A DNA stretch of 64,000 nucleotides from Rhizobium sp. ICMP 5592. Its GTDB lineage: Bacteria; Pseudomonadota; Alphaproteobacteria; Rhizobiales; Rhizobiaceae. How positions within the stretch are numbered: position 1 is the stretch's first letter; each line of letters opens with the position of its first letter. Shown one piece after another: positions 1 through 64,000 of the stretch. The DNA lies in assembly GCF_009498525.1 (NCBI RefSeq), contig NZ_QSNT01000003.1:327977-391976 (forward strand), in the 5' to 3' direction. The notes beneath the pieces were generated by a model. The model had not been told where the DNA came from. It saw only the letters and a program-made list of their open reading frames with translations, and did not search any database. The position numbers were made by a program, and so were the translations under genes.

Positions 1-591
1 ATTGACCTCCAGTCAAAGTTTCATTCGAGAATGAGAACTACCCGAAGGTATTCCCTGCCCCATCCTCGTGTTTCAAGAAGTGGACGATCAATCGCCCTCG
101 CTTCCGAATTTGAAAATACAAGACGCGAACTGTCACGCAATCTACATCTTGCCGGAAAGGGGGATTCGCATGAGCCTTACGCAATTCCTGTTGCCGAAAG
201 GACACAAGTCAGCAACACAGGCGCCACATTTGTTTAGACTTCGTTAAGAAAGCCCTTAATGTACGGACACTTACGAGCCGATTTTAAATAAGACACGGAA
301 ATGGGACAGGCTGCCAACATGGCAGATCCGCGGCAAATCCATGACATCAACGACGCCGCACCCGCCATTTCCGACATTTGCCGCATCCCTATCAATGGTG
401 CGGAACGGACAAACCCCACTCCGCGGTCTCGAACCGATGCTCACGAGTACGCGATTCTGTTGCGACCGATTCGACGGCGAGCGACGATTTGCGGATTATT
501 CGCTCGCACGATTGCAGCAGAATGACAAAATACCAGCGACAAAGCTTTTACAGACGCTGGAACGGATGCCCCTCAGTGCGTCCTACGAGCG
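1..591. other. No convincing gene
   Basis: I see only short overlapping frames on both strands here, none with a recognisable domain, a good ribosome site and a sensible length together. The stretch is less GC-rich than the flanking ars genes and lies downstream of the leftward DUF6428 gene. It may be an intergenic or decayed region; a gene ending left of the window cannot be excluded. Confidence 0.5.
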
Positions 592-1116
592 TCATGTCGC
601 GCAACAGTCCGTGCCAGCCACCTTTGGACCGCAGCATCCAACCGCTGCCTGCTTTACCCGATGCCTTGGCTTGCAGATCGCCGAGCGGGAGACAAGCAAC
701 AACATGGCGCGATCAACCTCCACACGCAGCCTATCAACGTCGAAAATCTGCATGGCGGCGTCGGGAGGGCCTATCTCGAAGGTGAGCCTTGCGCCGGCGT
801 CGAGCTCGACCCGCTGGGCAACCTGATCGAGAATTCCTCGAAACTTGTCGACCGACAAATAATCGCCCCCACCTTCCTGGGCGATATCCTCTATCTGCAG
901 AATCGTCTCGCGCCACGCATCCGGGTTTCCGCCGCAGTCGAGCGTGACGAACGAACCGGCCTTCACCTCGGTGACATGATAGCCGGGCCGGATCGTCTGC
1001 CCGCCGTAATCGATTACCAGCGCCTTGCCGGCATGCGGCTCCAATGCCGCCGAAAGGGCGCCGAGAGAAGCGTCACCATGAAAATCCATCTCCAGGGATC
1101 TGGCATCGTCAATCAT
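592..1116 (-). CDS. DUF6428 family protein
   Basis: This is a 174-residue soluble protein that I match to the DUF6428 family, small proteins of unknown activity often found beside arsR in rhizobia. No signal peptide or membrane segment is visible. The C-terminal tail carries several cysteines, one in an ICKPRHR stretch and then CC and DCC pairs near residues 160-173, which would suit binding of a soft metal or metalloid, but that is inference. An AAAGG sequence about 9 bases before the ATG supports this start. It is transcribed away from arsR across a 46-base gap holding a candidate ArsR operator, so it is probably arsenite-inducible. The family call rests on overall resemblance and genome context. 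Confidence 0.7.
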   Translation of the reverse strand: MIDDARSLEMDFHGDASLGALSAALEPHAGKALVIDYGGQTIRPGYHVTEVKAGSFVTLDCGGNPDAWRETILQIEDIAQEGGGDYLSVDKFRGILDQVAQRVELDAGARLTFEIGPPDAAMQIFDVDRLRVEVDRAMLLLVSRSAICKPRHRVKQAAVGCCGPKVAGTDCCAT

Positions 1117-1130
1117 CTTCGTGTACCTTT

Positions 1131-1150
1131 ATCTCAATTATTCTTGAGAT
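1131..1150. promoter_or_regulatory. Candidate ArsR operator
   Basis: A perfect 7-base inverted repeat, ATCTCAA and TTGAGAT, separated by six bases lies between the divergent DUF6428 and arsR starts. Size, symmetry and position fit the dyads bound by ArsR/SmtB dimers. It would overlap the promoters of both transcripts and so could repress both. No footprint evidence is available. Confidence 0.7.
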
Positions 1151-1162
1151 ATTGAGGCAATG

Positions 1163-1525
1163 ATGAACGAAAAGCAAGCCCTCGACGCCTTCGCGGCACT
1201 CTCGCAGGAGACCCGGCTGCGAATCGTCCGCCTGCTGGTGACGGCCGGACCCGAAGGATTGCCGGCCGGCGCGATCGGCGAGGCCATGGACGGCGCCTCC
1301 TCCTCGCGCATGTCGTTCCACTTGAGCCATCTCGAACACGCTGGATTGGTCGAGTCTCGCCGCGAAGGACGCTCGATCATCTACACCGCCGCCTATCCGG
1401 CGCTCTCCGGTCTCATCGAATTCCTCATGCACGACTGCTGCCAGGGCCATCCCGACGTGTGCAGCCCGGCTGTCGCGGCGCTATCCTCCTGCTGTGAGCC
1501 CGAGAAGGACGCCGCCCATGCGTGA
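1163..1525 (+). CDS. arsR: ArsR-family metalloregulator
   Basis: This 120-residue winged-helix repressor should release operator DNA when it binds arsenite or antimonite and so switch on the ars operon. The recognition helix region is near residues 47-65 (SSRMSFHLSHLEHAGLV) and the wing follows. Cysteines 92, 93 and 100 form a Cys-Cys-x6-Cys pattern similar to the C-terminal arsenite site of the Acidithiobacillus-type ArsR, and another Cys pair lies near residues 110-111. Two adjacent ATGs exist at 1160 and 1163; the second has better spacing to GAGG. arsC, acr3 and an MFS gene follow on the same strand. Confidence 0.92.
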   Translation: MNEKQALDAFAALSQETRLRIVRLLVTAGPEGLPAGAIGEAMDGASSSRMSFHLSHLEHAGLVESRREGRSIIYTAAYPALSGLIEFLMHDCCQGHPDVCSPAVAALSSCCEPEKDAAHA

Positions 1526-1612
1526 TGCCAATCAATCAGACCATTTATTCAACAAAGCCGCTCAATCCGAAGGCTCAACCTCGCACCGGAACAAAGCAAA
1601 GTGAGACAGATC

Positions 1613-2038
1613 ATGGATGTCATCATTTACCACAACCCCGACTGTGGCACCTCGCGCAACACAGTCGCTCTGATCCGCAATGCCGGTATCGAGCCGCATG
1701 TCATCGAATATCTGAAGACACCGCCGTCGCGCGCGATGCTGGTCCAGCTGATCGCGCGGACGGGGGTAGCCACCCGGGACCTGCTGCGGGAAAAGGGCAC
1801 GCCCTATGCGGAGCTCGGCCTTGGCGATCCAGGCCTGACGGACGACCAGCTCCTCGACGCGATGATGCGGCATCCTATTCTGATCAATCGGCCGATCGTG
1901 GTCAGCCCGAAGGGCGTGAAGCTCTGCCGGCCGTCCGAAGAGGTTCTCGACCTGCTACCTCCCCAGCTCGGAGAATTCTTCAAGGAGGACGGCGAGCGCA
2001 TCGTCGACGAGCACGGCCGCCGCGTTGCGACGGCGTGA
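1613..2038 (+). CDS. arsC: Arsenate reductase, glutaredoxin-coupled
   Basis: This 141-residue cytoplasmic enzyme reduces arsenate to arsenite using glutathione and glutaredoxin, supplying the substrate for the arsenite exporter next door. The family signature HNPDCGTSRN places the catalytic cysteine at residue 11. The later RPI and LCRPSE segments hold the arginines that bind the oxyanion in the plasmid R773 family. The start chosen is the ATG before DVIIYHNP, where family members begin; an upstream in-frame GTG at 1601 is less likely. It lies 87 bases after arsR and 9 bases before acr3, so all belong to one operon. Confidence 0.95.
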   Translation: MDVIIYHNPDCGTSRNTVALIRNAGIEPHVIEYLKTPPSRAMLVQLIARTGVATRDLLREKGTPYAELGLGDPGLTDDQLLDAMMRHPILINRPIVVSPKGVKLCRPSEEVLDLLPPQLGEFFKEDGERIVDEHGRRVATA

Positions 2039-2047
2039 GGGGGCATC

Positions 2048-3103
2048 GTGTCAATCTTCGAACGCTATCTCACCCTCTGGGTCGCCCTCTGCATCGTCGT
2101 CGGCATCGCGCTCGGGCACATCATGCCCGGTGCATTCCAGGCCGTCGGCGCGGCCGAGATTGCCCGGGTCAACCTGCCGGTCGCCGTGCTGATCTGGCTT
2201 ATGGTCATTCCGATGCTGCTCAAGATCGATTTCGCCGCCCTTGGCGAGGTCGGCCGTCATTGGCGTGGCATCGGCGTGACGCTGTTCATCAACTGGGCGG
2301 TGAAACCCTTCTCGATGGCTCTGCTCGGATGGCTGTTCATCGGCTGGCTGTTCCGGCCCTATTTGCCGACCGGCCAAATCGACAGCTATATCGCCGGGCT
2401 GATCATCCTTGCCGCCGCGCCCTGCACCGCCATGGTGTTCGTCTGGTCGAACCTGACCAAAGGCGAACCGCATTTTACGCTGAGCCAGGTGGCGCTCAAC
2501 GACGCCATCATGGTCGTCGCCTTTGCGCCGCTCGTCGGCCTACTGCTTGGCCTTTCCGCCATCACCGTACCATGGGGCACGCTTGTCCTGTCGGTCGCAC
2601 TCTATATCGTCATTCCGGTGATCATCGCACAGCTCCTGCGCCGTCGATTGCTTGCCTCTGGCGGGCGGGAAGCTCTCGATCGGCTGCTGGTCAGGCTCGG
2701 CCCGGTATCGCTTGTTGCGCTGCTGACGACACTGGTGCTGCTGTTCGGCTTCCAGGGCGGTGAGATCGTTGCGCAGCCGCTGGTCATTGCGCTCCTTGCC
2801 GTGCCGATCCTGATCCAGGTCTATTTCAATGCGGGGCTTGCCTATCTGCTGAACCGCATTGCCGGCGAACAGCATTGCGTCGCCGGCCCTTCCGCGCTGA
2901 TCGGGGCGTCGAATTTCTTCGAACTTGCCGTCGCCGCCGCTATCAGCCTGTTCGGCTTTCATTCCGGCGCGGCACTCGCCACTGTCGTCGGCGTGCTGAT
3001 CGAAGTGCCGGTCATGCTCACCGTCGTCTGGGTCGTGAACCGATCTAGGGGCTGGTATGAGCGCGGCGACAGGGTCACGGTGGTCGCCGAGGCTCATCGT
3101 TGA
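2048..3103 (+). CDS. acr3: ACR3-family arsenite efflux permease
   Basis: This 351-residue inner-membrane protein has about ten hydrophobic segments and exports arsenite from the cytoplasm. The conserved cysteine of the fourth membrane segment is present in AAPCTAMVFVWSNL, and a late glutamate lies in LIEVPVML; both positions matter in characterised ACR3 proteins. The GTG start is preceded by GAGGGG with about five bases of spacing. The stop codon overlaps the ATG of the following MFS gene (TGATG), which indicates translational coupling. In rhizobial literature the gene is sometimes called arsB, but the family is ACR3, not the E. coli ArsB family. Confidence 0.94.
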   Translation: MSIFERYLTLWVALCIVVGIALGHIMPGAFQAVGAAEIARVNLPVAVLIWLMVIPMLLKIDFAALGEVGRHWRGIGVTLFINWAVKPFSMALLGWLFIGWLFRPYLPTGQIDSYIAGLIILAAAPCTAMVFVWSNLTKGEPHFTLSQVALNDAIMVVAFAPLVGLLLGLSAITVPWGTLVLSVALYIVIPVIIAQLLRRRLLASGGREALDRLLVRLGPVSLVALLTTLVLLFGFQGGEIVAQPLVIALLAVPILIQVYFNAGLAYLLNRIAGEQHCVAGPSALIGASNFFELAVAAAISLFGFHSGAALATVVGVLIEVPVMLTVVWVVNRSRGWYERGDRVTVVAEAHR

Positions 3104-4350
3104 TGTCGGCGGATCTTGCGGGTGCGTCCACCGATTGCCTCGACGGGCCGCACGTAAGACCCTGGCTCGTTATCGCGACGCTCGGCCTGACGCAGATCAT
3201 CGGCTATGGCACGCTCTATTACAGCTTCAGCATTCTCGCGCCCGCCATGGCCCGTGACTTCGGATGGCCGACCGAATGGATCTTCGGAGCTCTGTCCGGC
3301 GCGCTGTTGATCGGCGGCCTGGCCGCGCCATGGGCGGGCCGCTGGATCGACCGCTACGGTGCCGGGCGCATCATGACGGTCGGATCGTTGGCGGCAGCGA
3401 CCGCTCTGGTCGCCTGCGCCCTGGCGCCGGTCGGCATCGCCTTCGTGCCGGCGCTGATCGCCATCGAGATTGCCTCGACCCTGGTGCAATACGGCGCCGC
3501 CTTTGCCCTTCTCGTGCAACAACAGCCACACACGGCGCAGCGCAGTATTGTCCATCTGACTCTGATCGCGGGATTTGCCTCGACGATCTTCTGGCCGGTC
3601 ACCACGGCGCTCCACAATATACTGTCGTGGCAGCAGGTATATCTTGTCTTCGCGGCGATGAATCTTTTCATCTGCCTGCCGATCCATGCGTGGCTGTCGC
3701 GGCCGAACGGGCCTCCCGATGAAGCAGGTAAAGCCGATGCCACCGCGCCGATCGCAGCCATTGATGGCAGCCTTCCCCTTGCCGCGCGACCGAGAGGCTT
3801 CATTCTCCTGGCAATCGGCTTCGCGCTCCAGAGCTTCGTCGGCTCGGCCATTCTCGTGCACATGCTGCCGCTTCTCGGCGCGCTAGGGCTCGGTGTTGCC
3901 GGCGTCATGGTCGGCACGCTCTTCGGGCCTGCGCAGGTTGCAAGCCGCTTCATCAACATGATGTTCGGCAAGAATCTGTCTCAGCTCAGGCTTGCAATGA
4001 TTTCCGCCGCACTGCTGCCGGCATCGGCGGTGCTGTTGCTTCTGACCGCACCTTCCGTTCCTGGAGCATTGGCCTTCGCCGTGCTGTTCGGCATGGGCAA
4101 TGGGCTTTACAGCATCGTCAGCGGCGTATTGCCCCTGGCCCTCTTCGGCAGCTCCGGATATGGCGCTCGCCAGGGGCAGCTCATGTCGGTGCGCCTGATC
4201 GTCTCTTCGGCTGCACCCTTCGCCTTCGCCCTGCTGATGGAAAATATCGGCGTGAGCTGGGCGCTAACGATCACCGCCATTCTTGGAAGCGGAGCCTTGC
4301 TGGCCTTTATGGGGATTGCGCGACTGTATCGCAAACCGCAGGCTGGTTGA
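3103..4350 (+). CDS. MFS efflux transporter of the ars operon (ArsK-like candidate)
   Basis: This 415-residue protein has about twelve hydrophobic segments and the basic loop GRWIDRYGAGRIM after segment 2, typical of the major facilitator superfamily. Its start overlaps the acr3 stop, so it is co-translated with the arsenite exporter. An MFS permease named ArsK from Agrobacterium exports trivalent inorganic and organic arsenicals and antimonite; this gene is a candidate homologue by position, not by proven identity. No arsH or organoarsenical gene accompanies it. The substrate stays open. Confidence 0.85.
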   Translation: MSADLAGASTDCLDGPHVRPWLVIATLGLTQIIGYGTLYYSFSILAPAMARDFGWPTEWIFGALSGALLIGGLAAPWAGRWIDRYGAGRIMTVGSLAAATALVACALAPVGIAFVPALIAIEIASTLVQYGAAFALLVQQQPHTAQRSIVHLTLIAGFASTIFWPVTTALHNILSWQQVYLVFAAMNLFICLPIHAWLSRPNGPPDEAGKADATAPIAAIDGSLPLAARPRGFILLAIGFALQSFVGSAILVHMLPLLGALGLGVAGVMVGTLFGPAQVASRFINMMFGKNLSQLRLAMISAALLPASAVLLLLTAPSVPGALAFAVLFGMGNGLYSIVSGVLPLALFGSSGYGARQGQLMSVRLIVSSAAPFAFALLMENIGVSWALTITAILGSGALLAFMGIARLYRKPQAG

Positions 4351-4388
4351 CGTCGCTGGCCCTCGAGAGATCAGCGGCGGCGAGAATC

Positions 4389-5021
4389 TCAAGCGTCATC
4401 CAGCGGAATGAAACTAGCGACAGTCCGGTCCGTCGGCCGATCGCTCTCGCCGAGCCCCTTGGCGACACCCGCCCGGTCCGCCGCGCTGCGGTTCTGGCTC
4501 ATCTTGCGCTTGCCTTCGATGCGGCCGATGGGCAGGCGTATCCCGACGATGCCCCTGAGCTGAGCCTTGATGAAGGGCTCCGGCGCGTCGGTCACTGCCC
4601 ATGGCTCGGCGCGCGGCCGTTCGTAAAGATTAGTCAGGCGCGAGACGACTTCGAGCAATCTGTCCGCATCCTCGAAGAACTCCACCGGCCCGTAGGCATG
4701 CACGGCGGCATAGTTCCAGGTCGGCACGACCTTGCCGTGCTCCCGCTTGCTCGCATACCAGGACGCGCTGATATAGGCGTCCGGCCCCATGAAAATGGCA
4801 AGGGCATCGCCGATCACTGGCGTCTTCCATTGCGGATTGGCCCGGGCAAGATGGCCGTAGAGCGTCCCATGCTCGCCTTCGTCCGGATCGAGAAACAGGG
4901 GCAGCGGGGTCGAGAGCAATCCGTCGGCGGTTGCCGTGACAAAATTGCAGAGGCGCGCTTCCCGCATCATGGCATGGAGTTCAGCGGGATCGTCCTCCCG
5001 AAAGGCTGGCGGAACATACAT
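4389..5021 (-). CDS. PaiB-like FMN-binding split-barrel protein
   Basis: The 210-residue product begins MYVPPAF and shows the hallmark HGTLYGHLARANPQW and VPTWNYAAVHAYG segments of the PaiB / FMN-binding negative transcriptional regulator family, a split beta-barrel related to pyridoxamine phosphate oxidases. Bacillus PaiB affects protease and sporulation genes, but most homologues are uncharacterised. The start at 5021 is preferred to upstream in-frame ATGs because an AAGG lies nine bases before it. It is divergent from a MocR regulator, and the dyad between them suggests MocR controls it; the neighbour is itself PLP-linked. Confidence 0.87.
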   Translation of the reverse strand: MYVPPAFREDDPAELHAMMREARLCNFVTATADGLLSTPLPLFLDPDEGEHGTLYGHLARANPQWKTPVIGDALAIFMGPDAYISASWYASKREHGKVVPTWNYAAVHAYGPVEFFEDADRLLEVVSRLTNLYERPRAEPWAVTDAPEPFIKAQLRGIVGIRLPIGRIEGKRKMSQNRSAADRAGVAKGLGESDRPTDRTVASFIPLDDA

Positions 5022-5058
5022 GGACATCATCCTTGGTTTTCCGGAGCAATAGCGGCAC

Positions 5059-5082
5059 ACTGGCATGCTATAAACGGCCAGT
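5059..5082. promoter_or_regulatory. Candidate MocR operator between paiB and the MocR gene
   Basis: ACTGGC and GCCAGT form a perfect inverted repeat with a 12-base spacer, placed 11 bases before the MocR start and 38 bases before the paiB-like start. The spacer contains GCTATAAAC, which could serve as a -10 element. A binding site over a shared promoter fits local autoregulation, as in PdxR-like MocR proteins. Assignment is by position and symmetry only. Confidence 0.5.
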
Positions 5083-5093
5083 TTGGAGAATAA

Positions 5094-6554
5094 ATGGAAG
5101 ACCAGTCAGATGATGGAGCCGGCCATGCCTCGAGGCTCGGCGCCCGCCATATCTATGAGGAACTGAAGGCGCAGATCGCAAACGGTATCTATGCCACCGG
5201 CTCGCCCATACCCTCGACCCGCTCGCTCGCGGCCGAGCTTGGCGTGGCGCGCTCGACAGTCACGATCGCCTATGAACAATTGCTGTCGGAGGGCTTCATC
5301 GAGAGCAGGCAGGGCGCGCGCACCCGCGTCGCCATGCTGCGTCCGGAGGAGACCCTTCCAGAGCCGGTCGCCTCGACGACCCCGACCGGGCGCCGACTCT
5401 CCGCCTCTGGCGAACGGCTTCAGGCTCTGCCGCATCCGCCGCAGCACAATCCCTCAAAGCTGGTCGCCGATTTCCGCTACGGAGATCTGGCCGCATCGGA
5501 CTTTCCGACGCTGCTGTGGAAACGGGCGGTCGATGACACAGTCAAGCGGCGGCGGGACCGGTTGGCCTATGACGACCCACGCGGCAGCCTTGCGCTCCGC
5601 ACGGCGCTGCAAGCTTATCTCTGGCGCGCACGCGGCATTCGCTGCGAACTGAACCAGCTCATTATCGTCAACGGATCGCAGCAAGGGCTCGACCTCTGCA
5701 CCCGCCTGCTCGTCGATCCCGGCGATGCCGTGGTGATCGAGGATCCCTGTTATATGATGGCACGGCACGTCTTTGCGGCCGTCGGCGCGACCGTCGTATC
5801 TGTCCCGGCGGATCATGAAGGGCTGAACACATCCCTGCTCTCCGCCATCGATGCGCGGCTGGCCTATGTCACGCCCTCGCACCAATACCCCCTCGGCGGC
5901 GTGATGCCGATCGGACGACGGAACGCATTACTCGCCTGGTCGCGACAATGCGGGGCCTATGTGATCGAGGACGATTACGATGGCGAATACCGCTACGATA
6001 TCGCGCCGGTCCCGCCGCTTCAGACACTCGGCGGGGCGGACAATGTCATCTACCTGGGCACCCTCTCCAAGACGCTGTCGCCGACCCTTCGCATTGGCTA
6101 CATGGTCGTGCCGCAGGAATTGGGCGACGCATTCGCCGCCGCCAAGCGGCTCACCGACCGTCATTCGCCGCAGCTCGAACAGGAGGCAGCCGCGACGCTG
6201 ATTGCGACCGGCGCCTATGAACGACACGTCCGCCGGACAAGGCGGCGCAATGCCGCCAGGCGGGCCACCCTGCTTGCCGCGCTGCGTGCCAAACTTGGCA
6301 ACCGCCTCACGATCGTCGGGGCAGATGCCGGCCTGCATGTCATCGTCTGGTGCAACGCCAAATCCGCAAGCGAGGAAAGCCAACTGATCGAACGCGCCAG
6401 GCAAGCGGGAATCGGCCTTTATCCCGTGACGCCGACCTATGCCGCTGCCGATGCACCCTATCGGCCCGATCGCGCCGGCTTCATCATCGGCTATGCGAGC
6501 CTTGATGAGCATCAGATCGAGCGCGGAGTGGATGTGCTGGCGGTGTTGCTGTGA
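5094..6554 (+). CDS. MocR-type GntR/aminotransferase regulator
   Basis: The 486-residue protein joins an N-terminal GntR winged helix (about residues 15-85, with STRSLAAELGVARSTVTIAYEQL) to a class I aminotransferase fold (about 120-480). The PLP lysine is in GTLSKTLSPTLRIGYMV. MocR proteins sense PLP or a PLP adduct and usually regulate a divergent gene, for example in vitamin B6 or amino-compound metabolism. Here the divergent partner is the paiB-like gene. GGAG lies about five bases before the ATG. The ligand cannot be told from sequence. Confidence 0.9.
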   Translation: MEDQSDDGAGHASRLGARHIYEELKAQIANGIYATGSPIPSTRSLAAELGVARSTVTIAYEQLLSEGFIESRQGARTRVAMLRPEETLPEPVASTTPTGRRLSASGERLQALPHPPQHNPSKLVADFRYGDLAASDFPTLLWKRAVDDTVKRRRDRLAYDDPRGSLALRTALQAYLWRARGIRCELNQLIIVNGSQQGLDLCTRLLVDPGDAVVIEDPCYMMARHVFAAVGATVVSVPADHEGLNTSLLSAIDARLAYVTPSHQYPLGGVMPIGRRNALLAWSRQCGAYVIEDDYDGEYRYDIAPVPPLQTLGGADNVIYLGTLSKTLSPTLRIGYMVVPQELGDAFAAAKRLTDRHSPQLEQEAAATLIATGAYERHVRRTRRRNAARRATLLAALRAKLGNRLTIVGADAGLHVIVWCNAKSASEESQLIERARQAGIGLYPVTPTYAAADAPYRPDRAGFIIGYASLDEHQIERGVDVLAVLL

Positions 6555-6693
6555 AAGGTTCCTGTCGCGACTGACGCCTAGAGCGTCGGCTGATCGTGCC
6601 TCAACATGTCTCGCGTTCGCTCAAAGAGTAATGCAACAAAAGCCAGCTTTTCATATTGCCTGGAAAATGGTGGAATAGTTCATCCACAATTCC

Positions 6694-6960
6694 TCAGCTG
6701 CATTCCGGAAGAGCTAGCAAGTTGTCATTCCAGACTCCGTCAGCATAAGTACGGAGATATTTTCCATTTGGACCTTTGACGACACCAATGTCCGCTCGTT
6801 TACCGTTCGCCAAAGTAAAGAACGTGTCAGTCTTATTTTCAATCCAATCGATAACCTGCTGCCTCGTCCACTTTCCTGTTGAATTGCCAAGATGCGTAAT
6901 GCCCTCATTTGTATTATTTCGAGGGGTCTTATTGATGCAAGTTACCCGAACGTCAGCCAT
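6694..6960 (-). CDS. DUF3892 domain protein
   Basis: The 88-residue protein starts MADVRVTCINK and has the DUF3892 pattern: a short beta start, an ITHLG motif, a W-T-R-Q-Q-V-IDWIE helix and a late Y-L-R-T-YADGVWNDNLL segment. The function of this family is unknown. GGGAGGAG about 4 bases before the ATG at 6960 makes this start better than one 33 bases upstream. The gene is richer in A and T than its neighbours and sits in an AT-rich patch on the 3' side of tRNA-Ser, so it may have arrived by transfer. Confidence 0.82.
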   Translation of the reverse strand: MADVRVTCINKTPRNNTNEGITHLGNSTGKWTRQQVIDWIENKTDTFFTLANGKRADIGVVKGPNGKYLRTYADGVWNDNLLALPECS

Positions 6961-7361
6961 TTCACTCCTCCCGTTATGGTAGAGTGATGACATAAGTAAT
7001 TTCGCGCGTCTATAGGCTGCACGAAACTATAGTCTTCTTGACTTCTTCTTTTCGGCAGTGTGCGCTTTCGGATTTCTTCCATCACGCCATCGTACTTTTC
7101 TTGGCGCGTCGGCTAGAAATTGTTCCACAACGTCTTTTTTGTTTTATTTTTAAGAAGTTGCGGTCAATCACCACGCGAAAACTTTACAAGATACGGCACA
7201 TCAGGCCGCACGATCGAAAGATCAGGGCTTTTTGTTCGCAAGGAATCAGAGAAATGGAAAGTTCGCGGCGCATATTCAGCACAGACGCGAAATTTACAGC
7301 TATATTACTTGTTATTCCGAGGTCTCTTTAACGCCATAACTATTTGATTTTATTATAATTA
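6961..7361. other. AT-rich gap, no supported gene
   Basis: Between the DUF3892 start and the tRNA 3' end I find no credible coding sequence. The overlapping frames near 7038-7347 lack ribosome sites and known motifs. Base composition is well below the window average. The final part contains an inverted repeat, CGCCATAA at 7332-7339 and TTATGGCG at 7359-7366, whose right arm runs into the tRNA end. Confidence 0.6.
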
Positions 7362-7451
7362 TGGCGGAGAAGATGGGATTCGAACCCACGATACCATCTC
7401 TGGTATACTCCCTTAGCAGGGGAGCGCCTTCGACCACTCGGCCACCTCTCC
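7362..7451 (-). tRNA. tRNA-Ser (anticodon GCU)
   Basis: Read on the minus strand, the sequence begins GGAGAGGTGGCCGAGTGG and ends with GGTTCGAATCCC, a paired acceptor arm and an encoded CCA at 7364-7362. The anticodon arm is CTCCC, loop CTGCTAA, GGGAG, giving anticodon GCU for AGC/AGU serine codons. The long variable arm (a GTATACCAGAGATGGTATC-like hairpin) is the class II structure expected for serine. Length with CCA is 90 bases. Confidence 0.97.
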
Positions 7452-7579
7452 GGTGCGGCCCTGATAGGGCCATTCATTTATCGACGCAAGCCCTTTTTCG
7501 CCTGCGCATGCGTTCTCCCTGCATTCGGCGTTGCACGCATCCTACAGGGAGGAACCCGATAGCCGGCTTGCGGCCTCTC

Positions 7580-8797
7580 TCAGGCTAGGAGCTGCTTGAG
7601 GTCCGTGGCGGGATCGGCCAGAGCGGACTTTGCCGGGTTGATGCCGGTTTCCAGCAGCTTCTTGCCGGTCACATAAGCCTTTGCGTCGTTGATGGCGTCG
7701 ACTGCGATGAAACGGCCCTGCTTGAAATACCAGACCGAAGCCGCCCCTTCGCGGGAGCCGGGGCGTAAAAGGGTCTCGTCGTAGCCAAGATTGAAGCCGG
7801 CGATCTGCAATTTCACGTCATATTGATCCGACCAAAACCATGGCTTCGGATCATAGGCCGCTTCGCCGCCGGCGATGATTGCCGCTGCGGCTTCCGCCTG
7901 ATCGACGGCGTTCTGGACCGATTCGAGGCGGATACGGCCGCCGTTCCAGGGCAGTTCGGCGCAATCGCCCGCGGCAAAGATCGAGGGATCGGACGTGCGA
8001 GCGAGCGAATCAACGATGATGCCATTGCCGACTTCCAGACCCGCTTCCTTGGCGAGCCTGTCGTTCGGGGCGACGCCGATGCCGACGATGACGAAATCGA
8101 CATCGATGGTGGAGCCGTCGGACAGCTCGGCGGCAACGACGTGACCATTCTTGCCAATCAGCTGCTTGAGGCCGGTCTTTTCGCGGATGACGACGTCATG
8201 TTCCCGGTGGATCACCCGCATAATGTCGGCCGTCTCCTTAGCGGCGACGCGCTGCAGGATCCTGTCGGCCATTTCGATGAGGGTGACTTCAAGACCACGA
8301 TGACGGGCGACCGCCGCCGCTTCGAGGCCGATATAGCCGCCGCCGATGATAAGGACGCGGCGGCCGGCGCGCATCTCAGCGGCGAGCTGATCGGCATCGC
8401 GCTTGTCGCGGGCGACATAGACGCCTTCGAGGGTGCCGCCGACGGCGGGCGGCAGGCGGCGCGGCGTGGCGCCGGTTGTAAGCGCCAGTGTCTCATAATC
8501 GAGCGCGGAGCCATCCTGCATGATGACCTGCTTTGCGGCGCGCTTGATCTGTTCGACCCAGGTGGACAGGCGGATCTCGACATTGTTGTCGGCGTACCAA
8601 TGCTCCGGACGGAACAGCAGCCGGTCGAAGGCCATTTCGCCGAGAAGGTATTTCTTGGTCAGCGGCGGCCGCTGATAGGGAAGGCTTTCTTCCGCGCCGA
8701 CAATGGTAATCGGCCTCAGATCTCCGATCGCCCGCACTTTGGCGGCAAGCGCGAATCCGGCCTGCCCGGCCCCAACAATGACCAATCTGCCCGTCAC
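7580..8797 (-). CDS. FAD-dependent NAD(P)H:ferredoxin-type reductase
   Basis: The roughly 405-residue flavoprotein belongs to the putidaredoxin/rhodocoxin reductase type, which passes electrons from NAD(P)H to a small iron-sulfur protein. Visible motifs are the FAD dinucleotide fold VIVGAGQAGFA near the start, the NAD fold LIIGGGYIGLEAA near residue 150, and the second FAD motif FAAGDCAE near residue 270. The PLTKKYLLGE segment is also typical. I prefer the GTG at 8797, eight bases after GGAG, over a GTG at 8806. No ferredoxin or P450 lies beside it, so its partner is unknown. Confidence 0.9.
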   Translation of the reverse strand: MTGRLVIVGAGQAGFALAAKVRAIGDLRPITIVGAEESLPYQRPPLTKKYLLGEMAFDRLLFRPEHWYADNNVEIRLSTWVEQIKRAAKQVIMQDGSALDYETLALTTGATPRRLPPAVGGTLEGVYVARDKRDADQLAAEMRAGRRVLIIGGGYIGLEAAAVARHRGLEVTLIEMADRILQRVAAKETADIMRVIHREHDVVIREKTGLKQLIGKNGHVVAAELSDGSTIDVDFVIVGIGVAPNDRLAKEAGLEVGNGIIVDSLARTSDPSIFAAGDCAELPWNGGRIRLESVQNAVDQAEAAAAIIAGGEAAYDPKPWFWSDQYDVKLQIAGFNLGYDETLLRPGSREGAASVWYFKQGRFIAVDAINDAKAYVTGKKLLETGINPAKSALADPATDLKQLLA

Positions 8798-8942
8798 GAT
8801 CCTCACTCCATTATTGTTATAGTGGCTCGCCGTCCTGATATAGGGCCTCGAGCCTATGGATTTCAGGGGTAACGCTTACCCTTGCAAGCGTCAATTGCAG
8901 CTGACCTTGCATCTCGGATCGGGCAGAAATTAGGGCAGACCC

Positions 8943-10061
8943 TTAGGCTGTTACTTCAACCCACCGGCGCTCGTGGAAGGAACGTGCCATGGCATGCACC
9001 GACTTTTCGATGCGCAGGCCGTCCACAAAGCTGATGACCGACGCCATTTCGCCGGAAATGGCGCGGATTAATTCACGGCACTCGATGATCTTCAGGTCGT
9101 TGAAGCCGAGACCGTGGCCGGGCGCGGGGATGAACCGGTCATAGGGCTTGTGGGCCGGAGCCGCGAGGACCTTGCGGAATCCCTGTTCGGAGCCCCTGCC
9201 ATCGGCCTGATAGAGCTCGAATTCGTTCATCCGCTCCTGATCGTAGGTGATCGAGCCCTTCGAGCCGAAGATCTGCAACGCAATGCGGCCCTTTCGGCCC
9301 CAGGCGGAACGATTCGCCATCAGCACGGCGGAAATGCCGCCGCCGAGACGCATCAGCACATTGGCGAGATCGTGATTCTCGACCGTGCGACGGCCACCCT
9401 CCTTCAGGGGCCGTTCGGCATAGGGCTTTGCCATATCGGTGATGACGGCCTCGACATGGCCGAACAGGAACCAGAGCAGCGACAGCGGATGCACGGCGAA
9501 ATCGTCGAGCGCGCCATAGCCGGAGGCAAGCTCGCTCTTCCAATAGAACAGGCCTTCCGGATCGGCCATGAAATCTTCGTCCATCTCGACGCGGATATGA
9601 TTGACCTCGCCGATGGCGCCCTCGCCAATCAGCGCCTTGATGTGTCGCATCACCGGGTTCTGGATATAGTTGTAGCCGAGGATGGCGACCTTGCCCGAGG
9701 CCTTGGCGGCGCTCAACATGCGTTCGGCATCCGCATAGCCCGGCGCCATCGGCTTTTCGCACCAGACGTGCTTGCCGGCTTCAAGCGCTGCAATCGCCAT
9801 TTCCGGATGAAATTGATTGGGGGTGGTGACGGAGACGACATCGACTTCGGGATCGGCGATCAGCTGGCGCCAGTCGGCGGTCGCCTTTTCGAAACCGAAT
9901 TCGTCGCCGCGCGATCTCGCCAGATCGGCATTCGCTTCGGCAAGATGCACGAGGCGCGGCCGCTCGACATCACCAAACACGGTCTTGACCGCATTCCAGG
10001 CCAGCGCATGGCATTTGCCCATATAGCCGGTTCCGATCAATCCCACGCCCAATGGCTTCAT
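8943..10061 (-). CDS. Gfo/Idh/MocA oxidoreductase linked to inositol catabolism
   Basis: The 372-residue product has the N-terminal NAD(P) fold GLIGTGYMG and the family signature CEKPMAPGYADA near residue 100. It is therefore a sugar- or polyol-type dehydrogenase. It is divergent from iolR, an arrangement also seen around SMc01163 in Sinorhizobium meliloti, where the gene is under IolR control. It may oxidise an inositol isomer or derivative rather than be the main idhA enzyme. The start at 10061 is preceded by GGAGGAAACG, and starts family alignment; a longer frame adds 23 unlikely residues. Confidence 0.9.
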   Translation of the reverse strand: MKPLGVGLIGTGYMGKCHALAWNAVKTVFGDVERPRLVHLAEANADLARSRGDEFGFEKATADWRQLIADPEVDVVSVTTPNQFHPEMAIAALEAGKHVWCEKPMAPGYADAERMLSAAKASGKVAILGYNYIQNPVMRHIKALIGEGAIGEVNHIRVEMDEDFMADPEGLFYWKSELASGYGALDDFAVHPLSLLWFLFGHVEAVITDMAKPYAERPLKEGGRRTVENHDLANVLMRLGGGISAVLMANRSAWGRKGRIALQIFGSKGSITYDQERMNEFELYQADGRGSEQGFRKVLAAPAHKPYDRFIPAPGHGLGFNDLKIIECRELIRAISGEMASVISFVDGLRIEKSVHAMARSFHERRWVEVTA

Positions 10062-10248
10062 TTTCGTTTCCTCCACACGCTTCCTACTGAAGCACACGCA
10101 TTTTTTGGAATATTTAGACCGTTTTGACAAGCAGTCTCATTGGGCAGCTACGCCGGAAGATCAGAGTAATCGCAATTTAATAGCATAAATTCATAGACTT
10201 AAAAATAATCGTGCCGACTGTTTCGAAATCCGTTATCGTTCGAAATAT

Positions 10249-10262
10249 GGAATATTTGTTTC
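10249..10262. promoter_or_regulatory. Candidate IolR operator before iolR
   Basis: GGAA, six bases, TTTC lies 32 bases before the iolR start. It resembles the palindromic core GGAA-N6-TTCC that I recall being reported for IolR of S. meliloti, with one base different. A related TGGAATATTT copy is at 10107-10116 nearer the divergent oxidoreductase gene, and TTCGAAAT occurs twice at 10222 and 10239. Autoregulation is likely; binding is inferred. Confidence 0.5.
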
Positions 10263-10294
10263 ATTAACAGGCATGACGGCGAAAAGGCGGGGAC

Positions 10295-11170
10295 ATGGAC
10301 AACAGTATCGAGACGCGAACCAAGGTGCCGCGGGATTTCGAAAGCCTGCGCAGCATCATCATAGAGCGCAAGGATTCGATGCCAAAGCGGCTGGCACAGG
10401 TCGCCGCCTTTGCACTTGCCAATCCCGACGAAATCGCTTTCGGTACGACAGCGAGCATTGCGGCTGCCGCCGACGTCCAGCCCTCGACGCTGGTGCGCCT
10501 TGCCCATCATCTTGGCTATGAAGGCTTTTCCGACCTGCAGAGCATCTTCCGCGAGCGGCTCCGCGACCGGACGCTGAGCTATGAGGAACGCCTGATCACG
10601 CTTGAACAATCCGGTATCAAGGATGAAGAGGCCGGCATTCTCTCGGGCTTTCTCTCGGCTGCCAGCCAGTCGGTCAACAAGCTTGCCGCGACCATCGAGA
10701 CCGATACCTTCGCCAAGGCGGTGGATGTGCTGGCCGCGGCCGAGACCATCTATCTCATCGCCAAGCGCCGCTCCTATCCGCTGACGGCGCATCTGACCTA
10801 TGCCTTTTCGAAGCTGAACATCCGCCACCAGATCGTCGCCTCACCGAACGGTATCGACGGCGAGATCGCACGCTTTGCCACCGAGAAGGATGCGGCGATC
10901 GCCGCGAGCTTCTCCCCCTATGCCGCCGAAAGCCTGCTGCAGGCACAGGACCTTGCCGCGCGTAACGTGCCGGTCATCGCCATCACCGATTCGGCCTTTT
11001 CGCCACTCACCGCCTGCGCCACCCACTGGTTCGAAGTGGCGGAGGCGGATTTTGCCGGCTTCCGCTCCTTGTCGGCGTCCATGGCGCTGATCATGGCCTT
11101 TCCCGTCGCCATTGCCGAACGGCGGCGGAAAGAGATGATAGGAAAACCTCAGAAAACTAAAATGGAATAA
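10295..11170 (+). CDS. iolR: RpiR-family repressor of inositol catabolism
   Basis: The 291-residue regulator has an N-terminal RpiR helix-turn-helix (about residues 20-95, with FGTTASIAAAADVQPSTLVRLAHHLGY) and a C-terminal SIS sugar-phosphate domain (about 130-270). In rhizobia the RpiR protein at this position is IolR, which is relieved by an inositol-derived phosphate intermediate. Its position between a divergent oxidoreductase gene and iolCDEB supports the name. A good operator overlaps its own stop codon and another lies in the iolC promoter. The ATG follows AGGCGGGG. Confidence 0.93.
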   Translation: MDNSIETRTKVPRDFESLRSIIIERKDSMPKRLAQVAAFALANPDEIAFGTTASIAAAADVQPSTLVRLAHHLGYEGFSDLQSIFRERLRDRTLSYEERLITLEQSGIKDEEAGILSGFLSAASQSVNKLAATIETDTFAKAVDVLAAAETIYLIAKRRSYPLTAHLTYAFSKLNIRHQIVASPNGIDGEIARFATEKDAAIAASFSPYAAESLLQAQDLAARNVPVIAITDSAFSPLTACATHWFEVAEADFAGFRSLSASMALIMAFPVAIAERRRKEMIGKPQKTKME

Positions 11171-11177
11171 ATATTCC
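11164..11177. promoter_or_regulatory. Candidate IolR operator 1 before iolC
   Basis: GGAATAAATATTCC is a perfect GGAA-N6-TTCC palindrome spanning the iolR stop codon and ending four bases before the iolC -35 element. It matches the recalled IolR core motif. Placement next to the promoter fits repression of iolCDEB. Confidence 0.7.
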
Positions 11178-11180
11178 GAA

Positions 11181-11209
11181 TTGACAAAATTTCGGAACCA
11201 CTGTTTCAT
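11181..11209 (+). promoter_or_regulatory. iolC promoter with overlapping IolR-type site
   Basis: TTGACA at 11181-11186 and TTTCAT at 11204-11209 are separated by 17 bases, a sigma-70-like promoter about 145 bases before iolC. A second IolR-like site, GGAA-N6-TTTC at 11194-11207, overlaps the -10 element. Together with the upstream palindrome this gives two operators around one promoter. The -10 is weak, which suits a regulated promoter. Confidence 0.55.
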
Positions 11210-11354
11210 TGCATCCATATTCACGGTCTCGGGAGACGGCCGCGAAATCGACCACAACCCGGATGAAACCAAGACGCACCGGGACTTTCAATGACGCGTG
11301 ATCCCCAGGAGAAACTGAAGAGTTTCCGGGATCATGCCTGGACGGGAGGACATC

Positions 11355-13289
11355 ATGGCTCACGACAATCCTGGCACTCAGCCGGAGGCGACACTCGATG
11401 TCATCACCATCGGCCGCTCTTCCGTCGATCTTTACGGCCAGCAGATCGGCTCGCGGCTGGAGGATATCGCCTCTTTCGCCAAATCGGTCGGCGGTTGCCC
11501 GGCCAATATCGCCATCGGCACGGCACGGCTCGGCCTGAAATCCGGCCTCATCACCCGCGTCGGCGACGAGCAGATGGGTCGCTTCATCCGCGAGCAGACG
11601 GCCCGCGAGGGCGTGGCTGTTCAGGGGATCGCCACCGACAAGGAACGGCTGACGGCGCTGGTGCTGCTGGCGGTCGAGGCCGAAGGCGTCTCGCCGATGA
11701 TCTTCTATCGTTCCGACTGCGCCGACATGGCGCTGGACGAGAACGATATCGATGAGGATTTCATCAAGTCCTCCCGTGCCGTGCTGGTTTCCGGCACGCA
11801 TTTTTCCAAACCGAACACCGAGGCCGCACAGCGTAAGGCGATCCGCATCGCCAAGGCGAACGGCCGCAAGGTGATCTTCGATATCGACTACCGGCCGAAC
11901 CTCTGGGGCCTAGCCGGCCACGCAGAAGGGTTCGAGCGTTATGTAAAGTCGGATCGCGTTTCCTCGAAGATGCGGGAGACCTTGCCGGATTGCGATCTCA
12001 TCATAGGCACGGAAGAGGAGATCATGATCGGCTCAGGCGTCGACAACGTGCTGGGCGCGCTGAAGGAAATCCGCCGCCTTTCTTCCGCGACCATCGTGCT
12101 CAAGCGCGGCGCCATGGGCTGCATCGTCTATGACGGGCCGATCTCGGACGACCTGGAAGCCGGCATTGTCGGTCAGGGATTCCCGATCGAAGTCTTCAAC
12201 GTGCTCGGCGCCGGCGATGCCTTCATGTCCGGCTTCCTGCGCGGCTACCTGCGCGACGAGCCGCTGAAGACCTGCGCCACCTGGGCGAATGCCTGCGGTG
12301 CCTTCGCGGTCTCGCGCCTGCTGTGCTCGCCGGAATATCCGACCTGGGCCGAGCTCGACTTCTTCCTGAAGACGGGCAGCAAGCACCGGGCGCTGCGCAA
12401 GGACGAGGCGATCAACCACATCCATTGGGCCTCGACCCGCAATGGCGACATCCCGCTCCTGATGGCGCTCGCCATCGATCACCGCTCGCAGCTCGTCAGC
12501 GTCGCCGACGAACTGGGTGTCGGCCATGACAGGATCGTCGCCTTCAAACGGCTGGCCGTCGAGGCGGCGGCTCGGGTGTCGAGCGGCCGTTCCGGCTACG
12601 GCATGCTGATCGACGAGCGCTTCGGCCGCGACGCCTTCTTCGATGCCGCCACCAAGAATTTCTCCTGGATCGGCCGTCCCGTCGAACTGCCGGGCTCCAA
12701 GCCGCTGAAATTCGAATTCAGCCAGGATATCGGCTCGCAGCTTGTCGAATGGCCGCTCAACCACTGCATAAAGTGCCTGTGCTTCTACCATCCGGACGAT
12801 CCGAAGGAGCTGAAGGCGGAGCAGCAGGAGAAGCTGCGCACTCTGTTCGAAGCGGCCCGCAAGGTCGGCCGCGAACTGCTGGTTGAGATCATCGCCGGCA
12901 AGAATGGGCCGCTCACCGACGACACGATCGCAACCGCGATGGAAGAGCTCTATGCTCTCGGCATCAAGCCCGACTGGTGGAAGCTGGAACCACAGGATTC
13001 GACCGCGGCCTGGAAAAAAATCGATGCCGTGATCGCCGAAAATGATCCATGGTGCCGCGGTATCGTGCTGCTTGGCCTGGAGGCACCGGCGGATGAACTG
13101 ATCCGTAGCTTCGAAGCCACGCTGGCCGCTCCTTCTGTGAAGGGTTTCGCCGTTGGGCGGACGATCTTTTCGGACGCGGCGCGAGCCTGGCTGTCGGGCG
13201 GCATGAACGACGAGGAAGCGATCGCCGACATGGCCGGCCGCTTCCGGCAACTGACCCAGGCATGGTTGAAAACCCGCGGCCTGCAATAG
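11355..13289 (+). CDS. iolC: Bifunctional 5-dehydro-2-deoxygluconokinase with DUF2090 domain
   Basis: The 644-residue protein fuses a PfkB-family kinase (about residues 12-330) with a DUF2090 domain (about 335-640). The kinase phosphorylates 5-dehydro-2-deoxygluconate, and its anion-hole signature is GAGDAFMSGFLRGY. The C-terminal part resembles class I aldolases and is annotated in proteobacteria as the 5-dehydro-2-deoxyphosphogluconate aldolase, so the protein may do both IolC and IolJ steps. The Bacillus IolC is only about half this length. GGGAGGA precedes the ATG; an upstream in-frame start lacks one. iolD follows after 25 bases. Confidence 0.94.
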   Translation: MAHDNPGTQPEATLDVITIGRSSVDLYGQQIGSRLEDIASFAKSVGGCPANIAIGTARLGLKSGLITRVGDEQMGRFIREQTAREGVAVQGIATDKERLTALVLLAVEAEGVSPMIFYRSDCADMALDENDIDEDFIKSSRAVLVSGTHFSKPNTEAAQRKAIRIAKANGRKVIFDIDYRPNLWGLAGHAEGFERYVKSDRVSSKMRETLPDCDLIIGTEEEIMIGSGVDNVLGALKEIRRLSSATIVLKRGAMGCIVYDGPISDDLEAGIVGQGFPIEVFNVLGAGDAFMSGFLRGYLRDEPLKTCATWANACGAFAVSRLLCSPEYPTWAELDFFLKTGSKHRALRKDEAINHIHWASTRNGDIPLLMALAIDHRSQLVSVADELGVGHDRIVAFKRLAVEAAARVSSGRSGYGMLIDERFGRDAFFDAATKNFSWIGRPVELPGSKPLKFEFSQDIGSQLVEWPLNHCIKCLCFYHPDDPKELKAEQQEKLRTLFEAARKVGRELLVEIIAGKNGPLTDDTIATAMEELYALGIKPDWWKLEPQDSTAAWKKIDAVIAENDPWCRGIVLLGLEAPADELIRSFEATLAAPSVKGFAVGRTIFSDAARAWLSGGMNDEEAIADMAGRFRQLTQAWLKTRGLQ

Positions 13290-13314
13290 TTTAGAAGCAT
13301 TTGGGAGGCGCCCC

Positions 13315-15165
13315 ATGGGCAAGACGATCCGATTGACGATGGCACAAGCCGTCACACATTTCCTCACGAAGCAGATGACCGTGATCGATGGTCAGAAGCT
13401 GCCGATCTTCGGCGGCGTCTGGGCGATCTTCGGCCACGGCAACGTCGCCGGCATCGGTGAAGCGCTCTATCAGGTGCGGGACGAACTGACGACCTATCGC
13501 GCGCACAACGAACAAGGCATGGCCCACGCCGCCATCGCCTATGCCAAGGCGAGCTTCCGCCAACGCTTCATGGCCTGCACGACCTCGATCGGCCCCGGCG
13601 CCCTCAACATGGTGACCGCCGCCGGCGTCGCCCATGTTAACCGCATCCCCGTGCTCTTCCTCCCCGGCGACGTCTTCGCCAACCGTGCGCCCGACCCGGT
13701 TTTGCAGCAGATCGAGGATTTCGGCGACGGCACGGTGTCCGCCAATGACGCCTTCCGTTCGGTCTCGCGCTATTTCGACCGCATCACCCGGCCCGAACAG
13801 ATCATCACGGCGCTGAAGCGCGCCATGCAGGTCTTGACCGACCCCCTCGATTGCGGCCCGGTGACGCTCTCGCTGTGCCAGGATGTGCAGGCGGAAGCCT
13901 TCGATTATCCCGAAAGCTTCTTCGAGGAGCGCATCTGGACGACGCGACGCCCGCAGCCGGACGCGGACGAACTCGCCGAAGCGATTGCACTCATCCGCAA
14001 GGCTGAAAAGCCGGTCATCATCGCCGGCGGCGGCGTGCTCTATTCGCGGGCGACCAAGGAACTTACGGCGTTTGCAGAAACGCACGGCGTACCCGTCGTC
14101 GTCAGCCAGGCCGGCAAATCGGCAATCGACGAACGTCATCCGTTGGCACTCGGCTCCGTCGGCGTAACCGGAACTTCGGCTGCGAACGCGATTGCCGAAG
14201 ACACAGATCTGATCATCGCTGTCGGCACGCGATGCCAGGATTTCACCACGGGCTCCTGGGCATTGTTCAAGAACGAGAAGCTCGCCATTCTCGGCCTCAA
14301 TATTGCGGCATATGACGCATCGAAGCATGACGGCCGTCCGCTGGTTTGCGATGCGCGCGAAGGGCTGAAGGCGCTTTCGGCAGGGCTCGCCGGCTGGCGG
14401 GCACCGGCAGCGCTCCTGGAAAAGGCGACCCAGGAAAAGAAGATCTGGGTCGAAGCCGCCGCCAAGGCAATGGCCTCGACCAATACCGCCCTTCCCTCCG
14501 ACGCCCAGGTCATCGGTGCGGTAACCCGCACGATCGGTGGAGAAAACGCCATTTCCGTCTGCGCGGCCGGGGGCCTGCCGGGCGAGCTGCACAAGCTCTG
14601 GCCGGCGACGGTTCCCGGCAGCTACCACATGGAATACGGCTTCTCCTGCATGGGCTACGAGATTGCCGGCGGCCTCGGCACCAAGATGGCCCACCCGGAA
14701 AAGGACGTCATCGTCATGGTCGGCGACGGCTCCTACATGATGCTGAATTCCGAGATCGCCACGTCGGTCATGCTCGGACTGAAGCTCAACATCGTGCTGC
14801 TCGACAATCGCGGCTACGGATGCATCAACCGGCTGCAAATGGAAACCGGCGGCGCGAACTTCAACAATCTGCTGAAGGACTCGTATCATGAGGTGATGCC
14901 GGATATCGACTTCCGGGCACATGCGGAAAGCATGGGCGCCATTGCCGTCAAGGTTGCCTCGATTGCAGAGCTGGAGCAGGCGATCGAAGCCTCGAAGAAG
15001 AATGACCGCACCACGGTCTTCGTCATCGATACCGATCCGCTGATCACGACAAGCGAAGGCGGGCACTGGTGGGATGTCGCCGTTCCCGAGGTCAGCCCGC
15101 GCCTGCAAGTCAACAAGGCCCGCGCGGCCTATGAACAGGCTCGCGGCGCCCAGCGTATCCGCTGA
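13315..15165 (+). CDS. iolD: 3D-(3,5/4)-trihydroxycyclohexane-1,2-dione hydrolase
   Basis: This 616-residue thiamine-diphosphate enzyme opens the six-carbon ring formed by IolE to give 5-deoxyglucuronate. It has the three-domain acetolactate-synthase-like layout: an N-terminal domain with the glutamate-bearing HNEQGMAHAA, a central domain, and a C-terminal ThDP motif beginning GDGSYMM and ending in the LLDNRGYG segment near residues 470-505. Length matches the family. GGGAGG lies six bases before the ATG. The gene is part of the iolCDEB operon. Confidence 0.95.
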   Translation: MGKTIRLTMAQAVTHFLTKQMTVIDGQKLPIFGGVWAIFGHGNVAGIGEALYQVRDELTTYRAHNEQGMAHAAIAYAKASFRQRFMACTTSIGPGALNMVTAAGVAHVNRIPVLFLPGDVFANRAPDPVLQQIEDFGDGTVSANDAFRSVSRYFDRITRPEQIITALKRAMQVLTDPLDCGPVTLSLCQDVQAEAFDYPESFFEERIWTTRRPQPDADELAEAIALIRKAEKPVIIAGGGVLYSRATKELTAFAETHGVPVVVSQAGKSAIDERHPLALGSVGVTGTSAANAIAEDTDLIIAVGTRCQDFTTGSWALFKNEKLAILGLNIAAYDASKHDGRPLVCDAREGLKALSAGLAGWRAPAALLEKATQEKKIWVEAAAKAMASTNTALPSDAQVIGAVTRTIGGENAISVCAAGGLPGELHKLWPATVPGSYHMEYGFSCMGYEIAGGLGTKMAHPEKDVIVMVGDGSYMMLNSEIATSVMLGLKLNIVLLDNRGYGCINRLQMETGGANFNNLLKDSYHEVMPDIDFRAHAESMGAIAVKVASIAELEQAIEASKKNDRTTVFVIDTDPLITTSEGGHWWDVAVPEVSPRLQVNKARAAYEQARGAQRIR

Positions 15166-15185
15166 TCGATTTCTGTCATTTTTCT

Positions 15186-15207
15186 GGAGGAGCAGCATTG
15201 CTCCTCC
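15186..15207 (+). other. Hairpin in the iolD-iolE spacer
   Basis: GGAGGAGCA and TGCTCCTCC form a perfect nine-base-pair stem with a four-base loop, 20 bases after the iolD stop. It has no T run, so it is not a normal terminator. The left arm contains a strong ribosome-site sequence that would be masked in the folded RNA. iolE has its own free AAGGAG further down. A role in mRNA stability or differential iolE expression is possible. Confidence 0.6.
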
Positions 15208-15233
15208 AAACGATGCCTTTAAGGAGACTATTG

Positions 15234-16151
15234 ATGAAGGCCAAACTCGGCATGTCGCCCATCGCGTGGTGGAACGACGATCTTCCTGAGCTCAGCGACG
15301 ACGTGTCCCTCGAGGAATGCCTGCGGCAGTCGCGTAGCGCCGGCTTCACCGGCATGGAAAAAGGCCGCCGCTTCCCTGACGATCCCGAGGTGATGCTGCC
15401 CATCCTGCGCGCCGCCGACGTGACGCTCTGCGGCGGCTGGTTCTCTGGCACGCTTGTCGATGAAGAGCTTGCCGCCAACAAGGACCGCATCGCTCCGATG
15501 ATCGAGCTGTTCAAGGCGGTCAATGCACCCTGCATCGTCTATGGCGAGGTCGGCCGATCCATCCAGGGCGACCGCTCCAAGCCGCTCGCCACCAAGCCGC
15601 GCTTGTCGGATGACGAGATGAAGGCCTATGCGCGCCGACTGACCCAGTTCGGCGAATGGTGTGCCGATCAGGGCATGCCGCTCTCCTATCACCATCACAT
15701 GGCGGCGGTGGTGGAAACCGAGCCGGAACTCGACGCTTTCATGCGCAATTCCGGCGAAGGCATTCCGCTTCTGCTCGATGCCGGTCACTTGGCCTTTGCC
15801 GGCGGCGACGTGCTGCGCGCCATCGACAACCACCACGCCCGCATCAACCACGTTCACGTCAAGGATATCCGCAAGCCTGTCGTGGATGGGCTGGACCGCA
15901 GCCGGCAATCCTTCCTCGACGCGGTGGCTCTCGGCGCCTTCACAGTGCCGGGCGACGGCTCGCTCGATTTCGGCGCGATCGTCCAGCGTCTGGCCGGTTA
16001 CGGCTATGAAGGCTGGTTCGTCGTCGAGGCCGAACAGGATCCGCGCACAGCTCCGCCGCAGAAAATGGCCGAGATCGGCCATGCCGAATTGATGCGTGTC
16101 ATGACGGCCGCAGGTTATACGGTGGAAACCGAAGGTTTTCCCAAGGGATAG
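15234..16151 (+). CDS. iolE: myo-Inosose-2 dehydratase
   Basis: The 305-residue enzyme is a TIM-barrel protein of the xylose-isomerase-like AP-endonuclease 2 fold, which dehydrates 2-keto-myo-inositol. Typical features are the start AKLGMSPIAWWNDDLPEL, the metal-site segments SYHHHMAAVVE, LLDAGHLAFAGGD and NHVHVKDIR, and the final GWFVVEAEQDPR. The ATG is chosen because AAGGAG lies seven bases before it and family members begin here; a TTG 36 bases earlier lies inside a hairpin. It is the third gene of iolCDEB. Confidence 0.95.
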   Translation: MKAKLGMSPIAWWNDDLPELSDDVSLEECLRQSRSAGFTGMEKGRRFPDDPEVMLPILRAADVTLCGGWFSGTLVDEELAANKDRIAPMIELFKAVNAPCIVYGEVGRSIQGDRSKPLATKPRLSDDEMKAYARRLTQFGEWCADQGMPLSYHHHMAAVVETEPELDAFMRNSGEGIPLLLDAGHLAFAGGDVLRAIDNHHARINHVHVKDIRKPVVDGLDRSRQSFLDAVALGAFTVPGDGSLDFGAIVQRLAGYGYEGWFVVEAEQDPRTAPPQKMAEIGHAELMRVMTAAGYTVETEGFPKG

Positions 16152-16164
16152 AGGAAGAACGTCC

Positions 16165-16962
16165 ATGCCAAATCTCAAGGTCAAACCTGATGGCTCCCAT
16201 GGTCGCGTCACCCATGTCACGCCCGAAAGCGCCGGCTGGACCTATGTCGGCTTCGATCTCCACCGCCTGAAGCCGGGCGAAACAGCCTCGGCTGAAACCG
16301 GCGATCGCGAGGTCTGCCTCGTCTGGGTCAGCGGCAAGGGAAGCGCCAAGGCAGGTGCTAAGGATTTCGGCCTGCTCGGCGGCCGCATGAGCCCATTCGA
16401 GGGCGCGCCCCACGCGCTCTATATTCCAGCCGGTTCAAGCTGGTCGGTGACCGCGGAAACCGAGCTGGAACTCGCCGTCTGCTCGGCTCCGGGCGGCGGC
16501 TCCTACGAGGCCCGCGCCATCCCGCCGGGCACGCATCCGCCTGTAACGCGGGGCAAGGGCTCCAATATCCGCCACGTCAACAACATCATGCCGGAAGACG
16601 ACGGTGCTGCGCATTCGCTGCTCGTTGTCGAAGTGATCACGCCCGGTGGCAATAGCTCCTCCTATCCGCCGCATAAGCACGATCAGGACAATCTCCCGAA
16701 CGAAAGCTTCCTCGAGGAGACTTACTACCATCGCCTCAATCCGCCGCAGGGCTTCGGCTTCCAGCGCGTCTATACGGACGACCGGTCGCTGGACGAAGTC
16801 ATGGTGCTCGAAGATGGCGATGTCACGCTGGTCCCTAGGGGATATCACCCCTGCGCCGCCTGCCACGGCTATGATCTCTATTATCTCAACGTCATGGCCG
16901 GCCCGACGCGCATCTGGAAATTCTACAATGCGCCGGAGCATGAGTGGCTGCTCAAGGCATAG
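16165..16962 (+). CDS. iolB: 5-Deoxyglucuronate isomerase
   Basis: This 265-residue bicupin enzyme converts 5-deoxyglucuronate, the IolD product, to 5-dehydro-2-deoxygluconate, the IolC substrate. The metal-site segment PPHKHDQDNLPNESFLEETYY near residues 168-190 and the later VPRGYHPCAACHGYDLYYLNVMAG are characteristic. It lies 13 bases after iolE and closes the operon, with a terminator hairpin just after it. The inositol dehydrogenase idhA, iolA and a transporter are not in this window. Confidence 0.95.
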   Translation: MPNLKVKPDGSHGRVTHVTPESAGWTYVGFDLHRLKPGETASAETGDREVCLVWVSGKGSAKAGAKDFGLLGGRMSPFEGAPHALYIPAGSSWSVTAETELELAVCSAPGGGSYEARAIPPGTHPPVTRGKGSNIRHVNNIMPEDDGAAHSLLVVEVITPGGNSSSYPPHKHDQDNLPNESFLEETYYHRLNPPQGFGFQRVYTDDRSLDEVMVLEDGDVTLVPRGYHPCAACHGYDLYYLNVMAGPTRIWKFYNAPEHEWLLKA

Positions 16963-16980
16963 CCTCTTTGGATATCGAAA

Positions 16981-17005
16981 AGGCCGCGCCTCGACAGCGC
17001 GGCCT
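16981..17005. terminator. Terminator after iolB
   Basis: AGGCCGCGC and GCGCGGCCT form a nine-base-pair stem around a seven-base loop, followed on the plus strand by CTTTCGTTT. It lies between convergent iolB and the MATE gene. Preceding AAA on the plus strand gives a short T run for leftward transcripts too, so it may serve both. Confidence 0.75.
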
Positions 17006-17013
17006 CTTTCGTT

Positions 17014-18381
17014 TCATGCAGGCAGTAAACCGTATCGCCAGCCGCGATCCCGAGCGTTGCGTGACAGAACCAGCCACGCAAGCGCGAACATCCCCGCCTC
17101 CGCAAAGACCGGCACCATCCAGATCCCGCGTTCGCCGAAGATGAAGGGCAACAGGAATGTCAATGGCAGCGTGAAGAGATAAGGCCGCGACAGGCCGAAG
17201 ATCGCCCCCCGTTTCGCATCGCCGATCGACTGGAAATAGGACGAGAGCATCATCATTTGCCCATAGAGGAAGTACGCGCCGATCGTCCAGGGCAAGATCC
17301 GTCCCACCTCCGCGACAATGACGGCATCGCCGACGAAAACGCCCCCGAGGTGCCGGGCCAGCAATTCGACAACCAGCTCCACCGTCGCGCAATAGATCAG
17401 CGCGGAGACCATGGCGATCTGCAGGCTGCGGCCGACACGGGCCGGAAGCGCTGCACCATGATTGTGGCCGGAGACGGTTTGCAGCGTGATGCTGAGACCG
17501 AGCAGCGGTAGATAGGCAAAGGTCAATATCCGGGTGATGATCCCGTAGGCGGCGACCGTCGCGACATAATCGCGATCATGCCAAATCGACAGGTTGAACA
17601 GGATTGCCGCCGAGCTCAGCGATATGCCGATGAAGCCAAGGCTCATCGGTGCTCCGAAGATGATGATTCCACGCCATTCCGAGACCGCGACCGTCGTTGT
17701 GGGCCTGAGTACGGCGGGATGACGCCAGCGATAGGCAAGAACGATCATCAGGCAAATGAACTGCGCCGCGATCGAACCGGCGGCCGACCCGATGACACCC
17801 CAATGCGCGACCGTGATCAGCAGCCAATTGGCAACGATATTGAGCAGTGTCGAGGCAAGGGTCACCAGCGTCATGAAGCCGATCTTGCCCTCGCAACGCA
17901 GCGCGTCGATGTGCAGCTGCAAGAGGAAGCTGACCGGTGCGCAGCCGACCATGACACCCATGAAGGCATTGGCATTGGCGGCAACCGCGGCGTCGCCGGC
18001 CGCGCTCGCGGCGATAACATGCCGGCCGACTGTCCAATAGACGGCATTGACCAGGATTACGACCGCGAGGGCGAGGGAATGGGCTCCGGTAAAAACCTTT
18101 CCCGCTCCCAGGCAATCCCCCGCCCCCAGGCGGCGCGCCAAAATGCTCGCCATGCCGTTCGAGACTAAAGCTTGCAGGGCAATCAGCAGCATGAGCGCCG
18201 GAAAAATCAGGCTCACCGCAGACAGCGCCGCCGCTCCGACATAGATACCGAGGAAATAGGCGTCGACGACGGAAAACAAGCCGCTGATGGTGGTGATCAT
18301 GACGATCGGTGCGGCTGTGCGGGCAAAGACGCCGGGCAGCCAACCTGTCAGGAAGATATTATTTTCGGAATGCTTGGTCAT
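17014..18381 (-). CDS. MATE-family efflux transporter
   Basis: The 455-residue inner-membrane protein has twelve hydrophobic segments arranged as two similar halves, as in multidrug and toxic compound extrusion transporters. Family-like parts include the start TAAPIVMITTISGLFSVVDAYFLG and the helix GSAAGSIAAQF. Ion-driven drug or metabolite export is expected; the substrate is not predictable. The ATG at 18381 is chosen; a GTG four codons upstream (18393) is also possible because neither has a strong ribosome site. It converges on iolB and seems monocistronic. Confidence 0.88.
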   Translation of the reverse strand: MTKHSENNIFLTGWLPGVFARTAAPIVMITTISGLFSVVDAYFLGIYVGAAALSAVSLIFPALMLLIALQALVSNGMASILARRLGAGDCLGAGKVFTGAHSLALAVVILVNAVYWTVGRHVIAASAAGDAAVAANANAFMGVMVGCAPVSFLLQLHIDALRCEGKIGFMTLVTLASTLLNIVANWLLITVAHWGVIGSAAGSIAAQFICLMIVLAYRWRHPAVLRPTTTVAVSEWRGIIIFGAPMSLGFIGISLSSAAILFNLSIWHDRDYVATVAAYGIITRILTFAYLPLLGLSITLQTVSGHNHGAALPARVGRSLQIAMVSALIYCATVELVVELLARHLGGVFVGDAVIVAEVGRILPWTIGAYFLYGQMMMLSSYFQSIGDAKRGAIFGLSRPYLFTLPLTFLLPFIFGERGIWMVPVFAEAGMFALAWLVLSRNARDRGWRYGLLPA

Positions 18382-18447
18382 GGCAATATCCACGCGGCAT
18401 CGCGCGCCACCTGTAGCGGCGGCGATCCATCGATAAAAAGAGGATTG

Positions 18448-18885
18448 TCAGATGTCGAGTAACAAATGCGGCACGCCGTTCGATGTCTTCCTCGGCGAAA
18501 TACCGTCGGCGTCGATCTGGGCGTTGATGCGCCGGCGAAAGGCCGAAAAGCTCTCGAAGGTCACGACATCCACCGGCTCGTCGAAATGAATGGTGATCTT
18601 GTGGAGCCCGCCGGCTTGCTCCGAAAGGGCCAGAACCTTGCCGGTGAAGGGCTGGTTCAGATAGCGCCCGCGAACGGTGGAGCCGACGGCAAACGGCATA
18701 CTCGGCGCGGCATTCGGTTTTGCGGCGAGTGCCGACAGCGTATTCCAGTCGCGCAAGCCATGTTGCCTGGCAATCAGCTCCAGCGCGGCGCTATGGGCAA
18801 TATCGTTGCCGCGCTCGGCCATGGCCTGGCGCAGGCGCCTGGCTTGAGCCTTCAGTTCATCGATGGACGGATAGATCGTCGTCAC
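18448..18885 (-). CDS. Glyoxalase_8-like small protein
   Basis: The 145-residue protein begins with a helical segment, IDELKAQARRLRQAMAERG, then HSAALELIARQHGLRDWNTLSA, a pattern I recognise from proteins annotated as Glyoxalase_8 or glyoxalase-superfamily. The second half, about residues 65-140, is a small beta-rich domain with VGSTVRGRYLNQPFTGKVLAL. No enzyme activity is established for this type, and no metal triad is evident. It lies upstream of the MATE gene on the same strand, 66 bases away, so they may be co-transcribed. Confidence 0.65.
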   Translation of the reverse strand: MTTIYPSIDELKAQARRLRQAMAERGNDIAHSAALELIARQHGLRDWNTLSALAAKPNAAPSMPFAVGSTVRGRYLNQPFTGKVLALSEQAGGLHKITIHFDEPVDVVTFESFSAFRRRINAQIDADGISPRKTSNGVPHLLLDI

Positions 18886-19104
18886 GGGATCAGCCTTTGC
18901 TAAGGCATGCTTTTACGACTGCAGATCGGGGCTCGCATTACCGCCAGTCAGCACACCTTCAAATGGCTGTGACCATATTCGCGAGGGCTTCACCTTGGAT
19001 CTTCATCCGCGAGCGGCCGGTGCCTCGAACCGTGTCTTCCTATGCTCGAAGCCAGAACCTCTGTCAAGACAAGGCGCCGGAACGCGGATGTCGGCTCAAG
19101 GTGT

Positions 19105-19133
19105 GAAGGAAAGGCAGCTCGCGCCTTTCCTTC
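19105..19133. terminator. Terminator for the host-attachment gene
   Basis: GAAGGAAAGGC and GCCTTTCCTTC form an 11-base-pair perfect stem with a seven-base loop, four bases past the leftward stop codon. Read leftward the 3' arm is T-rich. There is no separate T run, so it could also protect the mRNA end. Confidence 0.6.
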
Positions 19134-19137
19134 CCTC

Positions 19138-19584
19138 TCAGGCGGCCAGATAGCGCTCGATCTGATCAACCGGGAAATTCGTCAGGTCCTTGGCAAGTTC
19201 GGCGACGATGGCCGCTTGTGAATGAGCCGCCAACCGCGGCCGCAGGATGCCGAGCGCACGAGGCGGCGCCACGAGGACGACGCTCTTGATGCCCTTGCTC
19301 TGCACGAGCGTGTCGATCTTTCCGGCCACGCCCTTCAGGAACTCTTCCTCCGCCTGGTCCTGCCATGCCGTTTCCTCCACGGCACTGCCACCAATACCTC
19401 CAGCCTGATGGGTGCGTCCCGGCTTTTCCGTGCCGCGTTCCCGATCCGGGGCGCTCGGCTGTTCCAGGGTTTCGCGCGTTTGCAAATCCGGTTGCAGGCC
19501 ACCGCCCGCATTCTCCAGCATCAATGCCTTGGCGCCGTTACAAATGACGACCCATGTCCCTCGCGCAATCCTGATATCGACCAT
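19138..19584 (-). CDS. Host attachment family protein
   Basis: The 148-residue protein fits the family named 'protein required for attachment to host cells', after an Agrobacterium gene. Typical parts are the start IRIARGTWVVICNGAKALML, a variable charged middle, and a C-terminal VVLVAPPRALGILRPRL followed by LAKDLTNFPVDQIERYL. The fold is related to eRF1/baeRF-type RNA-release-factor domains, so the attachment role may be indirect. The ATG at 19584 has GAGGACAGGG before it; an upstream ATG does not. It is probably monocistronic. Confidence 0.85.
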   Translation of the reverse strand: MVDIRIARGTWVVICNGAKALMLENAGGGLQPDLQTRETLEQPSAPDRERGTEKPGRTHQAGGIGGSAVEETAWQDQAEEEFLKGVAGKIDTLVQSKGIKSVVLVAPPRALGILRPRLAAHSQAAIVAELAKDLTNFPVDQIERYLAA

Positions 19585-19816
19585 TATCCCTGTCCTCATG
19601 CTTTCATGCCACGGCTGAAAATGCCGATGAGAAGGAACGCCTCATGACGCGAAGGGTTCAAAAAACGACAGATTCGGGAGGAGTCGGCACCCGATCGACC
19701 GCGAAAGCGCCGATTCATTAAAATTCGACGGGCACGATTGACGCTTATGCAAAACCTCCGTGCAAGGTTCATGCTGTACCGAGATGAATTCGGGCTGCCT
19801 CCAACGGGGAATGACA

Positions 19817-20212
19817 ATGCTTCGCTCAACGCATCTGGCGAAAGTCAAATCCGAAGTCTACGAACGAAGCTGGGAACGGTTCCACGTTCAACGGCCGGCG
19901 CGTCTGATTGCCGTGCGCCCATGTCTGACGGGTATCTCCGTGCGCAGCGCCGAGATCGTCGATATTTCGAGGGGTGGCGCAAGCTTCTTTGTCGGCACAA
20001 CCGTCGGGCTGCCGGCGCACTACTACCTCAACATCCTCGGTCTCGCCTATCGCATCGCCTGCGCCGAAGTGAGCCGGATCGACAATCGCATCTATGTTCG
20101 CTTCATCAATCTGCTGGAGCCGGAAACGTTGAGACGCGTCGTGCGCGCCGATTTCATGATCGGCAACACCGAAGCACTGGCCGCGCGCGGCAAGCGGATT
20201 GCGCGCGCCTAG
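19817..20212 (+). CDS. PilZ domain protein
   Basis: The 131-residue protein is a single PilZ domain, the common c-di-GMP receptor fold. The DISRGGA motif (D-x-S-x-x-G) is clear near residue 55. The N-terminal arginine pair is unusual: ERFHVQRPAR has arginines five apart rather than the standard RxxxR spacing, so c-di-GMP binding may be altered. The second ATG at 19817 has GGGGA six bases before it. A RIME-type repeat follows directly after the stop. Confidence 0.82.
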   Translation: MLRSTHLAKVKSEVYERSWERFHVQRPARLIAVRPCLTGISVRSAEIVDISRGGASFFVGTTVGLPAHYYLNILGLAYRIACAEVSRIDNRIYVRFINLLEPETLRRVVRADFMIGNTEALAARGKRIARA

Positions 20213-20317
20213 CACTACAGCGCTGCGCGTCACATTTGACGCGGAAAGGCCGCTGTAGCACTTTAGATATGCTGCATAATTCCTTAAATCGATGCCGATT
20301 TAAGGAATTATGCAGTT
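20213..20317. repeat. RIME-type intergenic palindromic element
   Basis: Two consecutive palindromes fill the space after the PilZ gene. The first runs 20215-20258, bounded by CTACAGCG and CGCTGTAG with an inner GCGTC/GACGC pair. The second is a perfect 20-base-pair stem, 20272-20291 with 20296-20315, and a four-base loop ATGC. This double-palindrome layout and about 105-base size match RIME1, a mosaic element dispersed in rhizobial intergenic regions. It probably forms stable RNA hairpins between the two flanking genes. Confidence 0.85.
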
Positions 20318-20396
20318 GCCTTTTCCACTCTTGCAACCGCCCGCCAAGCGCCTATTGTGCTGCGCCTTGCAACAGAATTCGGGAAAACCAGCCAGA

Positions 20397-21509
20397 ATGT
20401 CCGTCTTTTCGCGCTTCACGCCACTGATCAGCGCCCTTCCCTCCACGGTGCCCTTCGTCGGACCGGAAGCTCTCGAGCGTCAGCGCGGGCTGACCGTTCA
20501 GGCGCGCATCGGCGCCAATGAAAACGGCTTCGGCCCCGCCCCCTCCGTCATAGAGGCGATGCGCGAGCAGGCCGGCGATATCTGGAAATACAATGATCCG
20601 GAAAACTTCGCGTTGAAGCAGGCGCTGGCCGTGCATCTCGGCGTCAGACCGGCGAACATCGCTGTCGGCGAAGGCATCGACAGCTTGCTCGGCCTGATCG
20701 CCCGCATGGTCATCGAGCCGGGAACGCCCGTCGTCACCTCGCTCGGCGGATATCCGACCTTCAATTTCCATGTCGTCGGCTTCGGCGGGCGGCTGGTGAC
20801 GGTGCCCTATGTTAATGACCGCGAGGATCTCGACGGGCTGCTGGCCGCGGTCGCCCGCGAAAATGCACCGCTCGTCTATTTCGCCAACCCGGACAATCCG
20901 ATGGGAAGCTGGTGGGATGCAGCCAGGATCGTCGCCTTTGCCCGCGCCCTGCCGGAACGCTGCCTGCTCATCCTCGACGAGGCCTATAGCGAAACCGGAC
21001 CGGCCAGCTCCCTGCCCGACATCTCAGCGCTGATCGACCTGCCGAACGTGCTGCGTACCCGCACCTTCTCCAAGGCTTACGGCCTTGCCGGCGCCCGGGT
21101 CGGCTATGCCATCGGCGTGCCGGAGACGGTTTTGGCTTTCGACAAGATCCGCAATCACTTCGGCATGAACCGGCTGGCAACGGCAGCAGCACTCGCCGCA
21201 CTGAAGGACCAGCCCTATCTTGCCGAAGTCGTCGGCAAGATCCGAGCCGCCCGCGACCAGATCTGCATGATCGCCCGCGACAACGGGCTCTCTCCGCTCG
21301 CCTCGGCGACCAATTTCGTCGCTGTCGATTGCGGCCGCGACGGGACTTATGCTCGCGCCATCGTCGACGGGCTGATCCAGCACGGCGTCTTCATCCGCAT
21401 GCCGGGCGTGGCGCCGCTCAACCGCTGCATCCGCGTCAGCGTCGGCCCCAGCCAAGATCTCGATCTTCTGGCGGAAGCCCTGCCGAAAGTGCTGAAGGCG
21501 ATCCGCTAA
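20397..21509 (+). CDS. PLP-dependent aminotransferase, class I/II (HisC-like)
   Basis: The 370-residue enzyme has the fold-type I aminotransferase core: ARIGANENGFGPAP at the start, the aspartate in LILDEAYSE, and the PLP lysine in TRTFSKAYGLAGARVGYA. This pattern is close to histidinol-phosphate aminotransferase and its paralogues. It stands alone, not in a his operon, so a general amino acid role is as likely. The ATG at 20397 begins the aligned region; an earlier frame start at 20310 would lie in the repeat element. Confidence 0.85.
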   Translation: MSVFSRFTPLISALPSTVPFVGPEALERQRGLTVQARIGANENGFGPAPSVIEAMREQAGDIWKYNDPENFALKQALAVHLGVRPANIAVGEGIDSLLGLIARMVIEPGTPVVTSLGGYPTFNFHVVGFGGRLVTVPYVNDREDLDGLLAAVARENAPLVYFANPDNPMGSWWDAARIVAFARALPERCLLILDEAYSETGPASSLPDISALIDLPNVLRTRTFSKAYGLAGARVGYAIGVPETVLAFDKIRNHFGMNRLATAAALAALKDQPYLAEVVGKIRAARDQICMIARDNGLSPLASATNFVAVDCGRDGTYARAIVDGLIQHGVFIRMPGVAPLNRCIRVSVGPSQDLDLLAEALPKVLKAIR

Positions 21510-21528
21510 ACGCCCAAACAACAAAAAA

Positions 21529-21559
21529 CCGCGCCGGCCTTGTGTCCGGCCGGTCGCGG
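21529..21559. terminator. Bidirectional terminator between the aminotransferase and Sel1 genes
   Basis: CCGCG-CCGGCC pairs with GGCCGG-CGCGG, giving an 11-base-pair stem with one bulged T and an eight-base loop. On the minus strand it is followed by six T, so it is a strong terminator for the leftward Sel1 gene and may also end the rightward aminotransferase transcript. Confidence 0.75.
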
Positions 21560-21647
21560 TCTCCCTGTTGGTGGCAGCGCGCTTCTCCGCCCGCTGCCGG
21601 TCGCCCCTCTTTTGAGGTTATTATTGTCGTATTCTGTGTGGCACGCT

Positions 21648-21911
21648 TCAGTGCATGGTCATCCATTCGCGGGCGGCGCGGAGCGCTGCGGCGAGCTGCA
21701 TCTTGGTCAGCGTTGCGGCGACGTCGGCGCGAAGCTCGGCGGCGCGGTCGCTGCCCTTAATAGCAGCAATATTCAACCATTTATGGGCGGCAACCGGGTC
21801 TGCCTTGCAGCCCCTGCCGGTTGCATAATTGACGCCCAGTTCGCAAAGGGCATCGGCGTTGTTGCCACCCATCATGGCCATTTCAGACATCGGAATTTCG
21901 AAGCGTGCCAT
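21648..21911 (-). CDS. Small Sel1-repeat protein
   Basis: The 87-residue protein contains a single Sel1-like repeat: DALCELGVNYATGRGCKADPVAAHKWLNIAA, the TPR-related helical pair often used for protein contacts. The remaining C-terminal helix is ALRAAREWM-like. Members with one repeat are common in rhizobia and have no assigned role. The start is the ATG before ARFEIPMSEM; the upstream in-frame extension is low-complexity and unlike a protein. A terminator follows. Confidence 0.78.
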   Translation of the reverse strand: MARFEIPMSEMAMMGGNNADALCELGVNYATGRGCKADPVAAHKWLNIAAIKGSDRAAELRADVAATLTKMQLAAALRAAREWMTMH

Positions 21912-22369
21912 CGGTTTTATCCCTGTTTCAGTCTCGTTGCGTCTGCCCTGTTTTCCGTCCGGACCTTGCCGTCTATCGCAGCTTGATGGTCCTTTCGGTC
22001 GGCGGGTTTGCCCCGCTCGTTTGATGACCTCACTATCGCAGACGGCTTTCAAAAAACGGCTAAAATGCATGCTTAATTCGATGCAAACAAAGTACAAATG
22101 CTTGGTAAATTTGGGATTTTGTTAAACATCGCCTCCCTTGCAAATTAAGGACTTTTGAGCGAGTTTTACCCATTGTTAAGATCTGGATTTAAACCCTTCC
22201 TTCACCATGAAAAGAGCCGGCAAAACAAGACTCTCCAATTTTGGCGTGACGAACAGGGCTGGCAAACAGGAAAATTGCGATTGAAAACTATATTTACCTT
22301 TACGTTCGCGTTAGATAATTTCACCGCGATCCCGGCTATGGGAACGGGAGACTTTCGGGGAGGAAAGAT
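21912..22369. other. Long divergent intergenic region, no supported gene
   Basis: This 458-base stretch between the leftward Sel1 gene and the rightward DUF2147 gene has no frame with a known domain or a convincing ribosome site. It is AT-richer toward 22060-22330, as expected of promoters. I see no obvious RNA gene, though an unannotated small RNA cannot be excluded. Confidence 0.5.
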
Positions 22370-22708
22370 ATGATCCGCACGACCATTATTGCCGTTGCGC
22401 TGGTTTTCAGCGCAGGCACCGCTTTTGCCGACGAGCAGATCGTCGGCAATTGGAAGACCGAGGCGGGCGATACCGCCGCCATCACATCCTGCGGCGGCGA
22501 ATATTGCGTGACGCTGAAGAACGGCAAATATGCCGGCCGGCAGATCGGCAAGATGCATGGCACGGGCGGCACCTATACCGGTGAGATTACCGACCCGGCG
22601 GCCGACAAGACCTATGCCGGTTCCGGCTCCGTGAAAGGCAACGCTTTGAAGATGCAGGGTTGCGTCTTGAAGGTCTTCTGCAAATCGCAGACCTGGACGC
22701 GGCTTTAA
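22370..22708 (+). CDS. Secreted DUF2147 protein
   Basis: The 112-residue precursor starts with a signal peptide (residues 1-20, IIAVALVFSAGTAFA then cleavage before DEQ). The mature part matches DUF2147: IVGNWKTEAGDTAAI, a Cys pair region CGGEYC, the GTYTGEITDP centre and a closing CVLKVFCKSQTWTR. The function is unknown, although the small beta-barrel fold and envelope location suggest stress or lipid-related binding. Cysteines could form disulfides in the periplasm. GGGGAGG lies close before the ATG. Confidence 0.85.
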   Translation: MIRTTIIAVALVFSAGTAFADEQIVGNWKTEAGDTAAITSCGGEYCVTLKNGKYAGRQIGKMHGTGGTYTGEITDPAADKTYAGSGSVKGNALKMQGCVLKVFCKSQTWTRL

Positions 22709-22803
22709 AAGCCTCTCTTGATCGACAAGGCTCAGCGAGGACGATAACGCCCTCGCCCATTATTCTCTTTACAATGTCCGGCATCTTCAGGGATACGCGC
22801 AAC

Positions 22804-23187
22804 GTGATTGATCACATAACAATTGCCGTCAGCGATCTGGAGAAAAGCAAACTCTTCTATGAAAGAGCGCTCGCACCCTTGGGATATCGCCTCTCCTTTG
22901 GAAAAGAGGGCGTGTTCTGGGCTTTCGATGTTGGCGAGGGCAGTCTGTTCGAGATTCAGCAAACGGACAGCAAGCCACCACTGACACATCTGCACGTCGC
23001 CTTCCGGGTCAAAAGCAAGGCGGAAGTCGAGGCATTTTATAGTACTGCTCTTGAGGCGGGAGCCGCAGACAATGGCGCACCCGGCCCGCGACCGGAATAC
23101 ACGCCAAATTATTACGCCTGCTTTGTTCTTGATCCCGATGGCTACAACATCGAAGCCATGCTCAATGAGCCTTCGACGCAGGCGTGA
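22804..23187 (+). CDS. VOC-family (glyoxalase/dioxygenase-fold) protein
   Basis: The 127-residue product is a single vicinal-oxygen-chelate unit: IDHITIAVSDLEKSKLFYERALAPLGY at the start and a closing FVLDPDGYNIEAM. The metal ligand positions resemble the histidine in DHITI, one in THLHVAF and the late glutamate, so metal binding is plausible. The substrate is unknown. GTG at 22804 is selected because AGGGA lies ten bases upstream and relatives begin at this point; an ATG at 22774 without a ribosome site would add ten residues. Confidence 0.82.
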   Translation: MIDHITIAVSDLEKSKLFYERALAPLGYRLSFGKEGVFWAFDVGEGSLFEIQQTDSKPPLTHLHVAFRVKSKAEVEAFYSTALEAGAADNGAPGPRPEYTPNYYACFVLDPDGYNIEAMLNEPSTQA

Positions 23188-23327
23188 TCAAAGCGCTGTC
23201 GCCGGATTGGCGCGGCGCATTTTCCTAGTCATTTTCCTGAACGCCGGATGAACCGGTATCTCAGCACCCGTTCAGCCTGACCATGGCAAAAGAGTGTCCA
23301 GTATAGGGCATGGGTAGGTCCAGGAAT

Positions 23328-23504
23328 ATGAATACGATCATCATGGCATGGCGTTTCGCAGTCATTGTGCTGTTTGCCGCCGTCTTTGCGTTCACGTTTT
23401 CGATGGCGGTCGAACATACCGGTCGCAGCGGCGCGCAATCGCATTTCGGCGCAAGCTTCACTTGCCTGCAGACGGGAGCTCCCTATTGCACCACGGTGCA
23501 GTAG
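23328..23504 (+). CDS. Small predicted membrane protein
   Basis: A 58-residue frame codes for one strong hydrophobic segment (FAVIVLFAAVFAFTFSMAV, about residues 9-27) followed by a short exterior-type tail with two cysteines. AGGA lies about four bases before the ATG. It resembles many small rhizobial inner-membrane or secreted proteins but I recognise no family. Support is moderate because the frame is short. Confidence 0.4.
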   Translation: MNTIIMAWRFAVIVLFAAVFAFTFSMAVEHTGRSGAQSHFGASFTCLQTGAPYCTTVQ

Positions 23505-23627
23505 TCGGGAATCTCTGGCCGATTTTCAGGAACTAAACCGTGTAACGGCATAAAAATAGCTGCGAAAATCCAAGACCGCGCCTTGCAACGTCGTTTGCTT
23601 GTTAAAAATGCCACTATATAATAGCGC

Positions 23628-25130
23628 ATGAGCAACCGAATCTCTCCCTTTTCGCCTCTCGAAATCTCATCCCCCAGCCCGTTTCAGCCACGGAGCTTCA
23701 CCGATCCCGGCAAGGCAGTCGAGGCTCTGACAGAGCTTTACGATCGCAACACCGCCTTCCTGATCGACAGCTTCACGGAGCTGGCCAAGGGCGGGCCGAT
23801 TACGGCGCGCTACCGCGCCTTCTACCCGCAGGTGAGCATCGAGACGACCAGCTTCGGCCATGTCGACTCCCGCCTTTCCTACGGCCACGTCACGGCGCCC
23901 GGTGTCTACACCACCACCATCACCCGCCCGCAGCTCTTCAAGCACTATCTGAAGGAACAGCTCGCGCTCTTGATGCGCAGCCATAATGTGCCGGTGGTCG
24001 TATCGGAATCGACGACGCCGATCCCGCTACATTTCGCCTTCGGCGAAGGAGCTTATGTGGAGGCATCCGCCGCCGGCTTCGACGATATTCCGCTGCGCGA
24101 TCTGTTTGATACGCCGGACCTGAACACCACGGACGATGAAATCGCCAACGGCGAATATATCCCGCCGCCGGGCGAGCCTTCGCCGCTCGCGCCGTTTACC
24201 GCGCAGCGCATCGACTATTCGCTCGCCCGCCTTTCTCACTATACTGCGACCAGTGCGAAGCATTTCCAGAATTTCGTGCTGTTTACGAACTATCAGTTCT
24301 ATGTCGACGAATTCTGCAACTGGGCACGCGACCTGATGGCCAAGGGCGGCGACGGCTATACCGCCTTCGTCGAGCCGGGCAACATCACCACGCCGGCCGG
24401 CTCCAGCCACCCGGAAGGGGACACGACCCCGCCGCGGCTGCCGCAGATGCCGGCCTACCATCTGAAAAAGAAGGGCCATGCCGGCATCACCCTGATCAAT
24501 ATCGGCGTCGGCCCGTCCAATGCCAAGACGATCACCGATCACGTCGCCGTGCTGCGTCCGCATGCCTGGCTAATGCTTGGCCATTGTGCCGGCCTGCGCA
24601 ACAGCCAGCGGCTTGGCGATTATGTGCTGGCACATGCCTATATGCGCGAGGATCACGTTCTCGACGACGACCTGCCAGTCTGGGTGCCGATCCCGGCGCT
24701 TGCCGAAGTGCAGGTGGCGCTGGAAGCGGCCGTCGCCGAAATCACCGGTTTCGAAGGCTTCGAGCTGAAGCGCATCATGCGTACCGGCACGGTCGGCACG
24801 ATCGACAACCGCAACTGGGAGCTTCGCGATCAGGCGGGACCGGTCAAGCGCCTGTCGCAAGCCCGCGCCGTGGCGCTGGACATGGAGTCGGCGACCATCG
24901 CCGCCAACGGCTTCCGTTTCCGTGTTCCCTACGGCACGCTGCTCTGCGTCTCGGACAAGCCGCTGCATGGCGAACTGAAGCTGCCTGGCATGGCGACTGC
25001 CTTCTACCGCACGCAGGTCAACCAGCACCTGCAGATCGGCATCCGCGCCATCCAGAAGCTGGCCGAAATGCCGCCGGAAAAGCTGCATTCGCGCAAGCTG
25101 CGCAGCTTCTTCGAGACGGCGTTTCAATGA
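23628..25130 (+). CDS. amn: AMP nucleosidase
   Basis: The 500-residue enzyme hydrolyses AMP to adenine and ribose 5-phosphate, adjusting cellular adenylate. It has the N-terminal AMP nucleosidase domain (about 25-190) and a C-terminal purine nucleoside phosphorylase-like domain (about 280-460), with LGHCAGLRNSQRLGDYVLA and the MESATIAANGFR motif that recognises the base. Length is in the normal range of about 480-500. No operon partner is evident. The ATG opens the family alignment. Confidence 0.94.
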   Translation: MSNRISPFSPLEISSPSPFQPRSFTDPGKAVEALTELYDRNTAFLIDSFTELAKGGPITARYRAFYPQVSIETTSFGHVDSRLSYGHVTAPGVYTTTITRPQLFKHYLKEQLALLMRSHNVPVVVSESTTPIPLHFAFGEGAYVEASAAGFDDIPLRDLFDTPDLNTTDDEIANGEYIPPPGEPSPLAPFTAQRIDYSLARLSHYTATSAKHFQNFVLFTNYQFYVDEFCNWARDLMAKGGDGYTAFVEPGNITTPAGSSHPEGDTTPPRLPQMPAYHLKKKGHAGITLINIGVGPSNAKTITDHVAVLRPHAWLMLGHCAGLRNSQRLGDYVLAHAYMREDHVLDDDLPVWVPIPALAEVQVALEAAVAEITGFEGFELKRIMRTGTVGTIDNRNWELRDQAGPVKRLSQARAVALDMESATIAANGFRFRVPYGTLLCVSDKPLHGELKLPGMATAFYRTQVNQHLQIGIRAIQKLAEMPPEKLHSRKLRSFFETAFQ

Positions 25131-25170
25131 GGTAGTCGGAAGCCGCTGCAATTTCTGGATAGGATGCGAT

Positions 25171-25497
25171 GTGTCTTGGATAAGCTTTGACGGCGGTTCA
25201 ACGCTGGGTCATCGAGGATCGGAAGACGGCGTGATTCTATTGGATGAAGAACACACCGCGGGTGCGCGCGTCACACTCGAAAAATGTGATCGCGTGCCAT
25301 TTGCCATTACCTTTGGCCTCTACGGCAACATGGTCCACACTGTTTTTATCGGCAGTGAGCAGGAGAGTCTGGACACTTTCCGTGCGATCAAGACGAACCT
25401 CGAGGAACTGATCGCTATATGGCCGGAGAAGGATGCGCCGGCCGATCGAGTGTCCAGATTTTATGCTGCCATATCGGATTTTGCGCAGCGTTTTTAA
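25171..25497 (+). CDS. Hypothetical protein
   Basis: This 108-residue frame starts with GTG, preceded by an AGGAT at about six bases. It predicts a soluble mixed alpha/beta protein with acidic patches and no signal or membrane segment; a middle ITFGLYGNMVHTVFIG strand pair and a helix rich in Glu are visible. I do not recognise a family. It lies 40 bases after amn on the same strand and could be read through, though function is unrelated as far as can be seen. Confidence 0.6.
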   Translation: MSWISFDGGSTLGHRGSEDGVILLDEEHTAGARVTLEKCDRVPFAITFGLYGNMVHTVFIGSEQESLDTFRAIKTNLEELIAIWPEKDAPADRVSRFYAAISDFAQRF

Positions 25498-25506
25498 CGC
25501 AACTTT

Positions 25507-25740
25507 TCAATTCGCTGACATCGGCGCCACTATATCTGCACGTTGACTTGCCGCCACTTGCGGATAACCGGTCGTGGGTTCCGCTGCCCAGCTGAGGCAG
25601 AGGATCAGTATGGCGAAGGCGCCGAAGCCTACTGCCGTGCGAAGAATGTCCTTGCGGAGATCGCCGATCTCCAACAGCTCCTTTTCCGACAGGGCCTTCT
25701 CTCTCCACTGACTTAGCAGTGCTGCTTCCAGATTATACAT
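25507..25740 (-). CDS. Small single-pass membrane protein
   Basis: The 77-residue product has an N-terminal helix (ALLSQWREKALSEKELLEIGDLRKD) and one membrane segment at about residues 34-53 (AVGFGAFAILILCLSWA). AAGGAGAG before the ATG supports the start. It is divergent from the DGPF/ECF42 operon and could share its control region. No family is recognised. The upstream in-frame extension runs across the opposing operon and is not credible. Confidence 0.65.
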   Translation of the reverse strand: MYNLEAALLSQWREKALSEKELLEIGDLRKDILRTAVGFGAFAILILCLSWAAEPTTGYPQVAASQRADIVAPMSAN

Positions 25741-25832
25741 GTCCGTCTCTCCTTTGTTGAAGACGGACCTTGTCGACCGGACCCAGCCCTTTTCGACAGC
25801 GGTCAAATTTTTTGTCATGCTGCTTAAAGGGA

Positions 25833-25861
25833 TGTCGATTTGCGCGCGGCCCGCTCGTCTA
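25833..25861 (+). promoter_or_regulatory. Candidate ECF42 promoter of the DGPF operon
   Basis: TGTCGA at 25833-25838 and CGTC at 25856-25859 are separated by 17 bases and end 36 bases before the first DGPF gene. This fits the TGTCGA and CGA/TC elements that I recall for promoters of the ECF42 group. It suggests the sigma factor at the end of the operon drives its own operon. Another TGTCGA is at 25771. Confidence 0.6.
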
Positions 25862-25895
25862 TGGCCATCAGCAAATGGAAGAGGAGACGGCTGCG

Positions 25896-26255
25896 ATGAA
25901 ATATCTTTGTCAGGTCTGGTTCGACGGCACGAGGCTCGATGCCATGACGAAAGAGGAAAAGCACAGGCTCGATTCGGATTCGCTCGGATATGACCGGGAT
26001 CTGATGGCAAGCGGGCACATGATCCATGCCGAGGCGCTGCAATCGCCAAGCGCGGCGGTGACCGTGCGGGTGCGCAACGGCGAGACCTCGGTGACCGACG
26101 GCCCGTTTATCGAGACCAAGGAATATCTCGGCGGCTTTATCCTGATCGACGCCAAGGATCTGAACGACGCCATTCGCATCGCGGCGGGCATACCGCTGGC
26201 AAAGCTCGGCGCAATCGAAGTGCGGCCGATCTATTCCTTCGGTCCCGAACTCTGA
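25896..26255 (+). CDS. DGPF/YciI-family protein 1
   Basis: The 119-residue protein starts MKYLCQVWFDG and carries the family core VRNGETSVTDGPFIETKEYLGGFILIDAKDLNDAI, including the DGPF motif. YciI-like proteins are small ferredoxin-like folds often dimeric, with unknown catalytic role. This is the first of three neighbouring paralogues ahead of an ECF sigma gene, a classic neighbourhood of ECF42. GAGGAGA lies before the ATG. Its gene is 11 bases from the second copy. Confidence 0.92.
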   Translation: MKYLCQVWFDGTRLDAMTKEEKHRLDSDSLGYDRDLMASGHMIHAEALQSPSAAVTVRVRNGETSVTDGPFIETKEYLGGFILIDAKDLNDAIRIAAGIPLAKLGAIEVRPIYSFGPEL

Positions 26256-26265
26256 GGAGACGACG

Positions 26266-26628
26266 ATGAAATTTCTCTGCCAGGTTTGGTTCGACTCCGC
26301 CGAAATCGCCACCCTCACCGAAGAAGAAGGACGGCGGCTGACGCTGGAGTCCATCGATAGCGACAACCGGTTGCGCGACAGCGGGCATCTCATCGTCGCC
26401 AATGCCTTGCGGGAGCCGGAGACCGCCAGAACCGTGCGGGTACGCAAGGGCGAAGCCACGGTCACCGACGGCCCCTTTGCCGAGATCAAGGAGCATCTTG
26501 GCGGCTTCGTACTGATCGAGGCTAAGGACATGGAGGAAGCAACGCGTATCGCCGCTACCTTCCCCGTTGCCCGATATGGCATGATCGAAGTCCGCGCAGC
26601 CTTCGACATCCGGTTTCCGGATGAATAG
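26266..26628 (+). CDS. DGPF/YciI-family protein 2
   Basis: This 120-residue paralogue starts MKFLCQVWFDSAEI and contains VRKGEATVTDGPFAEIKEHLGGFVLIEAKDMEEA. It is close to the first copy in length and sequence, especially over the DGPF core, pointing to local duplication. It sits between copies one and three in the operon with short spacers. The product may form mixed dimers with its neighbours; that is inference. Confidence 0.92.
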   Translation: MKFLCQVWFDSAEIATLTEEEGRRLTLESIDSDNRLRDSGHLIVANALREPETARTVRVRKGEATVTDGPFAEIKEHLGGFVLIEAKDMEEATRIAATFPVARYGMIEVRAAFDIRFPDE

Positions 26629-26646
26629 GCGCCAAGGGAGAGAGTG

Positions 26647-27024
26647 ATGCGATTTCTATGCCTGATCTACACATCTGTCGACGTCGACGGAAGGCTGACG
26701 CAAAGCGAGATGAATCATCTGATCGGCGAGCATTTCGTCTATGATGAGGGACTGCGGCAGGACGGCACCCTGATTGTTTCGGATGCGCTGGAGCCCCGAG
26801 ACAAATCGATCGTCATCCGGCCGCAAGGCGACAGGTTTTCGGTGACGGATGGGCCATTCGTGGAGACGAAGGAACATCTGGCCGGTTTCTACCTCATCGA
26901 GGCGCCCGATCTGGATCGCGCGACCGATATCGCCAAACACATTCCCTCGGCACGTTATGGTGCCATAGAGATTCGACCGGTGCGTATCCTGACCCTTCGG
27001 GGAGACCTAGCAGAGGAGCGCTGA
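26647..27024 (+). CDS. DGPF/YciI-family protein 3
   Basis: The 125-residue third paralogue begins MRFLCLIYTSVDVDG and keeps QGDRFSVTDGPFVETKEHLAGFYLIEAPDLDRA. It is more divergent than the first two. ATG at 26647 follows GGGAGAG; a GTG three bases earlier is less likely. It ends four bases before the sigma factor start, so translation is probably coupled. The domain does not show an obvious metal or nucleotide site. Confidence 0.92.
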   Translation: MRFLCLIYTSVDVDGRLTQSEMNHLIGEHFVYDEGLRQDGTLIVSDALEPRDKSIVIRPQGDRFSVTDGPFVETKEHLAGFYLIEAPDLDRATDIAKHIPSARYGAIEIRPVRILTLRGDLAEER

Positions 27025-27028
27025 CGCC

Positions 27029-28276
27029 GTGTCTCTGAACGCAACCATCGACGATATCTACCGCAGCCAATCGCGCCGTGTGCTGGCGACGCTGATCCGC
27101 CTGCTGGGCGATTTCGACCGAGCGGAAGAGGCACTGCACGATGCCTTCGCAGCGGCGGCGCAGCAATGGACAGAGGAGACGATACCGGCCAACCCCTATG
27201 CCTGGCTGGTCTCGGCCGGCCGTTTCCGCGCGATAGACCACATCCGGCGACGCACGCGTTTCGACGCCTCCAGGGCCGATATCACCGATAGCCTCTATCC
27301 GGAGGGCGAGATGATGGAGATCGCCGAAAGCCAGGAGATCGAAGACGATATGCTGCGGTTGATCTTCACTTGCTGCCATCCGCTCATTCCCGCCGAAGCA
27401 CAGATGGCGATGGCGCTGCGCGAGGTCTGCGGCCTGACGACGGAAGAGATCGCCCATGCCTTTTTGGTTCCGGCACCAACCGTCGCCCAGCGCATCGTCC
27501 GCGCCAAGAACCGCATCCGCGCCGCCCATATTCCCTATGAAGTCCCGGCAAAGACGGAGCTGCCGGAACGGCTGGCGCAGGTGCTGCACGTCATCTACCT
27601 CGTCTTTAACGAAGGCTATTCCGCTTCCTCCGGCGCGGCAATCGTCCGCGCAGACCTTGCCGCCGAGGCCATCCGTCTCGGCCGTCTGCTGCTGACGCTC
27701 CTGCCTGATCCGGAAGTGGCCGGCCTACTGTCAATGATGCTGCTGCAGGATTCGCGGCGGCTGGCGCGGACAAGCGCCTCAGGCGACCTCATTCTGCTTG
27801 CCGATCAGAACCGGTCGCTCTGGGATGGCGCGAAGATCCGCGAGGGACTGGCCTTTGCGGCCGAGGCGATGGCGGGCGAAAGCGTCGGCAGTTATGCGCT
27901 GCAAGCGGCAATTGCCGCCGAGCATGCACGCGCTATAACGCCGGACCAGACCGACTGGCGACGGATCGTGGCGCTTTACGATCTGTTGCTGGTGGCGCAT
28001 CCCTCGCCTGTCGTCGAGCTCAACCGGGCCGTCGCCGTTTCGATGTGCGATGGACCAGCGGCGGGACTGCGGATCGTCGACGACCTGCTTGGCGAGGAGC
28101 GGCTGGCGAGATATCACCTCGCCCACGCGGCAAGAGCCGATTTCCTGCGTCAGCTCGGCCGCGACGACGATGCGCGACGAGCTTACGAAACCGCGCTCTC
28201 GCTTTGCCATCAGGAACCCGAGCAGGCGTTTTTGCACAAAAGACTGGCCGAACTTGCCGGCAAGACCGGGCGATAG
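27029..28276 (+). CDS. ECF42-type RNA polymerase sigma factor
   Basis: The 415-residue sigma factor has region 2 near residues 10-80 (RSQSRRVLATLIRLLGDFDRAEEALHDAF), region 4 near 120-165 (LREVCGLTTEEIAHAFLVPAPTVAQRIVRAKNRIR), and a long C-terminal extension with helical TPR-like repeats. An extension of about 200 residues and adjoining DGPF genes are features of the ECF42 group, which uses the extension in place of a classical anti-sigma factor. No anti-sigma gene is seen here. The GTG start is close to the third DGPF gene. Targets beyond its own operon are unknown. Confidence 0.93.
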   Translation: MSLNATIDDIYRSQSRRVLATLIRLLGDFDRAEEALHDAFAAAAQQWTEETIPANPYAWLVSAGRFRAIDHIRRRTRFDASRADITDSLYPEGEMMEIAESQEIEDDMLRLIFTCCHPLIPAEAQMAMALREVCGLTTEEIAHAFLVPAPTVAQRIVRAKNRIRAAHIPYEVPAKTELPERLAQVLHVIYLVFNEGYSASSGAAIVRADLAAEAIRLGRLLLTLLPDPEVAGLLSMMLLQDSRRLARTSASGDLILLADQNRSLWDGAKIREGLAFAAEAMAGESVGSYALQAAIAAEHARAITPDQTDWRRIVALYDLLLVAHPSPVVELNRAVAVSMCDGPAAGLRIVDDLLGEERLARYHLAHAARADFLRQLGRDDDARRAYETALSLCHQEPEQAFLHKRLAELAGKTGR

Positions 28277-28282
28277 GCTCGG

Positions 28283-29242
28283 TCAGGCCCGCTTCCTGGA
28301 GGCGAGCAGGCCAAGCGCCGTGCCCGTCAGAGCCGAGACGACGATCAGCAGATGGGCGTTGATGCTGGCCTGTGCGAGATTATCGATAGCCGCTTTCGCG
28401 CCCGACGCCCCGAAGGCCATGGCCCCGGCGGTGATGCCGGCCGGATAGGTGCCGACGCCACCGGGCGCATGCACCGGTAGCACCGAGGAAAGCTCGCCGC
28501 CGAGCGCGCCGCCGAAGCTGGCCGAGAGCGGCGTGACATTCATCAGGCCGAGCGCCCAGGCGAGTACCGCCACCTTCACCAGCCAGTTGACCACCGTCGT
28601 CAGCCAGGCGCGGGCAAAAGCGCCGGCGTCGGCGGGCAGGCCGCGCTCCAGTTCATGCACCAGTCCCTGCGCCTTCTTCGGCAGAGCCTTGGCTGCAAAG
28701 CGGATCAGCGGCCGGCGCAAGGCAAAGCCGGCGACCGGCAAAAGCAGGAAGGCGACCCAGACTATCCAGGCAAGTGCCGGATAGGGCGAGGCAAACGCAA
28801 GGCCGATGCCGGCTGCGGCCAGCAGCGCATGGAGGTCGAAGAGCCGCATGACGAACAGCGCCGAAGTGCTGCGCGCCAGGGGAATGCCGAATTCCGAGCG
28901 CATCAGCACCGGGAAGCTGGTCTCGCCCGCGCGGAAGGGCATCATGATGTTGAGGAGATTGTGAACCTGCGTCACGCGGAAGAGTGCCGCGAAATGGCCG
29001 CCGGTCTCCTTCGGGAAATAATCGTAGATGCGCCAGGTGCGCAGGAAATAGGTGCCGGTCAAAAGCGCCAGCGCCAGCAGGATGGGCAGGACGCCGACCT
29101 TGCCCCATTGCGCCAGGATCGAGCTCCAGCCCCAGAACCACTCGATGAAGGCGGCATAGGCGAGCACGACAGCCAGTGTCAGCAACGTCATTCGGTTGCG
29201 AATAAACCAGTTCTGTCGGCTGGCAACCATCGGAGTCTTCAT
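28283..29242 (-). CDS. Flippase-like UPF0104 membrane protein
   Basis: The 319-residue protein has about eight hydrophobic segments and belongs to the lysylphosphatidylglycerol synthase transmembrane / flippase-like (YbhN, UPF0104) group. Recognisable parts are LRTWRIYDYFP, LLNIMMPFRAGETSFP and the later PVHAPGGVGTYPAGITAGAM. The group moves or modifies lipid-linked molecules at the membrane. It is divergent from a GT2 gene that has the polyprenyl-glycosyltransferase look, suggesting a shared envelope glycan or lipid step. The ECF42 gene converges on its end. Confidence 0.85.
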   Translation of the reverse strand: MKTPMVASRQNWFIRNRMTLLTLAVVLAYAAFIEWFWGWSSILAQWGKVGVLPILLALALLTGTYFLRTWRIYDYFPKETGGHFAALFRVTQVHNLLNIMMPFRAGETSFPVLMRSEFGIPLARSTSALFVMRLFDLHALLAAAGIGLAFASPYPALAWIVWVAFLLLPVAGFALRRPLIRFAAKALPKKAQGLVHELERGLPADAGAFARAWLTTVVNWLVKVAVLAWALGLMNVTPLSASFGGALGGELSSVLPVHAPGGVGTYPAGITAGAMAFGASGAKAAIDNLAQASINAHLLIVVSALTGTALGLLASRKRA

Positions 29243-29299
29243 GTAGTTAGAGCACCAAATGCGAGCGGAGGCTGACGCCGGACATGTCGCTCGTTCTGT

Positions 29300-29322
29300 C
29301 CGGCAGGTTCTGCCGGTCTTTT
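29300..29322 (+). terminator. Terminator-like hairpin before the GT2 start
   Basis: CCGGCAG, GTT, CTGCCGG make a perfect seven-base-pair stem followed by TCTTTT. It lies only 15 bases before the TTG start and within the divergent spacer, and so would be in the leader of the GT2 mRNA if the promoter is upstream. It could attenuate this transcript. Confidence 0.5.
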
Positions 29323-29336
29323 AGGAGAAAGAAGAG

Positions 29337-30356
29337 TTGCAGACAACGGCAGAGTCGATCCTCTCCCTGGCCGACACGGCAAACGCCCTTGAGCTTTCGC
29401 TGGTCGTGCCCGTCTTTAATGAGGAAGAAAGCGTCGGACCGCTGATCGAGCGCATCTGTTCCGCGATGGTGGATTTCACCAAGCCGTGGGAACTGATCCT
29501 GATCGACGATGGCAGCACCGATGCCACGCTCGCCAATGCGCGCCGCTCGCTCGGGCGCGCGGGGCTGACGCTGCGCATCGTCGAGCTTCAGCGCAATTTC
29601 GGCCAGACCGCCGCCATGCAGGCCGGCATCGACGCCGCCACCGGCCGGCTGATCGCCACCATGGACGGTGACCTGCAGAACGACCCGAAGGACATCCCCT
29701 CGATGGTCGAGGAACTGGAGCGCCGGCAGCTCGACCTGCTCGTCGGCTGGCGCAAGAACCGTCAGGACGGGTTGCTCCTGCGCAAGATCCCCTCCTGGTG
29801 CGCCAACTACCTCATCGGTCGCATCACCGGCGTCAAGCTGCACGACTATGGCTGCAGCCTGAAGATCTACCGCGCCACGATCATCAAGCAGGTGAAGCTG
29901 ATGGGCGAGATGCACCGCTTCATCCCCGCCTGGGTCGCCGGCGTCGTGCCGAGCTCGCGCATCGGCGAAGTCCCGGTTACTCACCATGCGCGCCAGCACG
30001 GCACGTCGAAATACGGGATATCGCGGACCTTCCGCGTCATCCTCGACCTGCTGTCGGTGATGTTCTTCATGCGCTACAAGGCCCGGCCGGGCCATTTCTT
30101 CGGCTCTCTCGGCCTTGGTCTCGGAGCGCTGTCCGCAATCGTGCTGTTCTGGCTCTTCATCGACAAGTTCATCTTCGGCGACGATATCGGCAACAGGCCG
30201 CTGCTATTGGTCGGGATCGTGCTGCTGTTGTCGTCAGTCCAGATGATCACCACCGGAATCCTCGCCGAAATGATCGCGCGCATCTACTATCGTGACGATC
30301 TGTCGCCGAACTATATCGTCCGCAAGATCTTCGATCGGAATAATCAGGAAGCATAG
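29337..30356 (+). CDS. GT2 polyprenyl-phosphate-type glycosyltransferase
   Basis: The 339-residue protein has an N-terminal GT-A domain (LSLVVPVFNEEESV, LILIDDGSTDAT, MDGDLQNDPKDIP) and two C-terminal membrane segments near residues 235-260 and 270-300. This layout fits ArnC/GtrB/DPM1-like enzymes which load a sugar on a polyprenyl phosphate carrier at the cytoplasmic face. The start is TTG with AGGAG nine bases upstream. A flippase-like gene is divergent on its left and a NUDIX gene follows on its right, but the sugar is unknown. Confidence 0.92.
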   Translation: MQTTAESILSLADTANALELSLVVPVFNEEESVGPLIERICSAMVDFTKPWELILIDDGSTDATLANARRSLGRAGLTLRIVELQRNFGQTAAMQAGIDAATGRLIATMDGDLQNDPKDIPSMVEELERRQLDLLVGWRKNRQDGLLLRKIPSWCANYLIGRITGVKLHDYGCSLKIYRATIIKQVKLMGEMHRFIPAWVAGVVPSSRIGEVPVTHHARQHGTSKYGISRTFRVILDLLSVMFFMRYKARPGHFFGSLGLGLGALSAIVLFWLFIDKFIFGDDIGNRPLLLVGIVLLLSSVQMITTGILAEMIARIYYRDDLSPNYIVRKIFDRNNQEA

Positions 30357-30409
30357 GCTTCCGATGCACGGATAGGCCGATCCTCGTCGTCTCAACGCCG
30401 GAACCACTC

Positions 30410-31030
30410 ATGGACCCGACCGAAAAGCCAACAAGTGCCTTGCTTGACCCCGGCGATCTTCCAGCATGGGAGGTCAAAAGCTCCACCCATCTGCTGCACG
30501 ACCGGTGGCTGAAGGTCCGGGCCGACACTTGCGTCACGGCGGAAGGCGTAGAGATTGCGCCCTATTATGTGCTGGAATACCCAGACTGGGTGGAAGTGGT
30601 GGCGCTCGATGCCGAGGACAATATCTATCTGGTCCAGCAATATCGCCATGGTCTGGGCGTCGTCGCGCTGGAACTGCCGGGCGGCGCTATTGACGCGCGC
30701 GATGCAGGCCCGGTCGAGGCTGCGGCGCGAGAGCTGAGGGAAGAGACTGGCCTCTCTACTCCTGAATGGGAATATGTGGGCAGCCTTGCCGCCAACCCGG
30801 CCACCCACACCAACCTTTGCCATATCGTACTTGCCCGCAACGTCGAACTCACCGAGAAGCCCTCGGACGATCCGACCGAGCGCATCCGCCTCATACGCAT
30901 GCCGATCCGGCAGGCTATCGGGCTGGCGCTCGAGGGCAAGATGATCCAGGTCATTCATGTCGCGGCACTGACGCTTGCCCTGCATAAGGCGGGCAAATGG
31001 GACGCGCCTTCCCCGGCGAACAAGAACTGA
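30410..31030 (+). CDS. NUDIX hydrolase (ADP-ribose pyrophosphatase-like)
   Basis: The 206-residue protein has a NUDIX box, with GGAIDARDAGPVEAAA before RELREETGL. The segment between the glycine and RELREETG is one residue longer than canonical and lacks the usual first glutamate, while an aspartate stands nearby. The general layout (VVALDAEDNIYLVQQYRHG before the box) resembles ADP-ribose or nucleotide-sugar hydrolases. It is downstream of the GT2 gene by 53 bases and could clean up nucleotide sugars. It ends right against the convergent aminotransferase stop. Confidence 0.9.
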   Translation: MDPTEKPTSALLDPGDLPAWEVKSSTHLLHDRWLKVRADTCVTAEGVEIAPYYVLEYPDWVEVVALDAEDNIYLVQQYRHGLGVVALELPGGAIDARDAGPVEAAARELREETGLSTPEWEYVGSLAANPATHTNLCHIVLARNVELTEKPSDDPTERIRLIRMPIRQAIGLALEGKMIQVIHVAALTLALHKAGKWDAPSPANKN

Positions 31031-32398
31031 CTAGATTTTCGCCTCCGCCCAGACGGCATCCAGCGCCAGACGCGTGATGCGGACCATCTCGTCCACCTGA
31101 TCGTGGCTGATGATCAGCGGCGGCGAGGCCAACATGCGGTCGGCGGTGGCCCGCAGGACGAGACCATTGGTCAAGGCGTGGTTGCGCACGGCCGAGCCGA
31201 TGGCATCCGGCTTTTCGAAACGGCGGCGGGTGGATTTGTCGGCGGCAAGCTGGAGTGCGCCCATCAGCCCGATGCTCACCGCTTCGCCCACCATGTCGTG
31301 ATCGGCCAAGCTGCCCCACGCCTTGGCGAAATAAGGGCCGATGTCGTCGCGGACGCGCTCGATCAGCCTCTCGTCCTCGATGATCCTCAAATTTTCCAGC
31401 GCTGCGGCAGCACAGACCGGATGACCGGAATAGGTGAAGCCGTGGTTGAACTCGCCGACCTCGTTGATCAGCACATCGGCGATGCGGTCGCTGACCAGCA
31501 CGCCGCCGATCGGCAGATAGCCGGATGACAGGCCCTTGGCGATCGGGGCGAGATCCGGCTCGACCCCGAAATGCTGATAGCCGAACCAGGAGCCGAGCCT
31601 TCCGAAGCCGCAGATTACCTCGTCGCAGACGAGAAGAATGTTCCTTGCCTTGCAGATGCGGGCGATTTCCGGCCAATAGGTCGAGGGTGGAATGATGACG
31701 CCGCCCGCTCCCTGCACCGGCTCGGCGATGAAGGCCGCGACATTGTCCTCGCCCAGCTCGTCGATCTTCTCTTCCAGCTCGCGAGCGACCTTCAGGCCGA
31801 ATTCTTCCGGTGAGAGATCGCCGCCTTCGCCGTACCAATAGGGCTGCCCGATATGGACGACGCCGGGGATCGGCAGGTCGCCCTGCTCGTGCATGTATTT
31901 CATCCCGCCCATGCTGGCGCCGGCAACCGTGGAACCGTGATAACCGTTACGACGCGCAATGACGGCCTTCTTCGTCGGCTTGCCCACGGCGCTCCAATAG
32001 ACGCGCGCCATGCGGAACCAGGTGTCGTTGGCCTCCGAGCCGGAATTGGTGAAGAAGACATGATTGAAATGCGGGCCGGCATGGGCGCAGACTTTCTGCG
32101 ACAGCAGCGTCGCCGGCGTCGTCGTCGTGCCGAAGAAGGTGTTGTAGTAGGGCAGCTCGTTCATCTGCCGGATGGCGGCATCGGCAATTTCCGTTCGCCC
32201 GTAGCCGATATTGACACACCAGAGCCCGGCAAAGCCATCGAGATATTTATTGCCGTTGCTGTCGAAGATGTAAACGCCCTGGCCGCGCTGGATGATCCGC
32301 GCGCCGTCGGCGTTCAACTTCTTCATGTCCGCGAAGGGATGGAGATGATGAGCGGCATCGATGGCGGCGAGATTGGAGCGGCTGGAAGTGTCGGACAT
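31031..32398 (-). CDS. Class III omega-aminotransferase (putrescine-pyruvate type candidate)
   Basis: The 455-residue PLP enzyme has FTNSGSEANDTWFRMARVYW near residues 115-135, the PLP aspartate in LLVCDEVICGFGR, and the lysine in LAPIAKGLSSGYLPIGG. It belongs to the aspartate aminotransferase superfamily III with SpuC-like features. It is divergent from a gamma-glutamylputrescine synthetase gene, and polyamine or omega-amino acid transamination is the favoured role. The start at 32398 (SDTSSRSNLAAIDA) is chosen because the longer frame extends into the opposite gene. Confidence 0.9.
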   Translation of the reverse strand: MSDTSSRSNLAAIDAAHHLHPFADMKKLNADGARIIQRGQGVYIFDSNGNKYLDGFAGLWCVNIGYGRTEIADAAIRQMNELPYYNTFFGTTTTPATLLSQKVCAHAGPHFNHVFFTNSGSEANDTWFRMARVYWSAVGKPTKKAVIARRNGYHGSTVAGASMGGMKYMHEQGDLPIPGVVHIGQPYWYGEGGDLSPEEFGLKVARELEEKIDELGEDNVAAFIAEPVQGAGGVIIPPSTYWPEIARICKARNILLVCDEVICGFGRLGSWFGYQHFGVEPDLAPIAKGLSSGYLPIGGVLVSDRIADVLINEVGEFNHGFTYSGHPVCAAAALENLRIIEDERLIERVRDDIGPYFAKAWGSLADHDMVGEAVSIGLMGALQLAADKSTRRRFEKPDAIGSAVRNHALTNGLVLRATADRMLASPPLIISHDQVDEMVRITRLALDAVWAEAKI

Positions 32399-32480
32399 CG
32401 TTTGCAGAATCCCTATCGGATTGAAAGGCTGGCTTCGATCGTTTACGACCATGACGTGAGCATCGGGGAATGACAAGGGC

Positions 32481-33821
32481 ATGGCGGCTGACAACGCGAC
32501 CAAGGGACTAGCACGCATCGAAGTGCTGATCGCCGACATGAACGGCCGCCTTCGCGGCAAGCAGATCCCTATCGAAGCCGAAAAGAAGGTCTTGAGCGGC
32601 GCGGTGCGCCTGCCGACCTCCACCCAATCGCTGGACATCTGGGGCTATGACAATGACGAGATCACCGGCCTGTCGATGACCATCGGCGACCCCGATGGCA
32701 CCTGCGTCGTCGACCCGCGCACGCTCGCCGACATGCCCTGGGCGCCGCCAGGTTCGAAGCAGGTGCTGGCCACCATGCATGAGCTTGATGGCAGCCCAAG
32801 CTTTCAGGACCCGCGCGCGATCCTTGCCTCCGTCCTCGAACGCTACAAGGCGCTCGGCCTGACGCCTGTCGTCGCGACCGAGCTGGAATTCTATCTGCTT
32901 GCCGGCGACTGGCGCGAGCGCGATACCCCCTCGCCGCCGCCGGCGCTGATGTATCGCGGTGAGCCGAACGGCTACCAGCTTTACGACATGGATGCCGTCG
33001 ATCTGCTCGGCGACTATCTCGAGACTTTGCGCGCCTATGCCAAGGCACAAGGTCTGCCGGCCGATGCGACGACGGCGGAATTCGGCCCCGGCCAGTTCGA
33101 GGTCAACCTGCTACATCGCCCGGATGCACTGGCGGCCGCCGACGATTGCATCCTGCTGAAGCGGGTGGCCGAACAGGCGGCGCGCAAGCATGGCCTGAAA
33201 TCGACCTGCATGGCGAAACCTTATACCGACCATGCCGGCTCCGGCCTGCATGTGCATGCCAGCATCATCGACAGCAAGGGCCGCAATATTCTCGATGCGG
33301 CAGGCGGCGAGCCGGTGAAGCTGAAGTCGCTCTGCGCCGGCCTGTTGCAAACGCTGCTGGATGCGCAGCTGATCTTTGCGCCCTATGCCAATTCCTATCG
33401 CCGTTTCCAGCCCGGCTCGTTTGCACCGGTGGACCTCACCTGGGGCTACGGCCATCGCGGGACCGCCATACGCATCCCCGAAAAGGATGGGCCAGCCGCG
33501 CGCATCGAACACCGCGTCGCCGGCGCCGATGCCAATCCATATCTTATGCTGGCGGCGATCCTCGGGGGCATGCTGCTTGGATTGGAGAACGATCTCGATC
33601 CCGGCGAGGAGACAACGCCGAACCATGTGCCGGCAGATGCGCCGCAGCTGACGCATGATTTCCTCACCGCCGTCGAACGCTTCCGCGCCTCCCCCTTCAT
33701 CGCCGATATTTTCGGAGGGCGGTATCAAAAGCTCTATGGCGACACCAAGCGCAAGGAAGCGATCCTCCTCCTGCGCACCGTATCGGACTTCGATTATCGG
33801 ACCTATCTGCCGCGTCTTTGA
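32481..33821 (+). CDS. Gamma-glutamylputrescine synthetase / glutamine synthetase family
   Basis: The 446-residue enzyme is a type III-like glutamine synthetase family member. Recognisable sites are VATELEFYLL, HADHAGSGLHVHASI-like TDHAGSGLHVHAS near residue 250, the R in PEKDGPAARIEHRVAGADANPYLM, and the metal-site segments. PuuA-type enzymes join glutamate to putrescine at the first step of the Puu pathway; short versions of GS such as this lack the adenylylation loop of GlnA. The divergent omega-aminotransferase supports polyamine use. The exact amine substrate is not fixed by sequence. Confidence 0.86.
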   Translation: MAADNATKGLARIEVLIADMNGRLRGKQIPIEAEKKVLSGAVRLPTSTQSLDIWGYDNDEITGLSMTIGDPDGTCVVDPRTLADMPWAPPGSKQVLATMHELDGSPSFQDPRAILASVLERYKALGLTPVVATELEFYLLAGDWRERDTPSPPPALMYRGEPNGYQLYDMDAVDLLGDYLETLRAYAKAQGLPADATTAEFGPGQFEVNLLHRPDALAAADDCILLKRVAEQAARKHGLKSTCMAKPYTDHAGSGLHVHASIIDSKGRNILDAAGGEPVKLKSLCAGLLQTLLDAQLIFAPYANSYRRFQPGSFAPVDLTWGYGHRGTAIRIPEKDGPAARIEHRVAGADANPYLMLAAILGGMLLGLENDLDPGEETTPNHVPADAPQLTHDFLTAVERFRASPFIADIFGGRYQKLYGDTKRKEAILLLRTVSDFDYRTYLPRL

Positions 33822-33827
33822 AGAACG

Positions 33828-34775
33828 TCAGACGGCGGCACGGCGGATCGCCTCTTCCTCGACCGCACGCGCAGCCGTGCCCTGCCGGATCATCACCTTC
33901 AGCTCGCCGGCATGCAGCTTGAGCGTGACGTCGCGCTCCAGCGGCAACAGCTCGCCGTCCATGACGCAATTGGCGAGGTTGCGCAGCTTTGGGAAATGCA
34001 GCTGCACTTCGCGCGTATGCATGACCATGACATCGGCGTTTTTGCGGAACCGGCCGCGCAGCATGTCGACGGCGAGCCTTGCTACGCCCAGCGGCCGCAG
34101 CGGCCGTGCTGTATAGAAGCCGAGCTCACCGCTGCGCAGATCGTCGGCATAAAGCAGTGCATTGGCGCCAAAAGGATTGTTGGAGACCGAAATTGCTGAG
34201 ACATGGCGACGCTCGCGAATGCCATCGGCTTCGAAATCGACATCGAATTCCGGCGGATTGACGATGACGCCAAAGGCGGCGCGGGTGCTGGCCGACATCT
34301 TGCCGATGCGCGAACGGTAGGTATAGGCGTTGCGATAGCGCACCATGCGCGCATGCAGGCCAGCCGAAAACTGGTGAATGAAAGGCCGGCCGTTGGCGCT
34401 GCCGATATCGACCTGCTCGACCTCGCCGGTCGCCAGCACGTCCAGCACCTGCCAGATATCGAGCGGCAGCTTCAGCGATCGCGCGAACAGATTCATGGTT
34501 CCAGCCGGAATGACGCCGAGCGCGACGCCGTTTTTCCATGCGACGGACGCTGCGGCCGAGATCGTACCGTCACCGCCACCGGCAACGATGCCATCGATAT
34601 CGTCGCGCCGCGCCGCGCGCTCCATCGCCGCCACCACCTCGCCGCCCGACACGACCAGGCCCTCGAACTCGTGGCCTGCGTCGCGAAAAACCTGCTCCGC
34701 CTTCTTCTCATAGGCGGCCATGTCAGTGGTCTTGAACGTGCCGCCATCGCGGTTGAAAAAACCGATCAGTTTCAT
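33828..34775 (-). CDS. Diacylglycerol-kinase-family lipid kinase
   Basis: The 315-residue protein begins KLIGFFNRDGGTF and shows the catalytic GGGDGT motif in IVAGGGDGTISAAA, followed by IPAGTMNLFARSL. This is the YegS/BmrU/DagK lipid and sphingosine kinase fold. A membrane lipid substrate is expected. I chose the ATG at 34775 with GAGAG six bases before it; an ATG four codons upstream is possible. The gene converges on puuA, with six bases between stops. Confidence 0.88.
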   Translation of the reverse strand: MKLIGFFNRDGGTFKTTDMAAYEKKAEQVFRDAGHEFEGLVVSGGEVVAAMERAARRDDIDGIVAGGGDGTISAAASVAWKNGVALGVIPAGTMNLFARSLKLPLDIWQVLDVLATGEVEQVDIGSANGRPFIHQFSAGLHARMVRYRNAYTYRSRIGKMSASTRAAFGVIVNPPEFDVDFEADGIRERRHVSAISVSNNPFGANALLYADDLRSGELGFYTARPLRPLGVARLAVDMLRGRFRKNADVMVMHTREVQLHFPKLRNLANCVMDGELLPLERDVTLKLHAGELKVMIRQGTAARAVEEEAIRRAAV

Positions 34776-35118
34776 CAATGCTCTCATTTCCTGCCAGTTG
34801 CGCCTCAGGAAGGAGCTGATCCCCACGCCTGCTCCTTCACAGGTGGTTCTAGCCGGAGCGATTTCAAGCAGCCGGTGTCACTTGCAACGACCGTGACGGG
34901 CGGCAAGAAGCAAGCCCACGGCAATACGTATGCATGGAACGACATGCTGCACTGCAAAAAATGCACGCGACAGAGGTATGGCGCCGCTCATACTATCGCA
35001 TGAGGCATATTCGTGCCTTCCCGATCTTTTCATTTTCTATGCTGTGCCCGAAGCCTCTATCCCAGGTTTCGCTGCCTGCTTCGCGGCACTTCCGCATGAT
35101 CGCCGACATGGAGTTTTC
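34776..35118. other. Divergent gap, no supported gene
   Basis: The 343 bases between the lipid kinase start and the MFS start contain a rightward frame from 34930 that is in phase with the MFS gene, but its composition and the good ribosome site at 35110 favour the later start. I see no RNA gene or repeat here. Confidence 0.45.
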
Positions 35119-36336
35119 ATGAGCGATATTACCGCCGACGTCATCGATTCCCAATCCGTTATCGAGGCGCCGTCGCGCACCGCGATCGCGCTCGTCACCC
35201 TGGCTCTCGCAGTCGGGAGTTTCGGCATCGGCACCGGCGAATTCGTTATCATGGGCCTGTTGCCGAATGTCGCCGACGCATTCGGGGTCACGACCCCACA
35301 GGCAGGCCACGTCATCAGCGCCTATGCGCTCGGCGTCGTCGTCGGCGCACCGATCATCGCCATTCTCGCCGCAAAAATGGCGCGGCGCACGCTGCTCCTG
35401 CTGATGATGGCGATCTTTGCAGCCGGCAACATTTCCAGCGCCTTTGCTCCGACCTTCGAAAGCTTCGCGGCCCTGCGTTTCATCACCGGCCTGCCGCATG
35501 GCGCCTATTTCGGCGTTGCAGCACTTGTCGCCGCCTCGATGGTGCCGGTTCATCGCCGCGTCCGCGCCGTTGGTCAGGTGATGCTCGGCCTCACCATCGC
35601 CACCCTGATCGGCACGCCGATCGCCACCTTCCTCGGCCAGATCCTGAATTGGCGGGCCGCCTTCATGATGGTCGGCGGCATCGGCCTTGCGACCATGCTG
35701 CTGATCGCCTTGTTCCTGCCCAAAGACCGGGTTGAGGAAGGCGCCAGCATTACTCGCGAACTCGGCGCACTCAAGCGCATTCAGGTCTGGCTGACGCTCG
35801 GCATCGCTGCCGTCGGCTTCGGTGGCATGTTCTCGGTCTTCAGCTATGTCGCAACGACAACAACGCAAGTAGCCGGCCTGGGTACTGCCATGGTGCCTGT
35901 CGTGCTGGCGCTCTTCGGCATCGGCATGAATGTCGGCAACGTCGTCGGCTCGCGTCTCGGCGATCTGTCGATCAAAGGCACGATCGGCGGCATGATGGTC
36001 TTCAACGTCATCGTCATGACGCTGTTTTCGCTGACCGCCGCCAACCCGGTGATGCTCTGTCTCTGCGTCTTCCTGATCGGCTGCGGCTTTGCCGCCTGCC
36101 CCGCCGTGCAGACCCGTCTGATGGATGTCGCGGCCGACGCGCAGACGCTCGCCGCTGCCTCCAACCATTCCGCCTTCAACATCGCCAATGCGCTCGGCGC
36201 CTGGCTCGGCGGCATGGTGATCGCCTGGGGCTTTACCGCGGCTGCCACCGGTTATGTCGGCGCGGTGCTGTCCGTCCTCGGCTTGGGCGTCTTCGGAATC
36301 TCAGTTGCCCTGGAGCGCAATAGCCGGAGCGCATGA
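35119..36336 (+). CDS. MFS transporter, DHA1-type
   Basis: The 405-residue inner-membrane protein has twelve hydrophobic segments, with [20 protein letters not shown] in the first and the motif A-like [14 protein letters not shown] loop. It resembles AraJ/YdhP and sugar or drug efflux members. The ATG at 35119 follows GGAG; the frame extends further upstream but without support. Its last 36 bases overlap the convergent HxlR gene tail-to-tail. Confidence 0.9.
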
Positions 36337-36705
36337 GGCTGGCGAAAGCCGCACCTGCTGCCTGCCGGTGTGGCAGAGAACATTTTCCTCACCCCAGACG
36401 GCCATTGCCTTGATGATCGGTTCCAGGCTGGCGCCAAGTGGCGTCAGCGCATAGTCGACGCGTGGCGGCACGACCGGAAAAACGGTGCGCAACACCAGGC
36501 CGGACACTTCCAGTTCCCGTAGCTGCTTCGTCAGCATGCGCTGCGTCACCGACGGCAGCTTTCGGCGGATTTCATTAAAGCGCAGCGTCCCCTCCATCAA
36601 ATGGAACAGGATCACGCCCTTCCACTTGCCATCGAGCAAGCTCAGCGTCGCCTCAACCGGGCAACCGGGGAAATTCTGGACGAGCTTGGCGCGGGGTAGT
36701 GACAT
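36301..36705 (-). CDS. HxlR-family transcriptional regulator
   Basis: The 134-residue winged-helix protein has the HxlR pattern [22 protein letters not shown], then [19 protein letters not shown] and [12 protein letters not shown]. Family members often respond to electrophiles or oxidants through the conserved cysteine near the N terminus, here Cys16 in FPGCPVE. It is divergent from a quinone-reductase-like gene, the usual target of such regulators. The ATG at 36705 has AAGGA at eight bases. Its end overlaps the MFS gene by 36 bases. Confidence 0.92.
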
Positions 36706-36806
36706 CGACAGTATCCTTTTAGGTATTACGTACAGAATTTGTGCATTCTTGTATGTTCCGATCATAAGACGCATCTGGATCCTGTGCAACAAAACAGGAG
36801 TTTGCC

Positions 36807-37820
36807 ATGCGTGCCGTCGCCTACAAGATCCCCCAGCCCATTTCCGCCGAAACGTCGCTTCTCGACATTGACCTCCCGACACCCGAAGCCAAGGGCCGTG
36901 ATCTCCTGGTCGAAATCAAGGCTGTCTCTGTCAATCCGGTCGATATCAAAGTCCGTGCCAGCACTGCCCCCGCCGAGGGCGAATACAAGGTGCTCGGCTG
37001 GGATGCCGCCGGCGTCGTCAAGGCGGTTGGCCCCGATGTCACCATGTTCAAGCCTGGCGACGAAGTCTTCTACGCCGGTGCCATTAATCGCGGCGGCTCG
37101 AATGCCGAGTTTCAGCTGGTGGACGAGCGTATTGTCGGCGCAAAGCCGAAGAGCCTCGATTTCGCCGCGGCGGCAGCCCTGCCGCTGACCTCGATCACCG
37201 CTTATGAGATCTTGTTCGACCGCCTCAAGGTTCAGGATCCGGTTCCGGGTGCGGCCAACGCCATTCTGATCATCGGCGGAGCCGGCGGCGTCGGCTCGAT
37301 CGCTATCCAGATCGCCCGGGCACTGACCGGCCTGAGCGTGATTGCCACCGCCTCTCGGCCAGAAACCCAGGCCTGGGTGAAGGAACTCGGTGCCCACCAC
37401 GTCATCGATCATTCCAAGCCACTGGCGCCGCAGATCGAAGCTCTCGGCATCGGTGCTCCGGCTTTCGTCTTCTCGACCACCAACACCAGCGATCATATCG
37501 CCTCGATCGTGGAGATCATCGCGCCGCAGGGCCGCTTGGGGCTGATCGACGATCCGAAAGTGCTCGATATCGTCCCCTTCAAGCGCAAGGCGATCTCAAT
37601 CCATTGGGAGATGATGTTCACCCGCCCGCTCTTCAACACGGCCGACATAATCGAACAGCACAGGCTGCTGACCAAGATTGCCGAACTGGTCGACGCCGGC
37701 AAGATCCGCACGACGCTTACCGAAACATTGGGCACGATCAACGCCGCCAACCTGAAGAAGGCGCATGCGCTGGTCGAGACCGGCAAGATGAAGGGCAAGG
37801 TCGTTCTGGCCGGTTTCTGA
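36807..37820 (+). CDS. Zinc-type alcohol dehydrogenase / quinone oxidoreductase
   Basis: The 337-residue MDR-family reductase has the GroES-like N-terminal domain and the NADPH fold [20 protein letters not shown] near residues 152-171. Structural zinc cysteines are missing, so it is likely a zinc-free NADPH:quinone reductase. It matches the 'zinc-binding alcohol dehydrogenase family protein' class often controlled by HxlR. Divergence from the HxlR gene across a 101-base spacer supports induction by quinones or aldehydes. Confidence 0.9.
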
Positions 37821-37841
37821 GGCTCATTCATTCGCGAAAAC

Positions 37842-37864
37842 GGCCGGGTGCAGGACGCCCGGCC
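37842..37864 (+). terminator. Terminator after the quinone reductase gene
   Basis: GGCCGGG and CCCGGCC form a seven-base-pair stem with a nine-base loop, soon followed by TTTTT after a further GGCCA/TGGCC pair. The two overlapping hairpins make a likely end of the upstream transcript before the mgtE leader. Confidence 0.6.
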
Positions 37865-37884
37865 AAGCCATTTTTGGCCCTTCT

Positions 37885-38174
37885 GAAATAGTGATTGCTG
37901 CAATGCAAAAGCCGTTCGCTGAGCAACTGAAATTTTTCTGCGACATTATGGCATTAACCGTCTCTGCCACTTGACTTTTCGCCACTTCGGAGCGACTTCT
38001 GCCCGCATGTGGAGAGCAGCGTTTTCCATACCGATTAACCGGAGCCATCTTACGATGCCTAGCGACAGTAGTAGTCGATTGCCTTTGCCGTCAGTGGCCT
38101 TCGTGCAGTAACCGACTCCTGTCGGCTCGCCACGATCCGCCACGACGGCAGATCGACTGGAAAGGCGAGCTATA
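37885..38174 (+). promoter_or_regulatory. Long leader of mgtE with hairpins
   Basis: This 290-base stretch has no frame of note but has local folding: CCGAC-TCCT-GTCGG at 38112-38125 and a second stem at 38133-38155, CGATC and GCC pairing with GGC and GATCG around a five-base loop with one mismatch. AAAGGCGAG then precedes the ATG. Magnesium-sensing leaders exist for mgtE in Firmicutes (M-box), but I do not see the M-box consensus. A distinct control RNA is possible; the extent of the transcript is unknown. Confidence 0.35.
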
Positions 38175-39548
38175 ATGAACATCAACAGCTTCCCCATGCG
38201 GGCCGGCAACGCCGCTCGTGCATTCATCAACAACAACCGCGCCGTCACCATCGCGGAACGTGTCGAGTCGCTGAATGCGATCGACGCGAAAGAAGCTGCG
38301 CGCATCCTCGCCAAAATGCCGGAGGAACGTGCCGTTCGCATACTCGACCGGCCGGAACTGCGCAACGCCCCCGCCATTCTCGAGGTCATGAGCAACGCCG
38401 ACGCCGCACGGCTGCTGCACGGCATGTCCAACGACCGCGTCGCCGACGTCCTGCTGGAGTTGGACGGTGACGCGCGCACCCGGCTGTTTGCCACCCTCGA
38501 CGAGCCGGTTCGCGTCGCGATCCAGGGCCTGATGGGCTATCCGCCGCGCACGGCAGGCGGCATCATGACGACGGAATTCGTCAGCGTATCCGCCAGCTGG
38601 ACTGTTGCGCAGACGCTCGACCATGTTCGCCAGGTCGAACGCTCCCGCGAGACCGTCTATGCCATCTATGTGCTGGACGACGAAACGCAGGCGCTGCTGC
38701 ATGTCGTGACACTGCGCCGCCTCATCACCGGCGAGCCCGATGCCTGCATCCTGACGGTTGCACAGAAGGGCACACCAGTCACCGCGCCCGCGCTGATGAA
38801 GCAGGAGGATGTCGCTCGCCTGATCCGCCGCCACGATCTGCTGGCGCTGCCGGTTGTCGATGAAAACTGTCGCATGCTCGGCATCGTCACGGTCGATGAC
38901 GTCATCGACACGATGATCGCCGACACGACGGAAGCAGCCCAGAGGTTCGGCGGCATGGAAGCCCTCGGCCAGCCCTATATGAAGATCGGCTTTGCGGGCA
39001 TGATCCGCAAGCGCGCCGGCTGGCTCGCCGCCCTCTTCCTCGGCGAAATGCTGACGGCAAGCGCCATGCAGCATTTCGAAGGCGAATTGGAAAAGGCCGT
39101 CGTGCTGACACTGTTCATCCCGCTGATCATGAGCTCGGGCGGCAATTCCGGCTCGCAGGCGACGTCGCTGATCATCCGGGCGCTGGCGCTCGGCGAGCTC
39201 AAGCTTTCGGACTGGTGGCGCGTTGCCCTGCGCGAATTGCCGACCGGCATCGTGCTCGGCTCCATCCTCGGCCTCGTCGGCTTCGCCCGCGTCGTGCTTT
39301 GGCAGACCATCGGCCTGTTCGATTACGGTCCGCACTGGCAACTGGTCGGCCTGACCGTCTTCGCCGCGTTGATCGGTATTGTCACCTTCGGCTCGCTTGC
39401 CGGTTCGATGCTGCCGTTCCTGTTGCAGAGGCTGCGGCTCGATCCAGCCAGCGCATCGGCTCCGGCCGTCGCAACGCTGGTCGATGTGACCGGCCTGGTG
39501 ATCTATTTCTCGGTCGCGCTGCTGATCCTCAGCGGCACGCTGCTCTGA
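38175..39548 (+). CDS. mgtE: Magnesium transporter MgtE
   Basis: The 457-residue protein has the MgtE layout: an N-terminal superhelical domain (residues 10-125, with ILEVMSNADAARLLHGM), two CBS domains (about 135-260) and five membrane helices (about 285-455). GGNSGSQATSLIIRALALGEL is the pore-helix signature. MgtE is a dimeric channel-like transporter gated by cytosolic magnesium through the N and CBS domains. It stands alone with a terminator, after a long leader. Confidence 0.95.
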   Translation: MNINSFPMRAGNAARAFINNNRAVTIAERVESLNAIDAKEAARILAKMPEERAVRILDRPELRNAPAILEVMSNADAARLLHGMSNDRVADVLLELDGDARTRLFATLDEPVRVAIQGLMGYPPRTAGGIMTTEFVSVSASWTVAQTLDHVRQVERSRETVYAIYVLDDETQALLHVVTLRRLITGEPDACILTVAQKGTPVTAPALMKQEDVARLIRRHDLLALPVVDENCRMLGIVTVDDVIDTMIADTTEAAQRFGGMEALGQPYMKIGFAGMIRKRAGWLAALFLGEMLTASAMQHFEGELEKAVVLTLFIPLIMSSGGNSGSQATSLIIRALALGELKLSDWWRVALRELPTGIVLGSILGLVGFARVVLWQTIGLFDYGPHWQLVGLTVFAALIGIVTFGSLAGSMLPFLLQRLRLDPASASAPAVATLVDVTGLVIYFSVALLILSGTLL

Positions 39549-39572
39549 GGACAATCGAAATCCTGATATCGA

Positions 39573-39597
39573 AGGGGCCGGCGACGGCCCCTTTTTC
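39573..39597 (+). terminator. Terminator after mgtE
   Basis: AAGGGGCC and GGCCCCTT form an eight-base-pair stem with a six-base loop and a T run at 39593-39597. It is oriented for the rightward mgtE transcript, just before the convergent Lrp gene end. Confidence 0.85.
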
Positions 39598-39600
39598 ATT

Positions 39601-40074
39601 TCAGGCAGGCTGGGGCAGCTTCAGGGCACCGTTGGTCTTGATGGTGCGGATCGCGAAATTCGAGCGCAGGTCGGAGACGCCGGGCAGAATCAGAAGCTTT
39701 TCCGACATCACCTTTTCATAAGCAGCAAGATCTTCCACCACGACCTCGGCCAGAAAGTCGGCCGTTCCCGAAATCAGATGGCAGGAAACGATCTCCGGGA
39801 TTGCAAGCAGCGCCGCCTGCTGCGCCTCGGAATTTTCCTTCGAGTGATGCCCGACCTTGAGCTCGACGAAAACCGTCAGGCCGAGACCTGCTTCCTTGCG
39901 GTCGATATCGGCGCGGTAGCCGCGCAGCAGGCCCGATTTTTCCAGATTGCGGATACGCCGCAGGCACGGCGACGGAGAGAGGTTCACCTTCTCGGCGATC
40001 TCGACATTGGTGGCGCGCGCATCCTCCTGCAGGCAATTGAGGATGGCAATATCGAATTTATCCAGTTTTGGCAT
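39601..40074 (-). CDS. Lrp/AsnC-family regulator
   Basis: The 157-residue regulator has the winged helix at residues 1-60 (FDIAILNCLQEDARATNVEIAEKVNLSPSPCLRRIRNLEKSGLL) and an ACT-like RAM ligand domain. It is divergent from a DMT exporter gene, a common pairing in which the Lrp protein senses an amino acid and turns on its export. A short dyad, TGCC-N6-GGCA, lies at 40091-40104 in the intergenic region. The start before PKLDKFDI is preferred over an earlier frame start. Confidence 0.93.
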   Translation of the reverse strand: MPKLDKFDIAILNCLQEDARATNVEIAEKVNLSPSPCLRRIRNLEKSGLLRGYRADIDRKEAGLGLTVFVELKVGHHSKENSEAQQAALLAIPEIVSCHLISGTADFLAEVVVEDLAAYEKVMSEKLLILPGVSDLRSNFAIRTIKTNGALKLPQPA

Positions 40075-40090
40075 TTTTGCTATATCCAAT

Positions 40091-40104
40091 TGCCCATATT
40101 GGCA
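40091..40104. promoter_or_regulatory. Candidate Lrp-type site
   Basis: TGCC, six AT-rich bases, GGCA forms a dyad 17 bases upstream of the Lrp start and 116 bases before the exporter ATG. Lrp boxes are degenerate, so this is a positional suggestion only. Confidence 0.3.
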
Positions 40105-40219
40105 GATTATTGCTATTAGCATGTTTCTGGAGCCATAACTAGCAAGGACATGCCTCGGCCTCCGGCGCTATCTTTTCTTCAACCGGATGATGATCCGGAC
40201 GGTTAGAAAGGATATGTCG

Positions 40220-41122
40220 ATGACCACTTTGGCTTTCTCCTCCCGCAAGACGATGCCCACCGCGATCGGCTATGCCGGCGCCATCATCACCGTGCTGATC
40301 TGGGCCAACTGGATCCTGGCCACCCGCCACACCGCCGAAACGCAGATGAGCACGATCGATCTCGGCCTGATCCGTTATGGTATTCCGGCGCTGGTGCTCT
40401 CCCCCGTCTGGCTGCGCACCGGCCTCTTGCCGAAAGGCGTGCCGCTGAAGCTTCTGGCGTTGATGGTATGCGGCTCTGGCGCGCTGTTCTTCCAATTGAC
40501 CACCTTCGCTATCCACTTCACGCCCGCCGCCTCGGCCGGCATTCTGCTCGGTGGGTCCATGCCGTTGGCGGCCGCGCTAATCGGCGTGCTGCTGTTTCGC
40601 GAACGTCCGGATATCACACGCTGGCTCGGCCTTGGCGGCATCGTTGTCGGTGTCGTTATCCTTCTGGTGCGCAGCCTTTCCGGTGCGGAGGTTTCCTGGG
40701 TGAGCTTCACGCTGCTGCCGCTCGGCGCTCTGCTCTGGGCCGGCTATACCCACGCCTTCCGCCGCTCCGGCCTGAACGCCGTCCAGTCGAGCGCCATTAT
40801 CGCTGTCTGGTCGTTCTTCATCCATGTTGGGCTGGCCTTCGTCTTCGGGAGCTCGCTCGCCTCCATCCCGCTGCCGGAAATCGGTCTGCAGGTCGTCAGC
40901 CAAGGCCTGCTTTCCGGCCTCGCCGCCACCCTCGCCTACGGTCTTGCTGTCCAGGCCCTGGGCGGCACACAGGCCGCCGCCTTCACCGCCATCACCCCGG
41001 TTCTCGCGACCTTCGGCGGCGGGCTGCTGCTGGGCGAGCCGCTCGGCATGGCGGAGATCTCGGCAGCGGTGGTTACGGGATTGGGGGTCGCGCTGTCGAC
41101 GGGACTGTTGTCACGGAAGTGA
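40220..41122 (+). CDS. DMT/EamA-family exporter
   Basis: The 300-residue membrane protein has ten hydrophobic segments in two EamA repeats (about 12-140 and 155-290), with GALFFQLTTFAIHFTPAASAGILLGGSMPLAAALI in the first repeat and FTAITPVLATFGGGLLLGEPL in the second. Relatives export amino acids or other metabolites, which fits the divergent Lrp-type regulator. ATG at 40220 has AAGGA seven bases before it; an in-frame ATG six bases earlier is less well placed. Confidence 0.9.
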   Translation: MTTLAFSSRKTMPTAIGYAGAIITVLIWANWILATRHTAETQMSTIDLGLIRYGIPALVLSPVWLRTGLLPKGVPLKLLALMVCGSGALFFQLTTFAIHFTPAASAGILLGGSMPLAAALIGVLLFRERPDITRWLGLGGIVVGVVILLVRSLSGAEVSWVSFTLLPLGALLWAGYTHAFRRSGLNAVQSSAIIAVWSFFIHVGLAFVFGSSLASIPLPEIGLQVVSQGLLSGLAATLAYGLAVQALGGTQAAAFTAITPVLATFGGGLLLGEPLGMAEISAAVVTGLGVALSTGLLSRK

Positions 41123-41147
41123 GAGCACCGTCCGTAAAGGGATAGAT

Positions 41148-41172
41148 CGAAGGCTGCCATTGGCAGCCTTCG
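41148..41172 (+). terminator. Hairpin after the DMT gene
   Basis: CGAAGGCTGCC and GGCAGCCTTCG form a perfect 11-base-pair stem with a three-base loop, 25 bases after the exporter stop. There is no T run, so it may be a stabilising or factor-assisted end. Confidence 0.55.
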
Positions 41173-41225
41173 GCATTGAAAATGACATCATGTGATTCTA
41201 ATTTTGGTGGTGAAGGAGCATATCA

Positions 41226-41423
41226 ATGCGAACCACCGTCACAATCGATGACAAATTGCTCGCGGATGCACGAGAGGTCACCGGATTAGCCGAGACTTCG
41301 GCGATCGTGCGCGAAGCGTTGAAAGCGCTTGTAGAATACGACGCTGCGAGAATTCTTATCCGTCTTGGCGGTACGGAACCGAATATTGCGGCTCCTCTTC
41401 GTCATCGATCTGACGTCGAATGA
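41226..41423 (+). CDS. vapB: VapB-type antitoxin
   Basis: The 65-residue protein starts MRTTVTIDDKLLADAREVTGL and ends RLGGTEPNIAAPLRHR, matching the ribbon-helix-helix VapB antitoxins of VapBC modules. The normal partner is an RNase toxin, VapC, in an overlapping downstream gene. Here the following ATG overlaps the stop (ATGA), but the frame that opens there is broken. So this antitoxin appears orphaned, and may persist as a DNA-binding protein or as protection against related VapC toxins elsewhere. GAAGGAG precedes the ATG. Confidence 0.88.
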   Translation: MRTTVTIDDKLLADAREVTGLAETSAIVREALKALVEYDAARILIRLGGTEPNIAAPLRHRSDVE

Positions 41424-41540
41424 CCCAAGTCGATAGTATCGATCTGGATCGATCATTTCATTGCGAGAAGCCCGGCCATGTCGGCACCCATCTGACGGCA
41501 GCCGCGATGCTCAACACCCGGACGCACAATTGTAAAAGCT
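41420..41540 (+). pseudogene. Relic of vapC toxin gene
   Basis: The overlap start opens MTQVDS; after one extra base the next frame reads SIWIDHFIARS, matching the N-terminal VDTSVWIDHF motif of VapC. Back in the first frame the sequence GHVGTHLTAAAML resembles the C-terminal GYVDAHLLAAALL region, with the central 80 or so codons absent. It therefore has a frameshift plus an internal deletion; the acidic residues of the PIN nuclease site between these ends are gone. It cannot make an active toxin. The relation is by motif order, not by alignment. Confidence 0.65.
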
Positions 41541-41545
41541 ACCGC

Positions 41546-42079
41546 TCAGAACCACAGCGCCATTGCAACCCGCCGGGCCGGTTCGGCGCCGTGCTCGACC
41601 TCCCTTTCCAGGATTCGCGATAGCTCCGCCGATCTCTCACTTTCGTCCAATATGCTAAATCCAAGCGAGGCATAGAATGGTGCGTTGAAGGAGACATGAC
41701 GATCCGTCGTCAGGGTAACACCCGATGCGCCGCGCGTGCGTACAACCTCGATCACGGCTTGCATCAAGCGGCGTCCGACACCCTTTTTCTGCCAGTGCCG
41801 GATCACATCGATTTCGGCGATATGAACAGCATCTGCCATGGCGATACCCGCGAGGAACCCAAACGGTTGGTCCAGCGCATCGACTGCGACGAACAACAGA
41901 TCCGTCTCCAGGGATTGCCGGAGCACGCCAATCGGCAAGGATGTCGGTTCACAGGCAACCGCGCCGGCATCGTGTAGCGCCCAGAAAGCGTCGACCTCGA
42001 TTGCGGCCAGCAGGTGCAGTTCGTCCGGGCGAGCCAAGCGTATCGCGTAGATGTCTCGCCCGGCCTCTCCCATCCCCAT
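41546..42079 (-). CDS. GNAT-family N-acetyltransferase
   Basis: The 177-residue enzyme has the acetyl-CoA motif A in IDVIRHWQKKGVGRRLMQAVIEVV, with the Q/R-x-x-G-x-G element, and a later TDRHVSFNAPFYASLGFSIL segment typical of GNATs. The acceptor is unknown. The ATG at 42079 overlaps the etfQO stop (TGATG), so it is translated together with etfQO; a GTG three bases upstream exists. The N-terminal 10 or so residues vary in relatives. Confidence 0.88.
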   Translation of the reverse strand: MGMGEAGRDIYAIRLARPDELHLLAAIEVDAFWALHDAGAVACEPTSLPIGVLRQSLETDLLFVAVDALDQPFGFLAGIAMADAVHIAEIDVIRHWQKKGVGRRLMQAVIEVVRTRGASGVTLTTDRHVSFNAPFYASLGFSILDESERSAELSRILEREVEHGAEPARRVAMALWF

Positions 42080-43743
42080 CACATATTCGGATAGACCGGT
42101 CCCTCGCCGCCCTGCGGCGGGACCCAGTTGATATTCTGGTTCGGATCCTTGATGTCACAGGTCTTGCAGTGGACGCAGTTCTGGGCGTTGATGACGTAGG
42201 TTTCCTCGCCGTCCTTCTCCACCCATTCATAGACGCCGGCCGGACAGTAGCGGGTCGACGGGCCGGCAAAGATATCGTGCTCCGAGTTCCTCTGCAGAGC
42301 CATGTCATTGACTTTCAGATGAACCGGCTGGTCCTCCTCATGATTGGTATTCGACAGGAACACCGAGGAGAGACGATCGAAGGTCAGCACGCCGTCCGGC
42401 TTCGGATAGTCGATCTTCTTGTGCTTGGCCGCCGGCTCCAGCGACTGGGCGTCGGTCTTGCCGTGCTTCAGCGTGCCGAAGAACGAGAAGCCGAGGAGCT
42501 GGTTCGTCCACATGTCGAGACCGCCGAGCGCCACGCCGACCGCCGTGCCGAACTTCGACCACAGCGGCTTGACGTTGCGAACCCGCTTCAGGTCCTTGCC
42601 GATGTCGCTTCCGCGCCATTCGTTCTCGATCTCGATAACTTCGTCATTGGCGCGGCCCGCCGCGATCGCGTCCGCAATCTTGTCGGCAGCGAGCATGCCC
42701 GACAGCACCGCGTTATGGCTGCCCTTGATGCGCGGCACGTTGACGAAGCCAGCCGAACAGCCGATCAGCGCGCCACCGGGGAAGGAGAGCTTCGGCACCG
42801 ACTGGTAGCCGCCCTCGGTGATGGCGCGGGCGCCGTAAGAGATGCGCTTGCCGCCTTCAAACGTGCCACGGATGGCCGGATGCGTCTTGAAGCGCTGGAA
42901 TTCCTCGAAGGGGAAGAGATAGGGGTTCTTGTAATTCAGGTGGACGACGAAGCCAACGGCAACCAGATTGTCTTCCAGATGATAGAGGAAGGAACCGCCG
43001 CCGGTCTTCATGCCGAGCGGCCAGCCGAAGGAATGCTGTACGAGGCCCTGCTTATGGTTCTCGGGCTTCACCTGCCAGAGCTCCTTGATGCCGATACCGA
43101 ACTTCTGCGGTTCGCGATCCCTGGACAGGTCGAACTTGGCGATGAGCTGCTTGGCGAGCGAGCCGCGCACGCCTTCTCCGATCAGCACATATTTGCCGAG
43201 CAGTTCCATGCCGCGGGTATAGTTCGGGCCGGGCTCGCCGTTCTTCTCGATACCCATGTCGCCGGTGGCGACGCCGATGACGGCGCCGTCGTCATTATAG
43301 AGCACTTCGGTTGCGGCAAAGCCGGGATAGATCTCGACGCCGAGCGCCTCGGCCTTTTCGGCGAGCCAACGACAGACATTGCCGAGCGAGACGATATAGT
43401 TGCCGTGATTGTTCATCAGCGGTGGCATGGCGAAATTCGGTAAGCGGATGGAGCCTGCGGGACCCAGCAGCATGAAGTGATCGTCGGTCACCTCGGTCTT
43501 GAAGGGATGCCCCTCCTCCTCGCGCCAGCCGGGCAACAGGCGGTCGATACCAACAGGATCGACGACGGCACCGGAGAGGATATGCGCGCCTACCTCGGCG
43601 CCCTTTTCGAGCACGACGACGGTCAGATCCGGATTGACCTGCTTCAGGCGGATCGCCGCCGACAGCCCGGCAGGGCCTGCCCCGACAATCACGACGTCGA
43701 ATTCCATGCTCTCGCGTTCAGGCAGCTCGCTGGCGTCAGTCAT
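42079..43743 (-). CDS. etfQO: Electron transfer flavoprotein-ubiquinone oxidoreductase
   Basis: The 554-residue membrane-associated enzyme transfers electrons from the electron transfer flavoprotein to ubiquinone. FAD fold IVGAGPAGLSAAIRL lies near residue 20, and the single 4Fe-4S cluster motif at the C terminus includes CPAGVYEW and NCVHCKTCDIKDP. It belongs to FixC/ETF-QO and connects acyl-CoA dehydrogenases to respiration. Length is full. The GNAT gene follows in an overlap. A candidate fatty-acid/branched-chain regulator site lies upstream. Confidence 0.95.
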   Translation of the reverse strand: MTDASELPERESMEFDVVIVGAGPAGLSAAIRLKQVNPDLTVVVLEKGAEVGAHILSGAVVDPVGIDRLLPGWREEEGHPFKTEVTDDHFMLLGPAGSIRLPNFAMPPLMNNHGNYIVSLGNVCRWLAEKAEALGVEIYPGFAATEVLYNDDGAVIGVATGDMGIEKNGEPGPNYTRGMELLGKYVLIGEGVRGSLAKQLIAKFDLSRDREPQKFGIGIKELWQVKPENHKQGLVQHSFGWPLGMKTGGGSFLYHLEDNLVAVGFVVHLNYKNPYLFPFEEFQRFKTHPAIRGTFEGGKRISYGARAITEGGYQSVPKLSFPGGALIGCSAGFVNVPRIKGSHNAVLSGMLAADKIADAIAAGRANDEVIEIENEWRGSDIGKDLKRVRNVKPLWSKFGTAVGVALGGLDMWTNQLLGFSFFGTLKHGKTDAQSLEPAAKHKKIDYPKPDGVLTFDRLSSVFLSNTNHEEDQPVHLKVNDMALQRNSEHDIFAGPSTRYCPAGVYEWVEKDGEETYVINAQNCVHCKTCDIKDPNQNINWVPPQGGEGPVYPNM

Positions 43744-43824
43744 TCACTCTCTCCGATTGGCCAGGCTCCGATTGAACCGGATGCGCGGCCTTGTCCCCTT
43801 TGGACGTCTTCCCCATTTCGATTA

Positions 43825-43844
43825 TCTCTTGTCAAAACAAGAGA
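43825..43844. promoter_or_regulatory. Inverted repeat upstream of etfQO
   Basis: TCTCTTGT and ACAAGAGA form an eight-base perfect inverted repeat with the four-base spacer CAAA, 82 bases before the etfQO start. It could be an operator or a leader hairpin. I know no named match. Confidence 0.4.
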
Positions 43845-43913
43845 GGATTGTCGAGCCGGGAAGCGACAGGCAATCCTCCAATTCACCCAACGCGTCAATC
43901 AAGTTAAATGACG

Positions 43914-43929
43914 CTTACGTTAACGTCAA
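43914..43929. promoter_or_regulatory. Candidate LiuR/FadP-type operator
   Basis: CTTACGTTAACGTCAA contains the perfect ten-base palindrome ACGTTAACGT. It resembles the ACGT-N2-ACGT type sites described for MerR-family regulators LiuR and FadP, which control fatty acid and branched-chain amino acid degradation, with etf genes as targets in proteobacteria. It lies about 170 bases before etfQO and 112 before the SDR gene. Confidence 0.5.
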
Positions 43930-44040
43930 TATTTTAACCCGCATTTCACTGTCGTTTGTTGGCATTCAACTTTCAAAAGCAGTTTGCAACGCTCTATAAA
44001 TTCCGCCTGAAAGACTCAAACACCATGAAGGATGAACAGG

Positions 44041-44829
44041 ATGGATCTCGGCATCAAGGGAAAGCGGGCGCTGGTTCTCGCCTCGTCCAAGGGACTGGGT
44101 CACGGGATCGCTGTGGCGCTGGCGCGCGAGGGAGCGGATGTCCTGCTTTGCGGGCGCAGCGGCGAGCGGCTGGAAGCCAATTGCAAGGCCATCAATGCCG
44201 AGGGTAAAGGCCGGGCCGACTGGATCTGGGCCGATCTCAACGACGAGAACTTCGTGGCGGTCGTCAGCAAGGCGGTCACCGACAAGCTTGGCGGCCTCGA
44301 CATCCTCGTCAACAATAGCGGCGGGCCGATGCCAGGGACGACGGAGGATATGACCGCCGAGCGGCTGGAGACCTATTTCCTGTCGATGGTGGCGCGGCTT
44401 ATCACGCTGACAAATGCGCTGTTGCCAGGCATGAAGGCGCAAGGATGGGGGCGGATCCTCACCGTCGCATCCTCCGGCATCATCGAGCCGATCTCCAATC
44501 TGGCACTGTCCAATACGCTGCGCCCCGCGCTTGCAGGCTGGAGCAAGACGCTGGCGAGCGAAGTGGCGGCGCAGGGCATCACCGTGAACATGCTCCTGCC
44601 GGGCAGCATCGCCACCGACAGGCTTGCCGACCTCGACAATGCGGCCGCCAAACGCAGTAGCAAGAGCCTGGAGGACATCAGCGCCGAGCGACAGCAGCGC
44701 ATCCCCGCCGGCCGATACGGCCGCGTCGAGGAATTTGCCGCCACCGCAGCCTTCCTCTGCAGCGAACCCGCAAGCTATGTGACCGGTTCGATGATCCGCT
44801 GCGACGGCGGCGCGGCGCGGTCGCTCTAA
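44041..44829 (+). CDS. SDR-family protein with altered active site
   Basis: The 262-residue protein has the Rossmann-fold cofactor motif ASSKGLGHGIA and NNSGG, like 3-oxoacyl-ACP reductase relatives. The catalytic YxxxK is not present: at the expected place ALSNTLRPALAGWSKTLA has Ser and Arg in those positions. The Ser of the triad in VASSGIIEP is retained. Hence a standard oxidoreductase role is doubtful; it may use another mechanism or be regulatory. The ATG at 44041 has AAGGA eight bases before it. It is divergent from etfQO. Confidence 0.82.
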   Translation: MDLGIKGKRALVLASSKGLGHGIAVALAREGADVLLCGRSGERLEANCKAINAEGKGRADWIWADLNDENFVAVVSKAVTDKLGGLDILVNNSGGPMPGTTEDMTAERLETYFLSMVARLITLTNALLPGMKAQGWGRILTVASSGIIEPISNLALSNTLRPALAGWSKTLASEVAAQGITVNMLLPGSIATDRLADLDNAAAKRSSKSLEDISAERQQRIPAGRYGRVEEFAATAAFLCSEPASYVTGSMIRCDGGAARSL

Positions 44830-45255
44830 ATAACAACTTTCACGCGCCAGAAGAGATGGATTGAAACCACCAAAGGCAACACAATTGCGTGAGTAACTGT
44901 GAGTCTCGCCATGACGCCAGGACTCGCTGTTTCAAGATAAACCCAGCAAAAATCGGCTTTGCCCCGGTTTTGTTACATGGCGGCAATCAAAAAATAGTCA
45001 TTTCGGTCATTTGCTGCGCTGCGAGAAGCGTCGCGCCGGCAAAGCTTTCCAAGCTTTAATTTTTCACCACCGCGAACTGTGGTAAATTGCGACGGAATGG
45101 CGTTCATGAATTCGCGTTATAGGGACAGAATAACCGAACGTTAGCGGTAACGGCGATGTGAGGAGTTGTAGCGAAACCCGTCTTTGTTTGCGCCGCAACA
45201 AATCCACTTCGAAGTCATCGCATTTCCCGCAACTCGCCTCGACCGGTTCTTAAAT
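44830..45255. other. Intergenic region before the RND operon
   Basis: These 426 bases carry no coding sequence I trust. A hairpin 44949-44956 with 44964-44971 (AAAATCGG and CCGGTTTT with one G-T pair) followed by a short T stretch may be the terminator of the SDR gene. The rest is AT-rich and likely holds the promoter of the efflux operon, though no clear elements stand out. Confidence 0.5.
44949..44971 (+). terminator. Possible terminator after the SDR gene
   Basis: AAAATCGG pairs with CCGGTTTT (one T-G pair) around a seven-base loop, with a T-rich 3' side. It lies 120 bases after the SDR stop. Confidence 0.45.
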
Positions 45256-46500
45256 ATGAAGAAATTCTGGCTCTCTCTCGGCCTCATCGTTATTGCCGCC
45301 TTTGCAGTATGGAATTACCGCGACCGTATTCCTTTTATGTCCGCTTTCGTCGACAAGGCATCCGCCAAGACCGAGGATAGCACCAAGACGGCAGACGCCG
45401 GCGGCCATGGTAAACGCCAGGCCGCCGCCCAGGTCGTCAAGACCGTGGCGGTCACGAAAACGACGCTGGCCAACGATGTCACCGCCACCGGCTGGGCCGA
45501 TGCGCAGGATACGACGACGATCGCCGCGCAGGAGTCCGGCATTATCGTCTCGATCGAGGCTCAGGACGGCGCCATGGTCAAAGCCGGCGACCTGATCGCC
45601 AAGCTCGATCCGCGCACGGCCCAGGCCTCGGTCGACAAGGACCAGGCGACGCTGGCCAAGGACCAGGCAACGCTGACCCAAGCCGAATCCGCCCTCACCC
45701 GCGCCAAGAGCCTGTTGAACGGCGCCGGCACGCAGCAGACGCTGGACCAGGCCGTCGCGGCGCGCGACACCGCGGTGGCGACGGTCAACGGCGACAAGGC
45801 ACAACTCGCCTCCGACCAGGTCCTGCTAGAGAACACCCAGATCCGCGCGCCCTATAATGGCCGCCTCGGCGACGTCGCTCTCAGCGTCGGCGCCTATGTG
45901 AGCCCCGGTACGGCGATCGTGTCGATCGCGCAGTACGATCCGATCTACGTCAAGTTCCATCTGCAGGAGAGCCATCTTCGCGAACTGGAAGAAGCGATGA
46001 AGAGCGGCTCCGTGCCGGTCAGCACCGTGCCCCGCTCGGAACAAGGCAAATCGCGCCAGGGCGTGATGAGCTTTTATGACAACCAGGTGGATGCCGCCTC
46101 CGGCACCATCCTCGCCAAAGCCAAGTTCGACAATGCCAATGGCGCCATCTGGCCCGGCCAGTCGGTCAATATCGTCGTGCACTTCAATGACAACCAACCT
46201 GTACTCGTCGCGCCCACGGTTGCAGTTAGTCCCGGTGCCGAAGGCTTCTACGCCTTCGTCGTCAAGGACAACAAGGTTCATATGACACCGGTCACCGTTG
46301 CCCGCCAGAATGGCGGCTTCTCCGCCGTCGCCACGGGTCTTTCGGAAGGCGACCATGTGGTGATCGAAGGCCAGGTGCAGCTCAACGACGGCCAGAGCGT
46401 TGTCGAACAGTTCAACGACGGCAAGTCCCAGAATGTCGCCTCGGCCGACGGCGAGTCGGGTCAGAAAACCGAAACGATCACGGTTGGAGCACAGCAATGA
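45256..46500 (+). CDS. RND efflux periplasmic adaptor
   Basis: The 414-residue membrane fusion protein has an N-terminal hydrophobic anchor (residues 4-19), then a lipoyl/barrel-sandwich region near 65-110 and 185-225 (GIIVSIEAQDGAMVKAGDLIAKLD; IRAPYNGRLGDVALSVG), a coiled-coil alpha hairpin of Lys-Asp-Gln-rich repeats at 115-170, and C-terminal beta barrel. It joins the inner-membrane pump to an outer-membrane channel. The pump gene overlaps its stop by four bases. There is no TolC-type gene beside it. Confidence 0.93.
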   Translation: MKKFWLSLGLIVIAAFAVWNYRDRIPFMSAFVDKASAKTEDSTKTADAGGHGKRQAAAQVVKTVAVTKTTLANDVTATGWADAQDTTTIAAQESGIIVSIEAQDGAMVKAGDLIAKLDPRTAQASVDKDQATLAKDQATLTQAESALTRAKSLLNGAGTQQTLDQAVAARDTAVATVNGDKAQLASDQVLLENTQIRAPYNGRLGDVALSVGAYVSPGTAIVSIAQYDPIYVKFHLQESHLRELEEAMKSGSVPVSTVPRSEQGKSRQGVMSFYDNQVDAASGTILAKAKFDNANGAIWPGQSVNIVVHFNDNQPVLVAPTVAVSPGAEGFYAFVVKDNKVHMTPVTVARQNGGFSAVATGLSEGDHVVIEGQVQLNDGQSVVEQFNDGKSQNVASADGESGQKTETITVGAQQ

Positions 46501-49500
46501 TCCCCAATTTCTGTATCCAACGGCCGGTTGCGACGACACTTCTGGCCCTGGGTGTAGTGATGGCCGGCCTGGCCGGCTATCAGCTCGTACCCGTGGCCGC
46601 CCTGCCCCAGGTCGACTTTCCAACCGTCAACGTCACCGCGCAGCTGACTGGCGCTTCGCCGCAGACCATGGCGACTTCGGTTTCGACACCGCTGATCAAG
46701 CAGTTCGAGACCATTCCCGGCATCAGTGAAATCTCGTCGACGAACTCGCTCGGCAATACCAGTATCGTTCTGCAGTTCGACCTCAGCCGCGATATCGATG
46801 CCGCCGCCGCCGACGTCCAGGCGGCAATCTCGAATGCGACGCGCCAGCTGCCCGACAATCTGACCGTGCCGCCGAGCTATCGCAAGACCAACCCGGCCGA
46901 TGCGCCGATCCTGCTTCTGGCCGTACAAAGCGATACGATGCCGCGCAGCAAGCTCGATGAAATCGCCGAAGACATCATCTCGCCGTCGCTGTCGACCATT
47001 TCCGGCGTCGCCCAGGTGACTGTCTATGGTGCGCAGACCTATGCAGTGCGCGTCGAGGTCGATCCGAGCAAGCTGCAGGACCGCGGCATCGGTATCGACA
47101 CCGTCAATACCGCGCTTTCCAACGCCAACAGCCAGGTTCCGATCGGCACTCTGCAGAACAAATCGCAGAGCATGACGGTCAATGCCAACACACAGCTGCT
47201 CAACGCCCAGCAGTTCCGCACACTGGTCATCGCCAACCCCAACGGGGCGCCGATCCATCTGAGCGATGTCGCCGACGTCCAGGACAGCGTGCAGAATACC
47301 AATACGGGCTCCTGGTATGACGGCAAACGGGCGATCATTCTCGCCGTCCAGCGCCAGCCGGACGCCAACACCGTCGATGTGGTCGATGCGATCAACGCCA
47401 AGCTGCCGCAGCTGCACGCGGAAATCCCGGCCTCGGTGAAAACGAGCATCATGAACGATTCGGCGCAGCCAATCCGCGATGCCATTGCCGACGTCAAATT
47501 CACGCTGATGCTGACGATCAGCCTTGTCGTCCTGGTCATCTATCTCTTTACCGGCAAGCTGATGGCAACGATCATTCCGGGTCTTGCCGTGCCGCTGTCG
47601 CTGATCGCCACATTCGGCATGATGTATGTGCTCGGATACAGCGTCGACAATATCTCGCTGCTGGGATTGACGCTCGCGGTCGGCCTTGTGGTGGACGACG
47701 CCATCGTCATGCTCGAAAACATATTGCGGCATGTCGAGGAAGGCATGCCGGTGCTGCAGGCGGCGATCAAGGGCTCGGCGGAAGTCAGCTACACCATCAT
47801 CTCAATGTCGATCTCGCTGATCGCCGTCTTCATTCCGATCCTGCTGATGGGCGGTGTGGTCGGTCGTATCTTCAACGAATTCGGCATGGTGGTCGCCATC
47901 GCCATCGTGTCGTCGGCGATCGTCTCCCTGACCGTCACGCCGATGCTCAGCTCTCGGCTCTCCAACGACCATCGCCCGCCACCGCTGCCGGTACGCCTCT
48001 TCAATATCGGCTTCGACTGGGTCCAGCGCGGTTACGACAGGGGTGTCGGCTGGTGCCTGCGAAACCGCAGTATCGTTCTTCTCTGCTTCGCCGGCTCGAT
48101 CGGTCTCTCGGTGTACCTGTTTATGGTGCTGCCCGCGAGCTTCTTCCCGACGGAAGATATCGGCCGCCTGCAGATATCCACCCAGGCCCGACAGGATATT
48201 TCCTATACGGCCATGCGCGATCTACAGAATCAGGCAGCGGCGGCCATCAAGCAGAACCCCGCAGTCGCCCATGTCATGTCAATCGTCGGCGGCAATGCGC
48301 GCCAGCCATTGAACAACGGCACGATGTTCGTCGAACTGAAGCCGAAGGATCAGCGCGAGCCTCTGGACACGACGTTGCGTGAACTGCGCGCCAGCATCAA
48401 CAAGATCGCCGGTATCAAGGCCTTCATCACGCCACAGCAGAGCCTGCGCTTTGGCGGCCGGCAGACGGCCAGCCAGTATCAGCTCGTCGTCCAGGCGCTC
48501 AGCGCCGACCAGACCAACCTCTGGGCCAACAAGATCGAAGACGCCATGCGGCGCGATCCGCGCTTTACCGACGTGACGTCGGACGAGCAGAATAATGCGC
48601 TTCAAGCCAATATCGTTGTCGATACCGAAAAGGCCGCGGCCTACGGCATCAACAACAACCAGTTGCGCACCACGCTCGAAGAGGCTTTCAGCAGCTACGA
48701 AGCCGCGCAGATCCAATCCACCGGCGACAGCTACGACGTCATCGTCGAATTCGACACCAGCAAACCCTGGGACGACCAGAAGCTTCAGGAGATCCAGATC
48801 GCCTCCGCAAGCGGCGCTCTCGTTCCGCTGTCGAACTTCGCCCATGTCGAGCGCACGACGGGTCCGGTCACCATCAACCAGACCGGACAGCTCGTTTCGA
48901 CCACGGTGTCCTTCAACCTGCCGGCCGGCGAGGCGCTCGGCGACGCCACCGCTCAGATCGAACAGATCAAGAAGGACCTCAATGTGCCGGCAGACGTGTT
49001 TACGTCCTATGGCGGCACCGCCCAGATCTTCCAACAGTCGCAGGGTAGCACGCCGTACCTGATCCTTGCCGCCGTGCTGACGATCTATGTGGTGCTCGGC
49101 GTTCTCTATGAAAGCTTCATCCACCCGCTGACCATTCTCTCCGGTCTGCCGGCCGCAGCCCTCGGCGCACTGCTCGCCCTGAAGCTCTTCGGCTTCGACC
49201 TGTCGATCATCGCGCTCATCGGCCTCTTGATGCTGATCGGCATCGTCAAAAAGAACGCGATCATGATGATCGACGTGGCGCTGGAAACGCTGCGAACGAC
49301 TGCCGGCATATCGCCCGCGGAGGCAATCCATGAAGCCTGCGTCCGCCGTTTCCGTCCGATCATGATGACGACCTTCTGCGCCCTGCTCGGCGCGCTGCCG
49401 ATCGCCGTCGGCGGTGGCGCCAGCTCGGAGCTGCGCCAGCCGCTCGGTATCGCCGTCGTCGGTGGTCTCGTTGTCTCGCAGATCCTGACGCTGTTCATCA

Positions 49501-49616
49501 CGCCGGTCATCTTCCTGGAGATGAATCGCCTGAACGACTTCGTCGGCCGCCTCGGCAAGCGCAAGGACAAGCATCCGCACGAAGAGGAAACGCCGACCGC
49601 CATCGCGGCCGAGTGA
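46497..49616 (+). CDS. RND multidrug efflux permease (HAE1/MdtBC-like)
   Basis: The 1039-residue inner-membrane pump has twelve membrane helices and two large periplasmic loops. The proton-relay motif GLVVDDAIVMLENI in helix 4 contains the paired aspartates, and GIVKKNAIMMIDVA is in helix 11. Similarity is to the AcrB/MdtB/MdtC class that exports drugs, bile salts or plant compounds. It overlaps the adaptor gene (ATGA), so the two are coupled. An outer-membrane channel must be supplied from elsewhere. A terminator follows. Confidence 0.95.
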   Translation: MIPNFCIQRPVATTLLALGVVMAGLAGYQLVPVAALPQVDFPTVNVTAQLTGASPQTMATSVSTPLIKQFETIPGISEISSTNSLGNTSIVLQFDLSRDIDAAAADVQAAISNATRQLPDNLTVPPSYRKTNPADAPILLLAVQSDTMPRSKLDEIAEDIISPSLSTISGVAQVTVYGAQTYAVRVEVDPSKLQDRGIGIDTVNTALSNANSQVPIGTLQNKSQSMTVNANTQLLNAQQFRTLVIANPNGAPIHLSDVADVQDSVQNTNTGSWYDGKRAIILAVQRQPDANTVDVVDAINAKLPQLHAEIPASVKTSIMNDSAQPIRDAIADVKFTLMLTISLVVLVIYLFTGKLMATIIPGLAVPLSLIATFGMMYVLGYSVDNISLLGLTLAVGLVVDDAIVMLENILRHVEEGMPVLQAAIKGSAEVSYTIISMSISLIAVFIPILLMGGVVGRIFNEFGMVVAIAIVSSAIVSLTVTPMLSSRLSNDHRPPPLPVRLFNIGFDWVQRGYDRGVGWCLRNRSIVLLCFAGSIGLSVYLFMVLPASFFPTEDIGRLQISTQARQDISYTAMRDLQNQAAAAIKQNPAVAHVMSIVGGNARQPLNNGTMFVELKPKDQREPLDTTLRELRASINKIAGIKAFITPQQSLRFGGRQTASQYQLVVQALSADQTNLWANKIEDAMRRDPRFTDVTSDEQNNALQANIVVDTEKAAAYGINNNQLRTTLEEAFSSYEAAQIQSTGDSYDVIVEFDTSKPWDDQKLQEIQIASASGALVPLSNFAHVERTTGPVTINQTGQLVSTTVSFNLPAGEALGDATAQIEQIKKDLNVPADVFTSYGGTAQIFQQSQGSTPYLILAAVLTIYVVLGVLYESFIHPLTILSGLPAAALGALLALKLFGFDLSIIALIGLLMLIGIVKKNAIMMIDVALETLRTTAGISPAEAIHEACVRRFRPIMMTTFCALLGALPIAVGGGASSELRQPLGIAVVGGLVVSQILTLFITPVIFLEMNRLNDFVGRLGKRKDKHPHEEETPTAIAAE

Positions 49617-49622
49617 TAGATA

Positions 49623-49648
49623 ACGGGCGCCGAAAAGGCGTCCGTTTC
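49623..49648 (+). terminator. Terminator after the RND operon
   Basis: ACGGGCGCC and GGCGTCCGT form a nine-base-pair stem (one G-T pair) with loop GAAAA, then TTTC. It lies six bases past the permease stop. Confidence 0.7.
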
Positions 49649-49836
49649 ACTTTGGCGCGGCGAAAAGCGCAAGGCCGTTTGCGGATCGGATCCCACCCAA
49701 ATAAATCCGCCTTCCAGTCTTGCGCTTGCAATCCAGCCATGCCATGACGCGCCCTCTTTCAGACAGGGGCGCGTCTCGCGTTCCATGAGGGGCATCGGCC
49801 TCATTCCATAAAATTTCGACAGAAGGGAGTGCGGGC

Positions 49837-51126
49837 ATGGCTCGGGCGCTTGGTCTTGACTTCGGCACAACGAATACGGTTCTGGCTCTGGCCGACGGTC
49901 CGGCGACGCAATCGGTCGCCTTCACCAGCGCCGCTGGCACGGCGGACAGCATGCGTACGGCTCTGTCCTTCATGAAGGATCCGGGCTTGGGTGCCGCGGC
50001 CCTGAAGGTCGAGGCGGGGCATGCCGCCATCCGGCAGTTCATCGACAATCCCGGCGACTGCCGCTTTCTGCAGTCGATCAAGACCTTTGCCGCCAGCGCG
50101 CTTTTTCAGGGCACGCTGATCTATGCCAAGCGCCATACGTTCGAGGATCTGATGGAGATCTTCGTACGTCGTCTGCGCGCCTATGCCGGCGATGGCTGGC
50201 CGTCGGAAGTCGGTCGCATCGTTACGGGCCGACCGGTGCATTTTGCCGGCGCCAATCCGGATGCGTCGCTGGCGACCGAGCGCTACAATACGGCCCTGTC
50301 GCGCTTCGGCTTTCCGGAAATCCATTATGTCTACGAACCGGTGGCAGCCGCCTTTTACTTTGCCCAGCATCTGAAGGCGGATGCGACCGTGCTGGTCGCC
50401 GACTTCGGCGGCGGCACGACGGACTATTCGCTGATCCGCTTCGAGAGCCATGCCGGCCGGCTGACGGCCACCCCGATCGGCCATTCCGGCGTCGGCATCG
50501 CCGGCGACCATTTCGACTTCCGGATGATCGACAACATCGTCTCGCCGGAAATCGGCAAGGGCAGCTACTTCAAGAGCTTCGACAAGCTGCTGGAAGTGCC
50601 AACCTCCTACTATGCCAATTTCGGCCGCTGGAACCAGCTTTCGATCTTCAAGACTTCGCGCGAATATGCCGACCTGAAGAAGCTGGTGCGCAGCAGCATG
50701 GAGCCGGACAAGCTGGAGACTTTCATCGATCTCGTCGAGCATGACGAAGGCTATCCGCTCTATCAGGCGGTGTCGGCGACGAAGATGGCGCTGTCGGCTG
50801 AAGAAGAAGCCGAGTTCAATTTCCCGCCACTTGGCAAAGCCGGCCGCAAGACAGTACGCCGCGCCGATTTCGAGCGATGGATCAGCGACGATCTCTCTCG
50901 TATCGAGGGCGCCCTGGATGATGTTCTGACGACCACCAACACGTCGCCCGACACCATCGACAAGGTGTTCCTCACCGGCGGCACCTCCTTCGTGCCGGCG
51001 GTGCGCCGCATCTTCACCAAGCGCTTCGGTCAGGAGCGGATCGAGACCGGTGGCGAATTGCTGTCGATCGCCCATGGTCTCGCCCTGATCGGCGAGCGCG
51101 ACGACATCAGCCAGTGGACGGCGTGA
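49837..51126 (+). CDS. Hsp70-family protein, YegD-like
   Basis: The 429-residue protein is an actin-like ATPase of the Hsp70 family, resembling E. coli YegD. Visible motifs are the phosphate 1 loop LGLDFGTTNTVLALAD, phosphate 2 VLVADFGGGTTDYSLIRF near residue 187 and adenosine motif VFLTGGTSFVPAVRRIF near 385. The usual C-terminal substrate-binding domain is missing, as in YegD. It may be a free ATPase or a partner-specific chaperone. It stands alone before the UDG-like gene. Confidence 0.92.
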   Translation: MARALGLDFGTTNTVLALADGPATQSVAFTSAAGTADSMRTALSFMKDPGLGAAALKVEAGHAAIRQFIDNPGDCRFLQSIKTFAASALFQGTLIYAKRHTFEDLMEIFVRRLRAYAGDGWPSEVGRIVTGRPVHFAGANPDASLATERYNTALSRFGFPEIHYVYEPVAAAFYFAQHLKADATVLVADFGGGTTDYSLIRFESHAGRLTATPIGHSGVGIAGDHFDFRMIDNIVSPEIGKGSYFKSFDKLLEVPTSYYANFGRWNQLSIFKTSREYADLKKLVRSSMEPDKLETFIDLVEHDEGYPLYQAVSATKMALSAEEEAEFNFPPLGKAGRKTVRRADFERWISDDLSRIEGALDDVLTTTNTSPDTIDKVFLTGGTSFVPAVRRIFTKRFGQERIETGGELLSIAHGLALIGERDDISQWTA

Positions 51127-51181
51127 GGGTAGTCACGCCCCTGCCCTTTCGTTCTGCCCCGGCTTTGGCTAGAGTTCACCC

Positions 51182-52075
51182 ATGATCTCCGCCAACGACC
51201 TTTCGCCAGCCGAACTCGCCGCCCTTCTGCATTTTCATGCGGATGCCGGCGTGGAATGGCTGCTCGAAGAAGAGGCCGTCGACCGCTTTGCCGAATTCGA
51301 GGCGATGAAGGCCGCTCGGCAGGGTGCACGAGCGGCGCAGCCGCGTGTCGAGGTGACACAGCAACCCGCAGCACGGCCGGCACAACAACCGGAGCGCCGT
51401 CAGGCCGCACCAAAGGCGGCCGCCCCTGTAGCGCCGCCGCGCAGCGCACCTGCCATTCCCGACGAACAAGCCGTCGAGCAGGCCCGCTTCGCGGCCGAAA
51501 GCGCGCGGTCTCTCAGCGAACTCAAGACGGCGCTCGAGGCTTTCAATAGCTGCAATCTGAAGAATAGCGCCCGCTCGACCATCTTCGCCAGTGGCACCCC
51601 CGAGGGCCGCATCATGGTAATCGGCCCGATGCCGAGCGCCGATGACGACCGCGAGGGTGCGCCCTTTGCCGGGCGGACCGGGCTGTTGCTCGACAAGATG
51701 CTGGCCGCCATCGGCCTCAAGCGCGACAACATCCTGCTCACCAATGTTATTCCCTGGCGGCCGCCGGGCAATCGCGCACCGTCGGCACCGGAAATCGAGA
51801 TCTGCCGTCCCTTCATCGAGCGGCAGATCGCTCTTGCCGAACCGCAAGCCCTGCTGCTGCTCGGCAATTTTACGGCACGCCACTTCTTTGGAAGCAACGA
51901 AACGATCCACGGCCTGCGCGGGCAGTGGCGGGACGTGACGATATCCGGCCGGGCGATACCGGCAATCGCCAGCCTCCACCCCCAGGAATTGCTCACCGCC
52001 CCAATCAACAAGCGGTTGGCCTGGAACGACCTGTTAGCCTTCAGAACGCGCATCGACACCGAAGCCAAAGGCTAA
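51182..52075 (+). CDS. Uracil-DNA glycosylase family 4/5-like protein, altered Fe-S site
   Basis: The 297-residue protein has a unique N-terminal 110 residues with a proline/alanine/glutamine-rich linker, and then a UDG superfamily domain (about 115-290): EGRIMVIGPMPSADDDREGAPFAGRTGLLL, LLTNVIPWRPPGNRAPSAPEI and HPQELL. In family 4 enzymes four cysteines bind a 4Fe-4S cluster; here only Cys124 and Cys208 match, with Phe121 and Trp192 at the others. The catalytic GEGPG is GPMPS. Base excision by the standard mechanism is therefore uncertain. It lies 55 bases after the Hsp70 gene. Confidence 0.85.
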   Translation: MISANDLSPAELAALLHFHADAGVEWLLEEEAVDRFAEFEAMKAARQGARAAQPRVEVTQQPAARPAQQPERRQAAPKAAAPVAPPRSAPAIPDEQAVEQARFAAESARSLSELKTALEAFNSCNLKNSARSTIFASGTPEGRIMVIGPMPSADDDREGAPFAGRTGLLLDKMLAAIGLKRDNILLTNVIPWRPPGNRAPSAPEIEICRPFIERQIALAEPQALLLLGNFTARHFFGSNETIHGLRGQWRDVTISGRAIPAIASLHPQELLTAPINKRLAWNDLLAFRTRIDTEAKG

Positions 52076-52217
52076 TTTTTTAGCAGCATTAACGGAATAT
52101 GAAAGCTGCCATGCACATTACGCATAGCAGCACCCCAATTGCGTGCATTGCGAAATCGATGTTGCACTGCAATATATAGTGCGTGTCTTGGGAGGAATTT
52201 TGAAAGGAACCAAGGCC

Positions 52218-52409
52218 GTGACTGCACGTTTTCGTCCTATCCATTGTGGGTTTGATACCCTGCGCCGCGCCATCGAACCTGTGCGCGCCATCAACGGCCA
52301 TCGCAGCGTCGGCATTGCCGCTAATGAGCAGATGACTGCTCGCGGCACCGGGATTTCCGCGCGCGTTGCCCGCCCGGCCGCCATATTCGCCGATTTTCGT
52401 CAGTGCTAA
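52218..52409 (+). CDS. Small basic protein, unknown
   Basis: The 63-residue frame starts with GTG (AAAGGA nine bases before) or possibly TTG at 52200 (GGAGG four bases before). It is rich in Arg, Ala and Ile, with TARFRPIHCGFDTLRRAI at the start, and no hydrophobic segment. It precedes another small gene by 14 bases, so the pair may be one operon ending at a strong terminator. I recognise no family. Confidence 0.5.
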   Translation: MTARFRPIHCGFDTLRRAIEPVRAINGHRSVGIAANEQMTARGTGISARVARPAAIFADFRQC

Positions 52410-52423
52410 AGAAGGATCATACT

Positions 52424-52588
52424 ATGTCTACAGGATTTCGTTCCTTCTTTACCCTCCTCGATACCGTTGGGCATATTGGCTCGGCGGTGCGCGCGGCGGA
52501 AGAATTCGAGCGCTCCCGCAGCCTACATAAGGTCGCGAAGCACGAAATGACCCCCGCATATGCAGCGGCGGCCGGCATTCCCCTATAA
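52424..52588 (+). CDS. Small conserved-looking protein, unknown
   Basis: The 54-residue frame starts with ATG preceded by GAAGGAT and has a clean end 5 bases before a strong terminator. Its sequence is mostly helical, with STGFRSFFTLLDTVGHIG and AAEEFERSRSLHKVAKHEM. Its composition, ribosome site and terminator favour a true gene. It has no membrane segment and no family that I know. The function is unknown. Confidence 0.62.
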   Translation: MSTGFRSFFTLLDTVGHIGSAVRAAEEFERSRSLHKVAKHEMTPAYAAAAGIPL

Positions 52589-52593
52589 GTTTG

Positions 52594-52625
52594 AAAAGGG
52601 CGGGATCGATGATCCCGCCCTTTTT
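52594..52625 (+). terminator. Strong terminator of the small-gene pair
   Basis: AAAAGGGCGGGATC and GATCCCGCCCTTTT form a 14-base-pair perfect stem with loop GAT and a T tail. It is the best rho-independent terminator in the window. Confidence 0.9.
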
Positions 52626-52661
52626 CGTTTCGGATTTTCATCATCAATTTTCATGAAGTAC

Positions 52662-52687
52662 ACGCCGGGCCTAGCCCGGCGTTTTTT
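52662..52687 (+). terminator. Second terminator, rightward
   Basis: ACGCCGGGC and GCCCGGCGT form a nine-base-pair stem with loop CTA, then TTTTTT. It lies about 40 bases after the first one and just before the convergent gene end, a tandem insulation of two neighbouring transcripts. Confidence 0.8.
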
Positions 52688-52694
52688 CTTCGGA

Positions 52695-53570
52695 TCATTC
52701 CTTCGGCACAGCGCCTGCCACAACGGCTTGCGCCCATTCGAACCCCTCATCCACAGCCGCGAATTTGACGGCCTGCCAGCTGCAATATTCATCGAGAAAG
52801 TCACGCGACATCCATAATCGCGTCTTCTTCGGCTCGTCGTACCAACCGATGCAGCCGTGATCGGCGGCCTTGCGCAGAAGGCGCTGCAAATGGGTGCGCG
52901 ACATCATGAACTGCGCGGCGATGGCGCGCGTATCGATGCGGCCAAGATCGATGCGACCGTCGGTATCGGCACTCGGCTCCAGCCGGGACATGAGATTGTC
53001 GACCACGAGGCCGCCGGCCTCCGTCCAGAGAAACATGCCGACGCGCTCCGGCGGCTCGCGCCAGGCCGTCGCTTCCAGACAGCGGCGCGCCATACGTGGC
53101 TGCGCCAGATCGAACAACCCCGGATGGGCCGCAAGCGTCACGGCGCGGCTGCCATTGTCGATGAGGTCGAGAGCGGCAAGATTGGCGAGAAACCAACTGA
53201 ACATCGCAGCATGGCTGATCTCCGCCGGCTCATAGCGCCGCGGGCGCAGGACCGGGCCGGCAGCGGGAAGGAGGAAGCGATAGGTCAGCAACTCCTCAAT
53301 GTAGGTCAGCACGGTATTGCGGCTTGCCACACGGTAGTGGGTAATGAGATTGCGAAGCTCGACAGCGGTCAGGCCGGAACCGGGTACGGTAGAGTCATAT
53401 TCCAGATGAAGTGCATAGGCCATCTGGGTCAAAAGCCAGCGCTGGTGCGAGGCCAGGAGGCGCGCGATCCGCGGTCCGCTGTCATAACGGTTGCGCAGCG
53501 CCTCTGCCAGAAAGCGCAAGGAAGGTACGAATTCGGAATGGCGAGCAAGTTGCTCGACGGAAAAGCTCAA
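52695..53570 (-). CDS. Putative regulator with two HTH-like segments
   Basis: The 291-residue protein has a TTG start with GGAGG five bases before. I recognise no family, but two stretches look like DNA-binding helices: near residues 68-98 (GLTAVELRNLITHYRVASRNTVLTYIEELL) and near 212-242 (DTRAIAAQFMMSRTHLQRLLRKAADHGCIGW). The gene is divergent from a YcaD-like MFS gene, so it may regulate that transporter. There is a palindrome TAGCATGCTA at about 53672-53681 in the spacer. The function remains unproven. Confidence 0.6.
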   Translation of the reverse strand: MSFSVEQLARHSEFVPSLRFLAEALRNRYDSGPRIARLLASHQRWLLTQMAYALHLEYDSTVPGSGLTAVELRNLITHYRVASRNTVLTYIEELLTYRFLLPAAGPVLRPRRYEPAEISHAAMFSWFLANLAALDLIDNGSRAVTLAAHPGLFDLAQPRMARRCLEATAWREPPERVGMFLWTEAGGLVVDNLMSRLEPSADTDGRIDLGRIDTRAIAAQFMMSRTHLQRLLRKAADHGCIGWYDEPKKTRLWMSRDFLDEYCSWQAVKFAAVDEGFEWAQAVVAGAVPKE

Positions 53571-53875
53571 GCGGGCCTCCTTATGGCGCCCTTTTAAATA
53601 CCAATAGGCAAGGAATTTTTCTAATTCTTACACGAACTTATCGTCGCCGTGTACAATACTGACACAACATAGCATGCTATAAACACAGTTGGCGCAATAG
53701 GTTAAACAAAAAATACTTTCATAGCCGTCTTTTCCATGGCTAAGCGCGATACCAAGACCGGACCAACCATTCGCGTCACGCGGCGTCGCGATTGATCGCG
53801 CGTCATTGCCGGGTTAGAGCAAGATGGCCGTGGCAATCGGCGCTCTTCAACTCACTTGACCGGAATCCCGTTCCA
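53571..53875. other. Divergent spacer with AT-rich palindrome
   Basis: The 305-base spacer between the two-HTH gene and the MFS gene is AT-rich and carries ATAGCATGCTAT near 53671-53682, a perfect 12-base palindrome. An in-frame upstream extension of the MFS gene exists from 53792 but looks noncoding. A shared regulatory region is likely. Confidence 0.45.
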
Positions 53876-55114
53876 ATGCTGGCCAGCCTCGTCTCGATCG
53901 CCAGTCTGATGCTGTCAACGCTGTTGATGATGATCGGCTATGGCCTGATGAATTTCGTCGTTCCGATCCGCTCGGTAGCGGAGGGCTGGTCGACCTTCAC
54001 CATATCGGTGATCGCCACCGGCTATACGTTCGGCTTCACCATATCCTGCATCATCACACCGCGCTTCGTGCGGCGGGTGGGGCATGTACGCGTGTTCGGC
54101 GCGCTGATCTCACTGCTCAGCATCGGTATCCTGCTTTGCGCCCTGATGGTCGATTGGCGTGCCTGGCTCGCCTTCCGCTGCATCAGCGGCTTCGGTATTG
54201 CCGGCGCCTATCTCATCATCGAAAGCTGGCTGAACGAGCGGGTCAACAACGAGAACCGCGCAACCATCTTCTCGGTCTATATGATCACCTGCCTGGTCGG
54301 TTCGATCGGCGGTCAATATCTCGTGCCGCTGGGCGACCCCAGCAATACCTCGCTTTTCATCCTGTGCGGTATCATCTTCGCGCTTGCCATGCTGCCGACG
54401 GCGCTCTCGACCGCCAAGTCGCCGACGCCAATCCATGAGGCCAAGTTCGACCTGCCCAAGCTTTACCGACTATCGCCCATTGCCTTCATCGGCTCACTGC
54501 TATCGGGCGCCCTCTCCGGCACCTGGAGCAGCCTTGGCGGCGTCTACACCCAGAATGTCGGCATGAACACGGCCGAGGGCGCGACGCTGCTCGCCTGCGT
54601 ACTCGCCGGCGGCGCGGTGTCGCAAATGCCGATTGGCCGCATCTCCGACCTCGTGGACCGGCGCTATGTCATGATCGTCTGCGGCGGCATCGGCGTTCTC
54701 GCCTGCATCATCATGACCCTGTTCGACGCCCATACGCTGATGACGCTCTATATTGCCGGCTTCTTCATCGGCACCGTGCTCTACCCGATCTATGCGCTCA
54801 ATGTGGCCCATGCCAACGATCGCGCCGCACCCGACGAATATGTCACCATTTCCAGCGGCATCATGCTGCTCTACGGGCTCGGCACCGTCTCCGGCCCGCT
54901 GGTCGGCGGCGCGATGATGGAATTCGCTGGCCCATCCGGCCTTCTTTGGTTCCTGGCACTCGCCTTCGCGCTCTATGCCGGCTACGCCGGCTGGCGCATC
55001 GCCAGGCGGAAACCGAACGAAGGCCGTATCGACAAGACCGATTTCCAGTCGATCCCGCTTCCCATGCGCGGCGGTGAGCCGCCCGTTCCCCCGGCTCCAG
55101 CGACAGTCGACTGA
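53876..55114 (+). CDS. YcaD-type MFS transporter
   Basis: The 412-residue membrane protein has twelve hydrophobic segments. The central [23 protein letters not shown] and later [18 protein letters not shown] match the YcaD-like branch of the major facilitator superfamily. The C-terminal 40 residues are a proline-rich cytoplasmic tail. The substrate is unknown. It is divergent from the putative two-HTH regulator. The ATG at 53876 fits family starts. Confidence 0.9.
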
Positions 55115-55302
55115 TCGGTTCAGGCCTCGCGGCCAAGACTTTTTTTGGGTCAAAACAATATGGCTACTTCATAACGGGCGGTATTAACCTTTTAAAAACC
55201 ATAGTATTTCAACTTCATTTCACCGCATTCAATAATTCCTGCGGCGCAACATGTATTTCCAACAACTACTACAGCTTTTACTGTTTACGAGGTCTAGGTC
55301 CG

Positions 55303-56412
55303 ATGACAGCAGCCCCATCGATGAAACGGAGCTCCCAGCAGCATGCGGTAACGCCGCGTTCGATGCGCGTCGTTACCGATGGCATCGGCAACGACCTCGA
55401 GCGCTTCAGCACCGATAACACCCATGTCGTCAAGCAGATCAAGCTTCTGGCGATCAACGCGCTGATCGAGGCCGCACGCGCCGGCGAAACCGGCAAGGGC
55501 TTCGCGGTGGTCGCCAACGAGGTGCAGCGCCTGGCACAGATCGCGACCGATATCGCGAGCAAATTTCAGGACAATGTGCTCAGCCGCATCGGTGTCAGCC
55601 GCAGCATGGCCGAAGCGCTGGTGGAGGAGATGGAGGGCGTTCGCCTGACCGATCTCGCCCAGACCCTGGTTCAGCTCATCGTCCGCAATCTCTTCGAGCG
55701 CACCGCCGATGTTCGCTGGTGGGCGACCGACACGGCCCTCTGGGAAGCGCTTCAGGACCCGCAGCCCCAACGCATCGCCTTTGCCGCCGAACGGCTCGGT
55801 GTCATTAATCGCTTTTATACGGTCTATCTCGATCTGGTCGTGACCGACATGAAGGGACAGGTCATCGCCTCGGCCAACCCCGCCTATCAGCGCAAACTCG
55901 CCGGCGCCAATCTTGCCTCTGATTCCTGGTTCAGGGCGGCCGTGGCCTGCCGGTCAGGCGATGACTATATCGTCGACGAGGTCCGACCGAGCGAATTTCA
56001 CGAGCAGCGAAACGCGCTCGTCTATGCCACCGGCATTCGCGAAGGCGGACGATCGGACGGCAGGCAGATCGGCACGCTGGGTGTCTATTTCGACTGGCAG
56101 AACCAGGGACAGGCGATCGTCGACAAGGAAGCCAACCTGCCACCGCAGGTCGCCGAAAAGACCGTGGTGATGCTGCTTGACGGCAAGAGGCGCGTGATCG
56201 CCTGCAGCGACCCTAAACTCATGTTCTCGCATTTCGCGCTTGCCAATCCCGAGGGCACGACGCGGGGAAGCTATTACGACAACAACGGCGCCATCGTCGC
56301 CTACGCCAAGACGCTTGGCTACGAGGATTATGATGGTCTTGGATGGTATGGCGTCGTCGTGCAACAGACTGAAGACGACGATACGATCAGGGCGGCTTTC
56401 AACCTGAAATGA
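55303..56412 (+). CDS. Cytosolic MCP-like protein with Cache-type C-terminal domain
   Basis: The 369-residue protein has a short MCP signalling tip near residues 43-80 ([35 protein letters not shown]), and then a C-terminal PAS/Cache-like sensory part (about 165-365, with [18 protein letters not shown] and [19 protein letters not shown]). There is no membrane segment. The order is the reverse of ordinary chemoreceptors, and the MCP region is far shorter than a normal coiled coil. It may tune a chemosensory array from the cytosol or act on another pathway. It is probably monocistronic. Confidence 0.85.
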
Positions 56413-56580
56413 AGCATAACCTTCTCGATCAAATACTTTCCCCGCCGTCACAAATTGCAGCGATGCGATGATATGACTTTAACTTTGGTTCAGATTTCGA
56501 TGTAATGATGCGGCGGATTTCCTTCGGAGCATTGCTCCGGATCAATGCCCGCCGCAGTATCAGCCCGATCAGGATAGACC

Positions 56581-59229
56581 ATGCGAACAGACACCGGCCA
56601 GATCGTTCATCTGGCAGACTATCGTCCCACCGACTTCGTACTGGAACGCGTGGACCTTACCTTCGACCTGCATCCGACTGAGACCAAGGTCGAAGCCCGG
56701 CTGATCTTTCACCGTCGCGAAGGCATCGATCCCAAGGCACCGCTGGTACTCGACGGCGACGAACTGGTCCTTTCGGGACTGCTGCTCGACCAGACCGAAC
56801 TGCCGGACGAACAGTATATCGCAACGCCCGACAGCTTGACGGTCCGCGACCTGCCGGAAAGCGCGCCCTTCGAACTGACGATCACGACGATCATCAATCC
56901 CGAAGCCAATACGCAGCTCATGGGGCTCTACCGCACCGGCGGCGTCTACTGCACCCAATGCGAGGCCGAGGGCTTCCGCCGCATCACCTATTTCCCCGAT
57001 CGCCCTGATGTTCTTGCGCCCTATACGGTCAACATCATCGCCGACAAGGCCGCCAATCCGCTGCTGCTGTCGAACGGCAACTTCCTCGGCGGCGCCGGCT
57101 ATGGCGAAGGCAAGCATTTCGCCGCCTGGTTTGATCCGCATCCGAAGCCGAGCTATCTCTTTGCGCTGGTCGCCGGCGATCTCGGCGTGGTCGAGGATAC
57201 GTTCGTCACCGCATCGGGCCGCGAAGTGGCACTGAAGATCTATGTCGAACACGGCAAGGAGCCGCGCGCGGCCTATGCGATGGACGCGCTGAAGCGTTCG
57301 ATGACATGGGATGAGGAGCGGTTCGGCCGCGAGTACGATCTCGACATCTTCATGATTGTCGCCGTCTCCGATTTCAACATGGGAGCTATGGAGAATAAGG
57401 GCCTCAACGTCTTCAACGACAAATACGTCCTTGCCGATCCTGATATCGCCACCGACGCCGACTATGCCAATATCGAGCGGATCATCGCGCACGAATATTT
57501 CCACAACTGGACAGGCAACCGCATCACCTGCCGCGACTGGTTCCAGCTCTGCCTCAAGGAAGGTCTGACGGTCTATCGCGACCACGAATTTTCCGCCGAC
57601 CAGCGTTCGCGTCCGGTCACGCGCATCGCCGAAGTTCGTCATCTGAAGTCGGAGCAGTTTCCGGAGGATGGCGGCCCCCTCGCCCATCCGGTGCGCCCGA
57701 CGACCTATCGTGAGATCAACAACTTCTACACGACAACAGTCTACGAGAAGGGCAGTGAAGTCACCAGCATGATCGCCACCCTGCTCGGCCGCGATCTGTT
57801 CAAGACGGGGATGGACCTCTATTTCGACCGCCACGACGGACAGGCGGTGACGATCGAGGATTTCGTTAAATGCTTCGAGGATGTCAGCGGCCGCGACCTC
57901 GCGCAGTTCTCGCTCTGGTATCACCAGGCCGGCACGCCGCTCGTCACCGCTTCCGGCGCCTATGATGCCACCGCCAAGGCCTTCACACTGTCGCTCGAAC
58001 AGATGCAGCCAGCCACTCCGGGCCAGACGAGCAAGGCGCCGCTGCACATTCCGTTGCGCATGGCGCTGATTGCCGAGGATGGCACGTTGCTGACGCCGAC
58101 ATCGGTAAGCGGCGCGGAACTGACGGGCGACGTTCTGCACCTGACGGCGCGGACGCAGACCGTGGTCTTCCACGGCATCCCGTCGCGGCCGGTCCTGTCG
58201 CTCAACCGCAGCTTCTCCACGCCGATCAATCTGCAATTCAGCCAGAGCGCCAAGGATCTGGCACTGATCGCCCGCCACGAGACCGATCATTTTGCCCGCT
58301 GGCAGGCGCTGATCGACCTTGGTCTGCCCAACCTGCTGCAGGCCGCCCGCGACGCCCGCAAGGGTGCTCCGGTCACCTGCGACCCGGTCTTCATCGATGC
58401 GCTTCTGGCAGCGGCGAAAGACGAGAGCCTGGAGCCCGCTTTCCGCGCCCTGGCACTCGCTTTGCCGAGTGAGGCCGACATCGGCCGCGAGCTTGGCGGC
58501 GACAACGATCCTGACGCAATCCACATTGGCCGCCAGGCGATCCTCAAGCAGATCGCCGAGGCCGGGAAGGACATCTTCGCAGCACTCTACGACGGCATGC
58601 AGACACCCGGCCCCTTCAGCCCGGATGCGGCGAGCGCCGGACGGAGGGCCTTGCGTAATGCGGCCCTTACTTATCTCTCACAATCAGATGATAGCCCCGC
58701 CCGCGCCAAGACGGCCTATGACGGCGCCAATAACATGACCGATCTCAGTGCCGCGCTGACCATCCTTGCACATCGTTTCCCCGACACGGCGGAGGCCAAG
58801 GCTGCCCTTCAGGACTTCCACGACCGTTTCACCGAAAACGCTCTGGTCATCGACAAATGGCTCTCCATCCAGGCCGCCATTCCAGGTGCTGCGACGCTCG
58901 ATCGTATTCAGGGCCTCATGAAGATGCCTTTCTTCAAGCGCACCAATCCCAACCGGATGCGCGCCCTCGTCGGCACCTTCGCCTTCTCCAATCCGACCGG
59001 CTTCGGCCGCGCCGATGGCGCCGGCTATCGTTTCCTCGCGCAGGAAATCCTCGATATCGACCAACGTAATCCGCAGCTTGCCGCGCGCATTCTGACCTCG
59101 ATGCGCTCCTGGCGGTCGCTGGAGCCCGTCCGCGCTGACCATGCTCGCTCTGCTTTGATGCAGATCGAACGCACCGGCGGCCTTTCGACCGACGTTCGCG
59201 ACATTGTGGACCGCATCCTGAAGGACTGA
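56581..59229 (+). CDS. pepN: Aminopeptidase N
   Basis: The 882-residue M1 metallopeptidase trims neutral residues from peptide N-termini in the cytoplasm. The exopeptidase motif GAMEN starts at residue 268, and the zinc motif HEYFH is at about residue 304 with the third ligand Glu about 18 residues later in KEGLTVYRDHEF. The N-terminal beta domain, catalytic thermolysin-like domain and C-terminal helical superhelix are all present, so length matches the family. A terminator follows. Confidence 0.96.
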   Translation: MRTDTGQIVHLADYRPTDFVLERVDLTFDLHPTETKVEARLIFHRREGIDPKAPLVLDGDELVLSGLLLDQTELPDEQYIATPDSLTVRDLPESAPFELTITTIINPEANTQLMGLYRTGGVYCTQCEAEGFRRITYFPDRPDVLAPYTVNIIADKAANPLLLSNGNFLGGAGYGEGKHFAAWFDPHPKPSYLFALVAGDLGVVEDTFVTASGREVALKIYVEHGKEPRAAYAMDALKRSMTWDEERFGREYDLDIFMIVAVSDFNMGAMENKGLNVFNDKYVLADPDIATDADYANIERIIAHEYFHNWTGNRITCRDWFQLCLKEGLTVYRDHEFSADQRSRPVTRIAEVRHLKSEQFPEDGGPLAHPVRPTTYREINNFYTTTVYEKGSEVTSMIATLLGRDLFKTGMDLYFDRHDGQAVTIEDFVKCFEDVSGRDLAQFSLWYHQAGTPLVTASGAYDATAKAFTLSLEQMQPATPGQTSKAPLHIPLRMALIAEDGTLLTPTSVSGAELTGDVLHLTARTQTVVFHGIPSRPVLSLNRSFSTPINLQFSQSAKDLALIARHETDHFARWQALIDLGLPNLLQAARDARKGAPVTCDPVFIDALLAAAKDESLEPAFRALALALPSEADIGRELGGDNDPDAIHIGRQAILKQIAEAGKDIFAALYDGMQTPGPFSPDAASAGRRALRNAALTYLSQSDDSPARAKTAYDGANNMTDLSAALTILAHRFPDTAEAKAALQDFHDRFTENALVIDKWLSIQAAIPGAATLDRIQGLMKMPFFKRTNPNRMRALVGTFAFSNPTGFGRADGAGYRFLAQEILDIDQRNPQLAARILTSMRSWRSLEPVRADHARSALMQIERTGGLSTDVRDIVDRILKD

Positions 59230-59256
59230 TTTTCCGCTTGCCATCCGGTGATCGAG

Positions 59257-59280
59257 GTGGGTGATTTGCACCCGCTTTTT
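59257..59280 (+). terminator. Terminator after pepN
   Basis: GTGGGTG and CACCCGC make a seven-base-pair stem (one T-G pair) with a five-base loop and a five-T tail, 27 bases after the pepN stop. Confidence 0.75.
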
Positions 59281-59458
59281 CATCTTGAGCGAGTCTCGGG
59301 TGCCCGTGCCCTACCGTCGCGGGTACAAAAAGCACTGAAATCACTTATGGTTAACAAAGTTTTACCGGACCCTCTGGACAAGGCGAATCACGAGTGATTC
59401 ATTAGGGTAGATTCGGGCGAGCGGCGCAGCGAATCACACGAGGGACAAGGCTAGAGCG

Positions 59459-61774
<2,316 letters not shown>

Positions 61775-61775
61775 A

Positions 61776-64000
<2,225 letters not shown>

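Follow-up and report, generated by a model that had tools for sequence, protein, structure and literature searches.

The window, the whole stretch of 64,000 nucleotides of Rhizobium sp. ICMP 5592 DNA that was analysed, carries a gene for a UDG-like protein (P0001) preceded by a gene for an Hsp70/YegD-like protein. The features considered here, in window coordinates, are as follows.

49837..51126, + strand: Hsp70/YegD-like gene, ending 55 bp upstream of the UDG-like gene (PF00012, 66.7 bits)
51182..52075, + strand: whole gene for the 297-aa family-4-type UDG-like protein, P0001 (open reading frame, TIGR00758, PF03167, fold)
51182..51301, + strand: conserved N-terminal tail, residues 1-40, region of LLHFHADAGVEWLLEEEAVDRF (class-wide conservation, low dN/dS)
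51314..51481, + strand: Pro/Ala/Gln-rich flexible linker, residues 45-100 (low pLDDT, fast evolution)
51515..52051, + strand: UDG-fold domain, residues 112-290 (profile, PDB alignment, structure searches)
51542..51544, + strand: Phe121, at the first Fe-S cysteine position (1ui0 alignment)
51551..51553, + strand: Cys124, second cysteine position, retained (1ui0 alignment)
51623..51637, + strand: motif A, residues 148-152, GPMPS for GE(G/A)PG, with Pro149 replacing the Glu equivalent to Tth E41 (1ui0 alignment, relatives)
51665..51667, + strand: Phe162, retained uracil-pocket position, Tth F54 (1ui0 alignment; pocket list in an excerpt of PMC5387724)
51743..51745, + strand: Asn188, uracil-recognition Asn, Tth N80, retained (alignments)
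51755..51757, + strand: Trp192, at the third Fe-S cysteine position (1ui0 alignment)
51770..51772, + strand: Asn197, water-coordinating Asn, Tth N89, retained (1ui0 alignment)
51803..51805, + strand: Cys208, fourth cysteine position, retained (1ui0 alignment)
51977..51982, + strand: His266-Pro267, motif B with the catalytic His, Tth H155, retained (1ui0 alignment)
52010..52036, + strand: KRLAWNDLL, residues 277-285 (in decayed copies, defined below, K, W and D are 95-99% conserved)

P0001 scores 156 bits against TIGR00758 (UDG family 4), over the curated cut-off of 125.3, and 99.8 bits against PF03167. Among solved structures it is closest to the Thermus thermophilus family 4 UDG (Tth UDGa, 1ui0; E 3.2e-28). 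Because the TIGR00758 score lies over the cut-off and the substitutions described below recur in relatives, neither the family 4 likeness nor the substitutions can be put down to chance. A model predicted from 12 Rhizobium sequences (mean pLDDT 68.5, higher across much of the UDG domain, below 50 at residues 158-165 and 191-195) has the UDG alpha/beta fold and best matches family 4 structures, namely 4zby of Sulfolobus tokodaii (Z 14.2, rmsd 3.7 over 173 residues) and 1ui0 (Z 14.1), with 25-27% sequence identity. The original prediction had described about 110 N-terminal residues beyond the UDG domain, including a flexible linker, and the model agrees, with pLDDT below 50 at residues 50-61 and 63-86 and values of 34-36 for the block of residues 51-80. 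The tail that precedes the linker is conserved, its Gly23 being present in 96% of the 237 rows of the class alignment.

P0001 shares with family 4 the HP of motif B, the Asn of motif 3 and two of the four cysteines, but differs in having Phe and Trp at the other two cysteine positions, a motif A without Glu, and the added tail and linker. As judged from its sequence, P0001 is a family-4-derived variant, not to be filed as a family 4 UDG, and is the Rhizobium orthologue of a family-4-type UDG without the full set of cluster ligands that is present in most alphaproteobacteria. BdiUng of Bradyrhizobium, likewise a rhizobial UDG, reportedly combines a family-4-like fold with a motif A of GQDPA, unlike the GPMPS of P0001; no chain named BdiUng was among the PDB matches of P0001. 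The fold also resembles that of UdgX (6ail, Z about 12.5), but P0001 reaches 93.4 bits against TIGR03914, whose cut-off is 189.95, its sequence lacks the KRRIH segment (R-loop), and its motif A differs from the GEQPG of UdgX given in an excerpt of PMC10359453.

Matches occur in 243 of the 247 Rhizobiaceae genomes, including every one of the 229 good ones, and in 275 of 289 genomes of the class; a few of these matches are paralogues, as in G662. The closest named genome in the relatives scan is that of Rhizobium rhizogenes NBRC 13257, at 96% identity. We also observed a near full-length copy, with most of the tail, in a freshwater phage (MW462191.1, 12681-13487; 41.5% identity over query residues 11-291), a Rhizobium-type locus of 75% identity on a contig titled 'MAG: Pantoea sp.' (L115), a label that looks wrong, and a UDG profile match near the N-terminus of a DNA polymerase I-like protein (PDB 9qhs_A, residues 14-109; E 1.1e-4). 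For comparisons among orthologues, copies are termed intact where the motif A Glu and the catalytic His are both kept and decayed where either is lost; the paralogues or partial copies L311, L316, L318, L341, L346 and L347 are dropped from the counts.

Alignment with 1ui0 upholds the earlier proposal that Phe121 and Trp192 stand in for two of the four Fe-S cysteines, the third position reading KC in Thermus and PW here. These substitutions extend far beyond Rhizobium. The first position is Phe in 100 of 118 intact alphaproteobacterial orthologues and Tyr in six, Trp fills the third in 116 of the 118 intact members and in 86 of the 88 decayed ones, and both lost cysteines are present in all 25 phylum rows outside the alphaproteobacterial group. 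On a quick tree built without the motif columns, a single change suffices for each position. By these alignments, the loss of two ligand positions is an early event in the class, common to nearly all alphaproteobacterial orthologues aligned, which rules out a quirk of P0001 alone. The suggestion that P0001 is cluster-free thus stands as far as sequence goes, two of four ligands being absent, but this does not make it unusual within its class.

Loss of the ligands probably does not abolish function. In eight of 25 Ung-less genomes with an intact copy, that copy, with its incomplete ligand set, is the only UDG-superfamily gene detected in a PF03167 check, although three of these eight small genomes (assemblies G077, G083 and G308) are less than 90% complete. 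The distribution suggests that such orthologues, where their catalytic motifs are intact, are probably functional. Cys-to-Ser mutants of archaeal family 4 UDGs, whose activity is stated in an excerpt of PMC5295032 to fall by only about 40%, agree with this reading.

The active site tells of a second and more recent loss. As had been predicted, GPMPS at residues 148-152 takes the place of GEGPG, and of the pocket positions in Thermus, E41 is changed to Pro, G42 to Met and E47 to Asp. Proline has no backbone NH. In Tth UDG, the backbone NH of E41 bonds uracil O2, and activity drops substantially when E41 is replaced with any of Ala, Asp, Asn and Gln, E41Q having an 888-fold lower k2/Km (Xia et al., PMC5387724, in the parts of that paper drawn on here). 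Given that Pro149 removes the NH that bonds uracil O2 in the Thermus enzyme, P0001 would be a poor uracil glycosylase, and we consider it likely that the protein no longer excises uracil efficiently.

Loss of the motif A Glu is shared throughout one Rhizobiaceae clade (support 96/94), in which it is absent from all 61 rows and the motif itself is variable (GPMPS, GSAPS, GATPS, GGCPG, CGFPT and others). Ten rows of the clade have lost the catalytic His as well; they form two sub-lineages, one of L235/L237/L239 and the other of L256-L260 together with L263 and L264. Beyond the clade, L295 and L265 lack the His too. At the Asn188 position, Gln is found in some Rhizobium, and several related genera have residues other than Asn or Gln. 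On the tree of Rhizobiaceae rows, the His column takes four changes and that of the uracil-binding Asn takes ten; L262, L265 and L290 are long branches in this tree and the joining of L261-L265 is doubtful. The two layers of loss, as reconstructed from the alignments, differ in age: the cluster ligands went early, and the active site later, in several lineages.

Loss of the active site tends to accompany Ung. The source genome has three further PF03167 genes, encoding Ung (TIGR00628, 279.5 bits), a Mug-like protein and a CxxC-containing UDG-like protein; the last of these (L002, 1246-2004) has its CxxC near the N-terminus, an AGQAPG motif and no NCBIfam match. All 61 members of the Glu-less clade come from genomes with a family 1 Ung over cut-off, and the Glu is retained in 27 of 32 Ung-less Rhizobiaceae rows as well as in five Ung-bearing ones (tree and Ung table without the 30 phylum rows and the Rhizobium rows not scored for Ung). 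Elsewhere in the class Ung is rare, being over cut-off in 20 of 289 genomes, the source genome included. The remaining 19 comprise 11 genomes with decayed copies or remnants (eight genera, seven families), four with intact copies (three families) and four with no match. Outside Rhizobiaceae, 11 of the 15 Ung-bearing genomes that have a match carry a decayed copy, versus 14 of 75 Ung-less genomes (Fisher 7e-5, kinship ignored). The Ung-less sample combines the best scorers with middling genomes and with low scorers included on purpose, so that its rates are not those of a random sample; the borderline-Ung genomes G312 and G343 are omitted from this class-wide comparison.

A related pattern holds for genomes without Ung, in and outside the family: another PF03167 gene is present in all 19 with a decayed copy, versus none in the eight of 25 with an intact copy noted above (Fisher 0.0065; G086, which keeps Glu and His, is counted as intact). 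The exceptions to the association are the five Ung-bearing Rhizobiaceae and four other Ung-bearing genomes with intact copies, and the 19 Ung-less genomes with decayed ones. Fisher tests show a strong association, but the rows are related and the pattern is phylogenetically clumped, and independent-pairs tests of Ung against decay, with three usable pairs on supported branches, have no power; the class tree excludes L312-L315, L317, L348, L271 and every second Rhizobiaceae row. The remnants (L312-L315 and L317), which align poorly and are counted as decayed, are very degraded open frames of 232-273 aa in Ung-bearing genomes, hardly recognisable as UDG. In one genus, we noted two genomes: G150 combines a decayed alpha-type copy (L325) with a further, strong PF03167 gene, and G261 has a canonical CxxC/KCRPP copy (L341).

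The gene has nevertheless been held by selection. Median dN/dS in Rhizobium is lowest for residues 1-40 (0.058), slightly higher for the UDG domain (0.073) and highest for the linker (0.149), the fastest of the three regions (400 of 1641 close Rhizobium pairs sampled, 338-399 usable). Domain dN/dS is 0.075, 0.155 and 0.346 in the His-less lineages (two or three pairs each) and 0.042 and 0.117 in the Glu-keeping ones (one and six pairs). Positions conserved at 0.85 or more in the 118 intact rows that fall to 0.5 or less in the 88 decayed rows are 149, 150 and 152 of motif A, 188 (Tth N80), and 271 and 272 in the motif B loop; the drop at 149 follows partly from the definition of decay, whereas those at the other five do not. 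Conservation of His266 drops to 0.77 in decayed rows. Against these losses, 38 positions are conserved at 0.85 or more in both sets, among them K277, W281, D283, L16 and G23 (for the column statistics, one in six of the Rhizobium rows L005-L034 was used, and L001, L312-L315, L317, L348, L271 and L084-L163 were left out). By these measures the gene is under purifying selection across most of the protein outside the lost sites, and the dN/dS values together with the 38 conserved positions make neutral decay unlikely.

Since the same genome encodes Ung, P0001 should be dispensable for uracil removal, and its retention suggests another role, one for which the pocket would not be needed but the tail and much of the domain would. 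The idea that P0001 might have another task thus gains support for the Rhizobiaceae lineage from active-site decay under purifying selection, mostly alongside Ung, and we think it likely that P0001 is kept for a non-catalytic role.

A candidate for this role is offered by the clamp-loader subunit psi (HolD). E. coli psi, which we take to have a UDG-like fold, follows the same plan of a tail and then a domain, although E. coli HolD is about half the size of P0001, and its tail is of the form WxLxxLGIxxW (sequence confirmed in E. coli K-12 DNA); some family 4 UDGs have a similar tail. Excerpts of PMC3290774 and PMC3197488 state that psi binds DnaX domain III through its N-terminus and has possibly diverged beyond detection, and the former gives chi (HolC) as present in alpha-, beta- and gammaproteobacteria, with psi known only in the last. 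In a ranking by an HMM of 20 tails of non-alphaproteobacterial family 4 UDGs, 28 HolD tails stood above 8057 decoys with an AUC of 0.905, and HolDs took the first four of 8420 places. A match is favoured here, because the pattern used to excise those 20 tails was chosen after viewing them. With a psi-tail HMM, the UDG of L164 ranked first of 5305 ORFs (19.7 bits versus 6.9 for the next), and only this one of 296 UDG ORFs came within the top 100. PF03603 positions 1-23 matched residues 2-24 of the same protein at E 0.11, below the cut-off. The alphaproteobacterial tail is tied only weakly to psi, with an AUC of 0.525 against the non-alphaproteobacterial-tail HMM and of 0.69 for HolD in the reverse test.

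Comparison of HolD with family 4 profiles gave a score above all 100 of 100 column shuffles, yet a probability of only 5-10%, and in this weak profile alignment the non-alphaproteobacterial segment matching KRLAWNDLL falls opposite ARAALWQQ of HolD. The two families have complementary distributions in our sample, family 4 being over cut-off in none of eight HolD-bearing genomes versus 111 of 142 others; here the negative for G462 is read from its absence among the matches, the 142 are assumed to be HolD-less, and the HolD-bearing genomes belong to few families. The gene rimI adjoins the UDG gene in L165 and L185 (RimI TIGR01575, 127 and 120 bits), as it adjoins holD (HolD-RimI neighbours identified with E. 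coli RimI as query), an adjacency limited to two of 30 phylum loci. PF03603 had no match to P0001 at E of 1 or less, and none in the source genome by genome search. Psi structures were absent among the matches shown by the structure searches, which excludes nothing. In the titles and abstract openings retrieved from openly licensed PMC papers we found neither a cluster-free alphaproteobacterial family 4 UDG nor a relation between psi and UDG.

We regard homology of HolD and UDG as suggestive only, and an identity of P0001 as a psi-like clamp-loader adaptor, drawn from such sequence comparisons, as possible but doubtful. Somewhat less probable still is the wider proposal that the alpha- and betaproteobacterial family 4 UDG is the missing clamp-loader psi, a glycosylase that would also tether chi/SSB to DnaX, with gammaproteobacterial HolD a catalytically dead descendant and the Rhizobiaceae dismantling the glycosylase half independently.

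The account that we favour, as a plausible but tentative whole, joins these strands. The sequences show that two Fe-S ligand positions changed early in the class and that later, in the Ung-bearing Rhizobiaceae clade, the motif A Glu was lost, and in sub-lineages Asn and His too. The gene would have been retained for a non-catalytic, psi-like role that the protein already had. In this role the N-terminal tail, on its flexible linker, may dock on the DnaX collar; chi/SSB or single-stranded DNA may be bound by the UDG-fold domain. Vaccinia virus UDG (D4) is derived from family 1. It has a catalysis-independent role in the viral processivity factor, according to an excerpt of PMC1936997, and is a precedent only for a UDG with such a role in replication, being viral and having a different partner.

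Several other explanations were weighed against this account. Family 5 UDGs have no polar residue at the Glu place of motif A. By analogy, P0001 might tolerate the loss of this Glu and be a still-active, cluster-free glycosylase with a shifted substrate range, its chemistry done by His266 and Asn197, both of which it retains together with Phe162 and Asn188. Strong purifying selection would fit such an enzyme, as would the archaeal Cys-to-Ser mutants that keep most of their activity (PMC5295032, same excerpt). However, the His has been lost from orthologues that belong to this clade or to a different Ung-bearing lineage (L235, L237, L239, L256-L260, L263, L264 and L308), in most of which the Asn and parts of motif 3 are gone too, and the varied motif A of Glu-less copies is unlike a new specificity; we therefore judge continued activity unlikely.

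Slightly less probable again is a non-catalytic DNA-binding or lesion-sensing protein, recognising uracil, abasic sites or single-stranded DNA, that has no part in the clamp loader and whose tail binds some other partner, perhaps in connection with the Hsp70-like protein encoded upstream. The concentration of losses in the active-site motifs, with much of the rest retained, is as this explanation would have it, but the pocket residues differ among decayed copies, which makes base recognition unlikely as the selected function. The upstream gene scores 185 bits against NF008673, whose cut-off is 331, may share an operon with the UDG-like gene, and neighbours it in all 80 loci of the relatives scan (80 of 148 relatives retained). 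It is found in 38 of 47 Glu-less versus none of 13 Glu-keeping Rhizobiaceae loci, in favour of a link, but was not found in nine of the 47, in which the UDG-like gene is still present. In E. coli K-12, yegD adjoins alkA, another glycosylase gene.

Relaxed selection on a gene made redundant by the gain of Ung and now being lost might be read from the remnants or missing matches in other Ung-bearing genomes and from the one His-less lineage with a higher domain dN/dS (0.346 in three pairs), but is very improbable given the Rhizobium dN/dS of 0.07, the intact frames, the match in every good Rhizobiaceae genome and the conserved positions still conserved in decayed copies. Equally improbable is an ordinary family 4 enzyme holding its cluster through other ligands: Cys124 and Cys208 are conserved in most class members, but across the class the remaining two positions are mostly occupied by Phe/Tyr and Trp, and Cys124 or Cys208 is itself absent from some intact copies (L320 and L330).

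Family 4 UDGs without the full set of ligands are natural tests of the role of the Fe-S cluster, and the maintenance by selection of the gene for a core repair enzyme, in several lineages where the enzyme's active site has been dismantled, points to a non-catalytic role across the class. If the link to psi is true, it would locate psi in those chi-bearing bacteria in which none is detectable, filling a gap described in excerpts of PMC3290774 and PMC3197488, and uracil repair would be coupled to the replication fork.
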